The translations under genes and the position numbers were made by a program. A stretch of 64,000 nt of DNA from Paenibacillus donghaensis (GTDB taxonomy: Bacteria > Bacillota > Bacilli > Paenibacillales > Paenibacillaceae). The notes below the pieces were generated by a model that saw only the letters and a list, made by a program, of their open reading frames with translations, did no database searches and had not been told where the DNA came from. Shown piece after piece: positions 1 through 64,000 of the stretch; the stretch's first letter is position 1; each line of letters opens with the position of its first letter. The stretch lies in assembly GCF_002192415.1 (NCBI RefSeq), contig NZ_CP021780.1:5270001-5334000 (forward strand), written 5' to 3'.

Positions 1-1178
1 GTCGCATATACTGTGTCCGCTGTCAGAGCATAGCCGAAGCGCCGCATATTGCGCTCCTGTTCTTCCGCCGTAATCCGGCTGCGGAACAGGTTCAGTATAA
101 ATTGGGTTTCCAGCTGGGGCATTTCAGACTGAATCAAGCCCTCCAGACTTTCCTTCTCCGACAGAATGGTATCAATTGATGTAATAATCCAGTCAATTTC
201 ATCCTTTGGGACCGGCTGGGCACTACCCGGCAACCTGCGCTGAATCTGGCGGATCGGCTTGGTGAAATAAACGGAGATCACGTAGGCCACCACGACAATC
301 AGCAGTGTGATCACCACACCCATCATAATTAAGCCGAACCGGGTGGTCTTCAGAGCATCAGAGATTTCCTGCTGGTCGAGCAGCGTTACATAAATCCAAT
401 TATTATAGGAAGATTTCGCATAAAGGGCCTGAACCTCCTGGTGATTGACCTTATTCAGCGCAACCGTTCCTGTCTGACTCTCGCTTCGCGCGACCTCGGT
501 AATGTGACGCAGCTGCCCATCGGTCAGCAGCGCTTTGCCGGATTCCGATTCATACAGCAGTTCACCCTGCCGGTTCAGAATAAACACTGCGGTGTTGTCC
601 TCCGTCTGCAGGGTTTGCTGCAGCGTCTGCAGTGAAATATCCGATAAGACAATTGCCTGCTTAGTCTGCGAGAATACCGGAAGCGTATTTACGAAGCGGA
701 TGCCCTTGTCCGTCTTGACCCAGAACAATCCCCGGCTCTGGTTGTCGATATAGCTCTTATACAGATTGTCACGCTCTTCCGCTGTTAAATAGGAGAGCTT
801 GCCGTTGGAAATCTTCCAGTTCTGGACCAGACTGATCAGCGAGTAATCCACGCCGTCCATCCCCATGCTAGCGATATAGTTGAGCTGGGAATTGATATTT
901 CGGTACGCCTGGAAATCCTGCTCTGTAATCGGATTCTGGACTACCTCACTGAATGAGCTGGTAGTGCTGTAAGTATTGAAAGCAAACTCTATCGTTTCGA
1001 TTTTCTGCTCCAGCGTATTTTTGATTTGGGTAATCAGGCTTTGCTTGCCGCTGGCAACGCTATCAATAACCGATTGAATGGTCGTCAAATAAATATAGCT
1101 GCCGAAGCTGATGACCAGGCCGATGCCCAATACTAGAATAGGAATAAAAATCTTATAGAACATCCTGCCTTTTTTCAT
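1..1178 (-). CDS. Membrane-anchored AraC-type regulator, N-terminal part
   Basis: The gene starts at 1178 and runs off the left edge, so only about 392 N-terminal residues are visible. A basic start is followed by a membrane segment (about residues 8-28), a long extracellular Cache-like sensor region, a second membrane segment near residue 275 and a short HAMP-like stretch. After the membrane the sequence goes into QMPQLETQFILNLFRSRI-like residues, as in membrane AraC regulators (YtdP type), and not the PHFLYN phosphoacceptor box of YesM kinases. The C-terminal helix-turn-helix would lie outside the window. Such proteins usually control nearby carbohydrate uptake genes, but no target is visible here. 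A kinase identity is not fully excluded because the C-terminus is missing. Confidence 0.7.
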   Translation of the reverse strand, partial: MKKGRMFYKIFIPILVLGIGLVISFGSYIYLTTIQSVIDSVASGKQSLITQIKNTLEQKIETIEFAFNTYSTTSSFSEVVQNPITEQDFQAYRNINSQLNYIASMGMDGVDYSLISLVQNWKISNGKLSYLTAEERDNLYKSYIDNQSRGLFWVKTDKGIRFVNTLPVFSQTKQAIVLSDISLQTLQQTLQTEDNTAVFILNRQGELLYESESGKALLTDGQLRHITEVARSESQTGTVALNKVNHQEVQALYAKSSYNNWIYVTLLDQQEISDALKTTRFGLIMMGVVITLLIVVVAYVISVYFTKPIRQIQRRLPGSAQPVPKDEIDWIITSIDTILSEKESLEGLIQSEMPQLETQFILNLFRSRITAEEQERNMRRFGYALTADTVYA

Positions 1179-1323
1179 AGGTAAACTCCTTCAACGATGT
1201 AATCATTTTCAATTATAGCGCTTTCAAGAGGTGAAATCCAAACCCTTTTTCACGTGTGCACAATACATTCTCCATCTTATCGAGGTGGCGGGCATCCCGA
1301 TCAAGAGTCATAAACAGCAAACA

Positions 1324-1361
1324 ACGATTCCCCCCTGAACTGACGGGAGAATCGCTGCTGA
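1324..1361 (-). terminator. Possible terminator after mtaB
   Basis: On the minus strand, GCGATTC plus a C-rich step can pair with a G-rich step plus GAATCGT about 10 nt later, followed by a weak T-rich stretch (TGTTTG). It is the only hairpin seen between mtaB and the regulator downstream. The weak T-tract keeps confidence low. Confidence 0.35.
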
Positions 1362-1386
1362 GCATTTCATCATATTGCGAGTATCC

Positions 1387-2724
1387 TTATCGGACTGGCT
1401 GCCCGGAGCGGCTGACACGAACCAGCTCGCCCTTGCATTCATTGATGCCGGCCTCGGTAATCTTCACCTCGCACAGCTCGCCCTGCAGGGAATCATCGCC
1501 TGCAAACAGCACCTGCAGATAGTTGTCGGTGAAGCCGTGCTGGACCTCCCGGCCCGGCGCATCTTTAGCCGATCGTTCGGGTATAACGCTGAGCGTCTGG
1601 CCCACGAACTGGCGTGCATAGGACAGCTGCATGTCCTCTGACAGATCAATCAACAGCTGCACACGGCTGTTTTTGACCTCTTCGTCCACCTGGTTCTCCA
1701 TTCGTGCTGCGGGCGTTCCGGTCCGCTTGGAATAGGGAAACACATGCATTTCCGAGAAATTGACTGCCTTCATAAACTCGTAGCCAGCCTGGAACATCTC
1801 ATCGGTTTCACCCGGGAAGCCGACAATCACGTCGGTGGTGATGCCGACATTAGGCATGGCCTGACGAATCGCTATAATTTTGGACATATATTCTTCAGTG
1901 GTGTATTTGCGGCGCATCCCCTTCAGCACATCGTTATGTCCAGCCTGCAGCGGAATATGCAGATGACGGCACATTTTCGGCGAACGGTTCAGCACATCCA
2001 GCAGCTTGTCATCAATCTGGCTGGCTTCGATCGAGCTGATCCGTACTCTCTCCAGCCCTTCCACCCCGTCGAGTTCCCAGAGCAGATTGGACAGCCGGTA
2101 ATTCTCCAGGTCGTCACCGTATCCGCCAGTATGGATGCCGGTCAGCACAAATTCCTTGTAGCCCGCTTCCACCAGTTGACGCGCCTGAGCCACGATGCTC
2201 TTGGGATCACGGCTGCGCGAGAGACCGCGTGACCAGGGAATAATGCAGAAGGTGCAGAAGTTGTTGCAGCCGTCCTGGATCTTCATGAAGGCCCGCGTGC
2301 GGTCTGCGAAGCCCGGTACATCCAGTTCCTCGAATTCACGCGTCTTCATAATGTTACGCACTGCGTTCACCGGCTGACGCGAATGCTGAATATTCTTGAC
2401 ATGGGTCATTATCTGGTCACGGTCCTGATTGCCGATGACCAGATCGACACCTGGAATGTCGAGGATTTCACCAGGCGAGGTCTGCGCGTAGCAGCCGGTT
2501 ACCGCAACGATCGCCTCCGGATTGCGGCGCACCGCGCGGCGGATCATCTGGCGGCTTTTTTTATCGCCGGTATTGGTTACCGTACAGGTGTTGATCAGAT
2601 AGACATCGGCGGAACCCTCGAAATCAACCTGCTCATATCCTTCATTTTTGAACAGCTGCCAGATGGCTTCAGTATCATAGAAATTGACTTTGCAGCCCAA
2701 CGTATAAAATGCTACAGATGACAT
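1387..2724 (-). CDS. mtaB: MtaB tRNA ms2t6A37 methylthiotransferase
   Basis: Radical-SAM methylthiotransferase that converts t6A37 to ms2t6A37 in tRNAs reading ANN codons (B. subtilis YqeV family). The 445-residue length is usual. The N-terminal UPF0004 domain carries cysteines in TLGCKVN, INTCTVTN and TGCYAQ for the auxiliary 4Fe-4S cluster. The radical-SAM loop is CNNFCTFC (CxxxCxxC), and a TRAM-like RNA-binding domain forms the C-terminus. The ATG lies 3 nt after the rsmE stop codon, so the two are probably translationally coupled. Together with rsmE and prmA it belongs to the conserved module that usually follows dnaJ in Bacillales. Confidence 0.95.
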   Translation of the reverse strand: MSSVAFYTLGCKVNFYDTEAIWQLFKNEGYEQVDFEGSADVYLINTCTVTNTGDKKSRQMIRRAVRRNPEAIVAVTGCYAQTSPGEILDIPGVDLVIGNQDRDQIMTHVKNIQHSRQPVNAVRNIMKTREFEELDVPGFADRTRAFMKIQDGCNNFCTFCIIPWSRGLSRSRDPKSIVAQARQLVEAGYKEFVLTGIHTGGYGDDLENYRLSNLLWELDGVEGLERVRISSIEASQIDDKLLDVLNRSPKMCRHLHIPLQAGHNDVLKGMRRKYTTEEYMSKIIAIRQAMPNVGITTDVIVGFPGETDEMFQAGYEFMKAVNFSEMHVFPYSKRTGTPAARMENQVDEEVKNSRVQLLIDLSEDMQLSYARQFVGQTLSVIPERSAKDAPGREVQHGFTDNYLQVLFAGDDSLQGELCEVKITEAGINECKGELVRVSRSGQPVR

Positions 2725-2727
2725 TCC

Positions 2728-3492
2728 TTAAGCTCCCCCCATTTCTCCTGACTCATATAAAATACAGGCCGCGGCTACCATGCCCGCTGTCTCACAACGC
2801 AGAATCCGCCGGCCCAGTCCTACAGACACGGCTCCAGCCTCCTCGGCCTGAGCATATTCCTCCACGCTGAATCCGCCTTCCGGCCCGACCACAACCAGCA
2901 CCTTGCCGCCTGCTTCCGGCGGAAGCCCGGCCAGCCAAGGCGCAACCGCGCTGCGCAGCTGCAGGCCGGCTTCCTTCTCATAGCAGAAGTAGACCGCATC
3001 ATAATCAGCAAAGGATTTCAGCAGCTGCTTCCAGGACACAGGTGCCCCTACGGCCGGAACAATGTTGCGGTGAGCCTGCTCAGCCGCTTCCTTGCAGATC
3101 TTGCGCCAGCGGTCCAGCCGTTTGCTCTCCTTGCGTTCATCGTATTGCACAATAGTACGCTCCGACAGAAACGGCACGAACGCCGCCGCTCCGATCTCGG
3201 TGCATTTCTGAATCACTGTCTCCATCTTGTCCGCCTTGGGCAGACTCTGGGCCACCGTTACCGAGATCCGCGCTTCATGCGTCATCTCCAGCGCTTCCAG
3301 TATATTCAAGGTGACTTCCCCGATTTCAATCCGGGTGATTTCGGCCAACACTTCCCGGGAGACGCCATCGCTGACAATCAGCTTGTCTCCTTCTTTCCCG
3401 CGCATCACCTTGGCAATATGGCGGGCATCTTCACCGCCGACTCTGACTGCACCCTCTGCGAACTGCTCCGGTGCTACGAAATACCGCTGCAT
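2728..3492 (-). CDS. rsmE: RsmE 16S rRNA m3U1498 methyltransferase
   Basis: A 254-residue SPOUT-class methyltransferase that methylates N3 of U1498 in 16S rRNA of the 30S subunit. Seen: the N-terminal PUA-like part (start MQRYFV, then GEDARHIAKVMR), the family signature KADKMETVIQKCTEIG, and the knotted SAM-binding C-terminus with VGPEGGFSVEE and LGRRILRCETA. An AGGATGATG stretch lies in front of the ATG. mtaB follows after 3 nt. Upstream lies no gene for about 760 bp; repeat D1 begins about 40 bp before the start codon, so the promoter must lie in or next to that repeat unless reading continues from the M50 gene. Confidence 0.95.
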   Translation of the reverse strand: MQRYFVAPEQFAEGAVRVGGEDARHIAKVMRGKEGDKLIVSDGVSREVLAEITRIEIGEVTLNILEALEMTHEARISVTVAQSLPKADKMETVIQKCTEIGAAAFVPFLSERTIVQYDERKESKRLDRWRKICKEAAEQAHRNIVPAVGAPVSWKQLLKSFADYDAVYFCYEKEAGLQLRSAVAPWLAGLPPEAGGKVLVVVGPEGGFSVEEYAQAEEAGAVSVGLGRRILRCETAGMVAAACILYESGEMGGA

Positions 3493-3532
3493 GTTTTCAT
3501 CATCCTGTCCTTGAATTATCGATAATTATCGA

Positions 3533-3798
3533 ACCCTCCCAAACCAGCGTCGAACCCTCTGGGGCCCTCCCTTCCAAGGGAGGGTCCCAGAGGGCGCTGC
3601 CCTCTGGACTCCCGCAAGTTTGGCGAATGAGCCTGGCGGTACGGTGATTAGGCGGCTGGGAGGGGGGAACGCTTATCCCTGCGGGACCGCTTGGACGCCC
3701 GCATGGGCTGGCCCGCTATCCCTGACGGGATGCGTGCCGGGGGCTAAGGTCAAAGGCGGGCTGTTCCTGCGGAATGCGCAAGATAATTTCCTATACAT
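3533..3798 (+). repeat. Interspersed repeat D, copy 1
   Basis: This shares long blocks with 6112-6285 and 39811-40262. In order: CCCTCCCAAACC, a long hairpin built on CCCTCCCTTCCAAGGGAGGG, the block CTCCCGCAAGTTTGGCGAA, CTTATCCCTGCGGGACCGC, and one 42-bp-type unit (GGCGGGCTGTTCC..GGAATGCGCA) before ATAATTTCCTATACA. In this copy the hairpin arms extend to CCCTCTGGG/CCCAGAGGG, giving a stem of about 19 bp. It fills the gap between rsmE and a candidate terminator at 3797-3844. All reading frames look like shadows. Confidence 0.8.
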
Positions 3799-3844
3799 CA
3801 AGAAGAAACGGCGGCACGCCTGCAGACCCAGGATTTTGCCGCCG
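3797..3844 (-). terminator. Candidate terminator of the prmA-M50 unit
   Basis: On the minus strand CGGCGGCA pairs with TGCCGCCG across a 20-nt loop and is followed by TTTCTTCTT. It lies about 400 bp downstream of the M50 stop codon, with element A1 in between. The long loop and the distance limit confidence. Confidence 0.45.
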
Positions 3845-3880
3845 CCACTGCATCTTATTACGCTTTAATACATACAAATT

Positions 3881-4130
3881 TTGTTACTACTTAGGCCTTA
3901 GCGAAGATTAGAATATTACTCCGGAACGTTCAACGCAAATAGATGCAAAAGTGCAACTAATTTCAGCTGTAACCTCTCTCAGAAGGTGATTAAGTGCGAT
4001 ATTGCAACTAATTTTGAGCAAATCGAGTCTTCTGCGCTCAAACGCCAGAATTAGGTGCCTTTTTGCAACTATTCGCTTCAAAACGTGAAAAATCGGCAAA
4101 TTAAATGCACTTTTGCATTTAATTCAATGG
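3881..4130. repeat. Four-palindrome element, family A copy 1
   Basis: Four imperfect inverted repeats of the form AATTAGATGCA-N4-TGCAACTAATT, with TGCN..TGCA cores centred near 3949.5, 4000.5, 4061.5 and 4111.5, so spaced 51, 61 and 50 bp. The fourth is a perfect 11-bp stem around CTTT. The left flank (TTGTTACTACTTAG, GGAACGTTC) also occurs in copy 3, and GGAACGTTC in copy 2, so the whole block of about 250 bp is the repeated unit. It lies between the M50 gene and rsmE. A minus-strand frame is open through part of it but has no ribosome binding site. Confidence 0.9.
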
Positions 4131-4253
4131 CTCGGACTTAGGAAACCACTGCGAAGTTAAATCTTCTGTATTCTCGTCCTACGGAGACCTAAGCAGTAAT
4201 CAAATTTTATCATACAACGTTTGGAAGAGGTAGACCAGACTTGACATCCGGCT

Positions 4254-4940
4254 TCAGGCCCCGCCAAACAGCTTGAAGAAGAAGTTCACGAACGTTGCAA
4301 ACATTTCGCTGGCCCAAATATTCAACGGATCAATCGTATAGGTACGCAGTCCGGGAATAAACAGGATCAGCAGGAAGATCAGCATCGAATATTGCTCATA
4401 TTGCTGCAGTCGTCCGCGCAGCGGACGTGGAGCGAGATCCTCCACAATCCGGTAGCCGTCCAGCGGCGGCAGTGGGATCAGGTTGAACAGAAACAGGAAC
4501 AGGTTCAGCTGAATGAAGATACTAAAGAACCAATAGACGGCCTTGTATAGCTGATCGTTGGTAATGGAATTCATTGTTCCGGTCGCCAGCAGCAAACCGA
4601 AGATCAACGAGCCGAGAATACCGAGCAACAGGTTGCTGATCGGGCCGGCAGCGGAAACAATAACGCCCATCAGCCGGGGACGGCTGAAGTTGTCGCGGTT
4701 AACCGGCACGGGACGGGCCCAGCCGAATCCGGCAATCACCAGCAGAATAATACCCCAGAAATCAAAGTGGACGACAGGGTTCAGGGTCATCCGTCCCAGC
4801 AGCCGGGCTGTGGGATCACCAAATTTATTGGCAAAATAAGCATGACTGAACTCATGAACCGTAAATGCTATCAGCAGAGTAACCAGAAAAAAAGGAAGCT
4901 GCTCCAGCGGAATGCGAATAATGCTCTGTAAAAATTCCAT
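4254..4940 (-). CDS. M50 (site-2-type) membrane zinc metalloprotease
   Basis: A 228-residue polytopic membrane protein of the SpoIVFB/YwhC-like M50 branch. Seen: HEFSH (HExxH, His29-Glu30-His33) in the first membrane helix, then NPVVHFD, a core AAGPISNLLLG segment, and LIPLPPLDGYRI, which supplies the third zinc ligand as in NxxPxxPLDG. The ATG at 4940 was chosen over an upstream ATG because it follows GAAAGAGGTAGAG and lies 2 nt after the prmA stop, implying one transcript. The substrate is unknown. Members without a PDZ domain, like this one, can cleave membrane anchors of transcription factors, but nothing here identifies a partner. Confidence 0.9.
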   Translation of the reverse strand: MEFLQSIIRIPLEQLPFFLVTLLIAFTVHEFSHAYFANKFGDPTARLLGRMTLNPVVHFDFWGIILLVIAGFGWARPVPVNRDNFSRPRLMGVIVSAAGPISNLLLGILGSLIFGLLLATGTMNSITNDQLYKAVYWFFSIFIQLNLFLFLFNLIPLPPLDGYRIVEDLAPRPLRGRLQQYEQYSMLIFLLILFIPGLRTYTIDPLNIWASEMFATFVNFFFKLFGGA

Positions 4941-4942
4941 CT

Positions 4943-5995
4943 CTACCTCTTTCCGGCTGTAAAGGCCACCCAATCTTCCTCACGGGAAATTTCCATAATC
5001 TCAAAACCGGACTGCTGCAGCGCCCCGGCAACCAGCTCTTCTTTATCTTTATAAATCCCTGAGGTAATATAGATCCCCCCAGGCTGCAGTGCACGGTAGA
5101 CGTCATCGGTAAATAATACAATAATTTCTGCCAGAATATTGGCCACTATTAGCTTCACCGGCAGAGTTACCCCTATACCGCTACCCATGGCTGCTGATGG
5201 CGTCTCCTCTTCTGCGGCAAAGCCCGGTCTTGCCGAAGGCCACATCTCTCCGGCCGGCGTATCGGCAGCCCCTTCGCCTCCCAGCAGCGAGAGAAGATCG
5301 CTCTCCTTCACCATGATGGCCGATTCCAGCCTGTTCAAAGCCACATTCTCACGTGCGCTCGTTACAGCCACAGGGTCCAGATCCAAGGCCAGCACCGCTC
5401 TCGCGCCTAGCAGCACGGCGCCTACGGCAAGAATCCCGGAACCTGTACCTACATCAATAACCTCTTCGCCGCCGCTGATATGCTTCTCCAGCGCACGCAA
5501 ACAGAGCGCAGTGGTCGGGTGGGTTCCGGTGCCGAAGGCCATTCCCGGGTCTAGCTCGATAATCCGTTCATCCGCACTCTCCGGTGTATACTCCTCCCAG
5601 GTAGGCTTGATGGTCAGACGCTCCGAGACCCGCAGCGGCTTGAAATACTGCTTCCAGGCATGGGCCCACTCCTCTTCATCTACGGTCTTCCAGGAGATCA
5701 GCGCCTTCCCCGGATCAATTCCATATTGGCGCAGCTCCTCAACCTGGGGGGCCAGCTCCAGAATAAGCGCCTCCATGGCGACGGTGTCCGCGTAATACCC
5801 CTTGATCACGGCCTCTCCCTCGGGAATATCGTTCAGCGGCTCATCGTACAGCTCCCCATAACGGGTATCCCTTGTTTTGTTGAGTGTGCCGGACTCTTCT
5901 ATGGACACTCCGCCTGCCCCTGCTTCATACAGCAGATTGGCGATCATGTCCTGCGCTTCTTCCCTTGTATGTATCGTTAGTTCATGCCATAACAT
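4943..5995 (-). CDS. prmA: PrmA ribosomal protein L11 methyltransferase, with insert
   Basis: SAM-dependent methyltransferase that trimethylates ribosomal protein L11. Seen: the N-terminal substrate-recognition domain, LDPGMAFGTGTHPTT, the SAM loop DVGTGSGILAVGA (about 181-193), LALDLDPVA and the catalytic-region VANILAE (about 284-290). At 350 residues it is about 35-40 longer than usual. The excess is a Gly/Ala/Glu/Pro-rich low-complexity insert (about residues 238-278) just before VANILAE. GGAGG precedes the ATG. The M50 gene starts 2 nt after it. In Bacillales this gene normally follows dnaJ directly; here dnaJ is 17 kb away. Confidence 0.93.
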   Translation of the reverse strand: MLWHELTIHTREEAQDMIANLLYEAGAGGVSIEESGTLNKTRDTRYGELYDEPLNDIPEGEAVIKGYYADTVAMEALILELAPQVEELRQYGIDPGKALISWKTVDEEEWAHAWKQYFKPLRVSERLTIKPTWEEYTPESADERIIELDPGMAFGTGTHPTTALCLRALEKHISGGEEVIDVGTGSGILAVGAVLLGARAVLALDLDPVAVTSARENVALNRLESAIMVKESDLLSLLGGEGAADTPAGEMWPSARPGFAAEEETPSAAMGSGIGVTLPVKLIVANILAEIIVLFTDDVYRALQPGGIYITSGIYKDKEELVAGALQQSGFEIMEISREEDWVAFTAGKR

Positions 5996-6111
5996 CGTTT
6001 GTGAATCCTCCTAAAATTGGTGTGCAGCTTAGATTATAGCCGGGCCTCTGATTGAAACAATACATAGTATACCATTTCTCCCGGTCTCAGCGCCAAACTG
6101 CGGATAAAAGT

Positions 6112-6285
6112 CGATCCCTCCCAAAAATTCGATCCCTCCCAAACCCTCCCTTCCAAGGGAGGGCCCCAAAGGGTTGCACTCTCTGGACACCTGCAAGTTT
6201 GGCGAATGAGCCTGGCGGTACGGTGGTTATTCCCAACTTTACACATACCTTATCTACAACAAAAGTAAATCATAATTTCCTATAC
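6112..6285 (+). repeat. Interspersed repeat D, copy 2
   Basis: A shorter version of the D repeat: TCGATCCCTCCC twice, CCCTCCCTTCCAAGGGAGGG, GCAAGTTTGGCGAATGAGC and CTGGCGGTACGGTG, then ATAATTTCCTATACA as in copy 1. The CTTATCCCTGCGGGACCGC block and the 42-bp-type unit are missing. It fills the gap between prmA (start 5995) and the terminator of the HAAS gene. Nothing else is seen in 5996-6339. Confidence 0.8.
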
Positions 6286-6287
6286 AA

Positions 6288-6314
6288 TAAAAAAGAGCGG
6301 AACCACAAGGTCCC
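6288..6314 (-). terminator. Terminator of the PadR-HAAS operon
   Basis: On the minus strand GGGACC-TTGT-GGTTCC (one G:U pair) is followed by GCTCTTTTTTATTG. It lies about 25 bp after the stop codon of the HAAS protein. The stem is short but the T-tract is good. Confidence 0.55.
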
Positions 6315-6339
6315 ACCCTCCTTATCCTAATAGAAACTT

Positions 6340-6897
6340 CTAGATCGTCCGCTGTACTGGCAGCAGCTTGCGGTATTCTGTCGAAATGTAAGTTATGTAT
6401 TTACGCAAATAGATCCAGCTGTAATAGGCGATCCCCTCCAGTATCACTGCCAGAATTACCGCAACCAGCATGCTGTACTCTCTTGGAACCTGTATATCAT
6501 TTCCGATATTCATGGTTATGTAAGGGACACCAAGTGTGCGCAATACCCCTGCCAGCAGGGACAAAACAGCCGAAAGTCCGAATCCGAAGGCAATGGTAGC
6601 CAGAAAAGGAATTACCATAATGCTCAAGAGGCCTGTAGAGCAATAGAATCTGATCAGCATCATCATTGCCGCGAAGGAGCGGTCTTTTCCCTGGATAACC
6701 TGTTCACTGACATATGCTTTGGCTAATTTGCGCGGGTTGCCCAGTCTTGCCAGAATCTCTGACTCCCCCTGACCGTTGTAGAGGCTCTCTTCAATATGAC
6801 TCTCAATCTCACGGACCGCATCCATGCGCTCTGCTTCCGGCAATGGATGAAGATGATGATGAAATGCATTCAGATATTCTCTTGCTTCCCGGTTCAT
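6340..6897 (-). CDS. HAAS/DUF1700-type membrane protein
   Basis: A 185-residue protein whose first 70 residues form the helical HAAS-type region (MNREAREYLNAFHHHL..., EIESHIEES, ILARLGNPRKLAKAY). Two long hydrophobic segments follow (about 95-130 and 140-165) and a basic C-terminal tail. Proteins of this kind are nearly always encoded with a PadR repressor. Here the ATG overlaps the PadR stop codon (ATGA), so they are translationally coupled. The biochemical role is unknown; in the family it is thought to act as a membrane sensor or adaptor. Confidence 0.8.
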   Translation of the reverse strand: MNREAREYLNAFHHHLHPLPEAERMDAVREIESHIEESLYNGQGESEILARLGNPRKLAKAYVSEQVIQGKDRSFAAMMMLIRFYCSTGLLSIMVIPFLATIAFGFGLSAVLSLLAGVLRTLGVPYITMNIGNDIQVPREYSMLVAVILAVILEGIAYYSWIYLRKYITYISTEYRKLLPVQRTI

Positions 6898-7241
6898 AAA
6901 TGATCTTCTCCTCTATACAACTGAATTTGATCTACCGCAAAAGAGAGCAGGCTCCACTCTGAAGACATAGTCTCCAGCAGAACGGCCCCAGCGGCGGTTA
7001 AACTATAATACTTGCGCGGCGGACCATAATCCGATCCCTGCCAGAACGATTCCAGATAATTGTCTTTCTGCATCCGGCGCAGAAGAGGATACAGCGTCCC
7101 TTCCGTAATCGCCAGCTGCTCCCATTTCTCCAGCAGCGTCACCAGCTCATAGCCGTAACGCGGCTGCCTGCTGACCAGCAGCAAGATGCAGAACTCCATA
7201 ATTCCCCTGCGGACCTGTGAGGTCCAATCCGTCATTTCCAT
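6894..7241 (-). CDS. PadR-family transcriptional repressor
   Basis: 115 residues, the usual size of the short PadR class. Seen: MEFCILLLVSRQPRYGYELVTLLE, then TEGTLYPLLRRMQKDNYLES and the beta-wing GPPRKYYSLTAAG, together the winged helix, followed by a short dimerisation helix. The start at 7241 follows GCGGGAGG at good spacing; an earlier ATG in frame has no Shine-Dalgarno. Upstream lies a near-consensus sigma-A promoter overlapped by a 7-bp inverted repeat, which fits autorepression. It is co-transcribed with the HAAS membrane protein. The inducer is unknown. Confidence 0.92.
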   Translation of the reverse strand: MEMTDWTSQVRRGIMEFCILLLVSRQPRYGYELVTLLEKWEQLAITEGTLYPLLRRMQKDNYLESFWQGSDYGPPRKYYSLTAAGAVLLETMSSEWSLLSFAVDQIQLYRGEDHL

Positions 7242-7260
7242 AACAACCTCCCGCTTCCAC

Positions 7261-7297
7261 ATTATAGGACACACTACTGTGCGAGTCAAGGTAGTGT
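7261..7297 (-). promoter_or_regulatory. Sigma-A promoter with PadR-type operator
   Basis: On the minus strand TTGACT (7284-7289), a 17-bp spacer and TATAAT (7261-7266), 20 bp before the padR start. The inverted repeat ACACTAC-N13-GTAGTGT (7271-7297, perfect 7-bp arms) covers the spacer and -35 box, placed to block RNA polymerase. Operator identity is inferred from position. Confidence 0.8.
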
Positions 7298-7335
7298 TTT
7301 TCAATACAAGTAGAAACCGATGCCTGCCTATATAT

Positions 7336-7370
7336 AAAAAAAAAGCATCAAACCATAAAGGTTCGTGCTT
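7336..7370 (-). terminator. Terminator of the PAS-MCP gene
   Basis: On the minus strand AAGCACGAACC pairs with GGTTTGATGCTT around TTTAT and runs straight into nine T residues. It lies about 60 bp after the stop codon of the chemoreceptor gene and just upstream of the padR promoter, isolating the two units. Confidence 0.85.
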
Positions 7371-7431
7371 CACAATATGTACTGCCATTATTCATTTATC
7401 CATTCTAAGGCCTAAGCCGCAAGCGTTGTTG

Positions 7432-8343
7432 TCAGATTGCTTCCATTACGGCTTGGGCTTGGGTATCAAGCTCTTGTGCCGAAGAGGCAATCGTTGTGAA
7501 TTCATCAAGCGCAACCTGGATCTGCTGCTGGCTCTCCTTGATGCTGAGCTGAACCTGATTGGTGCCGCCGGAGATCTTCTCTACTTCCTTGGAGATCGCA
7601 TGGACACTGTCACGCACCTCAATAATGGAATCCTGCACCATCACGGAGAGCTTACGCACTTCTTTGGCCACTACGTCGAAGCCACGGCCATATTCCCCGG
7701 CATGCGCAGCTTCAATGGCAGCATTGAGGGCAAGCAGCTGCGTCTGTGAAGCAATACCGCCAATCGTCTGCACAATCCCATGGATAGATTCCGCCTGCTT
7801 TTGCAGATGGGCGAGAATATGGGTATTCTCCAGAGAGACTTCAGCTATGGCATCAATGCTGACCAGCAGTTCCCGGCTGCGTTCTATTCCAGTCTCCGCA
7901 CGCTGGTTCAGACTGTCCGCCATCTCCTTCATCCGCTCCACAACTGCACTCATCGTATTTTGCCGGCCGGTAATATTGGTAGCAACCTTGAATACACCAA
8001 TTACATTAGCATTCTCCTGGTCAAAAATCGGCATATAGGTTGCTTCAAGCCACACCGTATTTCCGTCCGCATCCATCCGCTCAACCTTGTCCTGAAAGCT
8101 GTTGCCGCCCATCAGATTCTCCCAGAACAGCTCATATTCCGCACCGTTTACGAATTCTGGAAAACATAATTCTTTATGGTGCATTCCATACATCTTCTCC
8201 ATTGGATATCCCATCGAACCGGCAAAAACTTTATTCACATAAGCTACACGGCGATTCAGGTCAAAACGGATGATTGCCAGATATTTTTCCAAAGACCGCA
8301 CAACAAGCTCGTCAGTAACTTCTTGAGAATGAATGATCCCCAT
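7432..8343 (-). CDS. Soluble PAS-domain methyl-accepting chemotaxis protein
   Basis: 303 residues with no membrane segment. An N-terminal PAS domain (about 15-125; [19 protein letters not shown], then [13 protein letters not shown] and [10 protein letters not shown]) is followed by a helical linker and a short MCP signalling domain with the hairpin tip [20 protein letters not shown] and [12 protein letters not shown]. It would pass a cytoplasmic signal, perhaps redox or a small ligand, to CheA/CheW. Only one side of the coiled coil is long, so it belongs to the short cytoplasmic receptors. GGAGG lies 9-10 nt before the ATG. It is a single-gene unit with its own terminator. The PAS ligand cannot be told from sequence. 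Confidence 0.9.
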
Positions 8344-8551
8344 GATTATTTACCTCCACAAAATTAAACTTTAAACAATTATTTAATACAATCTATATCG
8401 GTTAAACAGGCACCGGTTGTAACTGCTTAAATTGATACGAAAAAATAAAAAATTTGGATTGGTTATTCAGCTCAACGAATCCCTCCGACCCTCCGCTCTG
8501 TTCACTCGTATAGTCAACCGCTGATTTTTAGATTAAGCCGGTTATTCTCTG

Positions 8552-8590
8552 TGAAAAAGCGGCCTCTCCCCTTAGGGAAAAGCCGCCGCA
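8552..8590 (-). terminator. Terminator of the ara operon
   Basis: On the minus strand GCGGC and GCCGC arms enclose a second small stem (CCCTAAGGGG) and are followed by TTTTTC. It lies about 35 bp downstream of the araM stop codon and would end araD-B-A-M. The rest of 8344-8621 is AT-rich with nothing recognised. Confidence 0.75.
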
Positions 8591-8621
8591 ATAATTATCC
8601 CTATTGCAAGAAGGGGAAGGA

Positions 8622-9797
8622 TTATTCGGCCACCACCGCGATTGTACCTTCGTTCCGCGCACGCAGCAGGGTATGCCGGTTCATGCGGATCAGATGTGCC
8701 TCGGCCAGACTGCGCTGCAGCAGCTCCTTCTCTACGCCAAGCTCCTGGATCGTTGACGGGCCTTGTACCGTCTTCAGCAGATGGCGAATCCGCTCAGGCG
8801 TAGGCAGCCCGCGGATCTCCTCCCGAATCAGCTCCCACTGGCTGTTGCTCTCCTGGCCCAATGTGTTCGCCAATTCATGATACAGTGTGGAGATTTCGGC
8901 GCAGGCTACACCAACCTTGGCCCCGTGCAGCAGCTGGCGCCGCCCGGTACGGATGTACTCCATCTCCCAGTAATGGGACAGATGATGCTCTGCGCCAGAC
9001 GCCGAATGCGACTGTCCGAACAGCAGGATCGCCAGCCCGGACTCGATCAGCGCCTCAGTCAGCACCTGAATACCGGCTTCGGTATGGCGTCCAATCTCCT
9101 CGGCATGCTCCACGCAAGCCAGCAGAGCGCGTTCTGTAATGGCAGCCACTTCGGGAGAGTAAGGCTCCCCTGCGGTCAGCCGTCCGTATTTCCAGTCGAA
9201 CAGAGAGGTATACTTGCCGAGCATATCCCCAAAGCCCGCAGCAATCATCGGACCCGGCGCGGCGCGCAGAATATCGGTATCGGCAAAGATGGCCACTGGT
9301 CCCGCCGCTGGAATGGTTAGCTTGTTGCTGCGGATAATCAGCGGCGAGCCATTGGAGGTGAAGCCGTCCACGGACGGGGCGGTAGGTACCGACAGAAACG
9401 GGATAGCCGCGGTGTAAGCCGCATAGCGGGCCACATCATGCAAGGTGCCGGAACCGGCCACCACGACGCCATCTGCCTTATGCTGCTGAATAGCCAGCAG
9501 CACCTGCACCACAGAGGCTTCATCTGCAATCACATCTCCCTGCGCATTCGCCAGCACCAAGGTGATCTGCAGCGGAACCCCAGCCGTTTCACAAGCTTCG
9601 GCAAGCCGGGCTCCTGCGGCTTCATAGGTGATCCGGTCTGCAACAAGCAGCGGTGTCTTCCAGCCCTGCTCCACAATAAACGGGGCAACCTCTTTCAGCG
9701 CACCAGCCTCTACAAGAATGGCCTCAGGGAGCGCGAAGGCGGCGCCTCCTGCGATTTCAGCTGCTGCCGCTCTGATCACATGCAGAATATCACTCAT
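8622..9797 (-). CDS. araM: Glycerol-1-phosphate dehydrogenase (AraM/EgsA)
   Basis: NAD(P)H-dependent dehydrogenase of the iron-alcohol-dehydrogenase-like fold that reduces dihydroxyacetone phosphate to sn-glycerol-1-phosphate; the B. subtilis homologue is AraM (394 residues; 391 here). Seen: VVVAGSGTLHDVARYAA as the nucleotide-binding turn, SVPTAPSVDGFTSNGSP, and histidines in SGAEHHLSHYWE and GAKVGVA that serve as metal ligands in the family. The ATG at 9797 was chosen because AGAAAGGA precedes it; upstream in-frame starts give an N-terminal tail foreign to the family. It is the last gene of the ara operon, the same association as in B. subtilis. Confidence 0.9.
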   Translation of the reverse strand: MSDILHVIRAAAAEIAGGAAFALPEAILVEAGALKEVAPFIVEQGWKTPLLVADRITYEAAGARLAEACETAGVPLQITLVLANAQGDVIADEASVVQVLLAIQQHKADGVVVAGSGTLHDVARYAAYTAAIPFLSVPTAPSVDGFTSNGSPLIIRSNKLTIPAAGPVAIFADTDILRAAPGPMIAAGFGDMLGKYTSLFDWKYGRLTAGEPYSPEVAAITERALLACVEHAEEIGRHTEAGIQVLTEALIESGLAILLFGQSHSASGAEHHLSHYWEMEYIRTGRRQLLHGAKVGVACAEISTLYHELANTLGQESNSQWELIREEIRGLPTPERIRHLLKTVQGPSTIQELGVEKELLQRSLAEAHLIRMNRHTLLRARNEGTIAVVAE

Positions 9798-9894
9798 AGA
9801 TGAACTCATCCTTTCTGTATCCCTATTGATAAACAGCAGTACCGTACTCCAGGGGAGCACGGCACGCATGTAAGGTTATATTATAAATCCTGGC

Positions 9895-11385
9895 TTAAAG
9901 CAGCTTCCAGGCGATATCGTTCAGGCGCAGCTCGTTGCGCAGCGCACGGGTATTCGTGTCCTTGTCGATCACAACACATTCAATCCCGGCCATTTCGGCG
10001 AAATCAAGCAGCTGCTCTGTGGTAACTACATAAGAGAATCCGGTGTGATGCGCACCTCCGGCCAGAATCCAGGCTTCCACGCCTGCCTTCAGGCTTGGCT
10101 GCACCTGCCACAATACACGTGCAACCGGCAGGTTCGGCATCGCTTCAGAAGGTTCTACGGCCACCACTTCATTGACCAGCAGACGGAACCGGTTGCCCAT
10201 ATCGATAATGGAGGCATTCAGCGCGTCCCCGGAGCGGCCGTTGAAGACCATGCGGGCCGGATCTTCCTTGCCGCCGATCCCCAGCGGATGCACCTCAAGC
10301 TTAGGCTTGTCGACAGCAATCGTCGGACAGATCTCCAGCATGTGTGAGCCGAGCACCAGCTCATTGGCAGGGTCCAGATGATAAGTATAATCTTCCATGA
10401 AGGAAGTGCCTTTGTTGCTGGCGATAATCTTCATCAGGCGGACCAACGCGGCTGTCTTCCAGTCGCCTTCACCGGCGAAGCCGTAGCCCTGCTCCATCAG
10501 ACGTTGAACAGCCAGACCCGGTAGCTGCTTCAGGCCATGCAGATCCTCAAAGGTAGTGATGAATGCTGTATACCCGCCCTTTTCCAGGAAGGCTTTCATT
10601 CCCAGCTCAATACGAGCCTGGTAACGGATGGAGTCACGTACTGCACCCTCCTGGTCTCCACCTTGGGCAAAATCATAGGCTTCGGCATATTCAGCCATCA
10701 GATCATCGATCTGTGCTTCGGTAACAGCGTCCACACGTTCTACCAGATCGCCTACCCCGTAGCCGTCCACGGTCCAGCCCAGCTTGATCTGTGCTTCAAC
10801 CTTGTCACCTTCCGTAACAGCTACGGAACGCATGTTGTCTCCGAATCTGGCCACCTTCAGCGTCCGGCTCTCATTAAAAGCAACCGCAGTGTTCATCCAG
10901 CCGCCCAGCCGTCCAACCACTTCAGGGTCTTCCCAGTAGCCTACGATGACTTTGCGGGCAATGCCCATCCGTGCGCCGATGAAGCCGTATTCGCGGTCAC
11001 CGTGTGCGGACTGGTTCGTATTCATAAAGTCCATGTCAATCGAATCCCAAGGGATATCGCGGTTGTACTGGGTAGCCAGATGGAGCAATGGCTTGCGCAG
11101 CTGCGACAGGCCGGAGATCCACATTTTGGCCGGGGAGAAGGTGTGCATCCAAGTAATGATCCCGGCGCAATCCTCGTCGCTATTGGCGGCAATCGCCAGC
11201 TTACGGATTTCGTCCGCTGTCGTCAGCACCGGTTTGAATATAATTTCATAAGGTACGGCTTCATTCGCGTTCAGGCCTGCCGTGATCTCGCGGGAGTGGG
11301 CAGCCACTTCCTCGATAGTTTCCGGTCCGTACAGATGCTGGCTTCCGGTTACGAACCAGAATTGATAAGGTTTGATGGTTAGCAT
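9895..11385 (-). CDS. araA: L-arabinose isomerase
   Basis: Manganese-dependent isomerase converting L-arabinose to L-ribulose, the first step of cytoplasmic arabinose use. The 496 residues match the B. subtilis length. Typical blocks: FWFVTGSQHLYGPETI, WMHTFSPAKMWI, GVGDLVERVD, FAGEGDWKTAALVRLMK, SFMEDYTYHLDP, GSHMLEICPTIA and a C-terminal GGAHHTGFSY that carries the conserved histidine pair. TAGGAGG lies 8 nt before the ATG. A four-copy 65-bp tandem array separates it from araB, unusual inside an operon. Confidence 0.97.
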   Translation of the reverse strand: MLTIKPYQFWFVTGSQHLYGPETIEEVAAHSREITAGLNANEAVPYEIIFKPVLTTADEIRKLAIAANSDEDCAGIITWMHTFSPAKMWISGLSQLRKPLLHLATQYNRDIPWDSIDMDFMNTNQSAHGDREYGFIGARMGIARKVIVGYWEDPEVVGRLGGWMNTAVAFNESRTLKVARFGDNMRSVAVTEGDKVEAQIKLGWTVDGYGVGDLVERVDAVTEAQIDDLMAEYAEAYDFAQGGDQEGAVRDSIRYQARIELGMKAFLEKGGYTAFITTFEDLHGLKQLPGLAVQRLMEQGYGFAGEGDWKTAALVRLMKIIASNKGTSFMEDYTYHLDPANELVLGSHMLEICPTIAVDKPKLEVHPLGIGGKEDPARMVFNGRSGDALNASIIDMGNRFRLLVNEVVAVEPSEAMPNLPVARVLWQVQPSLKAGVEAWILAGGAHHTGFSYVVTTEQLLDFAEMAGIECVVIDKDTNTRALRNELRLNDIAWKLL

Positions 11386-11400
11386 GTTTTTTTCCTCCTA

Positions 11401-11655
11401 AAGTTTTATTAGCATAAGCTACAATGAATCTGCTTCGGTAAAACTCGCTTCGAAAGCATATGCCTAAGTTTTATTAGCATAAGCTACAATGAATCTGCTT
11501 CGGTAAAACTCGCTTCGAAAGCATACGCCTAAGTTTTATTAGCATAAGCTACAATGAATCTGCTTCGGTAAAACTCGCTTCGAAAGCATACGCCTAAAGT
11601 TTTATTAGCATAAGCTACAATGAATCTGCTTCGGTAAAACTCGCTTCGAAAGCAT
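11401..11655. repeat. 65-bp tandem repeat (4 copies) between araB and araA
   Basis: Copies begin at 11401, 11466, 11531 and 11597 (period 65, 65, 66) and are almost identical; the last is slightly shorter. Each contains AGTTTTATTAGCATAAGCT, then GGTAAAACTCGCTT. AGTTTTA and TAAAACT are complementary, so each copy can fold as a hairpin in RNA. The array fills nearly the whole 293-bp gap between two operon genes and stops just before the araA ribosome binding site. Confidence 0.95.
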
Positions 11656-11678
11656 GTTCCCAGTTTTGTGAGCGCCGC

Positions 11679-13352
11679 CTATTCTGTCACTTCTTCCTTG
11701 ATTGCCTTCAGATGCTTCATGACATTGTTCTCGCCGCGACCGAAATAATCATGCAGTCTGGAGTATTCCTGGAACAGCTGCTCATACACAGCCACATTCT
11801 CGGGAATCGGCAGGTAGGACTCTTCTCGTACACGGGCCATTTTCTCAGCAGCTTCAACAATGGAATCGTAACCGCCCTTGGCCGCACCCGCAGCCACCGC
11901 GCCGAACATGGCCGCTCCGAGTGCCGGAGTCTGCTTCGAGGCCGCCACCTTGATCTCGCGGTTGGTGACATCGGCATAAATCTGCATCAGCAGACGGTTC
12001 TTCTGCGGCAGTCCGCCGCAGGCATACAGCACATCAACAGCCACACCGTTGGAATGGAAGGCATCGACGATCTTGCGTGTGCCAAAAGCGGTCGCCTCCA
12101 GCAGCGTACGGTAGATTTCCTCCGGCTTGGTCAGCAGCGTGCAGCCCAGCAGCAATCCGGTCAGGTTCGTATCAACCAATACAGAACGGTTGCCGTTCCA
12201 CCAATCGAGTGCCAGCAGACCGGTCTGACCCGGCTTGTAGGCCGAAGCACGTTCTTCCAGCCAGGTATGAATATTCATGCCTGCTTCAGCCGCAGCCTCT
12301 TTGGCATACGCCGGCACAGCTTCCTCCACATACCATTCAAAAATATCGCCCACCGCCGACTGTCCGGCCTCATAACCGTAATAGCCGGGAATAATCCCGT
12401 CTTCGACCACACCGCACATGCCTTCTACTTCGCGTTCGGTCTCTCCCAGCAGCATGTGGCAGATTGAGGTTCCCATCGCCATGACCAGCTTGCCCGGCGT
12501 AACTACACCAACTGCAGGCACGGCAGCATGGGCATCCACGTTGCCGACAGCAACAGCGGTTCCGGCGGCAAGACCGATCATCTCAGCCATTTCGGCAGTC
12601 AGCTCGCCGGCCTTCGTGCCTAGCGGTACAATGTCGCCGCGCAGCTTCGTATCGGTCAGGTGCTCCAGACGCGGATCAAGCGCTTTGAAGAATTCCTTGT
12701 CAGGGTAGCCGTCGGCTTTATGCCAGATCGCCTTATAGCCGGCTGTACAGCTGTTGCGCACAATGTTGCCGGTCATCTGCGAGATCACCCAATCCGTAGC
12801 TTCAAGGAACTGGTCTGCAGCATCATAGATTTCCGGTGCTTCGTTCAGAATCTGCCACACCTTGGCCATCATCCACTCAGAGGAGATTTTGCCGCCGTAA
12901 CGGGCCAGCCATTTCTCTCCCCGCTCTGCGGCAATCCGGTTGATCTCATTGGCTTCGTCCTGGGCCGCATGATGTTTCCACAGCTTCGTCCAAGCATGCG
13001 GGTTCTCCTGGTATTCCGGGGTCAGACACAGCGGCTGGCCCTGTTCATTGACCGGAAGCATGGTGCAGGCAGTGAAGTCGATTCCCAGCCCGACTACATC
13101 GGCGGGGCTAATCCCCGATTCACGGATGACCTCAGGCACGGACCGTTTCAGTACCTCGATATAATCGGAGGGATGCTGCAGCGCCCAGTCATATTCCAGC
13201 TTCTTGCCGGTACCCGGCAGAAACTCATCAATGACATGATGCGGATAAGGCGTTACGTGGTCGGCAACCTCGGTGCCGTCAGCCAGATCAACCAGCACAG
13301 CGCGCCCGGATTGAGTTCCGTAGTCAACGCCGATGGCGTATTTTTTGCTCAT
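11679..13352 (-). CDS. araB: L-ribulokinase
   Basis: FGGY-family sugar kinase that phosphorylates L-ribulose to L-ribulose-5-phosphate. 557 residues against about 560 in B. subtilis. The N-terminal phosphate loop is [55 protein letters not shown] and the C-terminal [18 protein letters not shown] follow, as in FGGY kinases. An AGAGGAG sequence precedes the ATG. It lies between araD (27 bp gap) and araA, so the order D-B-A differs from the A-B-D order in B. subtilis. Confidence 0.97.
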
Positions 13353-13379
13353 ATGAACACTCTCCTCTTATATTAATGT

Positions 13380-14069
13380 TTAGCTTTGTCCGTAGTAGGC
13401 ATTCGCTCCATGCTTGCGCAGGAAGTGGCGGTCCAGCAAATGCTGGCTCATCGGCGTAAGATTCGGGTTCAGCTGGTAGCTCTGGGTAGCCATCTTCGCC
13501 ACTTCCTCCAGCACTACGGCGTTATGGACCGCATTATGCGCGTTCTTACCCCAGTTGAACGGAGCGTGGCAATGAACCAGCACACCCGGAAGCATGTCAG
13601 GGTCAAGATCCTTGAACGTCTCCACGATCACATTGCCTGTCTCCAGCTCATAAGCGCCTTTGATCTCCGCTTCTGTCATGGGACGCGTACAAGGAACTTC
13701 ACCGTAATAATAGTCCGCATGTGTTGTACCCAGCGCAGGAATTCCCCGGCCGGCCTGTGCCCAGCCCGTCGCCCAAGGCGAATGCGTATGCACAATCCCG
13801 CCGATATTCGGAAAAGCTTTATATAATACCAGATGTGTCGCTGTATCCGAAGACGGTTTAAAGCTTCCCTCCACGATATTGCCCTCCAGATCGACCACAA
13901 CCATATCCTCGGCACGCAGCTTGTCGTATTCCACACCGCTCGGTTTAATTACTACCAGACCCTTGTCCCGGTCAATCCCGCTGACGTTCCCCCATGTAAA
14001 CGTAACCAAGTTGTATCGGGGCAGGTCCAGGTTGGCTTCAAGCACCTCTTGCTTTAATTGTTCGAGCAT
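13380..14069 (-). CDS. araD: L-ribulose-5-phosphate 4-epimerase
   Basis: Zinc-dependent class II aldolase-like epimerase giving D-xylulose-5-phosphate, the exit to the pentose phosphate pathway. 229 residues, the standard length. Seen: [29 protein letters not shown], the metal-binding [15 protein letters not shown] and [17 protein letters not shown] precedes the ATG. It is the first gene of the minus-strand ara operon. The upstream region carries two AraR-like boxes 44 bp apart. Confidence 0.97.
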
Positions 14070-14122
14070 TCGTAATCCTCCCTATAATGTCAGGTTTGAT
14101 CTATATCCGGCTTTGCATTCCT

Positions 14123-14190
14123 AGTATACACTTGTACGTACATTTAATCTATATTTTTTTGTTTATCGTCTACATAGGTACATACAAACG
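14123..14190 (-). promoter_or_regulatory. ara operon control region with two AraR boxes
   Basis: Box 1 (ACTTGTACGTACATTT, palindrome centre 14137.5) and box 2 (minus strand GTTTGTATGTACCTAT, centre 14181.5) resemble the known AraR operator ATTTGTACGTACAAAT. Their centres are 44 bp apart, about four helical turns, near the spacing of the cooperative operator pair in B. subtilis. A minus-strand TATACT (14123-14128) beside box 1 is a candidate -10 box; no good -35 was found. Confidence 0.8.
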
Positions 14191-14348
14191 AATACAACAC
14201 CTTTACTGGCAACCCCCTGGGAGGGACTCTATAACCTGTCAATACCTTTCGGCACTTTCCTCATATTGTAAAAGTATAGTAAAATTAGTTGTCGAATGAA
14301 CGAATTATCATTTTATAACCGAGAACGAATAGAAAGGTAGCCTATTCC

Positions 14349-15422
14349 ATGAAACAGAATCCAAAAGTTCAACCTTCACCTCTAAACCGCTCAGCCAAAA
14401 ACAGCGCCAAAAGAAAGAAACGCAGCAACAAGAAAAAGATTTGGTTTTCTATCCTCGCTTGTGTATTGCTGGCGGGCTTGTCCGGTTATATATTCCGCGA
14501 GCAATTGATCGGCTTCGGCTTCGATCATGTAGTAGCGCCTGCCGTCGCGCCGGCACTCGATAAATCTTACGTTGAACTGAAGGACAACGAGAATTCCGGG
14601 CTACTGACAGCTAAGGACAGCAACACTCCGTTCTCGCTCCTGCTGCTCGGCACTGACCAGCGCGGACAGGAGAACGGCCTCTCCGACTCCATTATCTATA
14701 CTGTGATCAGGCCCAAGGACAACCGGGCGCTATTCGTTTCCATTCCGCGCGACTCTTATGCCAAGATCATCGGGGCCGAGACGGTGAAGGGCGCGCGGAA
14801 GAACACCAAGATAAATGCCGCGCATTCTTACGGCGGGCCTCAGATGAGTGTGGACACGGTCGGCAATCTGCTGGATGCGCCCGTCGAATATTTCGCAACA
14901 ATTAATTTCAATGGATTAACGGAGGTGGTTGATGAGCTTGGTGGAGTGGAGCTGCCGATTACCAAGGTAATTGAGAACAAGAATCCTCAGCATGAGAAGC
15001 TTAGAATAGAACCGAATAAACCGATCTACTCCGGCCACGAAGCGTTGATGTATGTAAGATACCGCGAGGATTCCGACTTCAAGCGGACAGAGCGGCAGCG
15101 AATTTTCCTCAAAGCTGTCCTGGACCGAATGAAGAACTTCGATAATATTGTCAATATTCAGAGCATCCTTGGCGTGGCCGGCAGCAATTTCAAAACAAAC
15201 ATGAAATCGGAATTTATTCTCGATCTTGCCAAACGGATTATCATGGACGGAATGACTCCGCAGATCACCAGTCACATGTTGAAGGGCGAAGGAAGCCATA
15301 CGGACCAGTGGTATTATCTGCTGGACGAGAACGACCTTGAAGAAACCCATCAGCTGATTGAGCGTTGGCTGGACCCTAGGGCGGCGTCTGCCGACCTGCG
15401 TCCGGCCTCCGGAGAAGATTAA
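14349..15422 (+). CDS. LCP (LytR-CpsA-Psr) family cell-wall polymer ligase
   Basis: 357 residues: a lysine/arginine-rich cytoplasmic tail, one membrane helix (about 30-50) and an extracellular LCP domain. Seen: LLLGTDQRGQENGLSDSI, the conserved SIPRDSYAKI, INAAHSYGG, GLTEVVDELGGVEL and MYVRYREDSDFKRTERQRI, the arginines and aspartates that bind the lipid pyrophosphate. The family transfers anionic polymers from undecaprenyl carriers to peptidoglycan. It is a single-gene unit lying between araD and araR on the opposite strand and ending at a shared terminator. Which polymer it attaches cannot be told. Confidence 0.9.
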   Translation: MKQNPKVQPSPLNRSAKNSAKRKKRSNKKKIWFSILACVLLAGLSGYIFREQLIGFGFDHVVAPAVAPALDKSYVELKDNENSGLLTAKDSNTPFSLLLLGTDQRGQENGLSDSIIYTVIRPKDNRALFVSIPRDSYAKIIGAETVKGARKNTKINAAHSYGGPQMSVDTVGNLLDAPVEYFATINFNGLTEVVDELGGVELPITKVIENKNPQHEKLRIEPNKPIYSGHEALMYVRYREDSDFKRTERQRIFLKAVLDRMKNFDNIVNIQSILGVAGSNFKTNMKSEFILDLAKRIIMDGMTPQITSHMLKGEGSHTDQWYYLLDENDLEETHQLIERWLDPRAASADLRPASGED

Positions 15423-15471
15423 CGCCTCCCCCCCCCCCGCGGCAGTAATCCTGCCTGTCTGGGTAAGCAAC

Positions 15472-15512
15472 AGAAAGGACCCGATGCGCCTTCTTGGCAT
15501 CGGGTCCTTTCT
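15472..15512. terminator. Bidirectional terminator between the LCP gene and araR
   Basis: A perfect 16-bp stem AGAAAGGACCCGATGC / GCATCGGGTCCTTTCT with a 9-nt loop lies between two convergent genes. The arms end in TTTCT on both strands, so it can serve both. A run of 11 C residues lies just upstream (15428-15438). Confidence 0.85.
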
Positions 15513-15533
15513 GTTTGAGCCGTATCAGCTACG

Positions 15534-16631
15534 CTACGCACCCGCCGGTGCTTTCGTCGAGCTGCGCAGCACAAGCTCAGGCTTGTAGATGATGTCCTTT
15601 GGCGTTTCCGCCGTCCGCCGCTGGATCATCTCCATCAGCAGGTCTGCCGCCTGTACTCCCATCTCCTGCTTCGGATGGCGGATGGTGGTCAGCTTGACCT
15701 CCGTGGCTGTAGCCAGCGTCGAATCGTCGAAGCCGATGATCGACAGATCATCCGGCACACTCAGGCCGGTCTGCCGCGCTGCCTCCAGCAGCAGCACGGC
15801 CAGCTCGTCATTATAGCAGACGAAGGCCGTCGGCCTTGTCCCGCTGTGCAGCATGCGCAGCGCCGCTTCATACGGGACGGTAAGCTTCTGCTCCGACGTA
15901 TAGTGCACGACGGTATCAGCAGCCAGCGGAAGGCGGTGCTTGTGAAAGGCGCGCATGAAGCCCTTCAGCCGGTTCGCACCCTGCAGGTCATCCGTCTTGA
16001 AGAAGCCGGCAATTCCGCGGTGTCCAAGCTGGATCAGATGCTCTGCGGCCAGATACCCACCGGCTTCATCATCAAGCTTCAGGCACGGACAGTGCAGCTC
16101 GGGATACCGCTCGTTGATCATAATGAACGGGATATGATGAACCTCAAGCGCCAGGAACAGAGACAGATTGGGATTGCCCTGCGCGCTTTTGGTCGGCTCG
16201 ATGATCAGTCCCTTGAACGGCTGGCCCAGCATCATCTCCAGATTCTCGCGCTCCTTCTCCTTGTCGTTGTCTGTGCTGGACAACATCATGCTGTAACCGC
16301 AGCTGCGCAGCTGCGCTTCCGCGCCGCGTACAATATGGGGAAAGATATAGTCGGAGATATGCGTAGTCATCATGCCTATCATGCTGCTGGTCTGCAGCGG
16401 GCGCGTCTCCTGGCGGGCCACGAACGTCCCTTTGCCCTGGAGCCGGTACAACCAGCCTTCCTTCTCCAGCTGGCCCAACGCCTGGCGGACCGTCTGCCTG
16501 CTCATGCCCGACTGGGCGGCGATCTCATGCTCGGAAGGCATCTGGTCGTCCGGCTTCAGTCCTCCGGCTTCGATGCGTGACAGCAGTTCTTTTTTGAGCT
16601 GCATATATTTGGGTAACGGTTTATCAGTCAT
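15534..16631 (-). CDS. araR: Arabinose-operon repressor (GntR wing + LacI-type core)
   Basis: 365-residue chimeric regulator: an N-terminal GntR-type winged helix (KYMQLKKELLSRIEAG, MPSEHEIAAQSGMSRQTVRQ, GKGTFVAR) followed by a LacI/periplasmic-binding-like sensor domain (IGMMTTHISDYIFPHIVRG, FVCYNDELAVLLLEAA, LSIIGFDDSTLA, TTIRHPKQEMG). This domain pair is the hallmark of AraR, which leaves its operators on binding L-arabinose. Matching operator sequences lie before araD and before this gene. It is convergent with the LCP gene and about 1.5 kb from the operon it should control. Confidence 0.93.
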   Translation of the reverse strand: MTDKPLPKYMQLKKELLSRIEAGGLKPDDQMPSEHEIAAQSGMSRQTVRQALGQLEKEGWLYRLQGKGTFVARQETRPLQTSSMIGMMTTHISDYIFPHIVRGAEAQLRSCGYSMMLSSTDNDKEKERENLEMMLGQPFKGLIIEPTKSAQGNPNLSLFLALEVHHIPFIMINERYPELHCPCLKLDDEAGGYLAAEHLIQLGHRGIAGFFKTDDLQGANRLKGFMRAFHKHRLPLAADTVVHYTSEQKLTVPYEAALRMLHSGTRPTAFVCYNDELAVLLLEAARQTGLSVPDDLSIIGFDDSTLATATEVKLTTIRHPKQEMGVQAADLLMEMIQRRTAETPKDIIYKPELVLRSSTKAPAGA

Positions 16632-16670
16632 GGGTACACCTCAGGCTGTTCAAATGGAATAATACAAGTT

Positions 16671-16702
16671 ATTATAACACAACCCACTTGTATGTACATG
16701 TA
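16671..16702 (-). promoter_or_regulatory. araR promoter and autoregulatory AraR box
   Basis: On the minus strand TGTACA (16693-16698), 16 bp, TATAAT (16671-16676). The -35 lies inside ACTTGTATGTACATGTACC, which matches the two boxes in front of araD. AraR would therefore repress its own gene by covering the -35 region. Confidence 0.75.
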
Positions 16703-16721
16703 CCATTTGAGTTTTGCTACT

Positions 16722-16750
16722 TCAAACCAAAAACCCCGCAGAGCGGGGTT
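16722..16750 (-). terminator. Terminator of the two-gene unit 16807-17392
   Basis: On the minus strand AACCCCGC-TCT-GCGGGGTT is followed by TTTGGTTTG. It lies about 55 bp downstream of the stop of the 59-residue gene and just upstream of the araR promoter. Confidence 0.7.
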
Positions 16751-16806
16751 CAAATCTTAACCACAATGTAAGCTTGCAGGAACATCTGTGATTAGGTGTA
16801 TCGCTG

Positions 16807-16986
16807 TTATTTTTTCTTCAGAATCTGATGCAGCTGCCGTTTGTCCGCCTCTATGGAACGCGCCTGTGCTTCCAGATCCTCCCCATCCGCCTCTGCCGCA
16901 GAGAACTCCACATCCTCAGCCTTCGCTTCATAGAGCATTTTCATTTTTTCAGTTTTGCTGAATATCTTCGAGTTTTCTCTATCCAT
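16807..16986 (-). CDS. Small charged protein of unknown function (59 aa)
   Basis: The frame starts MDRENSKIFSKTEKMKMLYE and ends QLHQILKKK. It is Glu/Lys/Ala-rich, with no membrane segment or cysteine, and likely one long helix or coiled coil. It is supported as a gene by GGAG about 6 nt before the ATG, a terminator 55 bp after the stop, and its place 37 bp downstream of another small gene on the same strand. I do not recognise the family. The predicted amphipathic helix is inference from composition. Confidence 0.65.
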   Translation of the reverse strand: MDRENSKIFSKTEKMKMLYEAKAEDVEFSAAEADGEDLEAQARSIEADKRQLHQILKKK

Positions 16987-17023
16987 CTTCTCCAGCTCCT
17001 CTGTCTTTAAGTACTATGGCCGC

Positions 17024-17392
17024 TCAGAACGTCCCTCCGGCTTCTTCAATCAGCTCCAGCGCCTGCTCATAGGTCTCGGCATTCACCACAACGGTCAGCA
17101 GGATATTTCTTCCTGTGGGCCCTCCATCCCCGCCATGGCTCATTCCGCTCGCGCTGGTGTCCGCCGCTCTCAGGATACCCGTATATGCGCTCTCGGCTGT
17201 CAGCGAGGCCATGCCCGCAATATCGCCTGTCACCGGGTTAATTCCCGAAGCCTCTGCATGCGCCGCGCCAAATCTGCTGAACCGATCAATCGATAACTCA
17301 GCCACACGCAGGGATTGCAGTTTTCGGGAGACCCCTTCAGCTTCCTCCGGGCTTTTGAAGTAGGCCAGTATACTTTTTTCCGCCATCACCAT
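17024..17392 (-). CDS. Hypothetical protein, about 120 aa
   Basis: Starts MVMAEKSILAYFKSPEEAEG and ends with LTVVVNAETYEQALELIEEAGG, a beta-alpha pattern like small stress-type or ferredoxin-like domains. A Gly/Ser/His-rich middle section (SASGMSHGGDGGPTG) looks flexible. GGAG precedes two possible starts (ATG at 17392 or the ATG two codons later); the spacing does not decide. The 59-residue gene follows, so they are probably one operon. Function not recognised. The upstream gap to 17700 (308 bp) is AT-rich and carries no clear promoter. Confidence 0.7.
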   Translation of the reverse strand: MVMAEKSILAYFKSPEEAEGVSRKLQSLRVAELSIDRFSRFGAAHAEASGINPVTGDIAGMASLTAESAYTGILRAADTSASGMSHGGDGGPTGRNILLTVVVNAETYEQALELIEEAGGTF

Positions 17393-17700
17393 TCCATCTC
17401 CACTTCCAACTTTATCTTGTTTTTCGCTGAATTCCTTTAGTTATAGTGCCTGAATGACTTGGTTTTTATGCGACTTCGTTTAATAACCTACTCTTCTGCT
17501 CGGGTTTCGACATTTTTTTCTTCTCCCCACACTCAATATGGTTCAAAAGTAGTATTTATCAATCTCCTTCAAACTTGTAAGATTAATGTAATTTTCATGT
17601 ATTTACCAATAATAACCAAGCTACTCTGCATAAGGAGGGGTGAACAAGCTTCAACAAGGCTAATTCAATACCAAAAAAGATGCTGGGGAGGATTAAGAAC

Positions 17701-20700
17701 ATGTTCAAAGATTCCATCCGCAAATTCGGCCTGGGTGCTGCAAGCTTTGGTTTGGCAGTATCCATTGTATTCCCTTCCGTACCTACCGTTGCAAATGCTG
17801 CTTCCTTTCTGCCTCCGCCGCCAGATTCGGCCGGATTTACTCCACAGCTTGTCCCTAAAGATTTCCCTGCAGATATTTCCGATAAATCCTTTACCGGCCT
17901 GCCGCCCTCTTCCTCCCATTCCATTCTTCCGCAGAATTATGCAGGCACAAGCCAGTCCTCCGAGCCTGTAACAGTCATTGTAGAGCTCAGCCATATTCCA
18001 GCCAAGGTCGCAGAAGCCCAGAGCTCAGCCGCCAAAAGCTTCTCACCTTCCCTGCAGCGGAATATTCTCCGCTCCGAGCATACCGCCTTCAACTCGGCTG
18101 CTGCACGCATCGGCGCTTCAACCGGCCATGAGTACACCGAGATTTTTAATGGCTATGCCGTTACCCTTCCAGGCAACCAAGTGGACAAACTGCTGTCCTT
18201 GCCAGGAGTGAAGGCGGTCTATCCCAACCAGACCGTACACGCCCTGGAGACGGAGAGCCCTGCCTTGCCGGCCGCAGGCCCGGCAGCGGACGATGAGCCG
18301 ATTGCCAACGGCGATCTGATCGGATCGGATGTGCTGAACAAGGAGGGCATTACAGGTGATGGTATTAAAGTAGCCGTTATCGATACAGGGATTGATTATG
18401 ATCATCCTTACCTTAAAGGCTCCTATAAGGGCGGCTATGATATTGTCGATAATGATAATGACCCTTTTGAGACTAAACCTGACCCTAAATACCTGCCGGT
18501 AGACGGCAATCCATACGAAACTTCGCATGGTACCCATGTATCCGGTATCGTCAAGAGCGTCGCTCCTAAAGTGGACATTTACGCCTACCGCGTTCTCGGC
18601 CCTTATGGCAGCGGCTCAAATGACGATGTTATCAAGGGCATCGAGCTTGCTGTACAGAATGATGTCGATGTCATCAACCTCTCGCTTGGCTCCGCCTATA
18701 ACCACCAATATTCCCCGGATTCCATTGCGGTGGATAACGCCGTGCTCGCAGGTGTGTCCGTCTCGATCTCATCAGGCAACTCCGGCCCCGGTGCCGGAAC
18801 AGTAGGAGCACCGGGCGGTTCGCACCTCGGCATCTCCGTTGGTGCCACCACCACCCCGGCTATTGTGCCAGTCTTCTCTTATGGCACGCTTCCTGATTTC
18901 TACGGCAACCTTGGAGTCAACTCCGAGCCGTTTACCGAGGAGCAGAGTGGTTTGCCGATTGTTTTTGCCGGCCTTGGCTCTGCAGAGGATTTCAGCACAG
19001 TGGACGTGAAGGGCAAGATTGCGCTTGTTGACCGCGGCGTGCTTACCTTTGCTCTGAAGTCCGAGAATGCTGCTGCAGCAGGTGCAGCCGGATTGCTGAT
19101 TGCCAATCATAGCGCAGGCGAGCTGACTCCCGGCATCGACCTGAACGCTGAGTCTGTGCCTACCTACGGCATTACCAAGGCGGATGGTGCAGCTATCAAG
19201 AGCCAACTGGGTGACAGCACCAATACCCTTACTTTCAAGTTTCAGAATGATACCAAAATCAGACTGGCTGACCTCACCTCCAGAGGCCCGGCACTTCCCG
19301 ACTATGTGATCCGGCCGGATGTAGTGGCACCAGGTCTGAACGTGCTGTCCTCCGTACCGGTCTGGGAGAGCAAGACCGGTTACAGCAAGTTTAACGGCAC
19401 CAGCATGGCCAGCCCGCATGTAGCGGGAGCGGCAGCACTGCTGCTGGACTGGAACGGTCAACTGCAGCCGGACCAGATCAAAGCCTTGTTGTCCAATAAC
19501 GCAACTCCGCTGACCACACGTGACGATGTTAGTTATCCACTGAACGGCCAGGGTGCGGGCTTGATCAATCTGCCCAAAACAATCCATGCTCCGGCGATTG
19601 CCCACACCGTGGAATTCCTGGATACCGGCCGTCCCGAAGATCGGCCGTATGACAAATACAGCACAGGACTGCTGTCCTTCGGTCTTCAGGAAGAAGGAAC
19701 AACCGTTACCAAAACGGTGTATTGGGATAACCTGTCAAAGCAAGCTCAGGAGTATGACGTAAGTGCCCTATGGCTTGCGGAAGACGAGGGTGTTACGCTG
19801 GCGGGCATAGGCCAGAAGGTAAGCTCCAGCCAGCCATTCGACCTCTCGCTAAATATTGCTGAAGGGACGGAGGAAGGGGTGTATGAAGCGCTTGTCCTCC
19901 TGACCGAATCAGGGGCGGACCCTGACCTAAGTCTGAATGAATCCAAATCACTCATTCTGCCGCTGAGTGTAGTTGTCGGCGACAGCTATGAGCTGGCTCC
20001 CGTCACCGACATCGGTCTGAGCACCGAGCTGGGTCTGTTCTCCCCGAACGGAGACGGAATCCTTGATGAGGCAGATCTCTCCTTCGCGGTCAACGAGACC
20101 GTAGAGAACCTTCATCTTGAAGTGGCTTCGCTTACTGATCCGGCTACTGTTGTAGGCGACGTATATGCTGCCGGCGAAACATTCTATAAAGGCACCTACG
20201 AATATCTGAAATGGGACGGAACGGTAACCGGTGCCGCCTCAGGCCAGAAGGTGAAGCTTGAGGACGGTTACTACACAGTTACACCGGTGCTGAATGACGG
20301 CATCCGCTTGGAGGATGAAGCGGCTCTCATCATCATTGACACGGAAAGTCCGGTCGTTTCAGGTATTACGCTGAATGAGCTGCCGGCAGAAACCAATCAG
20401 CCGCGAACCGGATTAGTCACTGGCAAGATCGTTTCTGACCTGCTGGTTGATCTACTGGCTCCCGGAGATGACCCGAATAAGCTGTTTGGGGTTGCGGCCA
20501 TCTATGAAGGCGAGGATGGAAAAGCACTGCAAGCCAATGGACTCATAGCTCCGAGCGGAGAGTTTGGCATTGAGGTTCCGCTGGCAGAAGGCTTAAATGA
20601 ATTCTACATTTATGTGTATGACTATGCCGGCAACGGACAAGCGGATTATGCTCAGCTGTTGCGGTATAATACGGGTGCCGATGCCGTAAAAGTTACTCCG

Positions 20701-22299
20701 GCTGTCTCCTCCCCTGAAGTAGAGGTAGGCAAGCCTGTTACTGTAAGCATCGGTTTCTCTGCAACAGATGCTGTATATGGAGCTTCATTTAACCTCGCAT
20801 ACAGTGGAGAGCTTGATCCACCAGTAATTGTTCCAAGCGTACAGCTGGCTACCTATCAGGAAGCTCAGTTCCCTGGTGTGCCGTTGAGTGAATATTCAGG
20901 CACGCTGAAGCTTGCGGATGGACGCAATGTACAGCAATACGGCGTGCATCTTACCGATGGGGCGTACAGCGGATCCGGCAGCTTGGCCGAGTTCGTGTTC
21001 ACTCCACAGAAGGCAGGCACTTATTCATTTGTACTATCAGATGTACTGATCTGGAATGATGGGGTAACAGCGACTGTCCCTGCCGGTTTGTCTACCGTGG
21101 AAGTAAAGGTGGTTAAGCCGACTACGACTCCGGCACCGACTACAGAGCCGACACCGGAGCCTACCCCTGTTCCTACGGCAACACCAGTACCTCAATCACC
21201 TTACAACCCTTATTCTCCATCGGGTGTAACCACCAGCGGCAGCTCACTCCTGAAGTCAGGTCAGTTGACCGTAACAGCGGATGCAGCTGGCGGATTGCCT
21301 GCCGCCTCCTATCAAGTTTCCGAAGCAGCTGTCACAGCTGCACTGAAGACTCCGGTAGCAGGATCCGTTGTAATTGATCTCAGCGATGTGAAGTTTAGCC
21401 AATATGCTCAGGTAGGGATCAGCTTCTCTGCTGCACTCGCAGAGACACTGAAGACTTCCGGGCATGGGCTTGTGCTGCAAGGCGGGGAATTCGCGCTGCT
21501 GCTGCCGGCTGCAGCGGTGAGTGATTTCATTACCACCAGCGGACTGACCGTGACATTGTCTCAGCAAGCAGGTACGGATACCGCAGCAGTGAAGGGCAGT
21601 ACTGCCCTCATTGATATCGGCTCCTCCCTGCTGACCATCAAGAACGGCTGGACAACCCAAACACCTGTCAGCGTTCAATTGGCGCTGAACAAGGATGGCC
21701 TGCGCAATGTCAGCAAAACAGCAGCCTACCAGGTAGCAGCAGACAATACATGGTCCTATCTGCAGGCAGGTACACTGCCTAAGAAAGATGTGCTGCAGTT
21801 TGTGATCACCGGCGACGGCACCTATGGTGCAGCCTCCTTCAACACCACCTTCAAGGATATCGCCAGCCACTGGGCGAAACAAGATGTTGAAGTACTCGCA
21901 GCCCATGGCATTGTAGCCGGTAAAGGAACGGACGGCAGCTTCAAGCCGGGCGATTCCCTTAATCAGGCAGAGCTGCTGACGCTGTTCGACCGATTACTTG
22001 AAGGCAAAGATACCTGGTCGAGCCGTATTAAAGAGAACGGCGCAAGGGACGTGCTGACGCGTGAGGAAGCGGCCGTTATTCTGGCCGAGGCACTGGATGC
22101 CGATCTTACCAAAGCGGGAAGCACCGTCTTCCGCGATGCGGCCTCCATCTCGCCGCAAGCCGTACAGGCGATTGCCTATGCGGTCGGCAAAGGCTATCTG
22201 CAGGGTGAAGGGTCTAATACCTTCAATCCCAAAGGCACCCTGACACGGGCGCAGGCCGCTGCGATTCTCCACCGTGTATTGGATGATTTAAGATCTTAA
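17701..22299 (+). CDS. S-layer-anchored subtilisin-like serine protease (Vpr-like)
   Basis: About 1532 residues, exported. A signal peptide (MFKDSIRKFGLGAASFGLAV, cleavage near VANA-AS) is followed by an I9-type propeptide (TVIVELSHIPAKV to VKAVYPNQTVHALE), then the S8 domain with the triad Asp228 (AVIDTGIDYDHP), His276 (SHGTHVSG) and Ser568 (NGTSMASPHVAG). A PA domain (about 390-470; KGKIALVDRG) is inserted before the serine, as in Vpr. Beta-rich domains follow, including a cohesin-like stretch (VGKPVTVSIGFSATDAVYGA), a Pro/Thr linker (PAPTTEPTPEPTPVPTATP) and three SLH motifs (about 1382 to the end; FKDIASHWAKQDVEVLAAHG). The start at 17701 follows GGGGAGG. It should be held on the cell wall and degrade extracellular protein. 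Confidence 0.93.
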   Translation: MFKDSIRKFGLGAASFGLAVSIVFPSVPTVANAASFLPPPPDSAGFTPQLVPKDFPADISDKSFTGLPPSSSHSILPQNYAGTSQSSEPVTVIVELSHIPAKVAEAQSSAAKSFSPSLQRNILRSEHTAFNSAAARIGASTGHEYTEIFNGYAVTLPGNQVDKLLSLPGVKAVYPNQTVHALETESPALPAAGPAADDEPIANGDLIGSDVLNKEGITGDGIKVAVIDTGIDYDHPYLKGSYKGGYDIVDNDNDPFETKPDPKYLPVDGNPYETSHGTHVSGIVKSVAPKVDIYAYRVLGPYGSGSNDDVIKGIELAVQNDVDVINLSLGSAYNHQYSPDSIAVDNAVLAGVSVSISSGNSGPGAGTVGAPGGSHLGISVGATTTPAIVPVFSYGTLPDFYGNLGVNSEPFTEEQSGLPIVFAGLGSAEDFSTVDVKGKIALVDRGVLTFALKSENAAAAGAAGLLIANHSAGELTPGIDLNAESVPTYGITKADGAAIKSQLGDSTNTLTFKFQNDTKIRLADLTSRGPALPDYVIRPDVVAPGLNVLSSVPVWESKTGYSKFNGTSMASPHVAGAAALLLDWNGQLQPDQIKALLSNNATPLTTRDDVSYPLNGQGAGLINLPKTIHAPAIAHTVEFLDTGRPEDRPYDKYSTGLLSFGLQEEGTTVTKTVYWDNLSKQAQEYDVSALWLAEDEGVTLAGIGQKVSSSQPFDLSLNIAEGTEEGVYEALVLLTESGADPDLSLNESKSLILPLSVVVGDSYELAPVTDIGLSTELGLFSPNGDGILDEADLSFAVNETVENLHLEVASLTDPATVVGDVYAAGETFYKGTYEYLKWDGTVTGAASGQKVKLEDGYYTVTPVLNDGIRLEDEAALIIIDTESPVVSGITLNELPAETNQPRTGLVTGKIVSDLLVDLLAPGDDPNKLFGVAAIYEGEDGKALQANGLIAPSGEFGIEVPLAEGLNEFYIYVYDYAGNGQADYAQLLRYNTGADAVKVTPAVSSPEVEVGKPVTVSIGFSATDAVYGASFNLAYSGELDPPVIVPSVQLATYQEAQFPGVPLSEYSGTLKLADGRNVQQYGVHLTDGAYSGSGSLAEFVFTPQKAGTYSFVLSDVLIWNDGVTATVPAGLSTVEVKVVKPTTTPAPTTEPTPEPTPVPTATPVPQSPYNPYSPSGVTTSGSSLLKSGQLTVTADAAGGLPAASYQVSEAAVTAALKTPVAGSVVIDLSDVKFSQYAQVGISFSAALAETLKTSGHGLVLQGGEFALLLPAAAVSDFITTSGLTVTLSQQAGTDTAAVKGSTALIDIGSSLLTIKNGWTTQTPVSVQLALNKDGLRNVSKTAAYQVAADNTWSYLQAGTLPKKDVLQFVITGDGTYGAASFNTTFKDIASHWAKQDVEVLAAHGIVAGKGTDGSFKPGDSLNQAELLTLFDRLLEGKDTWSSRIKENGARDVLTREEAAVILAEALDADLTKAGSTVFRDAASISPQAVQAIAYAVGKGYLQGEGSNTFNPKGTLTRAQAAAILHRVLDDLRS

Positions 22300-22331
22300 T
22301 CACCAGTTCTGATTGATTCTGTTGGATAATT

Positions 22332-22383
22332 AACAGGGACTGTCTCGGAAGTAGATGATTCTACGGATGAGACAGTCCCTGTT
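22332..22383 (+). terminator. Terminator of the protease gene
   Basis: AACAGGGACTGTCTC pairs perfectly with GAGACAGTCCCTGTT (15 bp) across a 22-nt loop, followed by TGTGCTTTC. It lies 32 bp after the stop codon. Confidence 0.75.
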
Positions 22384-22516
22384 TGTGCTTTCAGCCTTTA
22401 ATTTCGCGTTAGGCCGCTCAGCGTGTATCCGCCCCCGGAGCCAAGTTAACTCAGATGTTTTTTGGGACGCTCCATTCACCGGGTTTTGATCCACTGGCAA
22501 ATTAACAGTGAATTCT

Positions 22517-22768
22517 GGTTACTCCTTGCTTCCAGACGCATATAGAATGTTACCCTGGAACGTTCAACGCAAATAGATGCGAAACTGCAACTAATTTTAG
22601 CTGAAACCCCTGTCAGAAGGCAATTAAGTGCGATATTGCAACTAATTTCGAGTAAATCACTCCCCTTACGTTCCAACGCCTGAATTAAGTGCCTTATTGC
22701 ATCTATTTGCTCCAAAACGCAAAAAATTCGTAAATTAGATGCGTTTTCGCAACTAAATCAATGGTTCC
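22517..22768. repeat. Four-palindrome element, family A copy 2
   Basis: The same layout as at 3881-4130: TGCN-N4-TGCA-type cores centred near 22583.5, 22634.5, 22695.5 and 22745.5, spacing 51, 61 and 50 bp. Unit examples are AATTAAGTGCGATATTGCA and AAATTAGATGCGTTTTCGCA. It shares TTACCCTGGAACGTTC on the left with copy 3 and CAATGG on the right with copy 1. It lies between convergent genes (protease and dnaJ), so it is not in a promoter region. Confidence 0.9.
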
Positions 22769-22920
22769 TCATCGCTTGCTGCACTGCATGGATTGCAAAG
22801 TAACATTACTCTTAAGGCTGGTTGATTAAGCGAGGTTAGCACATGATGGGCCGAATACGCTCGGGCGGGCGATACCGGACATTTGATCTGATTAGCAGCA
22901 GAGTTCAAACAGGCATACTC

Positions 22921-22968
22921 ACAGCGTTCATCACAGCGTGCATCACTGCGTGCATCACTGCGTACATC
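22921..22968. repeat. 12-bp tandem repeat, 4 copies
   Basis: Four successive 12-mers of the form AC(A/T)GCGT(T/G/A)CATC. The stretch falls between element A2 and the dnaJ terminator. A minus-strand frame is open through it, but its Arg/Asp repeats only mirror the 12-bp period, so I do not call a gene. Nothing else is recognised in 22769-23005. Confidence 0.8.
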
Positions 22969-23005
22969 CAAGCGGGCGTTCCACCTTGCAGCACCAGCCC
23001 AGCAC

Positions 23006-23045
23006 AAAGAGACCCTGAAGCCATTATTGGCTACAGGGTCTCTTA
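23006..23045 (-). terminator. Terminator of the hrcA-dnaJ operon
   Basis: On the minus strand AAGAGACCCTGTAGCCA pairs with TGGCTTCAGGGTCTCTT (one mismatch) around ATAA, followed by TGTG. It lies 8 bp after the dnaJ stop codon. It is strong by stem length, weak in T-tract. Confidence 0.75.
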
Positions 23046-23052
23046 ATCTTTC

Positions 23053-24171
23053 TTAATCGCCGCGGAACGCTCGTTTCACACGGTCAAAGAAAGACTGCTC
23101 ATGCTCATGTGTGTTCTCCCCGTTATGGGAGGCAAACTGGCGGAGCAGATCCTTCTGCTCTTCGCTGAGCTTGCTTGGAGTCACGACGATCACTCTTACA
23201 TGCTGATCGCCTTGGCCGGTGCCGCGCAGGCGCGGAACGCCTTTGCCTTTCAGCCGGAAGAACGTTCCGGTCTGTGTACCGGCCGGGATCTTCAGCTTGA
23301 CCTTCTCGGTCAAGGTAGGAATCTCAATCTCATCGCCCAGCGCCGCCTGCGCAAACGTAAGCGGAACCTCGCACATAATATCGTCGTTCTCACGCTCGAA
23401 GAAATCATGCGGCTTCACGCGGATGACAATATACAGATCGCCCGCAGGACCGCCGCGCAGACCGCCTTCACCTTCGCCGCTCATCCGCAGCTGTGCACCG
23501 TCGTCTACGCCGCCGGGAATGCGTACATGGATCTTACGCTGCTTCTTAACCTTGCCGTTGCCGGCGCAGGTTGGGCATTTCTCCTTGATGATCTTGCCGG
23601 CGCCGCCGCAGCCTGAGCAGGGACGGCGGTTGCGCATCTGTCCCAGCGGTGTGTTCTGTACGAACTCCTGCTGGCCGCTGCCGTGACATACGCCGCAGGT
23701 CTGTGGTTTCGTGCCTGGCTTCGCTCCGGAGCCAAAGCAGGTATCACAGGTCTCCGTACGCGGAATCGTAATATCGGTTTCCTTGCCGAACACCGCTTCC
23801 TTGAATTCAATGGTCATGGTGTACTGCAAATCCCCGCCGCGCTGCGGGGCATTCGGATCACGCCGACCGCCGCCGCCAAAGAACATATCGAAGATATCGC
23901 CTAGGCCGCCGCCGCCGAAATCGCCGCCGCCGCCGCCCATTCCCTGATTGGGATCAATATGCCCGTACTGGTCATATTGGGCACGGCGCTGGCCGTCGCT
24001 CAGCACGTCATAAGCCTCTTTGACTTCCTTGAATTTAGCCTCTGCATCACTTGCCTTGTTTACGTCCGGGTGATATTGGCGCGCCATCTTGCGGTACGCC
24101 TTCTTCACCTCATCCTCTGAAGCATCTCTGCCAACGCCAAGCACTTCATAAAAATCACGTTTATCTGCCAC
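23053..24171 (-). CDS. dnaJ: Chaperone DnaJ (Hsp40)
   Basis: Co-chaperone that delivers unfolded clients to DnaK and stimulates its ATPase. 372 residues. J domain ([20 protein letters not shown], with HPD in YHPDVN), a Gly/Phe region ([20 protein letters not shown]), four CxxCxGxG-type zinc motifs ([32 protein letters not shown]) and the C-terminal peptide-binding domains. The GTG at 24171 was chosen because GCGGAGG stands 8 nt before it; an upstream GTG overlaps that site. Last gene of the heat-shock operon. In many Bacillales prmA would follow at once, but here the protease/ara block intervenes. Confidence 0.96.
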
Positions 24172-24345
24172 TGCCTTCACCTCCGCACATCCATACTATA
24201 CTATGCTTCTATAATTCCCCTGTAACATGTCAAAAGGAAAGCCAAAGCACGGGATGCCCCGGTTTGACCTTCCCTTCTGGCCCATACAAGGATGAATCAG
24301 CCGGAGGCCAATCATCCTTATACTATTTGCACGTATCGTTTAAGG

Positions 24346-26235
<1,890 letters not shown>

Positions 26236-26266
26236 TTAGAATAAGATCCCGGTCTATATAGACAGA

Positions 26267-26854
26267 CTAGCTGCTGACTTTGACCATGGCCGGACGAAGA
26301 ATTTTATCTTTCAGGAGATAGCCCTTCTGGACCTCTTCCGTCACGATACCTTCCTCGTACTCCTCGCTCTCCACCTGCATAATAGCCTGATGGTATTCAG
26401 GATTAAAAGGCTGTCCTACCGTTTCCATTGCCGTAAGTCCTTCTGCCTTCAGAACACCTTCCAGCTGGCGGAAAATCATGTTTACGCCTTTGGAGAAAGC
26501 TTCAAATTCCGGATTGACGGGAGTAGTCAGCAGCGCACGCTCAAAATTATCCAGAACCGGCAGCAATTCAGCTACAAGCTTGGAGGTGGCATACTGGGCC
26601 AGATCTTCTTTCTCCTTCTGGGTGCGGCGGCGGAAGTTATCGAAATCAGCCTGTACACGCAGCGCGCGCGCCTGATGTTCATCCGCCAGCTCCTGCAGAC
26701 GCTGGGCGTCTGCGCCGGGAGCCGAAGCCTCCCCGACCTGTTCGGCAGCTACGGACTCAGCCTCACCGGCTGCTTCCGCTTCCTCTGCCGCTTGCTCTTC
26801 ATTTATCGCAGGATCTTTAATTTCATTAGTGTCTTGAACTTGTTCCTCTTTCAA
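26267..26854 (-). CDS. grpE: Nucleotide exchange factor GrpE
   Basis: 195 residues; releases ADP from DnaK. A long acidic, low-complexity N-terminus (Glu/Ala-rich, about 1-50) leads into the coiled-coil dimer helix (ELADEHQARALRVQADFDNF, RRRTQKEKEDLAQYA) and the beta-domain with NPEYHQAIMQVES, EGIVTEEVQKGYLLKDKILR and the ending PAMVKVSS. GAGGTG lies before the ATG. 48 bp after hrcA. Confidence 0.96.
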   Translation of the reverse strand: MKEEQVQDTNEIKDPAINEEQAAEEAEAAGEAESVAAEQVGEASAPGADAQRLQELADEHQARALRVQADFDNFRRRTQKEKEDLAQYATSKLVAELLPVLDNFERALLTTPVNPEFEAFSKGVNMIFRQLEGVLKAEGLTAMETVGQPFNPEYHQAIMQVESEEYEEGIVTEEVQKGYLLKDKILRPAMVKVSS

Positions 26855-26902
26855 GTTGTCTTCACCTCCTTAGAATCATTCCGTAAACCATTATCGCTCT
26901 GT

Positions 26903-27934
26903 TCACTTATACCAGTGTGCCAGCATCGCTGTCAAATCCCGCGATAAAATGCCCAGAATTCCCATCACCCGCGCATACTCCATCCGGGTCGGACCGAGAA
27001 TGCCGATGCTGCCCAGCGGCTGCCCGTCAAGGGAGTAGGTGGCTGTAATCAGACTGCAGCTGGCAAAAGCCTCATGGTCGTTCTCTGTACCGATCCGCAC
27101 CTGGATCCCCGGACCGCCGGCGGCGGGCGAGAGCATCTTCAGCAGTGTCGGCGTTTCCTCCAGCAGATCCAGAATGTGCTTCACCTTGTCAACATCCTTG
27201 AATTCAGGCTGGTTCAGCATATTCGTAGCCCCGCTGAGGTAGATGCGCTGCTCCTGATCGCTTTCCAGCGCAGTGTCGAGCACCTGCATTAATTCTTCAT
27301 AATGAGAGATATGACGCTGCATCTCTTCGCCAAGCTCGGAGTAGAGCCGGGTCTTCAGCTTGTAGAGCGGCACATTCACCAGCTTGCTGTTCAACAGATT
27401 GACCACCTTCTCCATTTCGGAGACGGAAATCTCCGGCGGGATGCTTACGGTCCGGTTCTCCACCTGTCCGGTGCTGGTGACGATAATCGCTACAGCGGTT
27501 CTGTCGTCCAGCGGCAGCAGCTGAAAGTGGCGCAGTGAAGTATGAAAGACCTCCGGTCCCAGCAGGATGGAAGTATAATTTGTCATATTGGAGAGCACCA
27601 TTGCGGCGTGCTGGATCACTTGCTCCATCGCATTCAGCTTCTCGGCAAAAAAAGCGCGGATCGTGCCCATCTCGGCAGATTCGGCGGAATTCCAAGGCAC
27701 CAGATGGTCCACATAATAACGGTAGCCTTTATGGGACGGTATCCGGCCTGCCGAAGTGTGGGGCTGTTCCAGATACCCCAGGTCCTCCAGATCGGCCATT
27801 TCATTGCGTATAGTAGCAGGGCTGTAGCCTACATCACCCCGTTTGGAGATGCTGCGCGAGCCAACAGGCTCAGCCGAGGAGATATAATCATCAACAATAG
27901 CATTAAGTATCATTCTTTGGCGTTCTGTTAACAT
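26903..27934 (-). CDS. hrcA: Heat-inducible repressor HrcA
   Basis: 343 residues, identical in length to the B. subtilis protein. Winged helix at the N-terminus (LTERQRMILNAIVDDYISSA, EPVGSRSISKR, YSPATIRNEMADLEDLGYLE, QPHTSAGRIPSHKGYRYYVD) followed by the GAF-like domain. It represses from CIRCE sites with help from GroE chaperonin and is lost from DNA on heat shock. The ATG at 27934 follows GGAGGG; an in-frame ATG five codons earlier lacks spacing. A perfect CIRCE lies 37 bp upstream, so it controls its own operon. Confidence 0.96.
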   Translation of the reverse strand: MLTERQRMILNAIVDDYISSAEPVGSRSISKRGDVGYSPATIRNEMADLEDLGYLEQPHTSAGRIPSHKGYRYYVDHLVPWNSAESAEMGTIRAFFAEKLNAMEQVIQHAAMVLSNMTNYTSILLGPEVFHTSLRHFQLLPLDDRTAVAIIVTSTGQVENRTVSIPPEISVSEMEKVVNLLNSKLVNVPLYKLKTRLYSELGEEMQRHISHYEELMQVLDTALESDQEQRIYLSGATNMLNQPEFKDVDKVKHILDLLEETPTLLKMLSPAAGGPGIQVRIGTENDHEAFASCSLITATYSLDGQPLGSIGILGPTRMEYARVMGILGILSRDLTAMLAHWYK

Positions 27935-27970
27935 TAGTATTCCCTCCATTCGGCATTTTGCTCACCATCG

Positions 27971-27997
27971 TTAGCACTCGCATTAGATGAGTGCTAA
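27971..27997 (-). promoter_or_regulatory. CIRCE operator (HrcA binding site)
   Basis: TTAGCACTC-N9-GAGTGCTAA, a perfect match to the CIRCE consensus. It sits just downstream of the hrcA promoter. Confidence 0.97.
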
Positions 27998-28008
27998 CCG
28001 CTAATACA

Positions 28009-28048
28009 AAAATACCAAACTGACCTTGCCATTGTCAAGTCAGTTTGG
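28009..28048 (-). promoter_or_regulatory. hrcA promoter embedded in a terminator-like hairpin
   Basis: On the minus strand TTGACA (28033-28038), 18 bp, TATTTT (28009-28014), shortly before CIRCE. The -35 lies in the loop of a perfect 10-bp inverted repeat CCAAACTGAC / GTCAGTTTGG (ends near 28048 and 28015), and the -10 is the T-rich tract after it. The same bases therefore look like a Rho-independent terminator for the GNAT gene and a promoter for hrcA. Confidence 0.7.
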
Positions 28049-28114
28049 CGCCTATCATTCAGCTTTTGCTATGGTCTTATGTTTAAGCTATGCGGGCCAT
28101 GCCCGCCTGCCGGT

Positions 28115-28624
28115 TTAACCGAGAATCTTCAGTACGGCGATTTCATCGCAGGCATTCTGCTTCTTGCAGTTGATGCAGTCCGTCCAGACCTTCTCGGGGA
28201 AGATCTCCTTCTGCACCACTTCAAACCCGTTGCGGACAAAAAAATCAACGGCGTAGGTCAAAGCCATCACCTTCGGGATCTTCTGCCGTGCGGCTTCCTC
28301 AAGCAGCTTCTTGAGAATCTTGGAGCCTACGCCCTTGCCTTTGCCTTCATCCCGCAGGCCGATGGACCGGATCTCTACAAGATCACTGCCCAGTCTGAAC
28401 AGCGAGCCGCAGCCGATAAACTTGCCGTCCAATTCCGCAATTACAAACTGATCGATCTGGCGAGTCAGCGCCTGCCGTGAACGGGGCAGCATGATACCGC
28501 GCTGAGCATATTCCTCTATCATCAGGTACAGCGGTTCAACATCTTGCGCTGTAGCATTTCTGCATATTACTTTGGCGTCTTCCTCGGGAGACGTATGGCG
28601 GATCATTTCCGTTTTGGCAAGCAC
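28115..28624 (-). CDS. GNAT acetyltransferase, ArgA-like
   Basis: 169 residues. After a short N-terminal extension (MLAKTEMIRHTSPEEDAK) the GNAT fold begins with CRNATAQDVEPLYLMIEEYA; FIGCGSLFRL, EIRSIGLRDEGKGKGVGSK (acetyl-CoA loop) and FFVRNGFEVVQK follow. The ending FPEKVWTDCINCKKQNACDE, with three cysteines, is like the acetyltransferase domain of N-acetylglutamate synthases, so arginine synthesis is possible; the exact substrate is not proven. It starts with GTG behind GAGGGG. It lies between hemW and hrcA, and not in an arginine cluster. Confidence 0.8.
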   Translation of the reverse strand: MLAKTEMIRHTSPEEDAKVICRNATAQDVEPLYLMIEEYAQRGIMLPRSRQALTRQIDQFVIAELDGKFIGCGSLFRLGSDLVEIRSIGLRDEGKGKGVGSKILKKLLEEAARQKIPKVMALTYAVDFFVRNGFEVVQKEIFPEKVWTDCINCKKQNACDEIAVLKILG

Positions 28625-28799
28625 TCTGAATCACCCCTCTGTTAATAATATGAATAAATATACAACAGAGTGAATTACAATTCAAGAGTTATTTCAAATT
28701 GAAACGACTTCGCCGTCCTCTGAAAGAGCGGCATCCGTTTCAGTGCGAAATAGAAGGATAATTTATGGCGTGCAAGCTATACATTCTTCTATATAAAAA

Positions 28800-29972
28800 T
28801 TAAACCTCTGTCAGCGCGCCGACAAATTCGCCGAATACATCGTTCCCAAACAGGATTCCCTGCTTGCTAAGCCGGTAGGTGCCCCCGTCGTGCTCCAGCA
28901 GTCCGGCATTCACCATTTTATGCAACGGCTTCGCAAAAATGTCCAGCAGCGACTTGCCAAACTGCTCCCGGAACGCCTCATCCGACACCCCTTCCCGCAG
29001 CCGCAGGCCGACCATCATGAAGTCCTCCATCGCCTCCGGCTCGGTCACCTCAAAAGCATTCAGACGCGGCAGACCGCTCTTCGAGGCTTCAATATAAGGA
29101 TTCACACCCTTCACATTGACGTGCCGCTGCCGCTTCACATAACCATGCGCTCCGGCTCCAAGGCCGTAATAATCCTGGTTGCGCCAGTAGGTGATGTTAT
29201 GTCTGCTCTCCATGCCGGGCTTGGAGAAATTACTGATCTCATATTGGTTATACCCGGCAGCTTCCATAGAAGACATCAGCAGCAGGTACATCTGCAGTTC
29301 GTCCTCCTCACTGGGCAGCGGCAGCTGGTTCTTGTTGAACATCGTGTGGAACAGCGTATTCTCCTCCACCTTGAGGCTGTAGATGGAATAGTGCGGCAGC
29401 TTCAGCTCCAGTGCTTTGGCGATGCTCTGCTTCAGCATGTCTACGCTCTGGTTCGGCAGGCCGAACATCAGGTCAATGGACAGGTTGTCCAGGCCCGCCG
29501 CACGCGCATTCTCCAGGCTGCGGTACACATCGTCCACATCATGAATGCGGCCAATGCCGCTCAGCAGCTCATTCTGAAAGGCCTGGACGCCGAAGCTGAC
29601 CCGGTTCACGCCGCCCGCCTTCATCACGGCCAGCTTGTCGGGGGCAGTTGTTCCGGGGTTCGCCTCCATTGTGAATTCAATCTGCTCATCCCACTGCGGG
29701 AAATGTCTGCGGATGGAGGCCAGGAAATAGGCCATCTCATCCGGCTTCAGCACGGTTGGCGTTCCGCCGCCCACAAAGATGGTCTTAATGACGCCGGGCG
29801 GTGTTGCCTGGACCGTCATCTCCATCTCCCGGTCCAGCGCACGGAGGTAATCCATCACCGGCTGATCCTTCAGGACATAGGAATTGAAGTCGCAGTAGAA
29901 GCATTTATTCGTACAAAAAGGGATATGGATGTATATAGCCTCAGGGGGACGGCCATTCGTATGTGTTGTCAT
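28800..29972 (-). CDS. hemW: HemW heme chaperone (radical SAM, coproporphyrinogen oxidase-like)
   Basis: 390 residues. Radical-SAM motif CTNKCFYCDFN (CxxxCxxC, within YIHIPFCTNKCFYC), GGGTPTVLKPDEM, TMEANPGT, NRVSFGVQAFQ and YEISNFSKPG. It lacks the extra cysteine found in true HemN after the CxxxCxxC motif (phenylalanine-rich here), so the HemW heme-carrier class is the better call. It sits between lepA and hrcA as in B. subtilis. 28625-28799 holds an imperfect hairpin built on TGAAACG/CGTTTCA but no clear terminator. Confidence 0.92.
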   Translation of the reverse strand: MTTHTNGRPPEAIYIHIPFCTNKCFYCDFNSYVLKDQPVMDYLRALDREMEMTVQATPPGVIKTIFVGGGTPTVLKPDEMAYFLASIRRHFPQWDEQIEFTMEANPGTTAPDKLAVMKAGGVNRVSFGVQAFQNELLSGIGRIHDVDDVYRSLENARAAGLDNLSIDLMFGLPNQSVDMLKQSIAKALELKLPHYSIYSLKVEENTLFHTMFNKNQLPLPSEEDELQMYLLLMSSMEAAGYNQYEISNFSKPGMESRHNITYWRNQDYYGLGAGAHGYVKRQRHVNVKGVNPYIEASKSGLPRLNAFEVTEPEAMEDFMMVGLRLREGVSDEAFREQFGKSLLDIFAKPLHKMVNAGLLEHDGGTYRLSKQGILFGNDVFGEFVGALTEV

Positions 29973-30020
29973 CAGCTGTCTCCTTTATTAGTTAGAAATG
30001 ATATCGGGCATAAAAGCCAG

Positions 30021-30046
30021 AAAAGGGAAGCCCTCAGGCTTCCCTT
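30021..30046 (-). terminator. Terminator-like hairpin between lepA and hemW
   Basis: On the minus strand AAGGGAAGCC-TGAG-GGCTTCCCTT, a perfect 10-bp stem followed by TTCTGG. It lies between two genes usually read together, so it may end or attenuate lepA transcription before hemW. Confidence 0.6.
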
Positions 30047-30063
30047 GCAGTGGTTGCTCACAG

Positions 30064-31875
30064 CTAGTCTATTTCCAGCACAGCCATGAAGGCTTCCTGC
30101 GGCACCTCAACGCTGCCGACCTGCTTCATGCGCTTCTTGCCTTCCTTCTGCTTCTCCAGCAACTTCCGCTTACGCGAGATATCGCCGCCGTAACATTTGG
30201 CAAGGACGTTCTTGCGCATCGCCTTCACGGTCTCGCGCGCCACGATCTTGGTACCTACCGAAGCCTGGATTGGCACCTCGAACATCTGGCGCGGAATAAT
30301 CGCGCGCAGCTTCTCGCAGATGATCCGGCCACGGTTGTAGGCGCGGTCCCGGTGGACGATGAAGGACAAGGCATCGACCTGCTCATTGTTGAGCAGAATA
30401 TCCATCTTGACCAGATTGGAGCGCCGGTAACCGCACACCTCATAATCGTAGGAGGCATATCCTTTGGTGCCCGACTTCAGCTGGTCGAAGAAATCATAGA
30501 CGATCTCCGAGAGCGGAATCTCATAAGTGATAGTAACCCGGGTTGTATCCAGGTATTCCATGTTGATGAACTCGCCGCGTTTGTTCTGGCACAGCTCCAT
30601 AACCGTTCCTACGAAATCATTGGGCACAATGATCGCTGCCTTGACATAAGGCTCTTCAATGTAATCGATCGTGCCAATCTCGGGATAGTGCGACGGGTTA
30701 TCGATCTGCAAGGTTTCGCCGTTGGTCAGCATAATCCGGTAGATAACGCTTGGCGCGGTTGTAATCAGCGGCAGATTGAACTCGCGTTCGATCCGCTCCT
30801 GAATAATCTCCATATGCAGCAGGCCCAGGAAGCCGCAGCGGAAGCCGAAGCCCAGCGCGCTGGAGCTCTCCGGCTCGAAGCTGAGGGAAGCGTCATTCAG
30901 CTGCAGCTTCTCCAGCGCTTCGCGCAGGTCGTTGTAATCCGAAGTTTCAATCGGGTACAGACCGCAGTAGACCATCGGATTAATCTTGCGATAACCAGGC
31001 AGCGGCTCTGCTGTAGGATTCTTGGTATCTGTTACAGTATCACCGACACGGGTGTCACCAACATGCTTGATCCCGGCCACGATGAAGCCGACATCACCGA
31101 TATTGAGTTCATTGACGATCGTCATGCGCGGCATGAACGCTCCAACCTCGATGACCTCAAAGGTCTTCTCGGTGGCCATCATCTTGATCTTAGAACCGGC
31201 ACGGATGCTGCCGTCGATCACCCGCACATAGACGATAACGCCTTTGTAAGGGTCAAAATGCGAATCGAAGATCAGCGCCTTCAGCGGCGCCTCCGAATCA
31301 CCGGTTGGAGCCGGAACCTGCTTCACAACCTGCTCCAGTATCTCCTTGATCCCGATGCCGGACTTGCCGGAAGCCATTACAGCTTCGCTGGTGTCCAGTC
31401 CGATCACATCCTCGATCTCCTGCTTGACCCGGTCCGGGTCTGCGTTCGGCAGATCGATCTTGTTCAATACGGGCAGTATTTCCAAGTTGTTGTCCAGCGC
31501 CAGATACACGTTGGCAAGCGTCTGGGCTTCAATGCCCTGGGCTGCATCCACGACCAGCAGCGCGCCCTCACAGGCGGCCAGGCTGCGCGAGACTTCATAA
31601 GTGAAGTCGACGTGCCCCGGTGTGTCGATCAAATTCAGGTAATAATCAATTCCATCGTCTGCACGATAGGTGAGTCGAACCGCCTGCAGCTTGATTGTAA
31701 TTCCGCGCTCACGCTCCAGATCCATCTGGTCGAGCACCTGCTCCTGCATTTCACGCGAGCTGAGTGCTCCCGTGTATTCCAATATACGGTCAGCCAATGT
31801 CGATTTACCATGGTCTATATGGGCAATAATCGAGAAATTGCGGATTTGTTGTTGTCTTTTCTGTACGTCAGTCAT
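30064..31875 (-). CDS. lepA: Elongation factor 4 (LepA)
   Basis: 603-residue translational GTPase that acts on stalled or mistranslocated ribosomes. G1 [15 protein letters not shown]2 RERGITIK, G3 [15 protein letters not shown]4 NKIDLPNAD, then EF-G-like domains and the LepA-specific C-terminus ([20 protein letters not shown], ending [17 protein letters not shown]). The order spoIIP-yqxA-lepA-hemW-hrcA follows B. subtilis. Confidence 0.97.
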
Positions 31876-32004
31876 TCCTTACCCCCACAGACAGCCTGAT
31901 ATTAATCCTCTTATTATAGCAGTACAAGCTTGCTCCATCAATCCCGCCCGGCCGAAGCCCGCAGAAACGGCCCGCGCTGACTGCTGGTTGTGGGAATCAA
32001 GCCT

Positions 32005-32469
32005 TTATTCAGCGGCTGAATCGAATAAGCTGACGACCCAGCGTATGCCTTTCTGCGAGGCCTGCTGCAGCAGACCGGCCGTCTTGTCCGCCAGCACATC
32101 CACCGTTGGCGACTGCTCCTCGGGAACCAGCAGCTGCTCCGGTGTAAGCGTGCTGTAATTGCCAGCCTCCTGCTGGGGCAGCTCCCCGGCGGCAGGCGGC
32201 TGCACCGGAACGGCTGTATAAGCGCCTGTGGCAGGATCTACGACCATTGGCACATAGACATATTTCTGGCCGCCTTGTGCCGTGCCGCCTACTTCCTGCC
32301 CTGAGCCGCTGGGCTGGACCTGCCCGGATTGTACTCCAGGCATCGGTCCCGTTCCCGGCAGCAGCTCCGACACCTTAACTCCGCTCCCGCCGCTGAACTG
32401 CATGCCAAGCAGGATACCGATGCCTGCCCAGATGCCCAATACAACTAGTTTTTTACCAAAACGCGACAT
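32005..32469 (-). CDS. yqxA: YqxA-like (DUF3679-type) membrane protein
   Basis: 154 residues with one N-terminal membrane helix (LVVLGIWAGIGILLGMQFSG), a Gly/Pro/Gln-rich middle and a C-terminal helix region (VLADKTAGLLQQASQKGIRW). The identification rests on its place between spoIIP and lepA, where B. subtilis has yqxA, and on the similar start; the low-complexity middle is longer than usual. The function of the family is unknown. GGGGGGAG precedes the ATG. Confidence 0.65.
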   Translation of the reverse strand: MSRFGKKLVVLGIWAGIGILLGMQFSGGSGVKVSELLPGTGPMPGVQSGQVQPSGSGQEVGGTAQGGQKYVYVPMVVDPATGAYTAVPVQPPAAGELPQQEAGNYSTLTPEQLLVPEEQSPTVDVLADKTAGLLQQASQKGIRWVVSLFDSAAE

Positions 32470-32513
32470 AACTGCTCCCCCCTTAAGAATCAGATGCCTG
32501 TCAGCTTCCTGCC

Positions 32514-33848
32514 TTACTGATTGCCGCCTGTCTTCTCCTTCGTCTTCGCTGCCGTTTGGTCCGGTGCGTCCACCTTCTCCGCGTCCTGGCTGCTCCAGTA
32601 CACATCGGCGATGGCATCGGCCAGAATATCAGCTGTACGCTTCAATTCATCCGCCGAATTATCAATGCCGCCAACCTCGATCAGCACGCTTTTATCCGAC
32701 AGGGTCTGGTTGTATTCGCCGTTATTGCCGCCTCCGGCCGATTTGCCCCAGATACCGCGCGATACGCCGGGATAATTCTTCTCCAGCAGCTGATGAATCT
32801 GGTTGGCGAACGCCTCATTCTTCTTCCAATTCTTATTCGCATGTCCGAGGATAAAATACACCTGGGCATAATTTTCCCCGCCGATCACCGCGGTTGTCTT
32901 GCCATGGCGCTGCGAATCGCGGTGAATGTCGATCATCTGGCTCAGTTCCTGGTTCTCCGCCATTGCCGCCTTGACCGTCAGCCGCGAATATTTATAAGAG
33001 AAATTCCAGCTGTAGTCGGGCACCTCGGTTGCATAGTCATCCTGGGCATGAATCGCGCCGATGCCGCGCTGCTCCAATCTTTGGGAGAGATAAGTCCCCA
33101 CCAGCATTACATTCTTAGACGGAACAGCCGAGCTTGGATTGTCGCTTGTCGCGCCGAGCAGAGGGTTGTAGGCCTCCCGGGGGTGGGAATGATAGATCAG
33201 AATCCGTTTGATTGACGTGTCCGCAGCAGCTTCTCCACTACCCGGCGATGCACCTGGCCCACTCTCCGGCTTGTCCGGCAGAGGGGGATCGGTCGGCAGC
33301 GGCTCAGGCGTAGGTTCCGCCGGCTGGTCCGGCTGGTCTACCGCATCGGTTGCCTCGGGAACATGACCCGGGTCCGTTTCATCGTGAGCCAGCTCATCTG
33401 TTCCCGGGTGGTAATCCGCCGGAGCGCCGCCGGTTCCGCCGGAGCCGCTCCGCAGCAGGAAGGGATCGTCAGCCGCAAGGCCCGGCACCTCCGGGGCGAG
33501 CAGGCTCTTCGGATCATTCGGGTTCACACTGGTCAGGAGCTGGAGCGCAAAGGACGAAATCTTTTTGCCCGATAAAGCGGAAGGCTCCTTCCCCTGCGGC
33601 AGATGCGGCACCTCCATGCCCAGTATATCCATAAAAAATCCGCTTGAGAGCGAGGCGGCCAGCCCCTTCATAGAAGGAATTGGCGAAGAGCCAAGCTTCT
33701 GGCCGGCCAGCCCGCCCGCTCCCAGCAACATAAAGAACACCAGTGAACCTGCGGCCAGCAGCAGCATTGTTTTGCCAAGGGACAGAACATCAAGCACCCT
33801 GCCGCGCAGGCGTCCGATATTCCATAACTGGAACCATTTTTTATTCAT
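32514..33848 (-). CDS. spoIIP: Stage II sporulation protein P (engulfment hydrolase)
   Basis: About 444 residues. An N-terminal membrane helix (MLLLAAGSLVFFMLLGAGGL), a Pro/Glu/Asp-rich linker (about 145-210) and the amidase/endopeptidase domain with ILIYHSHPREAYNP, DIHRDSQRHGKTTAVIGG, YFILGHANKNWKKNEAFA and SVLIEVGGIDN. With SpoIID and SpoIIM it cuts peptidoglycan to drive engulfment. An ATG three codons earlier (33857) lies only 2 nt after GGAGG, so 33848 is preferred. Expression is expected from a sigma-E-type promoter, but none was clear. Confidence 0.92.
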   Translation of the reverse strand: MNKKWFQLWNIGRLRGRVLDVLSLGKTMLLLAAGSLVFFMLLGAGGLAGQKLGSSPIPSMKGLAASLSSGFFMDILGMEVPHLPQGKEPSALSGKKISSFALQLLTSVNPNDPKSLLAPEVPGLAADDPFLLRSGSGGTGGAPADYHPGTDELAHDETDPGHVPEATDAVDQPDQPAEPTPEPLPTDPPLPDKPESGPGASPGSGEAAADTSIKRILIYHSHPREAYNPLLGATSDNPSSAVPSKNVMLVGTYLSQRLEQRGIGAIHAQDDYATEVPDYSWNFSYKYSRLTVKAAMAENQELSQMIDIHRDSQRHGKTTAVIGGENYAQVYFILGHANKNWKKNEAFANQIHQLLEKNYPGVSRGIWGKSAGGGNNGEYNQTLSDKSVLIEVGGIDNSADELKRTADILADAIADVYWSSQDAEKVDAPDQTAAKTKEKTGGNQ

Positions 33849-33997
33849 AGTTGTCATGTCCTCCTTAAACCCTGAAATCTCTTATACTCCAAATCTATGA
33901 GCAGAACTCATTCGCTAGAACCGCAAATGAAAGAGAAGACAGAAAGGAGGACCTGGCCGCTCTCGCGACCTGACTCCCCTGGTTAAACCGGCAGAGA

Positions 33998-34996
33998 TTA
34001 ATGCGTATAAGCTCCGACGTTGTCAGGATCAACCGCATCATGCAGCGCTTCGTTCAGTCCGCTAGCTACGATATTGGCAATCACTTCAATAAACTCATCG
34101 ATTTCCTTCGGGGTCACGATCAGATCATGCCCCAGCGGCTCCAGCACTTCCTTCACCAGAGACAGCCGCTCCTGCTCAGAGATATCGTCCAGCATGCCCA
34201 TGATTTCTTTGGTGGGGGCACCCTGGCCGAAATGATTCTTCATCATTTCCAGTACATTGTTCACAATCGTGGAAGCATAACAAACGGTAGGGACGCCGAT
34301 GGCGATGCAGGGAATCCCCAGAATCTCCCGGGTCAGCCCGCGCCGCTTGTTGCCGATGCCCGATCCGGGATGAATGCCGATATCAGCAATCTGTATGGTT
34401 GTATTAATCCGCTCCAGCGAACGGGAAGCAAGGGCATCAATCGCAATGATCACATCCGGCTTGGTGCGGTCTACAATGCCTTGTACAATCTCGCTGGATT
34501 CAATTCCGGTCAGCCCCAGCACGCCGGGAGCAATCGCGCTCACCTTGCGGTAGCCGGGCGAAATCTGGTCAGGCATCAGCTCATAGAACTGCCGTGTGAT
34601 CAGCGAGTTCTCCACCACCAGCGGTCCGAGCGAATCCGGGGTAACATTCCAGTTGCCCAGCCCGACGATCAGAATAGAGGATTCTTTGCCGATCCCGATC
34701 CGGAGCAAGAAGCGCTCGAATTCATACGCAAAGGTCTCGGACACCTTCTGCTGCAGCCCGCTATCCCCGCCGCGCAGCGCGGGCACCTCAAGCGTTACAT
34801 AATTGCCGATGGCCCGGCCAATCGCTTGTGAACCGGCCTCAGTGGCGACTGCAAGCCGCGTAACCTTGATCCCGTCTGCTTCTTCCACCTCTTCGTTAAC
34901 GCCGGGAATCGGCGTTCTCTGCGGACCTTGGGCCATTTCTTTGGACTCCAACGCAAGGTCGGTGCGTACTGAGTAGAGCTGAAGATCGAGTGACAT
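33998..34996 (-). CDS. gpr: Germination protease GPR
   Basis: 332-residue aspartic-type peptidase (A25) that degrades small acid-soluble spore proteins on germination. Starts SLDLQLYSVRTDLALESKEM, where the family has its propeptide cleaved during spore maturation. Core blocks: ILIVGLGNWNVTPDSLGPLV, APGVLGLTGIESSEIVQGIV, DVIIAIDALASRS, IQIADIGIHPGSGIGNKR. It is preceded by a good forespore promoter. Confidence 0.95.
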   Translation of the reverse strand: MSLDLQLYSVRTDLALESKEMAQGPQRTPIPGVNEEVEEADGIKVTRLAVATEAGSQAIGRAIGNYVTLEVPALRGGDSGLQQKVSETFAYEFERFLLRIGIGKESSILIVGLGNWNVTPDSLGPLVVENSLITRQFYELMPDQISPGYRKVSAIAPGVLGLTGIESSEIVQGIVDRTKPDVIIAIDALASRSLERINTTIQIADIGIHPGSGIGNKRRGLTREILGIPCIAIGVPTVCYASTIVNNVLEMMKNHFGQGAPTKEIMGMLDDISEQERLSLVKEVLEPLGHDLIVTPKEIDEFIEVIANIVASGLNEALHDAVDPDNVGAYTH

Positions 34997-35031
34997 TGCT
35001 ATATCAGCCTCCTGTAATTCCTTTTTGCTGA

Positions 35032-35061
35032 TAGTGTGCGAGAGAAGGGTAATGTTTATGC
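35032..35061 (-). promoter_or_regulatory. Forespore (sigma-F/G type) promoter of gpr
   Basis: On the minus strand GCATA (35057-35061), 18 bp, CACACTA (35032-35038). These fit the sigma-F/sigma-G consensus GHATR and CAHWHTA, and gpr is a known forespore gene. It lies about 36 bp before the start codon and close to the divergent rpsT promoter. Confidence 0.75.
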
Positions 35062-35096
35062 AGCATTGGGAAGGGTTAATTTGAAACGTTAAAGTA

Positions 35097-35125
35097 TTGC
35101 ATTTTGGACCTGGTCATGCTAAGAT
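35097..35125 (+). promoter_or_regulatory. rpsT promoter
   Basis: TTGCAT (35097-35102), 17 bp, TAAGAT (35120-35125), a sigma-A-like pair 53 bp before the rpsT start codon. Confidence 0.65.
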
Positions 35126-35177
35126 ATTTGAAGTTGTGAATTATTGAGATTTGTATGTCTTACAGGAGGTGAATGTA

Positions 35178-35450
35178 ATGCCAAATATTAAATCCGCGGT
35201 TAAACGCGTCAAAACGAACGAAAAACGCCGTGCACTGAACGCTTCTCAGAAATCTGCGCTTCGTACAGCTGTGAAAACTGCTGATCTCGCGCTGGCAGGT
35301 ACAGAAGTTGAAACTGCTCAGACTGCTTTCCAAGCTGCTTCCAAAAAGCTGGACAAGGCCGTTTCCAAAGGTCTGGTTCATAAAAATGCGGCTGCCCGCA
35401 AAAAATCCCGCTTGGCTAAGAAATTGAACGCTCTTACGGCGCAAGCCTAA
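35178..35450 (+). CDS. rpsT: 30S ribosomal protein S20
   Basis: 90 residues, rich in Lys/Ala. Starts [18 protein letters not shown] and ends [20 protein letters not shown], both standard for S20, which binds 16S rRNA in the foot of the 30S subunit. The ATG follows AGGAGG at 8 nt; an upstream in-frame ATG at 35151 is not supported. It is a single gene with promoter and strong terminator, divergent from gpr as in B. subtilis. Confidence 0.97.
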
Positions 35451-35478
35451 GGGCGACATTCATAATGAGCGAATAAAG

Positions 35479-35517
35479 AACCTGACCGCTATGCTGCATA
35501 CGGTTAGGTTTTTTTGT
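35479..35517 (+). terminator. rpsT terminator
   Basis: AACCTGACCG pairs with CGGTTAGGTT (one G:U pair) around an 11-12 nt loop, followed by seven T. Confidence 0.88.
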
Positions 35518-35541
35518 GTTCTGCCCTCTGCTGCGCATGCA

Positions 35542-35579
35542 AACACCCCGTTCCTGTTATTCACAGGCAACGGGGTGTT
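35542..35579. terminator. Terminator of holA (also usable from the rpsT side)
   Basis: AACACCCCGTT / AACGGGGTGTT with an inner CCTGT/ACAGG stem. It lies 25 bp after the holA stop codon. On the plus strand it is followed by CTTTTATT, so it may back up the rpsT terminator. Confidence 0.75.
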
Positions 35580-35604
35580 CTTTTATTATCAAGCGTATTG
35601 ACGA

Positions 35605-36624
35605 TCAGGCACCTAGCTTCAGCATAAACAGCTCCAGCCCCAGCACCTTATCAATTGCCCCAGTCTTCATCTGGTAGTCCAGATCGGCCAGCGCGCTGAG
35701 GATCTGCCGCAGCCGCCCGATCTCGAACTTCTGCGCCTGCTCGCCGGCAAGCTTGACGGCATAGGGATGCAGTCCCAGCTGCGATGCAATCTGTCCCTGG
35801 GAATAACTGTGGCCTGACAGGTCCTTGACCTGCAGAATAATCCGGAACTGCCGCGAGATCAGCGCGGCAATCTTGATCGGCTCCTCGCGCTGCTTCAGCA
35901 GCTCGTACAAGGTGTTCAGCGCCTTATCCAGGCGCAGGTTGGCGATGTCCTCTACCAGCGTGAACACATTCTGCTCCGTGCCGCGGTGCACCAGACTCTC
36001 CACCGCCGCCGCATTGACGGTTCCGCCCTGGCCTGCGAACAGGCAGAGCTTGTCCATCTCTGCGGACAGATTCTGCAGCCCGGTGCCTGCGCTTGCGATC
36101 AGCAGCTCCGTTGTACCCGGCGCAGACGTGCAGCCGCGTTCGCGGATGCCCTTCTCCACCCAACGCAGCAGCTCCTCGGTGCCGAGCGGATTGAAGGCCA
36201 GCACCGTTCCGGCGGCCTTGACGGTTTTGACGATTTTTTTGCGCTCATCCAGCTTGTCATTATTGACCATAAACACGATCACGCTGAAGTCCACCGGATG
36301 CTGCAGATATTCGCTCAGGACATCGATCCGGTGCTCCAGCTTGGCATTCTCCTTGCCCGCCGTGAACAGGGACGCATCCCGCACCAGCAGCAGCTTGCGT
36401 TCTACCATAAATGGCACCGTCTCTGCTTCCTCCACCACTGCCTGCACCGGTGTCTCGGAGAGGTCGAAGGGGATTACGGCGAAATCGCGGTCCTCCTTGG
36501 CAATCAGCTGCTCCTCCAGCATCGATGCGAACTCATTCATCCGAAACTTCTCACTGCCATACAGCAGATAGAGCGGAGAGATTTTTCCTTGCTTGATTTC
36601 TTTTGCCGCCGTTTTGGCGTCCAT
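35605..36624 (-). CDS. holA: DNA polymerase III delta subunit
   Basis: 339 residues (YqeN in B. subtilis, 347). Clamp-loader subunit that opens the beta clamp. Seen: SPLYLLYGSEKFRMNEFASM at the start, LLLVRDASLFTAG, FSVIVFMVNNDKLDERKKIV, the IASQLGLHPYAVKLA helix, and the ending LGLELFMLKLGA. It is separated from the upstream anti-sigma gene by a 1.2-kb repeat-rich gap. Confidence 0.95.
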   Translation of the reverse strand: MDAKTAAKEIKQGKISPLYLLYGSEKFRMNEFASMLEEQLIAKEDRDFAVIPFDLSETPVQAVVEEAETVPFMVERKLLLVRDASLFTAGKENAKLEHRIDVLSEYLQHPVDFSVIVFMVNNDKLDERKKIVKTVKAAGTVLAFNPLGTEELLRWVEKGIRERGCTSAPGTTELLIASAGTGLQNLSAEMDKLCLFAGQGGTVNAAAVESLVHRGTEQNVFTLVEDIANLRLDKALNTLYELLKQREEPIKIAALISRQFRIILQVKDLSGHSYSQGQIASQLGLHPYAVKLAGEQAQKFEIGRLRQILSALADLDYQMKTGAIDKVLGLELFMLKLGA

Positions 36625-36820
36625 CCCGCCACTTCCTTCATTGATTCATTCATTTCACCCGGTATATCCAAGAGTCCTTATTGTAACAAAAAAACGGCGT
36701 TGAAGAAACCTATAGCCCGTAATCCGGTGATGTCTGAGAAGCAACAATAGTTAAAGGCAGATAGCGGTTGGTAAGGGCGGGGCTGTAGGTCACAGTAAGT
36801 AGCAGTATGGCGCACTAGGC

Positions 36821-37032
36821 ACAGGCCACAGTAGGGTGCACTAGGGCGCAGGCGCAGTAGGCAGGCCACAGTAGGGTGCACTAGGGCGCAGGCGCAGTAG
36901 GCAGGCCACAGTAGGGTGCACTAGGGCGCAGGGCGCAGTAGGGCAACAGGGCACAGTAGAGCAACAGGGCACAGTAGGGCAACAGGGCACAGTAGAGCAA
37001 CAGGGCACAGTAGAGCAACAGGGCACAGTAGG
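36821..37032. repeat. Tandem repeats: 40 bp x 3, then 18 bp x 5
   Basis: Three 40-bp units (AGGCCACAGTAGGGTGCACT..., starts 36821, 36861, 36901) followed by five 18-bp units (GCAACAGGGCACAGTAG plus one base, starts 36943, 36961, 36979, 36997, 37015). Both share the GCACAGTAGG / GCACTAGGGC word set with the decamer array that follows, so all probably arose from one seed. No gene is seen in 36625-37814. Confidence 0.92.
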
Positions 37033-37060
37033 GGCGCACTAGTGCACTAGGGCTAGGGCA

Positions 37061-37230
37061 CAGTAGGACGCACTAGGACGCACTAGGGCACACTAGGGCA
37101 CACTAGGGCACACTAGGGCACACTAGGGCACACTAGGGCACACTAGGGCACACTAGGGCACACTAGGGCACACTAGGGCACACTAGGGCACACTAGGGCA
37201 CACTAGGGCACACTAGGGCACACTAGGGCG
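37061..37230. repeat. 10-bp tandem repeat CACTAGGGCA, 15 near-perfect copies
   Basis: Exact decamers CACTAGGGCA from 37081 to 37220, a last CACTAGGGCG to 37230, and two diverged CACTAGGACG before them. The unit is close to one helical turn, so CTAG falls on the same face each time. Such a pure array is prone to length change by slippage. Confidence 0.97.
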
Positions 37231-37334
37231 CTAGAGCACTAAGCACTAGAGCACTAGTGCGCTATAGCTAACCGTAAGTCGCAGTAACTAACCGTAAGCC
37301 GTAGCGGACGGCAGCAAACTTGCAGCAGCCGGGT

Positions 37335-37530
37335 GGAGGTAACTGTATTTTGCGCAGTTATTTAAGCGATTTGGAAGACCAAAAGATGTATAACTGCATT
37401 CCGTACAGCTATATCTTTTCATTTGGCTGCATAACCGTGTTTTGACGAAAAATAACTGCACCAAATACAGCTAAAGTCGTTTTCGGCCCTTTTTTGGCGA
37501 AAATAGCTGTACCAAATACAGTTAGCCTTA
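37335..37530. repeat. Four-palindrome element, family B
   Basis: Four inverted repeats of the form TAACTGTA-N5-TACAGTTA (variants TAACTGCA, TAGCTGTA), centred near 37350, 37401, 37463 and 37514. Spacing is 51, 62 and 51 bp. The sequence is not that of family A, yet the layout is nearly identical. It lies between the decamer array and the 3' end of the anti-sigma gene. Confidence 0.85.
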
Positions 37531-37607
37531 TCAGCGAAATATAGCACCGCTCACTCATCTATCTTCTCCATAGACATCCTCCAGGTTGTCCACATACGCA
37601 CATGCTA

Positions 37608-37651
37608 AAAACGGAGAAACCTTGGCAGCCAGGGCCAAAATTCCTCCGTTT
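37608..37651 (-). terminator. Possible terminator after the anti-sigma gene
   Basis: AAACGGAG / CTCCGTTT with an inner TTGGC/GCCAA stem. Reading the minus strand the T-tract is only TTTTTAGC. It lies about 165 bp after the stop codon. Nothing else is recognised in 37531-37814. Confidence 0.4.
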
Positions 37652-37814
37652 CAGCGGCGCATCTATATAAACGACGGGGAAAGAAGCTCTAGAAACTTCC
37701 CATCCGACGGTCATACCGATGTTCTGCAAATCCTCTATTGTCTGTTCCTGTCCGCTCGCTATAGTCTATTCCGCCGCTCTATAAAAAGTTCCATTCCGCT
37801 TGAGAAACTACCGA

Positions 37815-39128
37815 TTAATTTGCGGGTGATGCGGAAGGGCTTGCTCCCGGCGTGGCCGTTGGCGCTGAAGTCGCCGTCCCTGCCGGTGTGGCTGACGCGG
37901 CAGGATCAGGCGTGGCCTGCGGGTTAGTCTCCAGCGCAGCCGGTGTCGCTGTCTGCCCGGCAGGCAGCATGTAGACCTCCGAGATATTCTTGCCATTCTG
38001 GCGCGTCACATAAATGAACTGACGGCTGTCCGCCGACCATTCTCCTGACACCCACGTGCCTTGCATCGGGAGCGAAGAGAGCACCTGTTTGCCCTCCTGG
38101 CCTGCCTCTGGCACTGTACTGTAAATATTCAGATGCTGATTCTCCAACACCGCTTCATAGCGTTCATCCGGCGAGGTCCATGAGGCGGGGGAGGTCATCA
38201 ATGAAGGGGCTGCCGGCAGCAGCTCCATCATGTCCCGATCGGCCGCACCATCGCTGTCATAGTCACCGCTTGACGGGTCGCTCTCATTGGCGGCGGGATT
38301 CCTGTCACCGGCGGCATACTGGTCTGCCGAAACGACAGGACTGTCTGTCGCAGACGGCGTCTTCGTCTTGCGCGGCTCAGCGGTTGGCGGTGGCGTCTTC
38401 TGGTTCTTTTTGACCGGCGGCGCAGTGCTCTTCTGAGCCTCCTGCGTCGCGGACCGCGCATCGGTCTCACGTGCCGCCGGCGTTTCATCCGGAACCACGG
38501 ATTCCATGGCAGCCTCCTGTGTCGGAGGCACCTCCGATGGCTGCTGTGTTTCCTCCGATGAGGCCTCCCGCTGATCGGCGGAGCCCGCTTCCGTGCCGCC
38601 TGCAGCAGAATTAGCTGAGTTTCCCGCTGCTGTGTCTTGCTTCAACTGGCTGCTCTGCGCTCCATCAGAAGACGTTTCTTCTGTAAATGAATTCATCAGG
38701 CTGTCCACCTGGGCATCCGGCATTTTGTCAGGCATATTGAAAATCGCTATTCCGAGTATAAATGCAGCCGCTACAGCGCCAATGCCTGTCCGTGCAGCCA
38801 TGGAGTTGCCTCTGGACGATTTGCCGCTGTTCAAGCCTTTGTCACTGCGCGCGAACGGTACAACCGGCGGCAAGGCAGCTTCCTCCTCCTGCTCACGGAC
38901 ACTGCGGTCCAATGCGTCAAGCCGTGGCATAATGGAGTCCACCAGACTGAAAGGTGCCTTGACATCCGGCAGCTGCTCCAACTGCTGTGACAGCAGGTTC
39001 AGGCGCTCAAAGATTTCCGCACAGGAAGGACAGTCATCGATATGGCGAAACATCTCAATCATCTCGCTCTGGCTTAGATCATGATCCAAATAGCGGTGCA
39101 TCCATTCCGTCACCTCCGTACAAGTCAT
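37815..39128 (-). CDS. Anti-sigma factor with zinc-binding N-terminus and extracellular domain
   Basis: 437 residues. The N-terminal anti-sigma domain has the zinc pattern Cys3 ... His29-xxx-Cys33-xx-Cys36 (RHIDDCPSCAEIF). One membrane helix follows (IGAVAAAFILGIAIF, about 122-140), then a long Ser/Glu/Thr/Pro-rich extracellular linker and a C-terminal beta domain (SWTSPDERYEAVLENQHLNI, SADSRQFIYVTRQNGKNISE) resembling PD40/propeller blades. The ATG overlaps the sigma stop codon (ATGA). It should hold the ECF sigma factor at the membrane until an envelope signal is sensed; the signal is unknown. Confidence 0.88.
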   Translation of the reverse strand: MTCTEVTEWMHRYLDHDLSQSEMIEMFRHIDDCPSCAEIFERLNLLSQQLEQLPDVKAPFSLVDSIMPRLDALDRSVREQEEEAALPPVVPFARSDKGLNSGKSSRGNSMAARTGIGAVAAAFILGIAIFNMPDKMPDAQVDSLMNSFTEETSSDGAQSSQLKQDTAAGNSANSAAGGTEAGSADQREASSEETQQPSEVPPTQEAAMESVVPDETPAARETDARSATQEAQKSTAPPVKKNQKTPPPTAEPRKTKTPSATDSPVVSADQYAAGDRNPAANESDPSSGDYDSDGAADRDMMELLPAAPSLMTSPASWTSPDERYEAVLENQHLNIYSTVPEAGQEGKQVLSSLPMQGTWVSGEWSADSRQFIYVTRQNGKNISEVYMLPAGQTATPAALETNPQATPDPAASATPAGTATSAPTATPGASPSASPAN

Positions 39129-39673
39129 CCTGATACACCACCTTTCTGATACTCCTGAAGTCTATTCTGCAGCTGCTGCCTCGCCCGGAACAGGTATGAT
39201 TTCACCGTGTTCAGGGGGAGATCCAGACAATCTGCAATTTCGTTGTAAGAAAAATCCTGCAAATACCGCAGCACAATCACCGTCCGGTGATGCTCAGGGA
39301 GCTGGCCGATTGCCTCGCGGATATCCTCAGCCAAATAAGAGGACAATACTTCCCGTTCTACATTATGTTTATCTTTGAAGTCCATTTCATGTTCATCGAT
39401 AGATACTGTAGGTTTGGTTCTCCTGAACTTATCAATGCATATGTTGGTCACAATACGCTGAACCCATGTCTTGAACTGAGCCTTTTCCTCATAGGAGTTA
39501 ATCTTGGTATATACCCGAATCAAGGCCTCCTGGGATGCATCCAGCGCATCCTGTTCATTATGCAAAATGTAAAAGGCCGTCTTATATACATGTCCTTCTA
39601 TTTCCCGCAATAGGGTGATTAGAGCGTCGCGATCGCCCGCTTGAGCGGCTCTGATGAGTCCCTGCTCCACCAC
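39125..39673 (-). CDS. ECF-type RNA polymerase sigma factor
   Basis: 182 residues. Sigma region 2 (HVYKTAFYILHNEQDALDAS, QEALIRVYTKINSYEEKAQF, KTWVQRIVTNICIDKFRR) and region 4 (AIGQLPEHHRTVIVLRYLQD, FSYNEIADCLDLPLNTVKSY, LFRARQQLQNRL). It is closest in pattern to the SigW-like extracytoplasmic group. Start is GTG behind GAGGGGGAA; two GTG codons in a row make the exact start uncertain by one residue. Encoded with the membrane anti-sigma factor that should sequester it. Confidence 0.92.
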   Translation of the reverse strand: MVEQGLIRAAQAGDRDALITLLREIEGHVYKTAFYILHNEQDALDASQEALIRVYTKINSYEEKAQFKTWVQRIVTNICIDKFRRTKPTVSIDEHEMDFKDKHNVEREVLSSYLAEDIREAIGQLPEHHRTVIVLRYLQDFSYNEIADCLDLPLNTVKSYLFRARQQLQNRLQEYQKGGVSG

Positions 39674-39703
39674 GAAGGTTCCCCCTCTCTATGCAATCTT
39701 ACT

Positions 39704-39730
39704 GACGCGCAAGACTGCGAAATTGTTGCA
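39704..39730 (-). promoter_or_regulatory. Candidate ECF autoregulatory promoter
   Basis: On the minus strand TGCAACAATTT and, 17 bp after its AAC, CGTC. ECF promoters typically have an AAC core in the -35 and CGTA/CGTC in the -10 at this distance. Located about 30 bp before the sigma gene, which fits autoregulation. Confidence 0.45.
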
Positions 39731-39810
39731 AGCCTGTAATCTTTATTTTATAAAAACACCGGAATAATCCTTCCTAAGCATACAGGGGAAGGGCGAATGA
39801 TTCAAATACT

Positions 39811-40262
39811 TTCGATCCCTCCCAAACCCTCCCTTCCAAGGGAGGGCCCCAAAGGGCTGCACCCTCTGGACTCCCGCAAGTTTGCCGAAGGAGTCTGGCG
39901 GTACTGTGATTAGGAGGCTGGGGTGTAGGACCGCTTATCCCTGCGGGACCGCTTGGACGTCGCTGATGTTGGCCGGCTATCCCTGACGGGATGCTCGGCC
40001 GGAGTTGAAGGTCAAAGGCGGGCGGTTCCTGCGGAATGCGCAAGACCTTAACCGCCAAGGCGGGCTGTTCCTTCGGAATGCGCAAGACCTTGATCGCCAA
40101 GGCGGGCTGTTCCTGCGGAATGCGCAAGAGCTTGATCGCCAAGGCGGGCTGTTCCTGCGGAATGCGCAAGATCTTAAGGGCAAGAGCAGGCTGTTCCTTC
40201 GGAATGCGCAAGATCTTAACCGCCAAGGCGGGCTGTTCCTGCGGAATGCGCACAGCTATACT
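39811..40262 (+). repeat. Interspersed repeat D, copy 3 (longest)
   Basis: Contains all blocks of copy 1 (CCCTCCCTTCCAAGGGAGGG, CTCCCGCAAGTTTGCCGAA, CTTATCCCTGCGGGACCGC, TATCCCTGACGGGATGC) followed by six 42-bp units where copy 1 has one. It lies between the ECF sigma gene start and the terminator of the 78-residue gene, the same relation as copies 1 and 2. Confidence 0.85.
40015..40252. repeat. 42-bp tandem array, 6 copies, inside repeat D3
   Basis: Units begin at 40015, 40057, 40099, 40141, 40183 and 40225 (period exactly 42). Each holds AAGGCGGGCTGTTCCTGCGG then AATGCGCAAGA. Because 42 is a multiple of three, several frames stay open and give 14-residue repeats (for example RIPQEQPALA on the minus strand). 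I treat these as shadows of the repeat. Confidence 0.95.
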
Positions 40263-40271
40263 ATACGACAA

Positions 40272-40306
40272 GAAAAAAAGGCACCCTCCTTCTATGGAAG
40301 GTACCC
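40272..40306 (-). terminator. Terminator of the 78-residue gene
   Basis: On the minus strand GGTACCTTC-CATA-GAAGG followed by a GGGTGCC arm and seven T. It lies about 30 bp after the stop codon. Confidence 0.7.
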
Positions 40307-40335
40307 GTTTCAGCGTCTGCAAGAAACAGCAGCTG

Positions 40336-40572
40336 TTATTTATACAGCGCAGTTCGGCACAGCAGAAAGACGGAATAATTGTCTTTGGTGTCATCATCGA
40401 CCACATAGGCTTCTCCGTGCTCAAACAACTGCGGATTGTTATGGTTTCTCAGCAGGCGGTAGACTTGGCCTTCCGTCACTTTGCAGCCTTTATAGCCGCT
40501 CATGATCGCTACATATTGGGCTTCCTCTTGACTGGCCGCTTGAAGCAGCACCCGGTAAGGGTGATCAGGCAT
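40336..40572 (-). CDS. Hypothetical protein, 78 aa
   Basis: Starts MPDHPYRVLLQAASQEEAQY and ends YSVFLLCRTALYK. Small, soluble, mixed alpha/beta pattern, two cysteines, no membrane segment. The ATG at 40572 was chosen over an in-frame GTG 9 bp earlier because GGGGAG overlaps that GTG and is 8 nt before the ATG. A good terminator follows. I do not recognise the family; neighbours give no hint. Confidence 0.65.
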   Translation of the reverse strand: MPDHPYRVLLQAASQEEAQYVAIMSGYKGCKVTEGQVYRLLRNHNNPQLFEHGEAYVVDDDTKDNYSVFLLCRTALYK

Positions 40573-40687
40573 AAGGCTCACTCCCCGGATTCATGGTATG
40601 GATACTAGCACAACGTTTCAGAAGTCCTTACCCGGCATGCTCCTGATCTGCAAACAAGCGGTCCACATACACTCGCTTACTGCCCAA

Positions 40688-40875
40688 AATACCTGCAATT
40701 ATACAGTTTTTTTCGTGCAAAAACCGCCTTCGGTACCCAAAGCCTGTAAAAGTGCAGGAATTTACGTCTCCATCGCCGATTCGCAGACCCAAGCGCCGGA
40801 AAACCTGCACTTTTGCAGGTTTTCCGCGAACAAGGGGAGAAGGAGAGGAAATACCTGTACATTTGCAGGAATTTC
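40688..40875. repeat. Four-palindrome element, family C
   Basis: Four inverted repeats CCTGCA-N4-TGCAGG (variants CCTGTA, TACAGT), centred near 40699.5, 40750.5, 40811.5 and 40861.5. Spacing is 51, 61 and 50 bp, the same as in all family A copies. Unit 3 is perfect over AACCTGCA / TGCAGGTT. It lies between the start of the 78-residue gene and the 3' end of the aldolase gene. 40876-41170 holds only a CCGTAC/GTACGG hairpin without a T-tract. Confidence 0.88.
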
Positions 40876-41170
40876 TCTCCGAGTGAGCCTCCTGGCCCTT
40901 CGCCACAAGTTTTGTTCTATCGAAACGGGGGAACTGGAAAGGAACTTATGAAACGTACTACTGGCAGCCGGTAGCTTCTATAGAATCAGTTTAGTTGATC
41001 TGTGCCCATTCTATACTTTTGGCAGGCCAGAAGCCATCACAAGCTGCGGCTGCGGCTTTGTAGTCCACGGGAAGAGAGTACGCCAAACAGACCGTACGGC
41101 TGATGCTCCAGCGGTACGGCCTGCTCCTAAATGATATCTGCGGTATAGCAGTCTATGGCGTCTACTTGGC

Positions 41171-41815
41171 CTAGTTGCCTTTGATCTCCTGGAACTTCGC
41201 TACATATTTAGCAGCCAGCTCAGTAATAAGGTCGTAACGGCCTTCTTTGGCCGGAGCGGTAAGATTGCCGCCGATCCCTACTGCAATACAGCCGTTCGCA
41301 ATCCATTTGTCCATATTATTCAGATCCACGCCGCCGGTAGGCATGATGTTCACATGTGGCATTGGCCCTTTGACAGCCTTGACGAAATCTGCTCCGAAGG
41401 CGCTGCCCGGGAACAGCTTAAGCACATCTACGCCCAGCTTGAGCGCTTCCTTCATCTCACCCAGTGTCATGCAGCCAGGCATATAAGGAATGCTGTACAG
41501 GTTGCACATCTTGGCTGTTTCTTCTTCAAAAGACGGGCTGACCACGAACTCCGCCCCTGCCAGGATGGCGATACGGGCTGTCAGCGGATCAAGCACCGTA
41601 CCGGCACCGATTACCGCACGGTCACCGTATTCAGCAACCAGACGTTTGATGGCTACATCCGCTTCCGGTGTAGTAAAGGTTACCTCGATATTGTTCAGTC
41701 CGCCTTCGATACAGGCCACGGACATCTTGAATGCATCTTCAGCGTTATCCGCGCGGATTACAGCCACAACACCTACGGACATTACATTTTGCAAAACTTT
41801 TAGTTTCTTCATCAT
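41171..41815 (-). CDS. eda: KDPG / 2-keto-4-hydroxyglutarate aldolase
   Basis: 214-residue class I aldolase that splits 2-keto-3-deoxy-6-phosphogluconate into pyruvate and glyceraldehyde-3-phosphate. TIM-barrel blocks: VGVVAVIRADNAEDA, NNIEVTFTTPEADVAI, VIGAGTVLDPLTARIAILAG, AEFVVSPSFEEE, YMPGCMTLGEM, DVLKLFPGSAFG (Schiff-base lysine in LKLFP) and NIMPTGGVDLNN. Two consecutive ATG codons follow GGGAG; the second (41812) has the better spacing. It is divergent from kdgK, the kinase that supplies its substrate. Confidence 0.93.
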   Translation of the reverse strand: MMKKLKVLQNVMSVGVVAVIRADNAEDAFKMSVACIEGGLNNIEVTFTTPEADVAIKRLVAEYGDRAVIGAGTVLDPLTARIAILAGAEFVVSPSFEEETAKMCNLYSIPYMPGCMTLGEMKEALKLGVDVLKLFPGSAFGADFVKAVKGPMPHVNIMPTGGVDLNNMDKWIANGCIAVGIGGNLTAPAKEGRYDLITELAAKYVAKFQEIKGN

Positions 41816-41909
41816 AAACTCCCTCTCTTGGATAGATCGATGGCAAGATAGACAATAAAATTTAGATAAATTAATTTATCTTTTTTTACTAACCTCATAG
41901 CAAATACCG

Positions 41910-42093
41910 TTACTAAAATAGTAATAAACATGTGGCGAACAGTCAATATATATTTGTCTGAAACATATGGACAATTATCGTACGAAAGTGGATATATCGT
42001 ATATTCTAAAAGGATTTTTTGTCCTCACAAATTTCATTATTCGCTTGATTATCCGCTGTTCCAGATCAATCAGTTATTGTACAAAACCGTTTT
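41910..42093. promoter_or_regulatory. eda-kdgK divergent control region with two palindromes
   Basis: The 344-bp AT-rich gap between two divergent pathway genes holds TTACTA-AAA-TAGTAA (41910-41924) and AAAAC-C-GTTTT (42083-42093). The second lies about 70 bp before kdgK and could be the site of the LacI-type regulator encoded next door. No firm -10/-35 pair was chosen. The operator role is inferred from position. Confidence 0.4.
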
Positions 42094-42159
42094 ATATGAT
42101 AATTTCAATTTATTAGTCATTATATAGGGGTTACATTTCACCCATAGGAGGAGATATTT

Positions 42160-43110
42160 ATGAGCAAACAACTGGATGCCGTTACTTTCGGCGAGCCGAT
42201 GGCGATGTTCTATGCCAATGAACCCGGACCTCTGCATGAGGTATTTTCGTTCTCCAAAGCGCTGGCCGGCGCAGAAAGCAATGTAGCCACCGGCTTGTCC
42301 CGACTGGAGCACCCTACCGGTTATGTGACCAAGCTGGGGGAGGATAATTTCGGGAAGTTTATTTTTGAAGCCATGAATAAAGAACTGATTGATACATCGG
42401 CCATCTCCTTCACCAAGGAGTTCTCCACAGGCATGCTGATCAAATCGAAGGTAGTCACTGGCGATCCCAAGGTCGAATATTTCCGCAAAAATTCCGCAGC
42501 CTCCAAGCTTAGTCTGGCGGATTTTGATGAGGATTATTTCGCCTCAGCGGGCCATCTTCATGTAACCAGCATCTCTTCAGCCTTGTCGGCGACCTGCAGA
42601 GAATTCTCCATCCGGGCCATGGACTTCATGAAGAGCCAGGGCAAGACGGTCTCCATGGACCCGAACCTTCGCCCTACACTCTGGCCTGACACCGAAACCA
42701 TGGTGAATACGATCAATGATCTGGCTACTCGCTGTGACTGGTTCCTGCCGGGACTCAGTGAAGGCAAGACTCTTACCGGTCTGGATACTCCCGAGGCCAT
42801 TGCTGACTACTACCTGGAGTGCGGGGTTTCGCTTGTTGTCATCAAGCTGGGTCCGGATGGCGCTTACTTCAAATCCCAGGACCAAGAAGGCTACGTACAG
42901 GGCTTTAAGGTGGACGAGGTGGTTGACACGGTTGGCGCCGGAGACGGCTTCGCTGTAGGCGTAATCAGTGCAATGCTGGAGAAGCTGCCGGTAGCGGAAG
43001 CTGTTAAACGCGGCAATGCCATCGGAGCTTTGGCCGTGATGTCCCCTGGTGATATGGACGGACTGCCAACACGAGCGGGTCTTGAGCAATTCATGAACCA
43101 GAAGGCTTAG
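42160..43110 (+). CDS. kdgK: 2-keto-3-deoxygluconate kinase
   Basis: 316-residue PfkB-type sugar kinase making KDPG. Seen: VTFGEPMAMFYANEPG at the start, GAESNVATGLSRLEHPTGYV, VSMDPNLRPTLWPD, CGVSLVVIKLGPDGAYF and the ATP/anion-hole motif DTVGAGDGFAVGVISAM with the catalytic Asp. AGGAGG lies 8 nt before the ATG. With eda it gives the lower half of pectin/hexuronate breakdown; no uronate isomerase or reductase gene is in the window. Confidence 0.93.
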   Translation: MSKQLDAVTFGEPMAMFYANEPGPLHEVFSFSKALAGAESNVATGLSRLEHPTGYVTKLGEDNFGKFIFEAMNKELIDTSAISFTKEFSTGMLIKSKVVTGDPKVEYFRKNSAASKLSLADFDEDYFASAGHLHVTSISSALSATCREFSIRAMDFMKSQGKTVSMDPNLRPTLWPDTETMVNTINDLATRCDWFLPGLSEGKTLTGLDTPEAIADYYLECGVSLVVIKLGPDGAYFKSQDQEGYVQGFKVDEVVDTVGAGDGFAVGVISAMLEKLPVAEAVKRGNAIGALAVMSPGDMDGLPTRAGLEQFMNQKA

Positions 43111-43137
43111 GCTGAATGCAAAGGCTGATGACACAAT

Positions 43138-43184
43138 AATAATAAGGCCGCCCGGCAGTTCTGCTGCGGGCGGCCTTATTATTT
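43138..43184. terminator. Bidirectional terminator between kdgK and the LacI gene
   Basis: AATAAGGCCGCCCG / CGGGCGGCCTTATT, a perfect 14-bp stem with A- and T-rich flanks on both sides. It ends both convergent genes; the minus-strand stop codon is at its edge. Confidence 0.88.
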
Positions 43185-44199
43185 AGGTGCAGATCCGGAT
43201 AGACTGTCCCAGCTGCAGCGAAGGAGGGAAACGGTAGGTGATAGGCATCGACGTTCCACTCTCTTCTATGCAGGCAAGCATAATCTTGGCAGCCTGCATA
43301 CCCATTTCATAAGCAGGCTGGCGAATCGTTGTGATGACGGGATTATAGATATGGGCAAACTCCGCATCATCAATGCCGATTACCGACAGCTGTGCGGGGA
43401 TGGCAATGCTCCGGCGGTTGGCATACTTCAGAATCTCGGCCAGCGAGATGTCGTTGGAGGCCAGCAGCGCCGTGGGCGGCTGCGGCAGGGCGAGCAGACG
43501 CTCCAGACTGGCGGCAAGCTCCTCTTTGGGAGCGGCGCAGATATAGTCCTCGCGGAGCGGGAGGCCCGCCTCCTCCATCGCTTTTTTGTAGCCGCTCATT
43601 CGTTCCTTGCGCGGGGTGATCGCATGTTCGCCCAGCGGCAGTGACAGCAGCGCAATCCGCTCATGCCCGCTGCGCACCAGCTCGCGGATCGCGATTCTGG
43701 CGGCCATTTCATTATCCAGCAGCAGACTCTGCGTGGTGACGCCGTCGACCAGCCGGTCCATGAACACCAGCGGATAATCTGCTTCAATCAGTCGGCTGTA
43801 GGCCGAGTGGTCATTGCCTGTCGGAAAAATAATCAGTCCGTCCACCTGGCGTGCCAGCAGCGTCTCCACATATTTGCTTTCCTTATCCGCATTCTCATCG
43901 GTGTTGCAGATAATGACCTGAATCCCGCGGCTCTGCAGCTCATTCTCTATGGCCCGAATACACTGAATTGACAAGGAATAATCGATGTTGGCCACAATAA
44001 TGCCGACCATATGAGTACGGTTCTGCTTCAGGCTGCGGGCCAGCCCGTTCGGCTGGTAGTTCAGCTCTTCAATGACGGCGGCAATCCGGTTCTTCGTCGC
44101 TTCACTCATATATTTATAACGCTGGTTCAGGAACTGCGAGACCGTGCTCTTGGACACGCCCGCCTTCTGGGCCACATCTTCTATTGTCAGCTTCTTCAT
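43183..44199 (-). CDS. kdgR: LacI-family regulator, probably of the KDG genes
   Basis: 338 residues. LacI helix-turn-helix (LTIEDVAQKAGVSKSTVSQF, LNQRYKYMSEATKNRIAAVI, EELNYQPNGLARSLK) and a periplasmic-binding-like core (VGIIVANIDYSLSIQCIRAI, LLASNDISLAEILKYA, LSVIGIDDAEFAHI, TTIRQPAYEMG). Convergent with kdgK and close to eda, an arrangement as in kdgRKAT loci of Bacillus, so KDG is the likely inducer. The symbol rests on context. AT-rich upstream region borders the end of comEC. Confidence 0.8.
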   Translation of the reverse strand: MKKLTIEDVAQKAGVSKSTVSQFLNQRYKYMSEATKNRIAAVIEELNYQPNGLARSLKQNRTHMVGIIVANIDYSLSIQCIRAIENELQSRGIQVIICNTDENADKESKYVETLLARQVDGLIIFPTGNDHSAYSRLIEADYPLVFMDRLVDGVTTQSLLLDNEMAARIAIRELVRSGHERIALLSLPLGEHAITPRKERMSGYKKAMEEAGLPLREDYICAAPKEELAASLERLLALPQPPTALLASNDISLAEILKYANRRSIAIPAQLSVIGIDDAEFAHIYNPVITTIRQPAYEMGMQAAKIMLACIEESGTSMPITYRFPPSLQLGQSIRICT

Positions 44200-44252
44200 C
44201 TCTTCCGCTCCACTCTTTTCTACCCCAAACTCATGATAAAAAAAGTATAGCG

Positions 44253-46991
44253 TTAATTTACTAAATTATCTACCAGTAAATCAACGGCAGCAGGAGCGGG
44301 AGCTGCTCCAAGCTTGGACCGTACAGTAAGCTCACCCTTGCTTATGTTCAGCTGGATTTCCCCCTGAAGGTCAGTGCGGAATACGGCGGTATGGCCGGCT
44401 GCCAGCCGGTCTAGCACTCCACCGTTCGGATGACCATAGGAATTATTGACTCCCGCCGAGATTACAGCGGCCGCCGGACGCCAGAACTCCAGCCATGCCT
44501 CCCCAGTGGAAGTCTTGCTGCCGTGGTGGGCCACCTTCAGCACATCGGCCCGGGGTGCCTGGCTTATGCCGCTTAAGGCCGCGGATTGGATTATCTCCTC
44601 CTCTGCCTCCTCATCCATGTCGCCGGTGAACAGGAAGTTGCGTCCGTTCAGCTCCAGCCGGAACACCACAGAGCCATGATTCTGCTCCTCCAGTACCGGT
44701 ATCTTCTCCACATCGTAGTCTGCCTGCGGCTGATTCTGCAGAGGCGGTGGGGGCCACAGAACAGCAAGCTCCGTCGCCGAATCCGGCCGCAGCGTCATCC
44801 CCTGATGGACGCTGTACAGCTTGATGTTGGCCGCCAGCGCCGTCCTCATCAGCTTCCGGTAAGGTTCGCGGTCGGTAAGCGTTCCGTTAAACAGCAGTGC
44901 GGAGACAGGAATTGATTCCAGCACAGCCTGCAGGCCTCCGGCATGGTCCTGGTCTGCGTGGGTCAGCACCACCGCATCCAGACGGTGAATGCCGCGCTTT
45001 TTCAGCAGAGGGACCAGTGTCTTGGCCCCCACCTCGAATGGGCTGCGGCGGATACGCCAGGGCTCCTTGGCACCGAAGCTTACCGTTCCTCCGCCATCCA
45101 CCAGAATATTAGCCCCATCCGGTGTGGTGATCAGAATGCTGTCGCCCTGCCCCACATCCAGATAGCTGATATGCCCCGCTCCGTTCAACTCCTCGCTGCG
45201 GTAGCCTTGGCAGAGCAGAACGGCCAGCGCAGCTGCCGGTGCCAACTGCAGAACCTTGCCACGCCAGCCTGTTGCCGCCTTCCTCAGCTCCCCATGTCCA
45301 TTGATGCCCGCCCTCATCTGTCCATTCTCCGCCCATTGACTCCCATCCAGCGGTCTTGTCTCGTCCTCCATGTATTGCGGGACATTACGCGCTTCAATCC
45401 GCAGCCTGGCAACAGCCAGCAGCCCATACAGCAGCAGGTAATAGCCGCAGATCCACAACAGGGAAGGCGATCGCCAGATCAGCACAGCACCCGGGAAACC
45501 GTTCATCCACTCCACCAGAACAAAGGTCCAGTTGTTGAGCAGCTCCGCTGCATCAGCCACCTTACCTGCCGCTCCCTCCCAGCATGCACTCAACAGCAAC
45601 GTCAAAGTTCCGAGTGGCAGGACCACAAAGGTAATGAATGGAACCAGCAGCAGGTTGGCCGCAAAGGACAGCAGCGAGAATTGGTTAAAATAATAAATCG
45701 TCAGCGGAAAAGACACCAGTTGGGCCACAACAGTGACCGATACCGCGCTTCTGAGCATCAGCGGAAGCTTCCGCAGCAGCAGGTTAACCATCGGAACGTA
45801 GACCATCAGTCCGGCCGTGACCAGAAAAGACAGCTGAAAGCTGACGCTCAGCAGCAGATAGGGATTCCACAACAGCATGGCCAGCGCAGCAGCGGAAAGA
45901 ATATTGCGCCCGTCTCCAAGCACTTGCACCCGGGCAGCGTAGAGGGCTATCATACTCATCAGTCCTGCGCGTACGACAGAGGGGCCTGCCCCGGACAGCA
46001 GCACATACACTGGAACAAGCAGCAGAGTCAGCGTCAGCGCTGTTTCCCGCGTCAGGCGGCAGCGTTTCCAGATGAACAGCAGGGCACCGACATAGACAGC
46101 AACATGCATTCCCGAAATTGCCAGAATATGCGTCAGGCCCAGCTGCGAGAACTGCTGAAAAATATCCGGGTCAAGGTCATCCTGGAAGCCGATGATCAGC
46201 CCCTTCATGTACCCGGAGTGGCGCGGCTGGAACAGCTGGCCCAGCTTCGCACCCATAGCGCTACGGGCCTGGTCAGTCCAGCGGAGCAGCATCGCCGGAC
46301 TCCAGCCTTCCGGCGGGGTTACTTCCGCGCTCGCCGTCCCGTCAAGCTTCAGCAGCCAGTGCATATGCTGGGTAGCCAGATAAGCCCTGTAATCAAAACC
46401 GCCAAAGTTTCGCGCTTCGCCCGGCAGCTCTACAGCACCGCTGAGCGCTACCCGGTCGCCCCTCTGCCACTGTCCAGCGATATCAATCTCCGACTCGGCC
46501 TGCAGCTTCAGCTGGACTGTAAGCTTTTCACCATCAAGCGAAGTCATATTGCCCCCCTCTCCCGCTTCCTCTTGTTGACTTGAAGCGGTGGGGTGAATAT
46601 CAGCTGCGTTCCCGCTGTTCCCTAGCAAGGCAATGCCGGACAGCTTCACGATGAAGTCCACGCGGTCGCCATCCCGCTCCACCGTAGAAACAATGCTGCC
46701 TTCCGCCCTCACCGGCATTTCGTTCAGCAGGGCCGACGATCGTCCCAGTGCTTCGGGCAGCGAGCTTATATTGCGCCCTTCGCTCCACTCCCAATACAAG
46801 CAGGCGGCTATGACGGCCATACCGAGTACAGCTGTATACCTCCAGCCTAAGCCTGCCCATGCTGCGGCTGCTGCGAGCAGCAGCAATACACCGGCGGCAG
46901 CCAGGGCCAGTCTTCCGCCTGAATAGAGGCAGGCGGCTGTGCTGCCGCAGACCCAGCACACCGTAAAGCTTAGCAGCAGTCTCTCCCTCAT
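44253..46991 (-). CDS. comEC: ComEC DNA-uptake channel
   Basis: 912 residues. An N-terminal DUF4131-type domain, the polytopic competence domain (GFQDDLDPDIFQQFSQLGLT, HILAISGMHVAVYVGALLFI, about ten membrane helices) and a C-terminal metallo-beta-lactamase-like domain (YLDVGQGDSILITTPDGANI, THADQDHAGG, FTGDMDEEAEEE, VAHHGSKTSTG). It passes single-stranded DNA into the cell and may degrade the other strand. The ATG at 46991 follows GGAGAAGGAAG; the longer frame has no better start. A terminator hairpin lies between it and comEB, so it may have separate expression. Confidence 0.93.
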   Translation of the reverse strand: MRERLLLSFTVCWVCGSTAACLYSGGRLALAAAGVLLLLAAAAAWAGLGWRYTAVLGMAVIAACLYWEWSEGRNISSLPEALGRSSALLNEMPVRAEGSIVSTVERDGDRVDFIVKLSGIALLGNSGNAADIHPTASSQQEEAGEGGNMTSLDGEKLTVQLKLQAESEIDIAGQWQRGDRVALSGAVELPGEARNFGGFDYRAYLATQHMHWLLKLDGTASAEVTPPEGWSPAMLLRWTDQARSAMGAKLGQLFQPRHSGYMKGLIIGFQDDLDPDIFQQFSQLGLTHILAISGMHVAVYVGALLFIWKRCRLTRETALTLTLLLVPVYVLLSGAGPSVVRAGLMSMIALYAARVQVLGDGRNILSAAALAMLLWNPYLLLSVSFQLSFLVTAGLMVYVPMVNLLLRKLPLMLRSAVSVTVVAQLVSFPLTIYYFNQFSLLSFAANLLLVPFITFVVLPLGTLTLLLSACWEGAAGKVADAAELLNNWTFVLVEWMNGFPGAVLIWRSPSLLWICGYYLLLYGLLAVARLRIEARNVPQYMEDETRPLDGSQWAENGQMRAGINGHGELRKAATGWRGKVLQLAPAAALAVLLCQGYRSEELNGAGHISYLDVGQGDSILITTPDGANILVDGGGTVSFGAKEPWRIRRSPFEVGAKTLVPLLKKRGIHRLDAVVLTHADQDHAGGLQAVLESIPVSALLFNGTLTDREPYRKLMRTALAANIKLYSVHQGMTLRPDSATELAVLWPPPPLQNQPQADYDVEKIPVLEEQNHGSVVFRLELNGRNFLFTGDMDEEAEEEIIQSAALSGISQAPRADVLKVAHHGSKTSTGEAWLEFWRPAAAVISAGVNNSYGHPNGGVLDRLAAGHTAVFRTDLQGEIQLNISKGELTVRSKLGAAPAPAAVDLLVDNLVN

Positions 46992-47035
46992 CTTCCTTCT
47001 CCTCTCTTTATGCTGCAAGTAACCGGAGAAACAGC

Positions 47036-47075
47036 AAAAAACCTCTGCAAACGCCAAACAGGCGTATACAGAGGT
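47036..47075 (-). terminator. Hairpin terminator between comEB and comEC
   Basis: On the minus strand AACCTCTG-TATACGCC pairs with GGCGTTTG-CAGAGGTT around TGTTT, followed by TTTTGCTG. It lies 40 bp after comEB and 45 bp before the comEC start. Confidence 0.75.
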
Positions 47076-47114
47076 TCTTCCCCGGCTTGCAAGTATTCAA
47101 TTGCCGATTTCTGT

Positions 47115-47633
47115 TCACTCAAACACAGTAATCATGGTCTCCTGCGGCGGCTCATAGCTCTCCAGTTGGCGAAACACAATGCCTTTGGCTGCCATCATCG
47201 CTCTTACCTTTTCCATATCCTTGCGGTATGGACGATAGTAGACAATTTCCACGATCCCGCTGTTGGCGAGCATATTGGCACAGGTCCAGCAAGGCTCATC
47301 GGTAACATATACTGTGCTGCCCTCGCGGTCACTACGGTCAGTGAACAGCAGCAGATTCTGCTCGGCGTGGATGGTGCGGATGCAACGCTGCTTCTTCACC
47401 ATCGTCTCCACTCCGTCCGTGATCTCCAGCTCATATTGCTCCGACACCATGCAGCCGGCTTCCGAGCAGTCCTGAACGCCCATCGGCGCGCCGTTGTAGG
47501 CAGTGCCAAGCAGCTTCTTGCCCTGTACCAGCACAGCGCCAACATGACGGCGCGGACAACGCGAGCGGGTTGAGACCATGCAGGCAATATCCATGAAATA
47601 AGTATCCCAATTCTTCCGGTAGGCTACGCTCAT
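47115..47633 (-). CDS. comEB: dCMP deaminase family protein ComEB
   Basis: 172 residues, zinc-dependent deoxycytidylate deaminase fold. Zinc and catalytic motifs IHAEQNLLLF (HAE) and DEPCWTCANML (PCxxC); substrate region GAVLVQGKKLLGTAYNGAPM. It converts dCMP to dUMP; its role in competence is not essential in B. subtilis. The start at 47633 is 7 nt after GGAG; TTG and ATG codons just upstream are alternatives. Lies between comEA and comEC. Confidence 0.92.
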   Translation of the reverse strand: MSVAYRKNWDTYFMDIACMVSTRSRCPRRHVGAVLVQGKKLLGTAYNGAPMGVQDCSEAGCMVSEQYELEITDGVETMVKKQRCIRTIHAEQNLLLFTDRSDREGSTVYVTDEPCWTCANMLANSGIVEIVYYRPYRKDMEKVRAMMAAKGIVFRQLESYEPPQETMITVFE

Positions 47634-47790
47634 CATCAATCTCCATCTTCTGTTGAAATTAGTTGTTAATCATTGTAGCACAACCGCACAATTTTGCACT
47701 AGGACAACGGTTGCGGTTCGGGTTAACATTGACAGCGGACTCTATGGCTCTTATTTGCTCAAATTCGGCCACAGATGGTCAGGAGCACAC

Positions 47791-48579
47791 TCAGAACACT
47801 ACCTCAGCTTTTAGCTTCTCCAGCATCTTGGTACCAATGCCCTTGACTTTGCCCAGATCAGACAGGCTGCGGAACGGTCCCTTACTGGTACGGTATTCGA
47901 TAATGGCGGCTGCTTTTTTCTCGCCGATGCCAGGCAGATCCATCAGTTCGGCTGTTCCTGCCGTATTTACATTCACCTTACCTGCCTGATCAGCCGTACC
48001 TCCTGCTGCACCTGTCGCTGCCTGACCGCCTCCGTTCGTTGACGCCTGACCTGCCTCCACATCCGCACCTGCCGGTCCGCCTCCGTTCGATGACACCTGA
48101 CCCGCTACAGCACCCGCACCTGCCTGACCACCTCCGTTCGATGACACCTGACCCGCTACAGCACCCGCACCTGCCTGACCACCTCCGTTCGATGACACCT
48201 GACCCGCTACAGCACCCGCACCTGCCTGGCCGCCTCCGTTCACGCCCGCTTCCGCCTGCCCCGCCGCCTCGCCGGTCTGCCTACCTTGCGCCATGACTTC
48301 TCCACCTGCGGTGTCCTTTCCAGCTGTACCTGCGCCTGCCGGTCCGCCTTTCTGGCCAGCAGCGGCACCCGTAACCTCACCCTGGTTTGCCGCCTTTTTC
48401 GTATACGCCTCATCTGTTGCACCCTCGTCGGCAGGAGCAAGACCAACCATTTGTTCCATCTCGGAGTTCACCGTCTCCCAGCCCGAAATGCCGCTGTCAC
48501 TGCCGCTGCCTGCCGTCCAGATCAAAGCTCCGCCAATCAGCGCCGCAGCGATGCCATACAAGACTGAAGTTTTAATCAT
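47791..48579 (-). CDS. comEA: ComEA DNA receptor with expanded repeat linker
   Basis: 262 residues. N-terminal membrane anchor (SVLYGIAAALIGGALIWTAG), a very long Gly/Ala/Gln linker containing four 17-residue repeats (GGGQAGAGAVAGQVSSN), and a C-terminal helix-hairpin-helix DNA-binding domain (VNVNTAGTAELMDLPGIGEK, KAAAIIEYRTSKGPFRSLSD, LGKVKGIGTKMLEKLKAE). It binds double-stranded DNA outside the membrane and feeds ComEC. It lacks an obvious SLBB domain found in many homologues; the repeat linker fills that place. AGGAGG precedes the ATG. Confidence 0.92.
   Translation of the reverse strand: MIKTSVLYGIAAALIGGALIWTAGSGSDSGISGWETVNSEMEQMVGLAPADEGATDEAYTKKAANQGEVTGAAAGQKGGPAGAGTAGKDTAGGEVMAQGRQTGEAAGQAEAGVNGGGQAGAGAVAGQVSSNGGGQAGAGAVAGQVSSNGGGQAGAGAVAGQVSSNGGGPAGADVEAGQASTNGGGQAATGAAGGTADQAGKVNVNTAGTAELMDLPGIGEKKAAAIIEYRTSKGPFRSLSDLGKVKGIGTKMLEKLKAEVVF
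48029..48240. repeat. 51-bp tandem repeat inside comEA
   Basis: Units begin at 48029, 48080, 48131, 48182 and a partial one at 48233; the middle ones are almost identical at base level. The period (17 codons) keeps the frame, so copy number can change linker length without breaking the gene. Confidence 0.95.
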
Positions 48580-48782
48580 TCTGTATTCCTCCTAATCTGA
48601 AATCTTCTTCCACTTTTTTTCACTAAACCTGTCATGGGTCCAAGTCTGTCTTGCATACACTTAACGAAGAGAATTCATGGAGGCAGAAGCGGCTATGCCC
48701 TTCTACCTTGCATGCTTGGCCCGCTTCCATGGGAGATACAAGCTTGATCAATCAAATGAACCCTAGAAAGGAGGACCCTAGA

Positions 48783-49634
48783 ATGAAAGTAGGATTTATC
48801 GGAACAGGCAGTATGGGCAGCCTGCTGATCGACGCCTTCCTTTCTTCCGGTGCGCTTGCGCCTTGTGATGTGCTGGCCAGCAACCGCAGCCCAGGCAAGC
48901 TGCTTCAGCTGGCCGAACGCCACCCCGGCCTCTCCATTTGCGGGAGTAATAAAGAGACGGCAGCCGGAAGCGATATTGTGTTCTTGTGTGTGAAGCCGAT
49001 GGAGTTCAAGACCTTGACCGATGAGATTGCCGCCAGCCTGCGCCGCGAGCAGATTGTGGTTTCGATTACCAGCCCGGTGCAGCTGCGCCACCTGGAGGCC
49101 GTATTACCGTCCAAGATTGCCAAGGTCATTCCCAGCATCACACACCGAGTCAAAAGCGGAACCTCTCTCTGCATCTTCGGCAACAGAATGAATAAGGAGG
49201 ACAGGCGCACGCTGCTGCAACTGCTGTCCTTCATCGGAGTACCTGCAGAGATTCTCGAGACGCATACCCGGATCGCATCAGACTTCTCCAGCTGCGGCCC
49301 TGCGTTCCTAAGCTATTTCATTGAACGCTGGATTGAAGCAGCTGTTGAAGCCACTGGAATTGAGGAGCAGCTGGTCAGCCGGCTGGCCGGTGAGATGCTG
49401 CTGGGAACCGGCAAGCTGCTGACCGAAGGCGACTTCACGCCGCAGGAGCTTCAGGAGCGGGTAGCCGTGCGCGGCGGCATTACCGCTGAAGCGCTGAACC
49501 ATCTGCGCATCAGCCTCGAAGGCGTATTCGAACGGCTGATCACCACCACCCACGATAAATATGACGAGGATGTCGAGCGGCTGGATTCCTTGTTCGGGCA
49601 TGGCGGCATTGTCCAGTCTCCTCTGGACCGCTAG
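48783..49634 (+). CDS. comER: ComER, ProC-like protein
   Basis: 283 residues similar to pyrroline-5-carboxylate reductase. NAD(P)-binding start KVGFIGTGSMGSLLIDAFLS, ASNRSPGKL, FLCVKPMEFKTL, KVIPSITHRVKSG and the C-terminal helical SDFSSCGPAFLSYFIERWIE. It is divergent from comEA as in B. subtilis; there ComER affects sporulation and biofilm timing more than DNA uptake. The ATG at 48783 follows AAAGGAGG; the frame before it is not supported. Confidence 0.92.
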   Translation: MKVGFIGTGSMGSLLIDAFLSSGALAPCDVLASNRSPGKLLQLAERHPGLSICGSNKETAAGSDIVFLCVKPMEFKTLTDEIAASLRREQIVVSITSPVQLRHLEAVLPSKIAKVIPSITHRVKSGTSLCIFGNRMNKEDRRTLLQLLSFIGVPAEILETHTRIASDFSSCGPAFLSYFIERWIEAAVEATGIEEQLVSRLAGEMLLGTGKLLTEGDFTPQELQERVAVRGGITAEALNHLRISLEGVFERLITTTHDKYDEDVERLDSLFGHGGIVQSPLDR

Positions 49635-49718
49635 CTGCATAACTGCTAATTAGTCAAGTATGATACTGCATCTAATCTGATGGTTTCTTCACTTTCGGAG
49701 CAATTTATTAACAATTAT

Positions 49719-49965
49719 GTTACTACTTAGATCCCAGCGAGCATTTAGAGGGTTACCCTGGAACGTTCGGAGTAAATAGATGCGAAAGTGCAACTAAATT
49801 CAGCCAGATCGTAAGTTGGCAGTCGAATAAGTGCGAATCCGCAACTAATTTCGAGTAAACCAAGCATATTTCGCTCAGAATGCCAAATTAGATGCTTATT
49901 TGCATCTATTTCCTCCAAAACGGAGAAAATCCGTAAATTAGATGCACATTCGCAACTAAATGAGA
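49719..49965. repeat. Four-palindrome element, family A copy 3
   Basis: Cores centred near 49786.5, 49837.5, 49898.5 and 49948.5; spacing 51, 61 and 50 bp, the same as copies 1 and 2. Units include AAATTAGATGCTTATTTGCA and AAATTAGATGCACATTCGCA. The left flank TGTTACTACTTAG and TTACCCTGGAACGTTC matches the other copies. It lies between convergent comER and leuS. Confidence 0.9.
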
Positions 49966-50088
49966 TATCCGTTTCGAGCTTCACTGACCACCATCGCATG
50001 ATTTGAGCAAATGTATTGTAGATTGGCTACCTAAAATCACTGGCAGACTCGCGCACGCAAGCCGTCCCACCCCTATCAGCATGCCGTC

Positions 50089-50134
50089 AAAAAAATAGCA
50101 CCCGCAGCACGGATTGCTCCGTTGCTGCGGGTGC
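50089..50134 (-). terminator. leuS terminator
   Basis: On the minus strand GCACCCGCAGCA pairs perfectly with TGCTGCGGGTGC across a 13-nt loop, followed by TATTTTTTT. It lies about 210 bp after the leuS stop codon, with a tandem repeat in between. Confidence 0.87.
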
Positions 50135-50140
50135 GTTCTT

Positions 50141-50332
50141 CGCGTTCCCGCTGACCTATTTATTCCGTTCTCACTTACTCAGCGTTCCCGCCACTTGCCA
50201 TTATTCATGGCCTGCCGCGTTCCCACTGTTTCCCATCGTTCACAATTCACCGCGTTCTCGCTGCTCTTCCATCATTCACGACTCACAGCGTTCCCGCCGT
50301 TTCCCATCGCTCACCATTCGCCGCGTTCCCGC
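50141..50332. repeat. 35-36 bp imperfect tandem repeat after leuS
   Basis: Copies start near 50141, 50181, 50216, 50251, 50287 and 50322 with words CGCGTTCCCGC, TTTCCCATCGTTCAC and ATTCAC. It occupies the 3' untranslated region between the leuS stop and its terminator, so it would be transcribed. Confidence 0.85.
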
Positions 50333-50344
50333 AGCTACAGCCGG

Positions 50345-52795
50345 TTACCCCACTACAATATTCACCAGTTTGCCCGGTACGGCAATGATTTTGCGGACGG
50401 TTTTGCCGGCTACAGCGGTGTTCACATTCGGCAGCGCCAGCGCGTGGGCTTCCATCTGCTCCTTGCCCATGTCCTGCGGGATCAGGGCGCGCTGCACGAT
50501 CTTGCCGTTCACCTGCACCACGATTTCGACTTCGGCATCCACAGTCCAAGTCTCATCATAGGTTGGCCAAGCTACATAGCTGATGCTTCCTTCATGGCCC
50601 AGCAGCTGCCACAGCTCCTCGGCAATATGCGGCGCCAGCGGCGACAGCATCTGCACGAACTGCTCAGCGGCTTCGCGGGACAACGTATCCTGCTTGTAAG
50701 CATCGTTGATGAAGATCATCAGCTGGCTGATCGCCGTGTTGAAACGCAGGTGTTCGAAATCCTCGGTGACCTTCTTCAGCGTCTTGTGCCAGGTACGTTT
50801 GAACTCATCGCTGCCGCCGTCCGCTGTGATCTTGGCGCTGATCGCGCCGTCTTCACCCACGAACAGCCGCCATACGCGGGAGAGGAAGCGGTGTATGCCC
50901 TCCACCCCTTTTTCATTCCAAGGCTTGGTTGCCTCCAGCGGCCCCATGAACATCTCATACACACGCAGCGTATCCGCGCCGTAAGCTTCCACAATCTCAT
51001 CCGGGTTGATGACATTGCCGCGCGACTTGCTCATCTTCTCGTTGTTGTTGCCGAGGATCATGCCCTGGTTAACCAGCTTGTGGAACGGCTCCTTCGTTTC
51101 GACTACGCCGATATCATACAGCACCTTATGCCAGAAGCGGGCATAGAGCAGATGCAGCACCGCATGCTCTGCACCGCCTATGTACAGATCCACCGGAAGC
51201 CATTCCTTCTGCTTCTCGGGAGAGCACAGCTCGCGGTCATTGTGCGGATCGATATACCGCAGGTAATACCAGCAGCTGCCGGCCCATTGCGGCATCGTGT
51301 TCGTCTCGCGGCGCGCTTTCATGCCAGTCTCCGGGTCAACCGTCTCCACCCATTCCGTCACGTTGGCCAGTGGGGATTCCCCGGTGCCGGAAGGTTTGAT
51401 CGCGTCCACATCCGGCAGCAGCAGCGGCAGCTGGTCGATCGGAACAGTCTTCATAGTGCCGTCCTCCAGATGCAGGATCGGTATCGGCTCACCCCAGTAG
51501 CGCTGGCGGCTGAACAGCCAGTCGCGCAGGCGGTAGGTCACCTTGCCTGTGCCGCTTCCCTTCTCCTCCAGCCAGGCAATCATCTTGGCGATGGCTTCGG
51601 TATTCTCCAGGCCGTCCAGGAAGTCAGAGTTCACATGTGGCCCGTCTCCGGAGTAAGCCTCTTCCGCGATGTTGCCGCCCTGCACCACTTCAATGATCTC
51701 CAGGCCGAATTGCTTGGCGAATTCCCAGTCGCGGGCATCATGGCCCGGAACCGCCATAATCGCGCCTGTGCCGTATCCGGCAAGCACGTAATCAGCGATC
51801 CAGATGGGCACCTGTGCGCCGTTTACCGGATTGACCGCATAGGCACCGGTGAACACGCCGGATTTCTCCTTGGCCAGGTCGGTGCGCTCCAGATCGCTTT
51901 TGCGGGCAGCCTTGTCACGGTACTCCGCCACCGCAGCCCGCTGGGCTTCGGTAGTAATGGCTTCGACCAATTTATGCTCCGGCGCCAGTACGCAATAGCT
52001 GGCCCCGAACAGGGTGTCCGGCCGGGTGGTGAATACCTGCAGGCTCTCCGTAGAACCTTCAATCCCGAAGGTTACTTCCGCACCGGTAGACTTGCCGATC
52101 CAGTTGCGCTGCATATCCTTGATGCTCTCTTCCCAGTCCAGCTCCTCCAGGTCTTCAAGCAGGCGTTCAGCGTATTCCGTAATCTTCAGAATCCACTGGC
52201 GCATCGGACGTCGCACCACCGGGTGGCCGCCGCGCTCGCTTTTGCCGTCAATAACCTCTTCGTTCGCCAGCACCGTACCCAGCGCTTCACACCAGTTAAC
52301 CGATACCTCTGCTACATAAGCCAGTCCAAGGTTGTACAGCTGGATGAAGATCCATTGCGTCCATTTGTAATACTCCGGATCGGTCGTGCTGATCTCGCGG
52401 TCCCAGTCGTAGGAGAAGCCCAGTGACTTGATCTGGCGGCGGAAATTATCAATATTCTTGAAGGTAATCTCACGCGGATGTTGTCCGGTGTCCATCGCAT
52501 ATTGCTCAGCCGGAAGTCCGAACGCATCCCAGCCCATCGGGTGCAGCACGTTGTAGCCGCGCATCCGTTTATAACGGGAAACAATATCCGTGGCCGTATA
52601 ACCTTCAGGATGGCCTACATGCAGCCCTGCACCTGATGGGTAAGGAAACATGTCCAGCGCATAGAACTTCGGCTTGCCTGCTTCCTCGCTTGTCTTAAAT
52701 ACCTTGTGGTCATCCCAGAATTTCTGCCATTTCGGCTCAATGGTCTGGGCCCGGTAGCCTGTACCGGGATTCGAGTGTACTGTATTGTCGCTCAT
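50345..52795 (-). CDS. leuS: Leucyl-tRNA synthetase
   Basis: 816-residue class I synthetase charging tRNA-Leu. HIGH-type signature [20 protein letters not shown], the CP1 editing domain ([32 protein letters not shown]), [14 protein letters not shown] as KMSKS loop, and the C-terminal anticodon-binding and tail domains. The ATG at 52795 follows AAGGAGG; an upstream ATG in frame is not supported. Expression is controlled by the T-box leader upstream. Confidence 0.97.
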
Positions 52796-52864
52796 CTTGT
52801 GTTCCTCCTTGGGGTGTTGCTGCAACGAATTGCAGGTTTTAGCAGTTCACTCTTTAATTACGTT

Positions 52865-53145
52865 AAAAAACCCCCCATCCCTAGCGTATTATCGCTAGGG
52901 ACGAGAGGTTATAGATCCCGTGGTACCACCCTAGTTAGCAGCAGATATGCTTCATCATGCTACTCACTTTGCACCCTTTAACGGGGGTGAGGCGATGGCG
53001 GTTCACGCCATTACTCCAAGGTGAGTTCATTCCGGTCCGCCCTACCGACTCGCACCTTAGCGCCGGCTCTCTGCAATGACGGTCTCACGAACTACTACTC
53101 CTCATCATCGATCCACTATATTCACGATTAGATATCGCAATATTC
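52865..53145 (-). ncRNA. T-box leader of leuS (tRNA-Leu sensing)
   Basis: Minus-strand leader with the T-box AGGGTGGTACCACGGG (52917-52932) and a terminator CCCTAGCG / CGCTAGGG followed by six T (52865-52900). The Stem I region lies at about 52981-53090. A CTC triplet at 53023-53025 within GAACTCACC is the likely specifier, a leucine codon. Uncharged tRNA-Leu should pair with specifier and T-box, form the antiterminator and allow leuS expression. Confidence 0.92.
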
Positions 53146-53151
53146 CACAAC

Positions 53152-53181
53152 ATTATAACCAATAGTACAGGCTCCAGTCAA
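53152..53181 (-). promoter_or_regulatory. leuS promoter
   Basis: On the minus strand TTGACT (53176-53181), 18 bp, TATAAT (53152-53157), just upstream of the T-box leader and 12 bp after the stop of the AI-2E family gene. Confidence 0.8.
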
Positions 53182-53193
53182 TGAATTTGCCTG

Positions 53194-54261
53194 CTAGATG
53201 GGCTTTCGCTTGATGTAATACGCCATAAAGTGCTGGATTACGACCTTAAAGGCGGCAAAAAACGGCACAGCCAGGATCAGCCCGATCATTCCCGCCACCT
53301 CTCCGCCTACCAGCAGCGCGAAGATAATGAGCAGCGGATGCAGATGCAGCTTGCGCCCCACCACCTGCGGGGAGATCACATTGCTCTCCAGCATCTGACA
53401 GAGCGTGTTCACCACAGCAACCAGCAGCACCAGCCGCAGCGAGATGGTGGAGGCCATAACGATGGCGGGGGCAGCTCCCAGGAACGGCCCCATATACGGC
53501 ACGATATTAAAGACCGCCACCACACTGGCGAACAGCAAGGCATACGGCATCCCGATAATGGCATAACCGATATAGGCCAGCACCCCGATGATGATGCAGA
53601 CCAGAAACTGCCCGCGGATATAGTTGCCCAGCGCGTTGTCGATATCTTTTAGCAGCGTAACAATCGATTTGCGCCGGGAGCGCGGCAGACAGGAGACGAC
53701 GGCACGTTCGAACACATCGAAATCCTTCAGGATATAGAACACAAGAAAAGGCACGATAAAGGCATTAAACAGCACATTGATGGTAGAGCCGATATTATCG
53801 AGAAAATGTGAGATTCCGACGGCCAGCCGGTCCTCCAGCTGAAAAAACCAATTGTTCATCCCGGTCTCAATCCCCGGCGGAATCAGCCTGGAATTCATAT
53901 TGCGCATTAGCCCCTGGGCATGCAGCGTCATCTCCGGCAGATGCTCATTCAGCTCCTCCAGCTGCTCAATAAACATCGGAATCAGATTCATGAAGATCAC
54001 GGCAATCGAAGTCAGGAACACGGCATATATCAGCAGCACAGCAACACTGCGCGGCATCTTGCGTCCGGCCAGCATGCTGACTACAGGATTAAGCACATAC
54101 GAGATGATCATGGCGGCCAGGAACGGGGCCAGAATTGCTTTTAGAAACAGAAACACACCCTGCAGCATCGGACGGAGCAGCCATACAAAATATAAAATGA
54201 TCAGCGAGAGCAGCACTCCGATCATCCAGCGGAACCATTTACTTTGAGACCATTGCTCCAT
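53194..54261 (-). CDS. AI-2E family (UPF0118) membrane transporter
   Basis: 355 residues with about seven to eight membrane helices. Seen: IGVLLSLIILYFVWLLRPM, LNPVVSMLAGRKMPRSVAVL, the extracellular helical region with VGISHFLDNIGST, and the conserved FNIVPYMGPFLGAAPAIVMA, ESNVISPQVVGRKLHLHPL and IGLILAVPFFAAFKVV. The family includes exporters of small molecules and Na+(Li+)/H+ antiporters; the substrate here is unknown. Divergent from the lichenase gene. Confidence 0.88.
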   Translation of the reverse strand: MEQWSQSKWFRWMIGVLLSLIILYFVWLLRPMLQGVFLFLKAILAPFLAAMIISYVLNPVVSMLAGRKMPRSVAVLLIYAVFLTSIAVIFMNLIPMFIEQLEELNEHLPEMTLHAQGLMRNMNSRLIPPGIETGMNNWFFQLEDRLAVGISHFLDNIGSTINVLFNAFIVPFLVFYILKDFDVFERAVVSCLPRSRRKSIVTLLKDIDNALGNYIRGQFLVCIIIGVLAYIGYAIIGMPYALLFASVVAVFNIVPYMGPFLGAAPAIVMASTISLRLVLLVAVVNTLCQMLESNVISPQVVGRKLHLHPLLIIFALLVGGEVAGMIGLILAVPFFAAFKVVIQHFMAYYIKRKPI

Positions 54262-54460
54262 GCGGCTTACCTCCTGCGGTACATATGGACTGGCTTTGTA
54301 AATAAGTATATGTATGGGCAGAGCAAAATAACCGCATTTTTGTGGACAGCCGGCAGCTTCATTATTTGGTATCCATCTTGATAACTTGTTATGTACGCCC
54401 CACCCTGCATTTTGTAAGCTTAAGGCGCAGTTAAAACGCTTTCAGGAGGGAACAATATCC

Positions 54461-55183
54461 ATGACACGAAGAGCCAGATTGTGGAGGAGCTGTTTGACGT
54501 TGGTGATGGCAGGCTGTCTTGTTGCCGCACCGACGGCATCCGCAGCGACCGTGTTTAATGAACCTCTTACTTATTTCAATGCAAGCACCTGGCAAAAAGC
54601 GGACGGCTGGTCCAACGGCGGCATGTTCAACTGTACCTGGCGGGCGGCCAATGCCACCTTTACCAGTGCAGGGCAGCTGCGGCTGGCCTTAACCAGTCCA
54701 TCCAACAATCAATTCGACGGGGCAGAGTACCGCTCGACGAACAAATACGGCTACGGGAAATACGAGGTCAACATGAAGCCGGTCAAGAACATCGGGGTGG
54801 TCACCGCATTCTTCACCTACACCGGACCTTCGGAAGGAACCGCCTGGGACGAAATCGATATCGAGTTCCTAGGCAAAGACACCACCAAGGTGCAGTTTAA
54901 TTACTTCACGAACGGGGTAGGAGGCCATGAGAAGGTGGTGAACCTCGGGTTTGACGCTTCCCAGGGATATCATACGTATGCTTTTGACTGGCAGCCCGGC
55001 TCCATTAAATGGTACGTGGACGGGGTGCTGAAGCATACCGCAACCAGCAATATTCCGACCAATCCCGGCAAAATCATGATGAATCTGTGGAACGGCACCG
55101 GTGTGGATTCCTGGCTGGGCTCCTATAACGGCGCTAATCCGCTATACGCTTATTACGACTGGGTGAAGTATACCAGCAACTGA
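54461..55183 (+). CDS. bglS: GH16 endo-beta-1,3-1,4-glucanase (lichenase)
   Basis: 240 residues, secreted. A signal peptide (RLWRSCLTLVMAGCLVAAPT, cleavage at ASA-A) leads to a single GH16 domain. The catalytic motif DEIDIEFLG gives Glu131 as nucleophile, Asp133, and Glu135 as acid/base. Aromatic substrate residues in YRSTNKYGYGKYEV, VTAFFTYTGPSEGTAWDE and YAFDWQPGSIKWYVDG are typical of Bacillus/Paenibacillus lichenases cleaving beta-1,4 bonds next to beta-1,3 bonds in mixed-linkage glucans. AGGAGG precedes the ATG. A palindrome ATAACTTGTTAT lies 69 bp before it. Confidence 0.95.
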   Translation: MTRRARLWRSCLTLVMAGCLVAAPTASAATVFNEPLTYFNASTWQKADGWSNGGMFNCTWRAANATFTSAGQLRLALTSPSNNQFDGAEYRSTNKYGYGKYEVNMKPVKNIGVVTAFFTYTGPSEGTAWDEIDIEFLGKDTTKVQFNYFTNGVGGHEKVVNLGFDASQGYHTYAFDWQPGSIKWYVDGVLKHTATSNIPTNPGKIMMNLWNGTGVDSWLGSYNGANPLYAYYDWVKYTSN

Positions 55184-55227
55184 GCGCGTTATGAAGACTG
55201 CAGCTATGACTAAGCCTGCGGCTCCTT

Positions 55228-56826
55228 CTACTCAGCCTGTTTCCATTGGCGGACTTCCCGCGTAATCTGTTCTCCTCCATACGAGGACCACAGGTCGACA
55301 AAGGCATCGAACTCACTCAGAGGGCTGTCTGTAAAAATAATCTTTTGGAACGTCTTCTGCTCCAGCATATGCAGCAGCTCCCAGCTGGTCCGCATGGTTA
55401 GCGTAGGCGGTCCGGTGAACTGGTCCTTCATGGACGCTCCCTGCTGCTGGAACAAGACCGGCAGGATATCGTCCGGGATTGCCTTCACCACCTGCGAAGG
55501 GATACGGGCCCCGTCGAAGGTCAGAGTGTAAGAGGAGACACGCACGCCTCCCAACGGCAGAAGGGTCGGGTCCGATTCCGGCTTGCCGTCCACCTCTGCC
55601 CAATCGTACCCTTTGGCGAATCCAGTGGCGAACTCCCCTGTCCCGGTAGCGTAATAGTCGAACAAGTAATTCTGGTATTTGAAAAAAATCTCCGGATGCT
55701 TCATCTTCTTGTTGATCAGAATGGCACCATTGTCGGGAAGCGTCCCCCTCCGTCCGGTATGTCCCTCCGGTCCGGAGGGGATGGCGATGGCCTGGAACGA
55801 AGCTTCCGGTTCGTTGTCCGTCAGCACAGACAACGGCCAGCCTCTCATCCAGTAAGGCCCGGCGATGATTCCCGCCTTACCCGAGGTGAACAGGGCGGCT
55901 GCCCCTTCCTCGTCCAGCCATGAGCTGTTGCCGGACACGTAGCCGGCCTTCACCCATTTCTTCAGCAGCGCCAGACCTTGCTTGGCGCCTGGCTGGGTGG
56001 AGCCGTAGGCCAGCGAGCCATCCGGCTGCCGGTTCCACTGCTCAGGTATGGTGCCGAAGGCTCCGAAGATCCAGCTGCTGTCTCCCATCCAGGTGCTTGC
56101 GCCATTCCGGAAGCCAAGTGTCAGGCCGAAGGTATCTGCCTTGCCGTTCCCGTCGGGGTCGCTACGGGTGAAGGCTTCCATCACCTGCTCCAGCTTGGCG
56201 ATGGTGGCGGGAACCGGAAGACCCAGTTTCTTCAGCCAATCGGTGCGTATCCATAACAAGGGATCAGAATTGTATTCATAATCGAGAATCGGGATGGCGT
56301 ATTTCTCCCCCTCCCGTTCATAGAAGTCCCAGACAGAGGGTTGTTCGTTCATAGCCTGCTTCCACACGGTGGATGCATACTGTTCGAACAGCGATCCTAC
56401 CTCCCGGAACTGCCCGGAATCAATTAGTTCCTGAATAATCTCCCGGTCGCGGGTGGTAACAATATCCGGCAGCTTGCCTTTGGCCAGCTCCAGGCGCAGC
56501 TTATTGGCGAAGTTCTCAGAAGATCCGGGCAATGTCCAGAGGTACCGGATTCGAATGCCCAGCCGTTCCTCCGCCCAGCGGGTATGGACATTGTATTCCA
56601 GATCTTCTCCTTCCATGAAGGCCAGGTCGGGATTAACGGCAGCTACGGTAAACAGTTCGACGGCCGGCACATATTTTGCCTGCTTCTCGTCAAAATATAT
56701 CTCTCCCTTATCTGTTCCAACCTCAACTTGTGAGGAAATATGATTCTGCCGGAGCTTGCCGTCTCTACCGAAGGAGCAGCCTCCGCATATGACCAGCACC
56801 ATGACAAGCAGTACACGTAACCGCAT
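55228..56826 (-). CDS. Extracellular solute-binding lipoprotein (ABC sugar type)
   Basis: 532 residues. A lipoprotein signal (RLRVLLVMVLVICGGCSFG) places the lipidated Cys at position 17. The rest is a family-1 solute-binding protein: DIVTTRDREIIQELIDSGQF, LDYEYNSDPLLWIRTDWLKK, DPDGNGKADTFGLTLGF, KAGIIAGPYWMRGWPLSVLT. It resembles LplA-like oligosaccharide binders of Paenibacillus. No permease or ATPase gene is in the window, so it may serve a transporter elsewhere or act as co-sensor for the divergent YesM/YesN pair. Confidence 0.88.
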   Translation of the reverse strand: MRLRVLLVMVLVICGGCSFGRDGKLRQNHISSQVEVGTDKGEIYFDEKQAKYVPAVELFTVAAVNPDLAFMEGEDLEYNVHTRWAEERLGIRIRYLWTLPGSSENFANKLRLELAKGKLPDIVTTRDREIIQELIDSGQFREVGSLFEQYASTVWKQAMNEQPSVWDFYEREGEKYAIPILDYEYNSDPLLWIRTDWLKKLGLPVPATIAKLEQVMEAFTRSDPDGNGKADTFGLTLGFRNGASTWMGDSSWIFGAFGTIPEQWNRQPDGSLAYGSTQPGAKQGLALLKKWVKAGYVSGNSSWLDEEGAAALFTSGKAGIIAGPYWMRGWPLSVLTDNEPEASFQAIAIPSGPEGHTGRRGTLPDNGAILINKKMKHPEIFFKYQNYLFDYYATGTGEFATGFAKGYDWAEVDGKPESDPTLLPLGGVRVSSYTLTFDGARIPSQVVKAIPDDILPVLFQQQGASMKDQFTGPPTLTMRTSWELLHMLEQKTFQKIIFTDSPLSEFDAFVDLWSSYGGEQITREVRQWKQAE

Positions 56827-56880
56827 TACACCCTCCTGATAACGCTATGATGTCGGTTGTTTTTGAAAAGTATAGCACAA

Positions 56881-56911
56881 ATAAAAACTATAACTATGCT
56901 ATAGTTTTTAT
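56881..56911. promoter_or_regulatory. Perfect 12-bp inverted repeat between the lipoprotein and YesM genes
   Basis: ATAAAAACTATA-N7-TATAGTTTTTAT lies in the 123-bp gap between divergent genes, 55 bp before the lipoprotein gene start and 38 bp before the kinase start. TATAGT on both strands could serve as -10 boxes, so the site could be a shared operator/promoter. The role is inferred from position and symmetry. Confidence 0.6.
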
Positions 56912-56949
56912 TATTATCAGCTGAAGAAGAAGAGGATGATTCTTACCCG

Positions 56950-58680
56950 ATGCGTGCTAACCTGTTTGTCAAAATGGTGGCTATTCTGTTTACACTGATT
57001 ACAATTACACTCGCTCTGTATGGGATCTCATACCGCAAGGATGTACAGGTTATTACGCATCAGATCGAGACCACCGACCTGAACCATCTGGAGTTTCTCA
57101 CCTCACAGATCGACAGCAATATCAATCAGCTGGCCGGGAGCCTCTACGCTCTCCAGCGTGATCCGACCATCCGTGATTACGGACAGATTCAGCAGCTTGG
57201 CCATCTGATAGAACCCAATCAGACGATCCTGACCGTACTTGAGAAGCTGTCGCTGCAGGCCGGCTCCAGCAGTTGGGAGAACCAGCTGCTGCTCTATCAT
57301 GTGCAGCGGGGCGAGACCCTGTCTCCCGACTCTTCTCTGGCGTTCGATACCGGTCTGCTCGCCCGCCCCTTGCCGGCTGGCTGGGAATATCAGCCTCCGT
57401 CCGGGTCCGGAGACAGTACAGGAAGGTTCCGGCTGCTGCTCAGTGAGGCCAACCGGATCACTAGCCCCGGACAAGCCCGGATGATCGCCGAGATCAGCTT
57501 CCCTGCAGCCAATATGGAGAAGATGTTCGAAGCCTATCAGGCGGAGAATAGCGGAGATATCTTCCTGTACCACCGCGACCACGGGATACTCTATACCCGG
57601 CATACCGATCAGGAGCTGGCAGACCATCTGGTTCCCCTGCCGGATACACAGGCTGGCACCGCTGTAGTCCAGCTGGCAGACGAAAGTTACCTTGTAAGTG
57701 CTGTTCCCTCGGCTACCCTGGGCTGGATGGTGGTCCATTATTCACCCTTGGAGCAGATTCTGCAGCCCATCCAGAGCAGCAAATATTCCTTCACAGTGGC
57801 CACTGGCGTACTGCTGGCAATGAGCCTGCTGGTCTCCCTGATCATGTACCGCCAGATTCAGCGTCCGATCAGCCTGCTGCTGCGTTCACTGAACCGGATG
57901 AAGGACGGACGCTGGTCCACCCGCATTCAGGTTAAGAGCAACAATGAATTCACGCAGCTGCATCAGGAGTTCAACGATATGGCCGCCGAGCTGCAGGCCT
58001 TGATTGAGCAGGTATATCTGGAGCAGTTGCGCACGAAGGATGCCCATCTGAAGCAGCTGCAATCCCAGATTAATCCCCATTTCCTCTATAACTGCCTGTT
58101 CTTCATGAAGAGCAAGGCAAGCATCGGGGATACGGAGTCGGTTGAGGCCATGGCGCTTAACCTTGGTGAATACTACCGTTATATCACCAAGATGGACCAC
58201 TCCATGACTACCATCAGCGAGGAAATCAAGCTGCTGGAGAACTATTTGGCGATCCAGAATCTCAGGAAGCAACGGCTTCAATATAAGATTGAGATTCCTG
58301 ACGAACTGATGAACGAGCAGATTCCCCGGCTGCTGATCCAGCCGCTGGTCGAGAATAGCATTATACACGGCATTGAGCGCAAGATCGGACTCGGCTTTAT
58401 CGCCATTACCGCTTCGCGGAGCGATATGGAGCTTCTGATCTCCGTAGAGGATAATGGAGCCGGGATGAGCCCGGACCAGATCACCGGCCTCTGGCAGCAG
58501 ATTCATGAACCGGAGCGCGCCGACGGCGGATGCGGACTCTGGAACGTACAGCAACGGCTGAAGCATCAGTTCGGCGAGGCATCTACGCTATTGATTACAG
58601 CATCTGAACAGGGCGGGCTACAGGTTACCCTGCATATTCAGAAGAAAGAGGAACACGATGCATCAAATCCTGCTGGTTGA
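56950..58680 (+). CDS. YesM-type sensor histidine kinase
   Basis: 576 residues. An N-terminal helix (LFVKMVAILFTLITITLALY), an extracellular Cache-like domain (about 35-275), a second helix (SFTVATGVLLAMSLLVSLIM), HAMP (MYRQIQRPISLLLRSLNRMK), the phosphoacceptor box LKQLQSQINPHFLYNCLFFM with His377, and an HATPase_c domain (LLIQPLVENSIIHGIERKIG, VEDNGAGMSPDQI). It phosphorylates the response regulator encoded next, with which it overlaps by 23 bp. The ligand is probably a glycan, given neighbours. Confidence 0.93.
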   Translation: MRANLFVKMVAILFTLITITLALYGISYRKDVQVITHQIETTDLNHLEFLTSQIDSNINQLAGSLYALQRDPTIRDYGQIQQLGHLIEPNQTILTVLEKLSLQAGSSSWENQLLLYHVQRGETLSPDSSLAFDTGLLARPLPAGWEYQPPSGSGDSTGRFRLLLSEANRITSPGQARMIAEISFPAANMEKMFEAYQAENSGDIFLYHRDHGILYTRHTDQELADHLVPLPDTQAGTAVVQLADESYLVSAVPSATLGWMVVHYSPLEQILQPIQSSKYSFTVATGVLLAMSLLVSLIMYRQIQRPISLLLRSLNRMKDGRWSTRIQVKSNNEFTQLHQEFNDMAAELQALIEQVYLEQLRTKDAHLKQLQSQINPHFLYNCLFFMKSKASIGDTESVEAMALNLGEYYRYITKMDHSMTTISEEIKLLENYLAIQNLRKQRLQYKIEIPDELMNEQIPRLLIQPLVENSIIHGIERKIGLGFIAITASRSDMELLISVEDNGAGMSPDQITGLWQQIHEPERADGGCGLWNVQQRLKHQFGEASTLLITASEQGGLQVTLHIQKKEEHDASNPAG

Positions 58681-60271
58681 CGACGAGCCTTATGTCGTAG
58701 ATGACTTATCGATCTCCATTTCCTGGGCAGAGCTGCAGTTCGAGCATATCCATAAGGCCTATTCCGGCTTCGAAGCGCTGGAGATCATGCGCAAGCATCC
58801 GATAGATATCATCGTCACCGATATTAATATGCCGGAAATGTCAGGGCTGCAGCTCATTGAACAGATCCGCAAGGAGTGGAAGCATGTCAAGGTGGTGCTG
58901 CTGACTGGCTACGCCGAGTTCGAATATGCTACCAAAGCGCTCCAGCAGCAGGCCAGCGCCTATCTGCTGAAGCCCATCGCCAATGGGGCACTGGTTGAAG
59001 TTATAGAGCAGCTTCTCCTGGAGATCCGCCAGGATTGGGAGGACAGGTCCTCCCTGCAGCGGACGATGCAGACGTTCAACGAGCATCTGCCCCTGCTGAA
59101 GGACAGGCTGCTGAACGATATTCTGCAGGGTCGGAAGATCTCAGGCCCGCAGCTGCTGGCCAAGATGAACAAAATCAAGCTGAACTTCAACCTGGAACAG
59201 CCGGTTGCTCTGGTGATCGTTCGCCTGGAGGATTATTTCCAGCAGCATGACCTGAATAGTATGATGCTGTTCGAATATGCCATTGTCAATATTGCAAGCG
59301 AGCTGTTCCAGGAACAGTTCGCGCTCTGGTCCTGCAAGGATGTCCATGACTATCTGGTGCTCGTCTTGCAGCCGCGGCAGGCAGCTTCGGCGGAAGAACT
59401 GGGCACGCTGCACAGCCATCTGCTGCAAACCGCTTACCAGCTGCAGAAGAATGTCGGCACGGTTATCGGCGGCGGAATCTCGGTCGTTACCACAGGCTGG
59501 GGAGCATTCCCGCTCAATCTGTACATCCTGTATCAGTCTGCAGTGTCCATGATCAGACAGCATATCAGCCATGATACAGGGATCTTCCTCAGTGTGGGCG
59601 ATCAGGAGGGACTGACACAGATTTCGGTGCTTCAGTCTCTGTACGAGCCGCCTACCTTGTTCCATCTGCTGGAGTCCAGCAACTGGGAGAGCATTGAACT
59701 GAAGGTGCGGACGATTCATGCCGAGCTGGCGACCGACAATGAGCATTCACAGGAGCATATTCAGGAAGTGAAGCTGTACATGGAGACCGCCTTCTACTAT
59801 TTCGCCCATAAGAACAACCGGATGCTGGGAGAGATCGCCGGGAACGGACTGCTGGACAGCCGGAGCTTCCATACCCCTGACAAGCTGCTGGACTGGGCAC
59901 TGCGGATGCTTCAGCTCCTGCGGGAGCATTTCGACAGTGAACGCAAGGATTTCCGTTCGCTGCTGATCCAGAAGATCCATGAGTATATTGATCTCAATCT
60001 GCATTATGTGTCCCTGAATGCAATTGCAGAAGAAGTGAAGCTGCATCCGGTCTACCTCTCCAAGATATACAAGGCAGAAACGGGAAAACGCCTCAGTGAC
60101 TATATCAGTGCTGCCAAGATGGAGAAAGCTACCTATCTACTGACCCATACCCCCCTTAAGGTATACGAAATCTCCACGGCGCTTGGCTATTCCAATGCCC
60201 ATTACTTCATCAAGCTGTTCAAGGAATACAGTCATATGACTCCGCAAGAATACAGGGACCGGGCTAATTAA
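58658..60271 (+). CDS. YesN-type response regulator with AraC DNA-binding domain
   Basis: 537 residues. Receiver domain (HQILLVDDEPYVVDDLSISI; phosphorylated Asp55 in DIIVTDINMPEMSG; LLTGYAEFEYATKAL; YLLKPI), a long middle region, and two AraC-type helix-turn-helix motifs at the end (NAIAEEVKLHPVYLSKIYKA, ISTALGYSNAHYFIKLFKEY, SHMTPQEYRDRAN). It starts inside the kinase gene, so the pair is translationally coupled. Likely targets are the adjacent glycan genes. Confidence 0.94.
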   Translation: MHQILLVDDEPYVVDDLSISISWAELQFEHIHKAYSGFEALEIMRKHPIDIIVTDINMPEMSGLQLIEQIRKEWKHVKVVLLTGYAEFEYATKALQQQASAYLLKPIANGALVEVIEQLLLEIRQDWEDRSSLQRTMQTFNEHLPLLKDRLLNDILQGRKISGPQLLAKMNKIKLNFNLEQPVALVIVRLEDYFQQHDLNSMMLFEYAIVNIASELFQEQFALWSCKDVHDYLVLVLQPRQAASAEELGTLHSHLLQTAYQLQKNVGTVIGGGISVVTTGWGAFPLNLYILYQSAVSMIRQHISHDTGIFLSVGDQEGLTQISVLQSLYEPPTLFHLLESSNWESIELKVRTIHAELATDNEHSQEHIQEVKLYMETAFYYFAHKNNRMLGEIAGNGLLDSRSFHTPDKLLDWALRMLQLLREHFDSERKDFRSLLIQKIHEYIDLNLHYVSLNAIAEEVKLHPVYLSKIYKAETGKRLSDYISAAKMEKATYLLTHTPLKVYEISTALGYSNAHYFIKLFKEYSHMTPQEYRDRAN

Positions 60272-60284
60272 GGCCCGGTCCCTG
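60253..60284 (+). terminator. Hairpin overlapping the yesN-type stop codon
   Basis: CAGGGACCGGGC / GCCCGGTCCCTG, a perfect 12-bp stem with the loop TAATTAAG; the stop codon TAA (60269-60271) lies in the loop. No T-tract follows, so it may protect the 3' end more than terminate. Confidence 0.5.
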
Positions 60285-60327
60285 CAGTTAAGCTGTCCTA
60301 TGATACGATTGGCACGGCAAACATCAG

Positions 60328-63321
60328 TTAGCTGAAGGAAATAACGACCTCATGAACCCCCGGTTCCTCTTGCAATGGAATGACAGGCTGAGACAGCTGG
60401 CTTCCGTTAAGCTTCACGCTCGCCTGGCTGCTCCGGGAACGCCGGAAGCCCTCAGGCTTGCTTACAGTTATCCGGTAAGAGCTGTCCGCAAGCCTAAGCA
60501 CGAATTCCAGCCCCTGCTCCTCTTCTCGCAGAATCGGATCGATCATTATTTCGCCTTCCCGGTGCTCGATGCCCAGGGCTTCCAGCAAGGACAACGTCAG
60601 CCAGGTTGAGGTTCCGCTCAGCATCGGACCGATATTCTCCCCCGTCTCGCTGTTGTTATATTGGGTGCAGAAGCGGGGATTGCCGCAAATTTCGAACGGC
60701 GCCTCCAGGGTCCGGTATGGCAGCGTGATATCTAGCAGCCAATAACCGAGCTGCCCAAGTCTTGCAGCCAGCGCTGTGTCCTCAACATTCCTTGCTGCCT
60801 TGAACATCGCTGTAGTTGCCATCATGCAGGCGTGCTTGAACACGCCGCCGTTCTCACGGTCTCCAGGGAAATATTCATCTGAGGCAGTGTGAGACGACAC
60901 CTTGCCAAGCGCAGCCGGCGTGACCAGCTTCAGACCGGAGGCAGTCTTCAGCGTACGTTCAATCACATCCAGCATCGTTGTGATCTGCTGCTCTGTAGCG
61001 CAGTTTGCCAGTATGCTCCAGCTGAAGGAGTTGAGGAAGTAAGAGCCTTCGGTCAGCGGGTCAGCGGACAATCCGTCGCCACCTGCACCCAGGTAGGAAT
61101 ATTCGCCATTCGGGTAGCGGTTGAACAATACACGGGCGAAGAAATCACCCTTCCAGGCATGCTGCTGCAGATTGCTGTGCAGGGTACTGCGCCGCTCCTC
61201 CAGCTCTCCGGCATAGACCGTATCGCCCTTGCGCTCTGCCAGCTCCAGCAGCTGGTCCATGGCAACCTTCAGCAGGAAGCCGTTCATCACACTCTCTGAA
61301 TAATCGCTCTCCAGCGGATCACCGAAGCTGCCGCCCTTTTCCAGCTGCTTGCGGTAACGCTCCTCCTTCACCGGCCCGTTGATGCAGGTATCATCCAGCT
61401 TCAGACAGTCGTTCCAATCCGCATAATCCAGCAGCGGGATTCCGTGCTTGCCTACTGAGATCATGCCGGAATAGACCAGAATCGCCTGCAGGGTTTTATA
61501 TACCGACCTTGTTGCTTCAGGCACACTACCGGCGATGGTACATTCTTCATCCAGGAAGCCTGTATCTCCTGTCAGATTCACATAACGGTACACCGCCTGG
61601 ACCAGCCAGAGCGCATCATCCGACCACTTGCCTGGCTCCTTGCCTACCCAGAAGAAATTGTGATTGGCGAAGCCGAATTCGAACACATTGGCGGTCCATT
61701 CCTTCAGCAGCTGGCGTACCAGCTCTCCCTGGCCCATGCCGACAAAATAATACATCGAGGCATACAAATCCTGTATCTCCCGGAAGCCAATTTCGCGGTA
61801 GCCCTTCTGCGTCTGACAGAACGAACGTGACACGAAGGACTGGTACAGCACCTGAAACGGCAGATTACGGTTCACATAGGTATTGAAATCCTCATTCTCT
61901 GAATGGATCTGCAGGAACCCGCTGTACTCACGCACAAATGCCTGGCTCTGCTCCAGCGCCTTCTCTACCTCTGCGGGATCTGAGAAACGGGTGGTCAACT
62001 GTCCTACCTCTCTGGCCAATACCTCCTCGTCCCACTGCGCATTGCCCTTGTCAGAGACAAGACCGGTGAAATGGTCAGCCAGTACCGTCTGCCCGGCGGC
62101 AATATCAAGCTGAGCGGCAACGGCAAAGAATCCCGGTCCCTTGCGGTACAGCCGGCTGCTTAGCTTCAGCGCGCCTTGCGGCCGCTGCAGCGTTCCGTTG
62201 CCGACAAATTCATTGTAGTTGACGCAGAATTCAGTAGCGAACCCGGTTTCACCAGCCTGATGCAGCAGCATGGTATGAAATCTGAGGTCTTTTCTGCCGT
62301 TCTCCGGATAATAGTCGGGGCTGACGGCGGCCAAAGCGCCGTTTTTGTCCCGCAGTACCCCGCCTTGCAGAATAACGTTGCTGTAGAGCACATCCTCGAA
62401 CAGGGCGCCGGGAGCAGCAGAACCGAACATGCCGGTATACACCAGGCGCAGGGATCTTGCTGCAGCTCCGGTATTGCGGATTGTTATCCGCTGCACCTCG
62501 GTGGCCAGCGGCAGTCCCTCTTGCTGCGGCAGGATGAAGATCGTCCGGATAATTTCCAGACCGCAGGCAGTGACATAAGTGATCACGGTCTGGTTCTGCG
62601 AATGGCGGCATTCGGCTGACACAATGGCAGCCTCCTCCGGCTCAGCCGAATAGAACAGCTGGCGGTTGTTCTCGAACAGGTAGAACTGGCGGTTGGCCGG
62701 GAATCCATTCTCCTCCTGGCGCATATCCCAGCGTGAGGCCAACACTTGTGTGGCGGCGTGTGAGCGGAAGCTGCCTCCGCCGAAGCGGTCCACTACGCTT
62801 TTGGGAGTAGTCTGCAGCGGATGCGCATAGCCGATCCGGTTGCCCAGCAGCAAGTTAACATAGAAATGGGGACCGGGTGATGGGGCAAGCAGATCGATCA
62901 CATGCTCGCCCTGCTCATTCAGCCAACCTGCACTCACATTGCCTGCACCCAGAATGCCCCAAATTTCTCCGGCGTCACCCACAGGCAGGCTGGCCTTCTG
63001 CACCTGTTCACCGCACACGTACAGCACAGTCTCTCTGCCGGATAACCGGACCAGCACAGATTCTCCGCTTGCAGCCAGTCTCAGCAGAACGGAAGCCGTC
63101 TCCGGATGCTTCATCAGCTCCAGAACAGCTGGAGTCTTGCGGGACAAGCCTGATACGCCGATAACCGCGAGCTGCTTCGCATCGGCATAGATCGCATCCA
63201 CCTTGTCTTCAGGTGAGATCAGCTCCTGAAACAGCTCGCGGAGCCGGGCGTCGGGATTAGCATCGTGTTCTCTGGCGGTATAATAAGTTAACATAAGAAC
63301 CCTCCTCTTAATGTTGGACAC
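60328..63321 (-). CDS. GH94-type glycoside phosphorylase (probably beta-glucan)
   Basis: 997 residues, no signal peptide, so cytoplasmic. An N-terminal beta-sandwich (about 180-480) leads to an (alpha/alpha)6 barrel with GYREIGFREIQDLYASMYYF, LLDYADWNDCLKLDDTCING (the DWND region holds the general acid Asp in GH94), and EICGNPRFCTQYNNSETGEN. GH94 enzymes phosphorolyse cellobiose, laminaribiose, chitobiose or beta-1,2-oligoglucans. The length and the ADWNDCLK form suggest the 1,2-beta-oligoglucan branch, from memory and not proven. Convergent with the YesM/YesN operon; ends 56 bp from it. Confidence 0.78.
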   Translation of the reverse strand: MSNIKRRVLMLTYYTAREHDANPDARLRELFQELISPEDKVDAIYADAKQLAVIGVSGLSRKTPAVLELMKHPETASVLLRLAASGESVLVRLSGRETVLYVCGEQVQKASLPVGDAGEIWGILGAGNVSAGWLNEQGEHVIDLLAPSPGPHFYVNLLLGNRIGYAHPLQTTPKSVVDRFGGGSFRSHAATQVLASRWDMRQEENGFPANRQFYLFENNRQLFYSAEPEEAAIVSAECRHSQNQTVITYVTACGLEIIRTIFILPQQEGLPLATEVQRITIRNTGAAARSLRLVYTGMFGSAAPGALFEDVLYSNVILQGGVLRDKNGALAAVSPDYYPENGRKDLRFHTMLLHQAGETGFATEFCVNYNEFVGNGTLQRPQGALKLSSRLYRKGPGFFAVAAQLDIAAGQTVLADHFTGLVSDKGNAQWDEEVLAREVGQLTTRFSDPAEVEKALEQSQAFVREYSGFLQIHSENEDFNTYVNRNLPFQVLYQSFVSRSFCQTQKGYREIGFREIQDLYASMYYFVGMGQGELVRQLLKEWTANVFEFGFANHNFFWVGKEPGKWSDDALWLVQAVYRYVNLTGDTGFLDEECTIAGSVPEATRSVYKTLQAILVYSGMISVGKHGIPLLDYADWNDCLKLDDTCINGPVKEERYRKQLEKGGSFGDPLESDYSESVMNGFLLKVAMDQLLELAERKGDTVYAGELEERRSTLHSNLQQHAWKGDFFARVLFNRYPNGEYSYLGAGGDGLSADPLTEGSYFLNSFSWSILANCATEQQITTMLDVIERTLKTASGLKLVTPAALGKVSSHTASDEYFPGDRENGGVFKHACMMATTAMFKAARNVEDTALAARLGQLGYWLLDITLPYRTLEAPFEICGNPRFCTQYNNSETGENIGPMLSGTSTWLTLSLLEALGIEHREGEIMIDPILREEEQGLEFVLRLADSSYRITVSKPEGFRRSRSSQASVKLNGSQLSQPVIPLQEEPGVHEVVISFS

Positions 63322-63373
63322 AGGTTCGGCTGGTCCCTATGCATTCGGGTCCAGCCGTGCCTGCTGTTTATGC

Positions 63374-64000
63374 TTAGATTGCTCCATTGTCAATCAGGCT
63401 GATGTTGTCAATATGGACTGTTAGGCTGCCGGCAGCCTCGCCATCGATATTGCCCAGCTCAAAGGAGATGCGCCCGATGGAGGTCCCGACAGATTCCACG
63501 TTGAACCCGATGGTGTACAGCTGCTCGTCACCGCCAAGATCAACAACGTCGCTGGTATAGCTGTGCCAGGTGTAGTTATTGGCCGCGTCCAGCCATCCGA
63601 TGCTGATGTTCATCTTGCGTGCTGTGGATGACTTGGCCTTGAAGGTCAACGTGTAACGGTTGCCCTCGGTATATTCAATGCCTTCATAGTAGACCTGACG
63701 GTCCCAGGAATTGCTGCCTGCGGTGCCCAGATCAATCTTCAGCTTCTCTTCTGCCGCTGAGATCGCCAATTGTCCGTTGTCTGCCGTATAAGTAGTCCAG
63801 CCCTGAATACCGGCAGCGAAGTCGCCGTTAGGCAGCAACTCGCCTTCATACGGCTGGCCTGCCAGCACAGGGTTGATCTGGACGAGTGAGATGTTATCCA
63901 GATACACATCGTGGGCACCCAGCACCTCATCAATCCTGCCCAGGCTGAACTGCAGAACGGATGCCGGCTCATTGCCGTTTGCTGTGAATCTGTATTCATA
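63374..64000 (-). CDS. C-terminal part of a carbohydrate-binding protein (CBM4/CenC-like)
   Basis: The frame is open to the right edge, so the N-terminus is missing; 208 residues are visible. It contains the end of one beta-sandwich module (FSLGRIDEVLGAHDVYLDNI) and a whole second one (NGDFAAGIQGWTTYTADNGQ, YTLTFKAKSSTARKMNISIG, ISFELGNIDGEAAGSLTVHI, DNISLID). This is the CBM4/9 or CenC type. Such modules usually follow a glycoside hydrolase domain, which would lie beyond the window. Encoded 52 bp upstream of the GH94 gene on the same strand, so co-transcription is likely. Confidence 0.82.
   Translation of the reverse strand, partial: YEYRFTANGNEPASVLQFSLGRIDEVLGAHDVYLDNISLVQINPVLAGQPYEGELLPNGDFAAGIQGWTTYTADNGQLAISAAEEKLKIDLGTAGSNSWDRQVYYEGIEYTEGNRYTLTFKAKSSTARKMNISIGWLDAANNYTWHSYTSDVVDLGGDEQLYTIGFNVESVGTSIGRISFELGNIDGEAAGSLTVHIDNISLIDNGAI

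Follow-up and report, generated by a model that had tools for sequence, protein, structure and literature searches.

Phased quartets of palindromes in Paenibacillus donghaensis and its order, a possible duplex-DNA platform for a dimeric protein

Short, intergenic, multicopy palindromes that stand in regular groups, have family-specific sequences and serve as insertion targets are known from the REP/BIME/RAYT systems. Regularly spaced palindromes bound by dimers are also found in plasmid centromeres (e.g., sopC) and in nucleoid-protein arrays. Insertion sequences such as IS1397, ISKpn1, and ISRm22 target REPs and insert at the axis of the palindrome. Insertion into REP palindromes was reported for members of the IS3, IS110, IS4, IS256, and IS5 families, the main text of that report containing no mention of IS66 (PMC1525189), and the main text of a REP survey does not mention Paenibacillus (PMC12306157). 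Here, we describe an intergenic element of about 180 bases, the quartet, consisting of four evenly phased palindromes. Quartets resemble REPs, BIMEs, and MITEs, yet they depart from REPs in the complementarity of their arms, in the head sequence and in RAYT association, and they form a fixed set of four at about 51/61/51 bp. Whereas a sopC-type centromere is a single array, each chromosome has numerous four-site units, and no partition protein is linked to them. Our literature search for such quartets found no paper among open-access papers.

The window, i.e., the whole 64-kb stretch of the P. donghaensis chromosome that was analysed, contains five quartets, three of family A and one each of families B and C, all with the spacing given in a preliminary description of this DNA:

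3940..4121, unstranded, A quartet 1, centres 3949.5, 4000.5, 4061.5, 4111.5, spacing 51/61/50
22574..22755, unstranded, A quartet 2, centres 22583.5, 22634.5, 22695.5, 22745.5, spacing 51/61/50
49777..49958, unstranded, A quartet 3, centres 49786.5, 49837.5, 49898.5, 49948.5, spacing 51/61/50
37340-37524, B quartet overall, centre spacing 51/62/51
37340..37360, unstranded, B site 1 TAACTGTATTTTGCGCAGTTA, N5 type, centre 37350
37391..37411, unstranded, B site 2, centre 37401
37453..37473, unstranded, B site 3, centre 37463
37504..37524, unstranded, B site 4, centre 37514
40690-40871, C quartet overall, centre spacing 51/61/50
40690..40709, unstranded, C site 1 TACCTGCAATTATACAGTTT, centre 40699.5
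40741..40760, unstranded, C site 2 AGCCTGTAAAAGTGCAGGAA, centre 40750.5
40802..40821, unstranded, C site 3 AACCTGCACTTTTGCAGGTT, centre 40811.5, loop inverted relative to site 2
40852..40871, unstranded, C site 4 TACCTGTACATTTGCAGGAA, centre 40861.5

Recomputation returned the same four centres for family C as the preliminary description, and the same spacing as in family A. The shift to 51/62/51 in family B had been put down to one extra base per palindrome, and the linkers bear this out: measured edge to edge between the 20- or 21-bp sites, they are 31/41/30 in A and C and 30/41/30 in B, so that the extra base of B sits inside each palindrome. The N4 and N5 types have the same linkers in other genomes too. 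After orienting each element, the loops of sites 3-4 run opposite to those of sites 1-2, giving an overall dyad with the site order forward, forward, reverse, reverse. The spacings of 50-51 and 61-62 bp differ by one helical turn.

The window contains further repeats. Directly left of the B quartet, 36821-37259 is densely filled with tandem repeats of 10 and 18 bp (CTAGGGCACA and units related to it), and a 42-bp tandem repeat occupies 39973-40294 (within 39812-40294). Another interspersed repeat family is seen in the matches of 39812-39959 to 3550-3697 (85%) and of 39998-40045 to 3736-3783 (90%). Four copies of a 65-bp repeat (CCTAAAGTTTTATTAGCATAAGC...) are located at 11397-11667, sequence similar to it by eye flanking an A element elsewhere (L016), and tandem copies at 47998-48252 have a period of 51 bp, a number equal to the quartet spacing.

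Scoring halves on WWNNTGYR, 4 or 5 bp apart, at spacings of 49-52/60-63/49-52, our scanner identified 58 quartets in an 864-kb sample of the genome, consisting of the window and forty 20-kb stretches (half of them picked around known copies). The reversed sequence and a 9-base-block shuffle both gave none, confirming that such quartets recur in the genome and not in shuffled DNA. In a contiguous 400 kb (C1:100001-500000), 12 quartets were found, about 30 per Mb or, extrapolated to the genome of one 8.54-Mb contig, about 250 per genome; together with the window, the figures are 17 in 464 kb and, by extrapolation, about 310. In these 464 kb, neighbouring strong sites lie within 150 bp of each other in 76 cases (one case in the reversed control), and the distance is 50-51 bp in 36 of them and 60-63 bp in 19, together 55; ten others of 41-42 bp probably come from the 42-bp tandem repeat at 39973-40294. 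For A, DNA searches of the genome scored 40 of 264 first-look candidates and revealed at least 42 places; for C they gave 18 that span most of the query, and for B about 20. Tandem arrays of C-like quartets occur too, with five copies in locus L077 and four in L078, and at L076 11477-11788 five sites 50 bp apart are followed by a 61-bp step. In genome G014, a quartet is followed by a fifth site 49 bp on (L155 16575-16786), which suggests that arrays are able to lengthen in steps of about 50 bp.

For the analysis of half-sites, 112 quartets (111 from this genome and one from G014; 49 A, 23 B, and 40 C) provided 896 halves. The TG core was found in 892 and TGYR in 856 of them, fractions that are partly a matter of choice, as the scanner scores these letters. 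TANNTGYR, whose letters are likewise partly scanner-selected, occurs in 345 of 392 A halves, 182 of 184 B halves and 68 of 320 C halves; the outer TA is thus common to A and B, and C halves are mostly without it. Of the earlier claim that a TGCA/TGTA core is common to all half-sites and that the letters outside it differ, the first part stands in the form of TGYR and the second holds only in part, A and B also sharing the outer TA. Across 42 aligned quartets of all families, the TG and CA columns are invariant. The NN letters vary among the halves of a single element, so they do not have to encode the family, and a single protein that recognises TGYR could act on several of the families.

The two arms of a palindrome were compared with shuffled partners, the counts including array copies unless stated and the A set of 49 containing the one G014 quartet. 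Matches at the NN positions fell below expectation in A (33 observed versus 73.7 expected at -7, 100 versus 115.9 at -8) and in B (39 versus 44.0 at -7, 34 versus 44.9 at -8), which argues against pairing hairpins. Position -4 equalled expectation (60 versus 59.9 in B, 80 versus 80.9 in C). Small excesses were seen in A at -10 (194 versus 188.1) and -9 (194 versus 191.1), and one in C at -9 (74 versus 60.5; 34 versus 30.3 without array loci). As the copies are related, arm mismatch may be inherited. On balance, these statistics speak against selected hairpins and for a reading of the half-sites in duplex DNA.

Cores outlast spacers, also at loci shared between genomes, in copies that were partly selected by their cores. 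For copies that have the named geometry and do not lie in array loci, pairwise identities of core and spacer are 0.929 and 0.413 in B (22 copies), 0.898 and 0.677 in A (22), and 0.851 and 0.655 in C (11); since B was defined by exact spacing, the B copies are free of indels by construction. As an independent check on B, BLAST located 19 distinct places, of which the scanner accepts 17. In five comparisons of shared loci across genomes, identity was 219/240 in the core (0.91), 64/80 in NN (0.80), 69/88 in the loop (0.78), 361/509 in the spacer (0.71), and 366/598 in the flank (0.61). Adding three possibly paralogous comparisons (L237/L240/L245), the values are 353/384 (0.92), 106/128 (0.83), 113/136 (0.83), 571/813 (0.70), and 553/904 (0.61). 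Locus L184 is used twice in the comparisons. L237 and L240 (88% identity) may be paralogous because their source genomes G203 and G169 are so close; L246 and L248 from the same two genomes are 99% identical and, thus, uninformative. The choice of copies and loci by core scoring, in the scanner and in the model, inflates the conservation of the core; the letters of NN and loop do not enter the score of the scanner. At L184/L189, the flank (0.82) is better kept than the spacers (0.71), and between L184 (genus g1) and L207 (genus g17), where the adjoining gene is 76% identical, the values are 0.77 for the cores and 0.51 for the spacers.

A sequence-only model built from 42 quartets, which is fitted to the forms that occur in this genome and possibly misses drifted ones, matches 75 of 100 same-genus genomes (E 1e-3), where scoring of up to 26 candidates per genome gives presence data and no copy numbers. 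It matches 65 of 149 genomes of the order (1e-6), in 20 of 38 genera, and 4 of 299 genomes phylum-wide, three of which belong to the same genus. The sole match beyond the order (G523) comes from a contig whose frames, judged by eye, show an rRNA region and an SLH-type protein; this contig may be foreign to its bin. In the sister genus g14, the quartet was not detected in 17 of 17 genomes, and a repeat search of these plus 23 of the 25 same-genus genomes that had been negative yielded 0/40, the same model having known positives. A scan of 400 kb sampled from six same-genus genomes, four of which (320 kb) are positive for the model, gave one quartet, and the density elsewhere may be much lower than in this genome. 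That the geometry is kept while the letters change, as the preliminary description had claimed, holds in a few other genomes, where near-equal spacing goes with other half-sites: TANNTGGA at 51/62-63/52 in G033 and mostly YCRTTGYA at 50-51/62/51 in G017. G038 displays mixed forms, e.g., GGAGTGTA, at 51/61/51. A DNA search for C in 39 relatives gave no match besides the own genome, and single queries with the C element against plasmids and with the A element against phages gave no match.

Conserved dyad half-sites at fixed helical spacing, as found here, are a mark of a protein-bound operator or nucleoid array. With a probability of roughly 55%, we consider each element to be a duplex-DNA platform for four dimers of a sequence-specific protein, the loci being kept by selection. 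A dimeric DNA-binding protein would occupy the four palindromes, recognising the core TGYR in halves 4 or 5 bp apart with A+T-rich outer ends. With about 10.2 bp to a helical turn, spacings of about 51/61/51 bp amount to roughly 5, 6, and 5 turns, and with this phasing the dimers would face one way and could form one dyad-symmetric complex. At 10.5 bp per turn, the spacings would be short by about 2 bp per step; the rotation between sites would still be constant and would suit the assembly of four dimers into a single complex, with the DNA wrapped or aligned. Selection would maintain the elements locus by locus between the genes of many members of the order, the half-site drifting with the putative partner protein and the scaffold staying. 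The spacing, the common core, the arms without consistent covariation, the cores better kept than the spacers (in copies selected partly by core), and the distribution are observed; protein binding and the assembly of four dimers are inferred, and the most likely function would be to organise the nucleoid or its loops, or to insulate genes from one another. Counting against the platform are the background-like gene orientation given below, the small arm-match excesses in A and C, the better-kept flank of L184/L189, the possibly low density in other genomes, and the search for a partner gene. Among ORFs inspected by eye, no common neighbour gene was found in few-copy genomes and beside tandem arrays. 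Clustering of the neighbours at 84 loci gave one family of nine, which may be AraC-like, and no consistent partner.

The main rival, which we regard as unlikely though it is the strongest of the alternatives, takes the quartet for two joined transposon ends, each with two transposase sites 50 bp apart, and thus for a non-autonomous deletion form served by a transposase in trans. The forward-forward-reverse-reverse order of the sites, the dispersed copies with unrelated flanks and the tandem arrays are what it would lead one to expect, as is the location of A and C quartets inside elements with terminal repeats of their own:

3882..4201, unstranded, MITE carrying A quartet 1, terminal inverted repeat KGTTACTRCTTAGG
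40605..40964, unstranded, MITE-like element carrying the C quartet, from flank comparison of 18 C copies

The former has a 6-bp target duplication, AAATTT, on either side (3876-3881 and 4202-4207). Many A quartets lie inside such MITEs of about 310-320 bp with the terminal repeat GGTTACTRCTTAGG, a 14-mer with 252 exact occurrences in the genome and 0 in the control. The ends of the C element (CTAG...CGTTTCA.AAGT), CTAGCACAACGTTTCAGAAGTCCTTACCC on the left and, on the other strand, CCAGTAGTACGTTTCATAAGTTCCTTTCC on the right, differ from those of A; its terminal repeats are seen, with no target duplication established. In aligned B copies, there is no conserved flank beyond sites 1 and 4 except a weak GC after site 4, and neither an outer terminal repeat nor a target duplication was seen. 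The likeness to MITEs lies in the terminal inverted repeats around A and C quartets and in the 6-bp target duplications of A. That the same four-site module occurs in two elements with unrelated terminal repeats, and at shared loci of different species, sets it apart from MITEs and speaks against transposon ends, as does the lack of a visible target duplication in B. Outside quartets, 28 doublets were counted in 903 kb (three in the reversed sequence), and no outward pair enclosing a gene was noticed by eye among them.

Improbable by comparison is a structured RNA or bidirectional transcription terminator. Three elements of the window fold better than their shuffles (z of -5.9 for C, -4.4 for A, and -3.3 for B), and some C sites resemble stems followed by T-rich sequence; palindromic DNA of any kind, however, folds well. 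After 5 of 40 near-identical C copies were dropped, no consistent helix was found among the top covarying columns, and the below-chance NN arms of A and B do not fit a selected stem. No Rfam match above gathering score falls on the elements, the only one in the window lying elsewhere:

52894-53117, minus strand, T-box leader, Rfam RF00230

Nor is there a significant excess between convergent genes. Leaving out L072, L074, L076, L077, L078, and quartets less than 600 bp from a locus end, 95 quartets were kept, of which 10 were overlapped by an ORF of at least 120 aa and 80 were classed; convergent pairs numbered 30/80 versus 20/78 in the background (p = 0.13) and divergent pairs 13/80 versus 17/78 (p = 0.42). 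Avoidance of promoters was considered when a first count appeared rich in convergent pairs, and was dropped as the difference from background is not significant.

REP-like single-strand hairpins read by a RAYT or another HUH nuclease are, in our view, very improbable. The many copies, their intergenic position and palindromic nature, and the small arm-match excesses at A -9/-10 and C -9 are compatible with them, as are insertion elements hitting the axis of the palindrome, which PMC1525189 reports for REPs. PMC2817692, however, describes REP palindromes as preserved, suggesting complementary mutations, whereas the NN arms of A and B match below chance, and the family consensuses are without the GT(A/G)G head. 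A link to REP-associated tyrosine transposases, raised in the preliminary description, did not emerge either: among 100 same-genus genomes, Y1_Tnp was present in 43 of 75 with quartets and 13 of 25 without (Fisher p = 0.65), so that 32 of the 75 quartet-bearing genomes had no match. In the genome of the window itself, Y1_Tnp matches five genes, of which four score nearly alike (133-aa frames) and the fifth is broken.

Quartet sites are themselves targets of insertion. Among 48 distinct elements with the A terminal repeat, 23 show a perfect 6-bp duplication and 33 one of at least 5/6. Site halves border the 6-bp target on both sides in 31 of the 48 and on at least one side in 42 (random expectation 0.06% and 3.4%), the loci having been fetched partly because they contained that repeat. 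The IS66-type transposon thus cuts at the centre of A-type sites. One target site is of the C type (L107 9557); by eye, the listed flanks otherwise look A-type and none lies in a B site. A 1605-bp single-gene element (L116 5154-6758) carries the A terminal repeat and a 501-aa IS66-type transposase and sits in the middle of a quartet-type site, where the 6 bp GATATC are perfectly duplicated. It fits best as the candidate autonomous partner of the A MITE. The REP-targeting insertion sequences likewise enter at the axis of a palindromic repeat; the difference is that one copy with the terminal repeats here encloses an IS66-type transposase. Two other genes found between the same repeats, one of IS110 type (L092) and one of IS256 type that is split in two frames (L121), were rejected as partners, both looking like later insertions. 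A-type sites also harbour another MITE of 300 bp, highly uniform and bounded by the A terminal repeat (L073 9075-9374, L087 6191-6490, L105 11700-11999, and others), inside which our scan found no quartet. That the sites are only insertion hot spots of the IS66-type transposon and MITEs is the least probable reading of all, for even with site halves at so many A-repeat elements, an insertion target needs no four-site spacing, and the sites hit look A-type, with one of C type and none seen in B.

Returning to the platform of four dimers, a broader picture can be drawn tentatively, and we hold it to be possible rather than probable. It would comprise an order-wide system of, by extrapolation, 250-300 four-dimer stations of about 180 bp, with an undescribed architectural protein that co-evolves with the half-site; it would be absent from g14 and hijacked by MITEs and an IS66-type transposon. 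If the spacing holds to within about one base from genus to genus as the letters drift, selection would see the architecture more than the sequence. MITEs nested with a transposon that cuts at the site centre would offer a handle on how transposases choose palindromic targets. The element itself could serve as bait for a protein that organises the chromosome in a large order of Gram-positive bacteria, with the negative genomes of the same family as controls.
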